7,793 bases of DNA from positions 1 to 7,793 of the forward strand of contig SBEK01000186.1 in assembly GCA_009668925.1 (NCBI GenBank), in the 5' to 3' direction. The stretch's first letter is position 1; the number at the start of each line of letters is the position of its first letter. Below, piece after piece: positions 1-7,793 of this stretch. Position numbers and translations under genes: made by a program. The notes under the pieces are model-generated. The model was given only the letters and a program-made list of their open reading frames with translations, ran no database searches and was not told the DNA's origin. The stretch is from Deltaproteobacteria bacterium. Lineage in GTDB: Bacteria; Desulfobacterota; Syntrophia; Syntrophales; Smithellaceae.

Positions 1-309
1 CCGCTTCGCTCTGCGGGATAAGTTCGACTAACAAATTTCAGTGCGCTTCGCTTCTCCTATTTGAGGAACTAACCCCGCGCCGCTTCGCTCTGCGGGATAA
101 GTTCGACTAACAAATTTCAGTGCGCTTCGCTTCTCCTATTTGAGGAACTAACCCCGCGCCGCTTCGCTCTGCGGGATAAGTTCGACTAACAAATTTCAGT
201 GCGCTTCGCTTCTCCTATTTGAGGAACTAACCCCGCGCCGCTTCGCTCTGCGGGATAAGTTCGACTAACAAATTTCAGTGCGCTTCGCTTCTGAAATTTG
301 AGTCGAACT
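1..309. repeat. Tandem array of a 79-bp unit, at least 3.9 copies, running off the left edge
   Basis: Copies start at 1, 80, 159 and 238, so the period is exactly 79 bp. The first three copies appear identical. The fourth matches for about 55 bp and then changes (from about 293) into a sequence that completes a long hairpin. Read on the minus strand, each unit splits into two diverged halves of 38 and 41 bp. Both halves begin GTTAGT and contain the core GCGAAGCG. In one half the core lies between CCCGC and GCGGG arms. In the other it lies between partly complementary AT-rich arms. The array carries no convincing reading frame. Its true length is unknown because it continues past position 1. 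It resembles REP/REPIN-type palindromic repeats in layout, but that is inference and no family is recognised. Confidence 0.93.
258..309. repeat. Long inverted repeat (hairpin) closing the tandem array
   Basis: The arms are 258-278 and 291-309. They pair over 19 bp, interrupted only by a two-base AA bulge at 267-268, and enclose a 12-base loop (279-290). The left arm begins AGTTCGACT and the right arm ends AGTCGAACT. The left arm is part of the common 79-bp unit, whereas the right arm occurs only in this last copy. In the other copies the corresponding segment pairs only partly with the left arm. The hairpin directly abuts the nine-base A run that forms the T tract of the minus-strand terminator. 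It may be the intact boundary copy of the repeat or an additional stabilising structure; its role is not known. Confidence 0.8.
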
Positions 310-342
310 AAAAAAAAATGCACCTTTTAAGGGTGCATTTTC
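310..342 (-). terminator. Rho-independent terminator of the tRNA/rpoD transcript
   Basis: A 10-bp stem is formed by 315-324 (AAAATGCACC) and 332-341 (GGTGCATTTT) around a 7-base loop. Read on the minus strand, the stem runs into nine consecutive T (complement of 310-318), which is the classic intrinsic terminator arrangement. It lies 155 bp beyond the tRNA 3' end, so it is the natural end of a transcript covering rpoD and the tRNA. On the plus strand the same stem is followed by only TTTT at 338-341, so it could also stop a converging transcript from the left, more weakly. Confidence 0.85.
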
Positions 343-371
343 AGATAACCTGATCGTAACTTACGTTCTGT

Positions 372-407
372 GCCGTGACATGACGGTTGGAACCGTCTTC
401 TCACGGC
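372..407. repeat. 36-bp imperfect palindrome of unknown role
   Basis: The outer arms GCCGTGA (372-378) and TCACGGC (401-407) pair over 7 bp. The inner arms GACGGTT (382-388) and AACCGTC (391-397) are also complementary and are centred on GG at 389-390. Three unpaired bases on each side (379-381 and 398-400) separate the two stems. No T tract follows on either strand, so it is not an ordinary intrinsic terminator. It sits between the tRNA 3' end and the terminator, within the expected transcript. It could be an RNA-processing structure, a protein-binding operator or a remnant of a mobile palindromic element; the sequence does not decide among these. Confidence 0.7.
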
Positions 408-496
408 CATGGCGTCAACGGCAGCGTCGCAACAACTCCTTGCTTGTGAAAATCGCTTTTTTCCGTCCATCTCTAAAATTCCGTTACTGCAAAATT

Positions 497-572
497 TGGT
501 GGGCCCACCTGGGATCGAACCAGGGACCTACCGGTTATGAGCCGGTGGCTCTACCAATTGAGCTATAGGCCC
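497..572 (-). tRNA. tRNA with CAU anticodon, probably tRNA-Ile2 (lysidine type), possibly elongator tRNA-Met
   Basis: The minus strand folds into a complete 76-nt cloverleaf. It has a 7-bp acceptor stem (GGGCCTA with TGGGCCC, including one G-U pair), D stem GCTC/GAGC, anticodon stem ACCGG/CCGGT with loop CTCATAA, T stem CCTGG/CCAGG with loop TTCGATC, discriminator A and an encoded CCA (497-499). The anticodon CAT lies at 537-539. A CAU anticodon is shared by initiator Met, elongator Met and the Ile2 species whose C34 TilS converts to lysidine. The acceptor has C4-G69 and C5-G68 and the loop is CTCATAA, both of which resemble Ile2 of E. coli and B. subtilis more than elongator Met. The first pair is G1-C72, which argues against an initiator tRNA. 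The Ile2 assignment is inference. The gene lies 153 bp downstream of the rpoD stop and is transcribed in the same direction. Confidence 0.95.
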
Positions 573-696
573 GCCCTTATTCACTTCATCGTGGCTTCTT
601 CTACTTCGGCCGCCCGTGCGGCGACGGCAACCAGGCCATTTCACCGTCGACAAATCCAGAATCTGTGCGGATCAAACCGGCATCGAAGTTCGATCA

Positions 697-723
697 GATA
701 TACCCAATTCCGACGCTTGTCAA
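697..723 (-). promoter_or_regulatory. Candidate sigma-70-type promoter for the tRNA
   Basis: On the minus strand a perfect TTGACA (718-723) lies just past the rpoD stop codon. It is followed after 15 bp by TATATC (697-702), a 4-of-6 match to TATAAT. The spacing is two bases shorter than optimal. Initiation would fall near 690, giving a leader of about 115-120 nt ahead of the mature tRNA 5' end at 572. The perfect -35 hexamer is the main support. Read-through from rpoD is an alternative source of tRNA transcripts. Confidence 0.45.
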
Positions 724-725
724 TA

Positions 726-2474
726 CTATTTTGCCGCGCGCTTCCTGGATAAACTCTTTGTTTTCTTTAACGGCTCTTCTTCGACCGGCTCCGGTTCTTC
801 GTTGTCCGATTCCACAAGATCCACCGGCGCATTTTCCTCCGGACCAACGGCACCGAGGCGGTCGCTGATTCCAAAACGCATTCGCAGAACCTTCTCCTCA
901 CGCGGCGTAAGGGTGGCCAGGATTTTGCGCGTCTGATCCGCCAGATCCATGCTGATCGTGGCTTCTGACGGCGACATGATCTTCTTGTCTTCGATAAAAT
1001 CACCCAGGTGGCTGTCTTCTTCCTCTCCGATCGGCGTTTCCAGGGAGATGGGCTCCTTGGCAATCTTAAGCACCTTGCGCACCTTCTCCAGCGGGTATTC
1101 CATCTTATTGGCGATTTCCTCCGGGGTCGGTTCGCGGCCCAGCTCCTGCACCAGATAGCGCGACGTCCGGATCAATTTATTGATGGTTTCAATCATATGG
1201 ACGGGAATCCGGATGGTCCGCGCCTGATCGGCGATAGCGCGCGTGATGGCCTGACGGATCCACCACGTTGCATAGGTGGAAAATTTATAGCCGCGCTGGT
1301 ACTCAAACTTATCCACGGCCTTCATCAGTCCGATGTTGCCTTCCTGAATCAGATCCAGAAACTGCAGACCGCGGTTGGTATATTTTTTGGCAATGCTGAC
1401 CACCAGACGAAGATTGGCTTCCACGAGCTTTCGCTTGGCGATCTCCGCCTTGGCTTCGCCTTCCTCGATCGACTCGACAACATTCTTTAAGGTGGCTGTC
1501 GGGATGCCGACCTCCTTCGAAATGTGCTTGATGCGCTTTTGCGCTTCCGAGATGGCGTCATGGCTCCGGTGCAGCCAATCGATGGAAACCTTCGCTTCCT
1601 TCGCCGCCTGCTTCTCGTCGGCCTTGGACTTCTTCATTTTGGACCAGGCCTTTTCCATCAGCGTCAGCGTTAAACCCGATTCCTTCTTGAACTGGTTGAT
1701 CACGCGTTCGGACCGTTCAATCTCATCCGTAAAGAACCTCAGCCGCGCAATGAACCGGTGCATCTGCTTTTTGCTGAAGCGGATTTTGCGGCAAAGCGTG
1801 ATAATATTCTTTGTATTCTTTTCCAGCTCCGCGGTCAGTGTCTCCCGCTGCTTGGGTTTCATGGTTTTGGATTTAAGTTTTTCCCTCAGGACCTCATTGC
1901 GTTCGTTAAAAAGCCTGATCCGGCCGATCAATCGGAGCACGCGGTCCTTGTGTTCATCCTCCTCCATGAACCCTTCTTCATCTTCGATATTGTCCACCAC
2001 ATTCTTGACGCGAATATCACCGGACACCAGCTTCTCGCCGATGCTCAGCACTTCAGCAATGGAAACGGTCAGGCTGAAAATCGCCCACATGGTTTCCCGG
2101 GCGCCTTCTTCAATCTTCTTGGCGATCTCCACCTCGCCTTCGCGGCTCAAAAGGGATACGAGGCCCATTTCGCGTAAATACATCTTGACCGGATCACCGG
2201 TCTTGCCCGCGCCGGGCACCAGCGTCAGGGCCTCCACGAATTTTGACGGCAAGACGTCCTCAACCGGCTTTTTAACCACCAGCTTCTCTCCCTGTTCGGT
2301 GTCAATAATATCGATATTCTTCTCACCGAACAGCATGATGATATCATCGATCTGGTCCGAAGAATTGACATCGGGCGGCAACATGTCATTGACATCGTCA
2401 TAGGTTAAAAAGCCTTTTTCCGCTCCCAGCGAAAGTAATTTTTTAAATTCATCGGATGGTATTTCTTTAGCCAT
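726..2474 (-). CDS. rpoD: RNA polymerase primary sigma factor RpoD, lacking region 4.2
   Basis: This is the primary (sigma-70/RpoD) sigma factor, which directs core RNA polymerase to promoters. I chose the ATG at 2474 ([10 protein letters not shown]) because GGGGGA lies six bases upstream; an in-frame ATG at 2495 has no ribosome site. The product is 582 residues. Region 1.1 is at about 4-75, region 1.2 at about 93-125 ([11 protein letters not shown]), and a charged non-conserved region at about 126-340. Region 2 is at about 343-415, with [20 protein letters not shown] and the melting and -10 recognition segment [18 protein letters not shown]. Region 3 is at about 423-490. Region 4.1 ends at [15 protein letters not shown] (residue 536). 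After that the expected TLEEVG...[22 protein letters not shown] helix-turn-helix is absent. A 46-residue tail, acidic ([12 protein letters not shown]) then basic (ending SRKRAAK), replaces it. No frame downstream encodes region 4.2. The gene follows dnaG by 26 bp, the usual macromolecular synthesis order. Identity is certain; whether it works as a normal housekeeping sigma factor is doubtful. Confidence 0.96.
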
Positions 2475-2500
2475 CGGGCATCCCCCAAATTTCATTATTT

Positions 2501-4264
2501 TTAATGTAATTCTTTTTCTTTTCTCAACAAATCCTGTTTTTCATAAGTCAGTTTGTGAGTCAGTTCTCCATCGCCGTTTTCTTCCGCTTGCCTCAACCTC
2601 AGCTGAATCAGACGCTTTTGTTCCTTGTACCACTTTTCTTTGATTCTCCGGATATTATCGGAAAAATTGCGTTCCACCATATTATCATCGGTTGACGGCG
2701 CCTCAATACTTAATTTATAAATCATTTCCCGCAGCGGCTTGTCTTCAGCGGACGACAAAATAACATTAATGTCAATATATCCGAGCAGTTTGTAAGTCTG
2801 CGCGATTTTTTCTCCCAGATCTTTAAGCCGGGGCTCCATAAAGAAGTCCCATATTTTTTCATCTTCCATCTGGAAAGCTTTCTCGGGATATTCCAGAATA
2901 AGCCGTATCAGATTCAGTTCCAGAGGATTCAAACCCGGCCGAACACCCTGTTTCGGCTTAACCGACGCGGGTTTCTGCCCGATTTCTTTGTGATGAATTT
3001 CCCTTTTCAACAACGCCTGGTCGATGCCCAGTCTTTCCGCAATCCGCTTGATGAAAAGGTTTTTTTCTATTTCATCATTGATTTTGTTCACGAATTCCAT
3101 GGCCGTCTTCACCAGGTCACGGTTTTCTTCAAAAGTCTTTCCATCCCCCAGAACGTTATCAATATAGTAATCGCTGATGGACGGCGCAACCGCGATCAAT
3201 TCCTCAAGTTTTTCCCGGCCGAATTTCTTGACAAAGTCATCCGGATCGTCTCCCCCGGGAAGAATTAAAGCCCGGGCGCGCATATTCGCGCCGAGGAACA
3301 GCTCCAGGGAACGATCCAGCGCTTTTCGTCCGGCCGCATCGGGATCGAACAGCGCCACAACATCCTGAGTATACCGCCTGAGGAGCTCCAGGTGGTCGCG
3401 CGTCAGCGCCGTGCCAAGGGTCGCCACGACGTTCCGCACACCGGCATTCCAGAGGGATATGACATCAAAATATCCCTCGACAATCAGGCAAAATCCTTTC
3501 TCGCGAATGGATTCTTTCGCTTTCTGCAGCCCGTAAAGGTTTTTGCCTTTGATATAAACCGGCGATTCCGGCGAGTTTAAGTACTTCGGTTCGCCTTCTC
3601 CCAGAATCCGGCCGCCAAAGGCAATGATTTCTCCAAAGATATTTTCTATCGGAAACATCAACCGCCCGCGAAAGCGATCGTAATAGCTTCCCTCTTTGCC
3701 GGCGATGACAAGCCCCGCCTGTTCCGCCAGCGTAAGCGATAATCCGCTCTTTTCCAGATCATCGGCCAGCGATCGCCATGTGTCCGGCACAAACCCCAGA
3801 CGGAATTGCCGGACGGTCTCTTCGGTCACCGCCCTCTTCTGCACGTAATCACGGGCGGTTCTTCCGGCCCCGGACGCCAGAATCCGCGCATAGTGCTGCG
3901 CCGCTCTCAAATTCAGACTGACGATCTCGTCATGCAGACTTTCTTTTTCCCGGCCTTCTCTGCTCAGGGTCCGCACGGGCAGGATAACGCCTGTTTTTTC
4001 CGCGAGATGTTTGATCGCTTCGGGGAAACTTTTATTGGCAATCTTCATCAACAGGGTAATGACGTTTCCCCCCTCTCCGCAACCGAAGCAATAAAAAATT
4101 TGTTTCTCACGGTTGACGGTGAAGGACGGCGTCTTCTCCTGATGAAACGGGCAGAGGCCCAGATAATTCCTGCCCGCCTTTTTTAAAGTCAGGTATTCGG
4201 AGGCAAGCTCGACAATGTCCACCCTGCTTTTAATTTCTTCAATCTTACTGTCATCGAAACGCAC
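2501..4264 (-). CDS. dnaG: DNA primase DnaG
   Basis: DnaG synthesises the RNA primers for replication and works with the DnaB helicase at the fork. From the GTG at 4264 the product is 587 residues, a normal length. The N-terminal CHC2 zinc domain has ligands C38, H41, C59 and C62 (CPFH...CFGC). The catalytic TOPRIM core shows VEGYFD (E263) and FDPDAAG (D307, D309), almost at the E. coli positions; the usual DGD is DPD here, which keeps both acidic residues. [10 protein letters not shown] follows at about 335-344. The C-terminal third (from about [17 protein letters not shown]) is the helical DnaB-interacting domain. I chose GTG because AAGG lies nine bases upstream and the protein then begins [11 protein letters not shown] as in the family. 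An upstream in-frame TTG at 4288 would add eight residues but has no ribosome site. The gene sits between yqeY and rpoD, its classical place. Confidence 0.96.
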
Positions 4265-4317
4265 GAATGATGGCCTTGCCTGATTCAAGATAATTCAACG
4301 CTTAGGGAATAAAGCCC

Positions 4318-4764
4318 TTATTGTGACAACAGCGCCTTTACCTTTTCACCGGCGGCCTTTCCATCCGCCTTACCGGTGATCTGCGGCATCAGCACTTTCA
4401 TGACCTTCCCCATATCCTTGACGGAAACGGCGCCTACTTCAGCGATCGCTTTCCTGATGATCCCTTCCACATCTTCATCGGACATCTGCTGAGGCATAAA
4501 TTCCTGAAGAATCTTCAGTTCCGCTTCTTCCTTTTCCACCAGATCATTCCTGCCGCCTTTGGCGAACTGTTCGATGGAGTCCTTTCTCTGCTTGACGAGT
4601 CCGGACAGGATCTGCATGGTTTCCGTTTCACTGAGCGGCCGCATCAGATCAATTTCCTTGTTATGCAGAGCGGTTTTCAGCATGCGGATGGCCGACAGCC
4701 TGATCTTGTCTTTGGCTTTGGCCGCCGTCACCATTTGTTCATTGATCATTGTATTGATATCCAT
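4318..4764 (-). CDS. yqeY: GatB/YqeY domain-containing protein
   Basis: A 148-residue protein of the YqeY family, a full-length match in size. The family is related to the tail domain of the GatB subunit of the tRNA-dependent amidotransferase, which contacts tRNA; the role of the free-standing protein is not established. Typical family features are visible: the helical N-terminal half (RLSAIRMLKTALHNKEI, then LVKQRKDSIEQFAKGGR and the EEAELKILQEFMPQQMS segment), and the small C-terminal domain with KDMGKVMKVLMPQITGKADG. The ATG at 4764 is preferred because GGAGG lies seven bases upstream (4772-4776). An ATG at 4785 overlaps the preceding gene and lacks a site. The gene is 14 bp downstream of the HIT gene and about 53 bp upstream of dnaG. 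yqeY-dnaG-rpoD is a common bacterial arrangement, usually with rpsU ahead of yqeY; rpsU is not here. Confidence 0.93.
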   Translation of the reverse strand: MDINTMINEQMVTAAKAKDKIRLSAIRMLKTALHNKEIDLMRPLSETETMQILSGLVKQRKDSIEQFAKGGRNDLVEKEEAELKILQEFMPQQMSDEDVEGIIRKAIAEVGAVSVKDMGKVMKVLMPQITGKADGKAAGEKVKALLSQ

Positions 4765-4778
4765 AATCTTACCTCCAG

Positions 4779-5120
4779 TCAGCACATGCGCTCGGACAGG
4801 CGTTTACCGCCGATCAGATGCATATGCAGATGATATACGAGCTGCGTTCCGTCGGCCTTGACGTTGGCGACCAGCCTAAATCCGCTCTCGTCGACATTCT
4901 TAATCTTGGCCACGGCCTGCACGCCGGCCATAAGTTGTCGGGACAGATCCGATCGAGCGGTGTCGACGTCCATCAGCGTCGGAATGTGCTCTTTGGGAAT
5001 AATCACCACATGCACGGGGGCGGCCGGTTGAATGTCGTCAAAGGCCAGCACGGCATCGTCCTCGTAGACTTTCGTACAGGGGATCTCCCCTTTCACAATT
5101 TTGCAGAATATACAATCCAT
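4779..5120 (-). CDS. hinT: HIT-family (HinT-like) purine nucleoside phosphoramidate hydrolase
   Basis: A 113-residue histidine-triad protein. HinT enzymes are small cytosolic dimers that hydrolyse purine nucleoside phosphoramidates such as AMP-lysine adducts. The family signature is clear: MDCIFCKIVKGEIP at the N terminus, the nucleotide-pocket segment AFDDIQPAAPVHVVIIPKEH, and the triad HLHMH at 97-101, with H99 in the nucleophile position, followed by LIGG. The ATG at 5120 is supported by AAGGGAG six bases upstream (5127-5133); longer in-frame extensions lack a site and read into hisA. The gene is 22 bp downstream of hisA and 14 bp upstream of yqeY, so it is very probably cotranscribed with both. 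Placement of a HIT gene at the end of a his cluster is familiar in deltaproteobacteria (recalled, not checked). The physiological substrate cannot be read from the sequence. Confidence 0.94.
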   Translation of the reverse strand: MDCIFCKIVKGEIPCTKVYEDDAVLAFDDIQPAAPVHVVIIPKEHIPTLMDVDTARSDLSRQLMAGVQAVAKIKNVDESGFRLVANVKADGTQLVYHLHMHLIGGKRLSERMC

Positions 5121-5142
5121 CGTCGTCTCCCTTCCCGCTATC

Positions 5143-5874
5143 TCAGGCGACCTCGCGCGTCTTCGCGACGGCGTCTTCCAGATCGATCGCTCCCGTGTAA
5201 AGCGCGCGCCCGACAATCACGCCGAAAAATGAGCAGTCCCGGACGGCGAGCAACCGGTCGATATCGGCAAGCGTTCCCACGCCGCCGGAGGCGATCACCG
5301 GTATGGAGACCGCCTTGGCGAGCGCCCGCGTCTGCTCCACGTTCACGCCGGTTTCCATGCCGTCGCGGTGGATATCCGTGTAGATAATCGCCCCGATTCC
5401 GCTATTTTCATAGCGCGCGGCGAGCTCGACCGCGTTTTGGCCGGTCTTTTCGGTCCAGCCCCGGACAGCGACCTCGCCGCCCAGCGCATCGATTCCCAGA
5501 ATGATTTTTCCCGGATGGCTCCGGGCGGCCGTTCGGACGAAATCCCCGTCCTGAATCGCCGCGGTCCCCAGGATGACGCTCCCCACGCCATTTTGCAGAT
5601 AATAATTAACCGTGTCCATGCTGCGAATCCCGCCACCGACTTCAATCGGTACGGAAACCGATCTGGCGATCTCCAGAATAACGGAGTCGTTTTGCGGCAC
5701 ACCGGCAACCGAACCGTCCAAATCAACAATATGAATTCGCTCGGCGCCTTTCGCCGCCCAGAGGCGGGCCATGTCCACGGGGTTCTCGGCATAGACCGTG
5801 ACACGGTTGAAATCGCCCTGGGCCAGGCGGACGCATCGACCGCCTTTTATGTCAACCGCCGGGATAATCAGCAA
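5143..5874 (-). CDS. hisA: Phosphoribosylformimino-5-aminoimidazole carboxamide ribotide isomerase HisA
   Basis: HisA isomerises ProFAR to PRFAR, the fourth step of histidine synthesis, in the cytosol. The product is 243 residues, the usual size of this (beta/alpha)8 barrel. The N-terminal catalytic aspartate is D8 (IPAVDIKGG) and the second is D129 (GIDALGGEVAVRGW). The phosphate-binding motifs are present in both halves (EVGGGIRS near 78 and VIASGGVG in the second half), as is YTDIHRDGM. The start codon is TTG at 5874. A strong AAGGAG seven bases upstream (5882-5887) and the family-typical start MLIIPAVDIKGG settle it. A gap of about 124 bp separates it from the secreted-protein gene upstream; I see no convincing promoter or terminator there. 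hisF, normally next to hisA, is not downstream; a HIT gene follows instead. Confidence 0.96.
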   Translation of the reverse strand: MLIIPAVDIKGGRCVRLAQGDFNRVTVYAENPVDMARLWAAKGAERIHIVDLDGSVAGVPQNDSVILEIARSVSVPIEVGGGIRSMDTVNYYLQNGVGSVILGTAAIQDGDFVRTAARSHPGKIILGIDALGGEVAVRGWTEKTGQNAVELAARYENSGIGAIIYTDIHRDGMETGVNVEQTRALAKAVSIPVIASGGVGTLADIDRLLAVRDCSFFGVIVGRALYTGAIDLEDAVAKTREVA

Positions 5875-5998
5875 CTTAAAACTCCTTCAGAGAAAAGTAA
5901 TTCAGAATACCAACTCGAGATACTCTGCCAGGGAAACAATGCTCGGTTCACGGGAGGTCTCCGGACAAGGCACCCGACGAACTCGCTATGGGGATCCG

Positions 5999-6679
5999 TT
6001 ATTGTTCAAACCCGGTGAACGTCGAAAAGACTTCATCAACACCCAATTTCGTCAATTGGCGCGCAGTCAGCCATTTGGCGCCTCCCTTGAAAAAAGAAGA
6101 CGCCTGGAAGACGTCTTCCATGAGTGATTTTTGCGTCTGGTCAAAAATGCCGCGCCACAGCGTGCTCCCGTTCTTGACGGATATCATATGAATCTCAAAG
6201 GCGACCGACGCGGGACGCTCCGCGGAATAGTCATAGCCGACGCGTTCGCGATAGCGGTAGACGTAGCCGATGACCATCACATCGGCGTGCAGTTCATTCC
6301 CGACGCGCTGAAGAATCTGCATGACCGTTTGTTTCAGGGAATCCGCGGATATCCGCTGATAGACACCCGCCACTCTTTCCAGCGGGATGATGTCCGCATT
6401 TTTCACATTCGCCAGCTTGTCCATGAAAATCCCCTGAACAATCTGTTCAGCGCCTTTGACAATACTGCCGCTGGAATTCACGCTGCCGCAAATCGGGCAC
6501 CGGACGGTCGCGGATTCGTCTTCCGGAATCATGGTCTTAAATGGAATCACCGCCAGACGGACATGATTTTTGTCCACGGGCTTCGCTGCGTCCTGCGCGC
6601 CAAGGCCCAGGGGCAAAAACACCATGACCCCGAAACACACTATTGCTAAGCAAATTTTCACCGGGAATATATTTCTCAC
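5999..6679 (-). CDS. Secreted protein of unknown function, TolB/LpoB-like fold suspected
   Basis: I do not recognise a named gene. From GTG at 6679 the product is 226 residues. It begins with a signal peptide: basic MRNIFPVK, a hydrophobic stretch to about 26, and a likely signal peptidase I site around LGA-QD at 28. No lipobox cysteine is evident, so it is probably periplasmic, not a lipoprotein. The mature part starts HVRLAVIPFKTM, a strand seen at the start of TolB-N/CsgG/LpoB/FlgO-like domains. It continues with ADVMVIGYVYRYRER and ASVAFEIHMISVKNGSTLWRG, which fit that alpha/beta pattern. A CPIC pair (C61, C64) lies in an inserted loop and is unusual for an exported protein. The GTG start has AGG nine bases upstream, but GAGG abuts it, so a GTG at 6661 is possible. 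The gene lies 19 bp after hisB, between histidine genes. The fold assignment is inference. Confidence 0.85.
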   Translation of the reverse strand: MRNIFPVKICLAIVCFGVMVFLPLGLGAQDAAKPVDKNHVRLAVIPFKTMIPEDESATVRCPICGSVNSSGSIVKGAEQIVQGIFMDKLANVKNADIIPLERVAGVYQRISADSLKQTVMQILQRVGNELHADVMVIGYVYRYRERVGYDYSAERPASVAFEIHMISVKNGSTLWRGIFDQTQKSLMEDVFQASSFFKGGAKWLTARQLTKLGVDEVFSTFTGFEQ

Positions 6680-6698
6680 CTCAGGAAACCTGGCCTTT

Positions 6699-7289
6699 CT
6701 ATGAGAGCGTTCCTTTCGTCGACGGAACCCCGGAAACTTCCGGATTGACGGTGACAGCCTGCCTCAGCGCGCGGGCAAAGGCTTTAAACAAGGCTTCAAT
6801 AATATGGTGACTGTTGCTGCCGTAAACAAGATTGATGTGCAGCGTAATGCCGCTGTGATCGGTAAAAGCCTTGAAAAATTCCTTAACGAGCGCCGGATCA
6901 AAACCGCCGATCTTCCGGCGCTCATACCGGACCTTGTAAATAAGATAAGGCCGGCCGGAAACATCAAGGTCGACCCGGCACAGGCATTCGTCCATCGGAA
7001 CGGACGCCGACCCGTAACGGTTGATGCCGGTTTTTTTACCCAGCGCCTCGCCTACCGCCCGTCCCAGGCAAATCCCCAGATCTTCAACCAGGTGGTGATC
7101 ATCGATTTCCGTATCTCCGGTGCTTTTAATCACCAGTTTAAACCGGCCGTGACGGACAAAGAGATCCAGCATGTGATTCAAGAAGGGGATCGTCGTATCG
7201 ATTTTACTGCCGGTTGATTGATCGAGATCTATATTGAGCGCAATATCCGTTTCGGTTGTTTTGCGGACAACTTTTGCTTTCCTGGACAT
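6699..7289 (-). CDS. hisB: Imidazoleglycerol-phosphate dehydratase HisB
   Basis: This monofunctional IGPD dehydrates imidazole glycerol phosphate to imidazole acetol phosphate in histidine synthesis. The 196-residue length and the lack of a phosphatase domain show the single-function form, unlike the fused HisB of enterobacteria. The two metal-binding half-sites of the duplicated fold are both visible: DDHHLVEDLG (H65, H66, E69) and SNSHHIIEALFKAFARAL (H161, H162, E165). Further conserved segments are FLNHMLDLFVRHG, the VPMDE loop (about 97-101) and TDHSGI (about 143-148). The ATG at 7289 has GGAGG five bases upstream (7295-7299). It follows hisG by 12 bp and precedes the secreted-protein gene by 19 bp, so it is within an operon. 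No key residue is missing. Confidence 0.96.
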   Translation of the reverse strand: MSRKAKVVRKTTETDIALNIDLDQSTGSKIDTTIPFLNHMLDLFVRHGRFKLVIKSTGDTEIDDHHLVEDLGICLGRAVGEALGKKTGINRYGSASVPMDECLCRVDLDVSGRPYLIYKVRYERRKIGGFDPALVKEFFKAFTDHSGITLHINLVYGSNSHHIIEALFKAFARALRQAVTVNPEVSGVPSTKGTLS

Positions 7290-7301
7290 GCCTGCCTCCG
7301 T

Positions 7302-7793
7302 TTAAATGACTTTGTTGAGCGGATATTCAATGATCCCCTGGGCGCCTGCATCCACAAGCTGCGGGATCAGATCGCGCACAACACCTGTATCGACAACGGT
7401 TTCAATCGCAAACCATTCTTCCGAATAAAGGCTGGAGATCGTAGGCGCCTTGAGCGACGGCAGCAGTTTCATCACACGGTCCAGATTCGCTTTGGCCACG
7501 TTGAGTTTGAGACCTACTTTGCCCATCGCCAGGAGGGAACCGGTCAAAAGCGTCCGGATCTGTTCTATTTTCTTGCGCTTCCAGGGATCATTCCAGGCGT
7601 CGCGGTTGGCGATTAATTGCGTGTTGGTCCTCATCAGCTCATGCACGATCCGCAATTTGTTGGCCCGGATCGTCGAGCCGGTTTCCGTAACTTCGACAAC
7701 GGCATCAACCAGACCGTCCACAACTTTCGCCTCCGTCGCGCCCCAGGAAAATTCTACGCTGACCTTGATGTTCTTTTCGGCAAAATACCGTTT
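7302..7793 (-). CDS. hisG: ATP phosphoribosyltransferase HisG, long form (5' end outside the window)
   Basis: HisG joins ATP and PRPP in the first, feedback-controlled step of histidine synthesis. Only the last 163 residues are in the window; the open frame continues past 7793. The visible part begins [19 protein letters not shown] and runs through [21 protein letters not shown], where the TG-S-T-I segment is the conserved PRPP-binding region at the end of the catalytic domain. After that comes a C-terminal domain of about 75 residues (from about [24 protein letters not shown] to the end) of the ACT-like HisG_C type. This domain binds histidine for allosteric inhibition and is found in the long, HisZ-independent form. 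It ends PLNKVI followed by TAA at 7302. It is the most upstream his gene visible and lies 12 bp ahead of hisB. Confidence 0.95.

Follow-up and report, generated by a model that had tools for sequence, protein, structure and literature searches.

A primary sigma factor without region 4.2 in Syntrophales, and a separate cysteine-rich protein that may supply it in trans

The primary sigma factor is usually taken to be a single polypeptide chain. A sigma factor without a region 4 of its own is found in phage T4, where the late sigma factor gp55 works with gp33, a partner bound at the beta-flap that is no −35 reader, in a system dependent on the sliding clamp. WhiB-like proteins bind region 4 of the primary sigma factor. 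They are small and act on the primary sigma factor, with Fe–S in WhiD, according to the available portions of PMC7363131 and PMC3905903. The closest precedent for the arrangement described here is the two-subunit sigma factor SigO–RsoA (YvrI–YvrHa) of Bacillus subtilis, an alternative sigma factor whose two genes share one operon and whose split falls between domains, and for which the accessible part of PMC8103513 places sigma4 on SigO and sigma2 on RsoA; this part and that of PMC10141391 disagree on the allocation of domains between the two proteins. A search of titles and starts of abstracts in the open-licence PMC literature found, among the entries listed, no split or region-4.2-less primary sigma factor in Syntrophales.

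The window, by which we mean the whole stretch of 7,793 nucleotides that was analysed (contig SBEK01000186.1, assembly GCA_009668925.1), carries on its minus strand the end of hisG, hisB, an unassigned ORF, hisA, a gene for a HIT protein, yqeY, dnaG, rpoD and a tRNA-Met gene, a Smithellaceae-like content. The features that concern us are as follows.

726..2474, minus strand: rpoD, 582 aa, with regions 1.1, 1.2, 2, 3 and 4.1 recognisable
867..911, minus strand: region 4.1 helix (residues 522–536), near-invariant in 26 aligned Syntrophales RpoDs
726..866, minus strand: 46-residue tail in place of region 4.2, plus stop; low-complexity, acidic then basic, fast-drifting among relatives
2501..4288, minus strand: dnaG (primase), directly upstream of rpoD in the usual dnaG–rpoD neighbourhood
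497..572, minus strand: tRNA-Met (CAT), downstream of rpoD

The tRNA was the single match in an Rfam search of the window. The contig end (window 1–292) consists of 3.7 repeats of a 79-bp unit with 100% matches, a 22-nt piece of which was absent from all 378 loci compared, and the 226-aa ORF between hisB and hisA (5999–6679) had no Pfam match.

The rpoD reading frame can be extended to 2495 (726–2495, minus strand; 589 aa), with 2474 the likely start. Residue 536, the final residue of MRFGI, ends at 867; the tail occupies 866–729 and the stop codon 728–726. In Pfam, regions 1.1, 1.2, 2 and 3 scored over the cut-off, and Sigma70_r4 was matched over positions 2–18 of 50 only, at 23.1 bits against a cut-off of 24.1. 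When models made from the two halves of canonical region 4 in relatives were searched in the six frames of the window, the region 4.1 model scored 77.5 bits in the RpoD frame and the region 4.2 model had no match in any of the six, its best score being −1.8 bits. A preliminary description of this locus had read RpoD as canonical to region 4.1 (residue 536) and then replaced by a 46-residue tail, and had held that no frame encodes region 4.2, leaving a frameshift no explanation; Pfam, the half-domain models and re-reading confirm the former, and the six-frame search bears out the latter. The protein thus resembles group 1 RpoD in its regions 1.1, 1.2, 2, 3 and 4.1, its dnaG neighbour and the strong conservation of regions 2 and 3, and differs from that group in lacking the region 4.2 helix-turn-helix in the same chain. 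Its structure prediction was a low-quality model (pLDDT 62.8 overall and below 50 in the tail), in which regions 2 and 3 were poorly modelled too.

All of the best 120 of 7999 scored homologues carry a tail of this kind at the same place; because the query stretch used for ranking contained the tail, these are close kin by choice. A scan of one genome per GTDB species gave 183 loci, and canonical region 4.2 was present in none of the 78 readable loci among the best 80 (L028, with masked, ambiguous bases, and L073 were left out of the tail reading). The break after MRFGI, for which the preliminary description had proposed a comparison with close relatives, is thus conserved. The tails of the 78 loci form a graded series of decay, in which some retain remnants such as SRERAKQIESGAVRKLRNPSRRR without the TLEEVG helix, and Smithella and its nearest relatives have a tail with almost no recognisable region 4.2 remnant. 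Because the same kind of tail recurs in relatives and region 4.2 occurs in no frame, the break is not the product of chance, a frameshift or a single-contig chimera.

Across the order Syntrophales, as assigned from record titles, a motif test found region 4.2 lost in 110 of 114 RpoD rows, a count that includes the window and some genes twice; the four rows that keep it are two foreign-looking genes (in G244 and G203), each fetched twice. By the same test region 4.2 was present in all 28 readable control rows from the phylum, the controls being the best-scoring 30 of a phylum-wide draw of 148 genomes plus L308, with no random draw. The test was tried on 149 rows, of which 7 went unread (L028, L073, L178, L233 and the controls L207, L216 and L219). 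Among the matches listed, the RpoD_Cterm cut-off was exceeded in 130 of the 148 phylum-draw genomes versus 60 of 155 Syntrophales genomes. A tree of 50 RpoD cores placed 14 controls behind a branch with support of 98/95, the bootstrap being unsettled. Since the canonical copy of G244 groups with the controls in this tree and that of G203 sits on a very long branch, both look, on sequence grounds, like bin contaminants. A single loss of region 4.2 in Syntrophales is likely but unproven, because the RpoD of G192, a divergent Syntrophales genome in which region 4.2 is also lost, falls among the controls on a long branch. Two RpoD genes, both degenerate-tailed, occur in G019 (L438), G216 (L440, L439) and G241 (L445), as duplicated rpoD or as mixed strains in the bin; the second RpoD copies of G019, G216, G240 and G241 are all degenerate.

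Region 4.2 is found in these genomes on a separate protein. In 27 of 30 genomes scanned with PF04545 (Sigma70_r4), an ORF of 95–157 residues matches positions 18–50 of the family only (17–50 in G017); the scan found no separate region-4.2 ORF in G014, G021 and G029. The protein has about 94 residues, with five conserved cysteines followed by region 4.2, and its typical sequence includes Y-x-C-K-K...C-x4-C-E-W. It matches Sigma70_r4 at 49.5 bits against the cut-off of 24.1, and coverage of the family is complementary, positions 2–18 lying on the window RpoD and 18–50 on the small protein, which lacks the region 4.1 helices since its match begins at position 18. The full protein was found in 141 of the 155 Syntrophales genomes (E ≤ 1.1e-36), which answers the earlier proposal to search for a free-standing region 4.2 polypeptide, here run in relatives, and strongly supports its suggestion of a partner protein supplying region 4. 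The gene was seen in relatives of the window genome such as G001 and G002 (RpoD 92% identical). A full ORF is missing in 14 of the 155, one of which (G293) has a fragment at a contig end, and these absences are likely to be gaps in draft genomes. Of the 148 phylum-draw genomes, 4 have the small protein, all four of them Syntrophales; 141 others have matches no stronger than E 1.1e-12, and most of the rows shown are RpoD-sized frames; 3 gave no match. In G192 (L229, L230) an RpoD without region 4.2 is accompanied by the small protein that is most distant among the main copies listed, at 66% identity; this genome may represent a deep lineage carrying the split.

Among 51 small proteins drawn from the best 120 matches, no variation was seen at the five cysteines or over most of the region 4.2 part. 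Divergent paralogues (L237, L241, L242) differ at some of the invariant places, and in some paralogues the cysteine part and region 4.2 are both divergent; G230 and G265 have two paralogues each and G280 three (L237, L238, L239–L243). Profile alignment of the N-terminal part with region 4.1 gave a confidence of 0–1. In the phylum-wide draw the alignment of some full-length RpoDs with the small protein reaches as far back as about its residue 11, at 36–44% identity; we discount this extension because the profile comparison gives that part no confidence. No family was recognised for the five-cysteine part by PHROGs, Pfam or sequence searches: the Pfam scan, taken to E 1, returned Sigma70_r4 and three helix-turn-helix families below cut-off, and no WhiB; PHROGs matched the region 4.2 part only; and a low-sensitivity search that took as its query the cysteine part from the most divergent member recovered two proteins, itself included. 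Phage (32 records) and plasmid (141 records) searches for a mobile source of the small gene found no single place covering more than 80% of the protein, and the 20 matches listed for each lie mostly in the region 4.2 segment, the widest (H21) spanning residues 12–84 in a gene annotated rpoD. Structure prediction of the small protein was poor (mean pLDDT 51). In source annotations it is mostly a "hypothetical protein" and in a few cases a sigma factor-like helix-turn-helix protein, with P0171 and P0174 annotated as sigma factor or sigma subunit.

Over residues 18–84 of the small protein the median pN was 0.012 at a pS of 0.63, from the 136 of 1081 pairs among 47 proteins with pS of 0.2–0.7, a set picked by motif and hence favouring conserved sequences. 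In the RpoDs of L001–L024, the 69 codons ending after region 4.1 gave a pN of 0.013 at a pS of 0.70, and the tail a pN of 0.339 at a pS of 0.62 (150 equal-length pairs). By this measure strong purifying selection acts on the small protein, whereas the RpoD tail is drifting. In sigma structures the region 4.1 helix normally packs on region 4.2, and the helix in these RpoDs appears to be kept as if it still packed against one; its near-invariance therefore supports a domain 4 assembled from two chains.

We consider it highly probable, on the strength of these sequence comparisons, that a two-subunit primary sigma factor operates here, with the window RpoD as its large subunit and region 4.2 supplied in trans by the small protein. 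RpoD would provide core binding, −10 recognition, melting and region 4.1, and the small protein the remaining helices of domain 4, with which it would read the −35 element, probably while packed on RpoD region 4.1 at the beta-flap. A normal sigma-4 domain would thereby be rebuilt from two chains, and promoters would be expected to keep the ordinary TTGACA-17-TATAAT form. The trans copy would presumably have come first and decay of the cis copy in RpoD followed.

Alternatively, a second housekeeping sigma factor with an intact region 4.2 could do the work and this RpoD be decaying, and another RpoD-like sigma factor of that kind does occur, among the matches listed (to E 3.7e-51), in 10 of the 155 Syntrophales genomes. 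It was sought with three families, the copies G187:C188 and G251:C106 being left out of the reading, and in these genomes it could be an extra −35 reader, native or contaminant. Five of the ten are bins with RpoD-like genes that have a canonical region 4.2 (G244, G203, G215, G242 and G193; L231, L232, L233, L437 and L452), and five have short RpoD-like sigma factors, in frames of 303–394 aa, whose region 4.2 is intact (G024, L441; G030, L442; G246, L447; G245, L448; G247, L449). Such genomes are few, however, the G244 and G203 copies are contaminant-like, those of G024, G030 and G245–G247 are short, and regions 2–4.1 of the RpoD under discussion are very strongly conserved. Moreover, in G230, a single contig of 3,179,300 bp whose RpoD has a degenerate tail, region-2 and region-4 profile searches found four sigma region-2 proteins (RpoD, of 603 aa, and proteins of 294, 268 and 236 aa) and region-4 matches over the cut-off in these last three and in two small proteins, with no second RpoD and no RpoD-sized substitute; an RpoD_Cterm search likewise gave no intact second RpoD for G219 among the matches listed. 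The second full-length RpoD envisaged in the preliminary description is thus excluded in G230, and we rejected it as a general answer; takeover by another sigma factor is very improbable. An assembly, frameshift or recombination artefact, which had been raised as well, might be suspected because the window lies close to a contig end where a 79-bp unit is repeated exactly, but the absence of region 4.2 from every frame and the conservation of the same tail across many separate assemblies and in the single contig of G230 exclude it for practical purposes, leaving it a negligible probability.

Promoter sequences bear on whether the holoenzyme works without any region 4.2. E. coli sigma70 without region 4 can use extended −10 promoters, a precedent for the reliance on such promoters that was proposed for this locus. 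Exact TTGACA-N16–18-TATAAT pairs are nevertheless strongly enriched over the order, with 1267 sites in the 155 genomes versus 109 for the reversed pattern, compared with 220 versus 124 reversed at N21–23; the former outnumber the latter in 141 of the 155, tie in 9 and are fewer in 5. In a block of 50 genomes (G196–G229) that includes fully lost tails, the counts were 648 (reversed 65) at N16–18 and 106 (reversed 64) at N21–23. In G219, whose RpoD tail is fully lost, 546 upstream regions placed by a crude gene caller in sixty 20-kb stretches (1.2 Mb of a genome of about 4.1 Mb) held 20 pairs at spacer 17 versus 0–6 at any one of the other spacers between 8 and 29; the antisense strand had 4 at spacer 17. 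TGn was not enriched there: it preceded 27 of the 505 TATAAT-like sites on the sense strand and 27 of the 531 on the antisense strand. Three Syntrophales sets were also compared in a separate promoter survey, and in two of them the spacer peak was weak or missing: a first, smaller G230 set showed no clear peak (3 at 17, 4 at 15), and a set of 36 rpoD loci, whose regions are largely mutually homologous, showed none at 17 (1 pair). The control G060 had a peak on both strands (9 sense, 6 antisense). The retained TTGACA-17-TATAAT form means that something still reads −35, and reliance on extended −10 promoters is accordingly scarcely credible, less so even than a second sigma factor. The statement that this sigma factor cannot read −35 elements probably holds for RpoD alone and fails for the holoenzyme. 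The interpretation first given is partly supported. The −35 reader could still be a DNA-binding co-activator, if the small protein recruited polymerase by contacts of its own and domain 4 were not rebuilt. Its extra conserved five-cysteine part, of no recognised family, might make such a contact, and none of the neighbourhoods seen has its gene close to rpoD; yet the near-invariant region 4.1 of RpoD is hard to explain if nothing packs on it, and the −35 to −10 spacing is still 17, as normal geometry predicts. We regard this arrangement as unlikely.

The proposed split sigma factor is like SigO–RsoA in that sigma domains normally in one chain would lie on two cooperating proteins (PMC8103513, as far as the available text goes), here recognised from sequence alone, and complementary sigma parts are indeed carried by two co-distributed proteins. 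It differs from SigO–RsoA in involving the primary sigma factor, in being cut inside domain 4, with region 4.1 on RpoD and region 4.2 on the small protein, in its presence in most genomes of an order, and in its genes, which are not neighbours in one operon in any of the neighbourhoods examined. The likeness to T4 gp55–gp33, compared here by general description, is that of a sigma factor without region 4 and a partner; the difference lies in the T4 partner being no −35 reader and in the dependence on the sliding clamp. The small protein is unlike WhiB-like proteins in that it itself carries region 4.2 and has no WhiB match in Pfam. Measured against the two-subunit alternative sigma factor SigO–RsoA, as it appears in the accessible part of the literature, what would be new is an order-wide split of a primary sigma factor inside domain 4. 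If the split is real, the textbook single-chain assumption is broken, the −35 reader in most Syntrophales genomes being a separate, highly conserved, cysteine-rich protein, and the order offers a natural system in which to test the coupling of domain 4, the flap and −35 binding. Housekeeping transcription might then be set by the amount or the redox state of a subunit of about 94 residues. More tentatively, we speculate that the split makes −35-dependent housekeeping transcription switchable, the redox state of the cysteines (through metal, Fe–S or disulfide) deciding the −35 reader; the adjacent glutaredoxin and ferredoxin:thioredoxin reductase beta chain would help in Smithellaceae, and the paralogues would be several interchangeable −35 readers for one RpoD.

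The small gene lay beside rpoD in none of the neighbourhoods examined, and in G230 its two copies and rpoD are far apart on one contig. By motif, a gene for the ferredoxin:thioredoxin reductase (FTR) beta chain adjoins the small gene on the same strand in 33 of 36 loci (L107–L114 and L141–L168, some genes twice, mostly Smithellaceae), where the small gene usually runs against enoyl-CoA hydratase and IHF genes; the three exceptions are L110, which lacks the small gene, L147, which ends early, and L108, with the hydratase only. Thirteen more loci, among which are paralogues and loci with short flanks, include none with FTR as a neighbour and 6 with sppA, IHF or enoyl-CoA hydratase. Pfam confirmed FTR-beta, glutaredoxin, enoyl-CoA hydratase, IHF/HU and an S49 peptidase in L287 of G219, in which glutaredoxin, the FTR catalytic beta chain and the small gene are consecutive on one strand (L287:11818-12839). 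The FTR and glutaredoxin adjacency hints at redox control. When start codons were assigned by script, 22 of the 45 distinct upstream regions had an exact TTGACA no more than 150 nt before the small gene. In 20 of these 22 the hexamer is located between −57 and −67, and a weak −10 hexamer usually follows at a distance of 17 nt. We conjecture that a perfect −35 with a weak −10, in the putative promoter of many copies of the small gene, would fit self-regulation.
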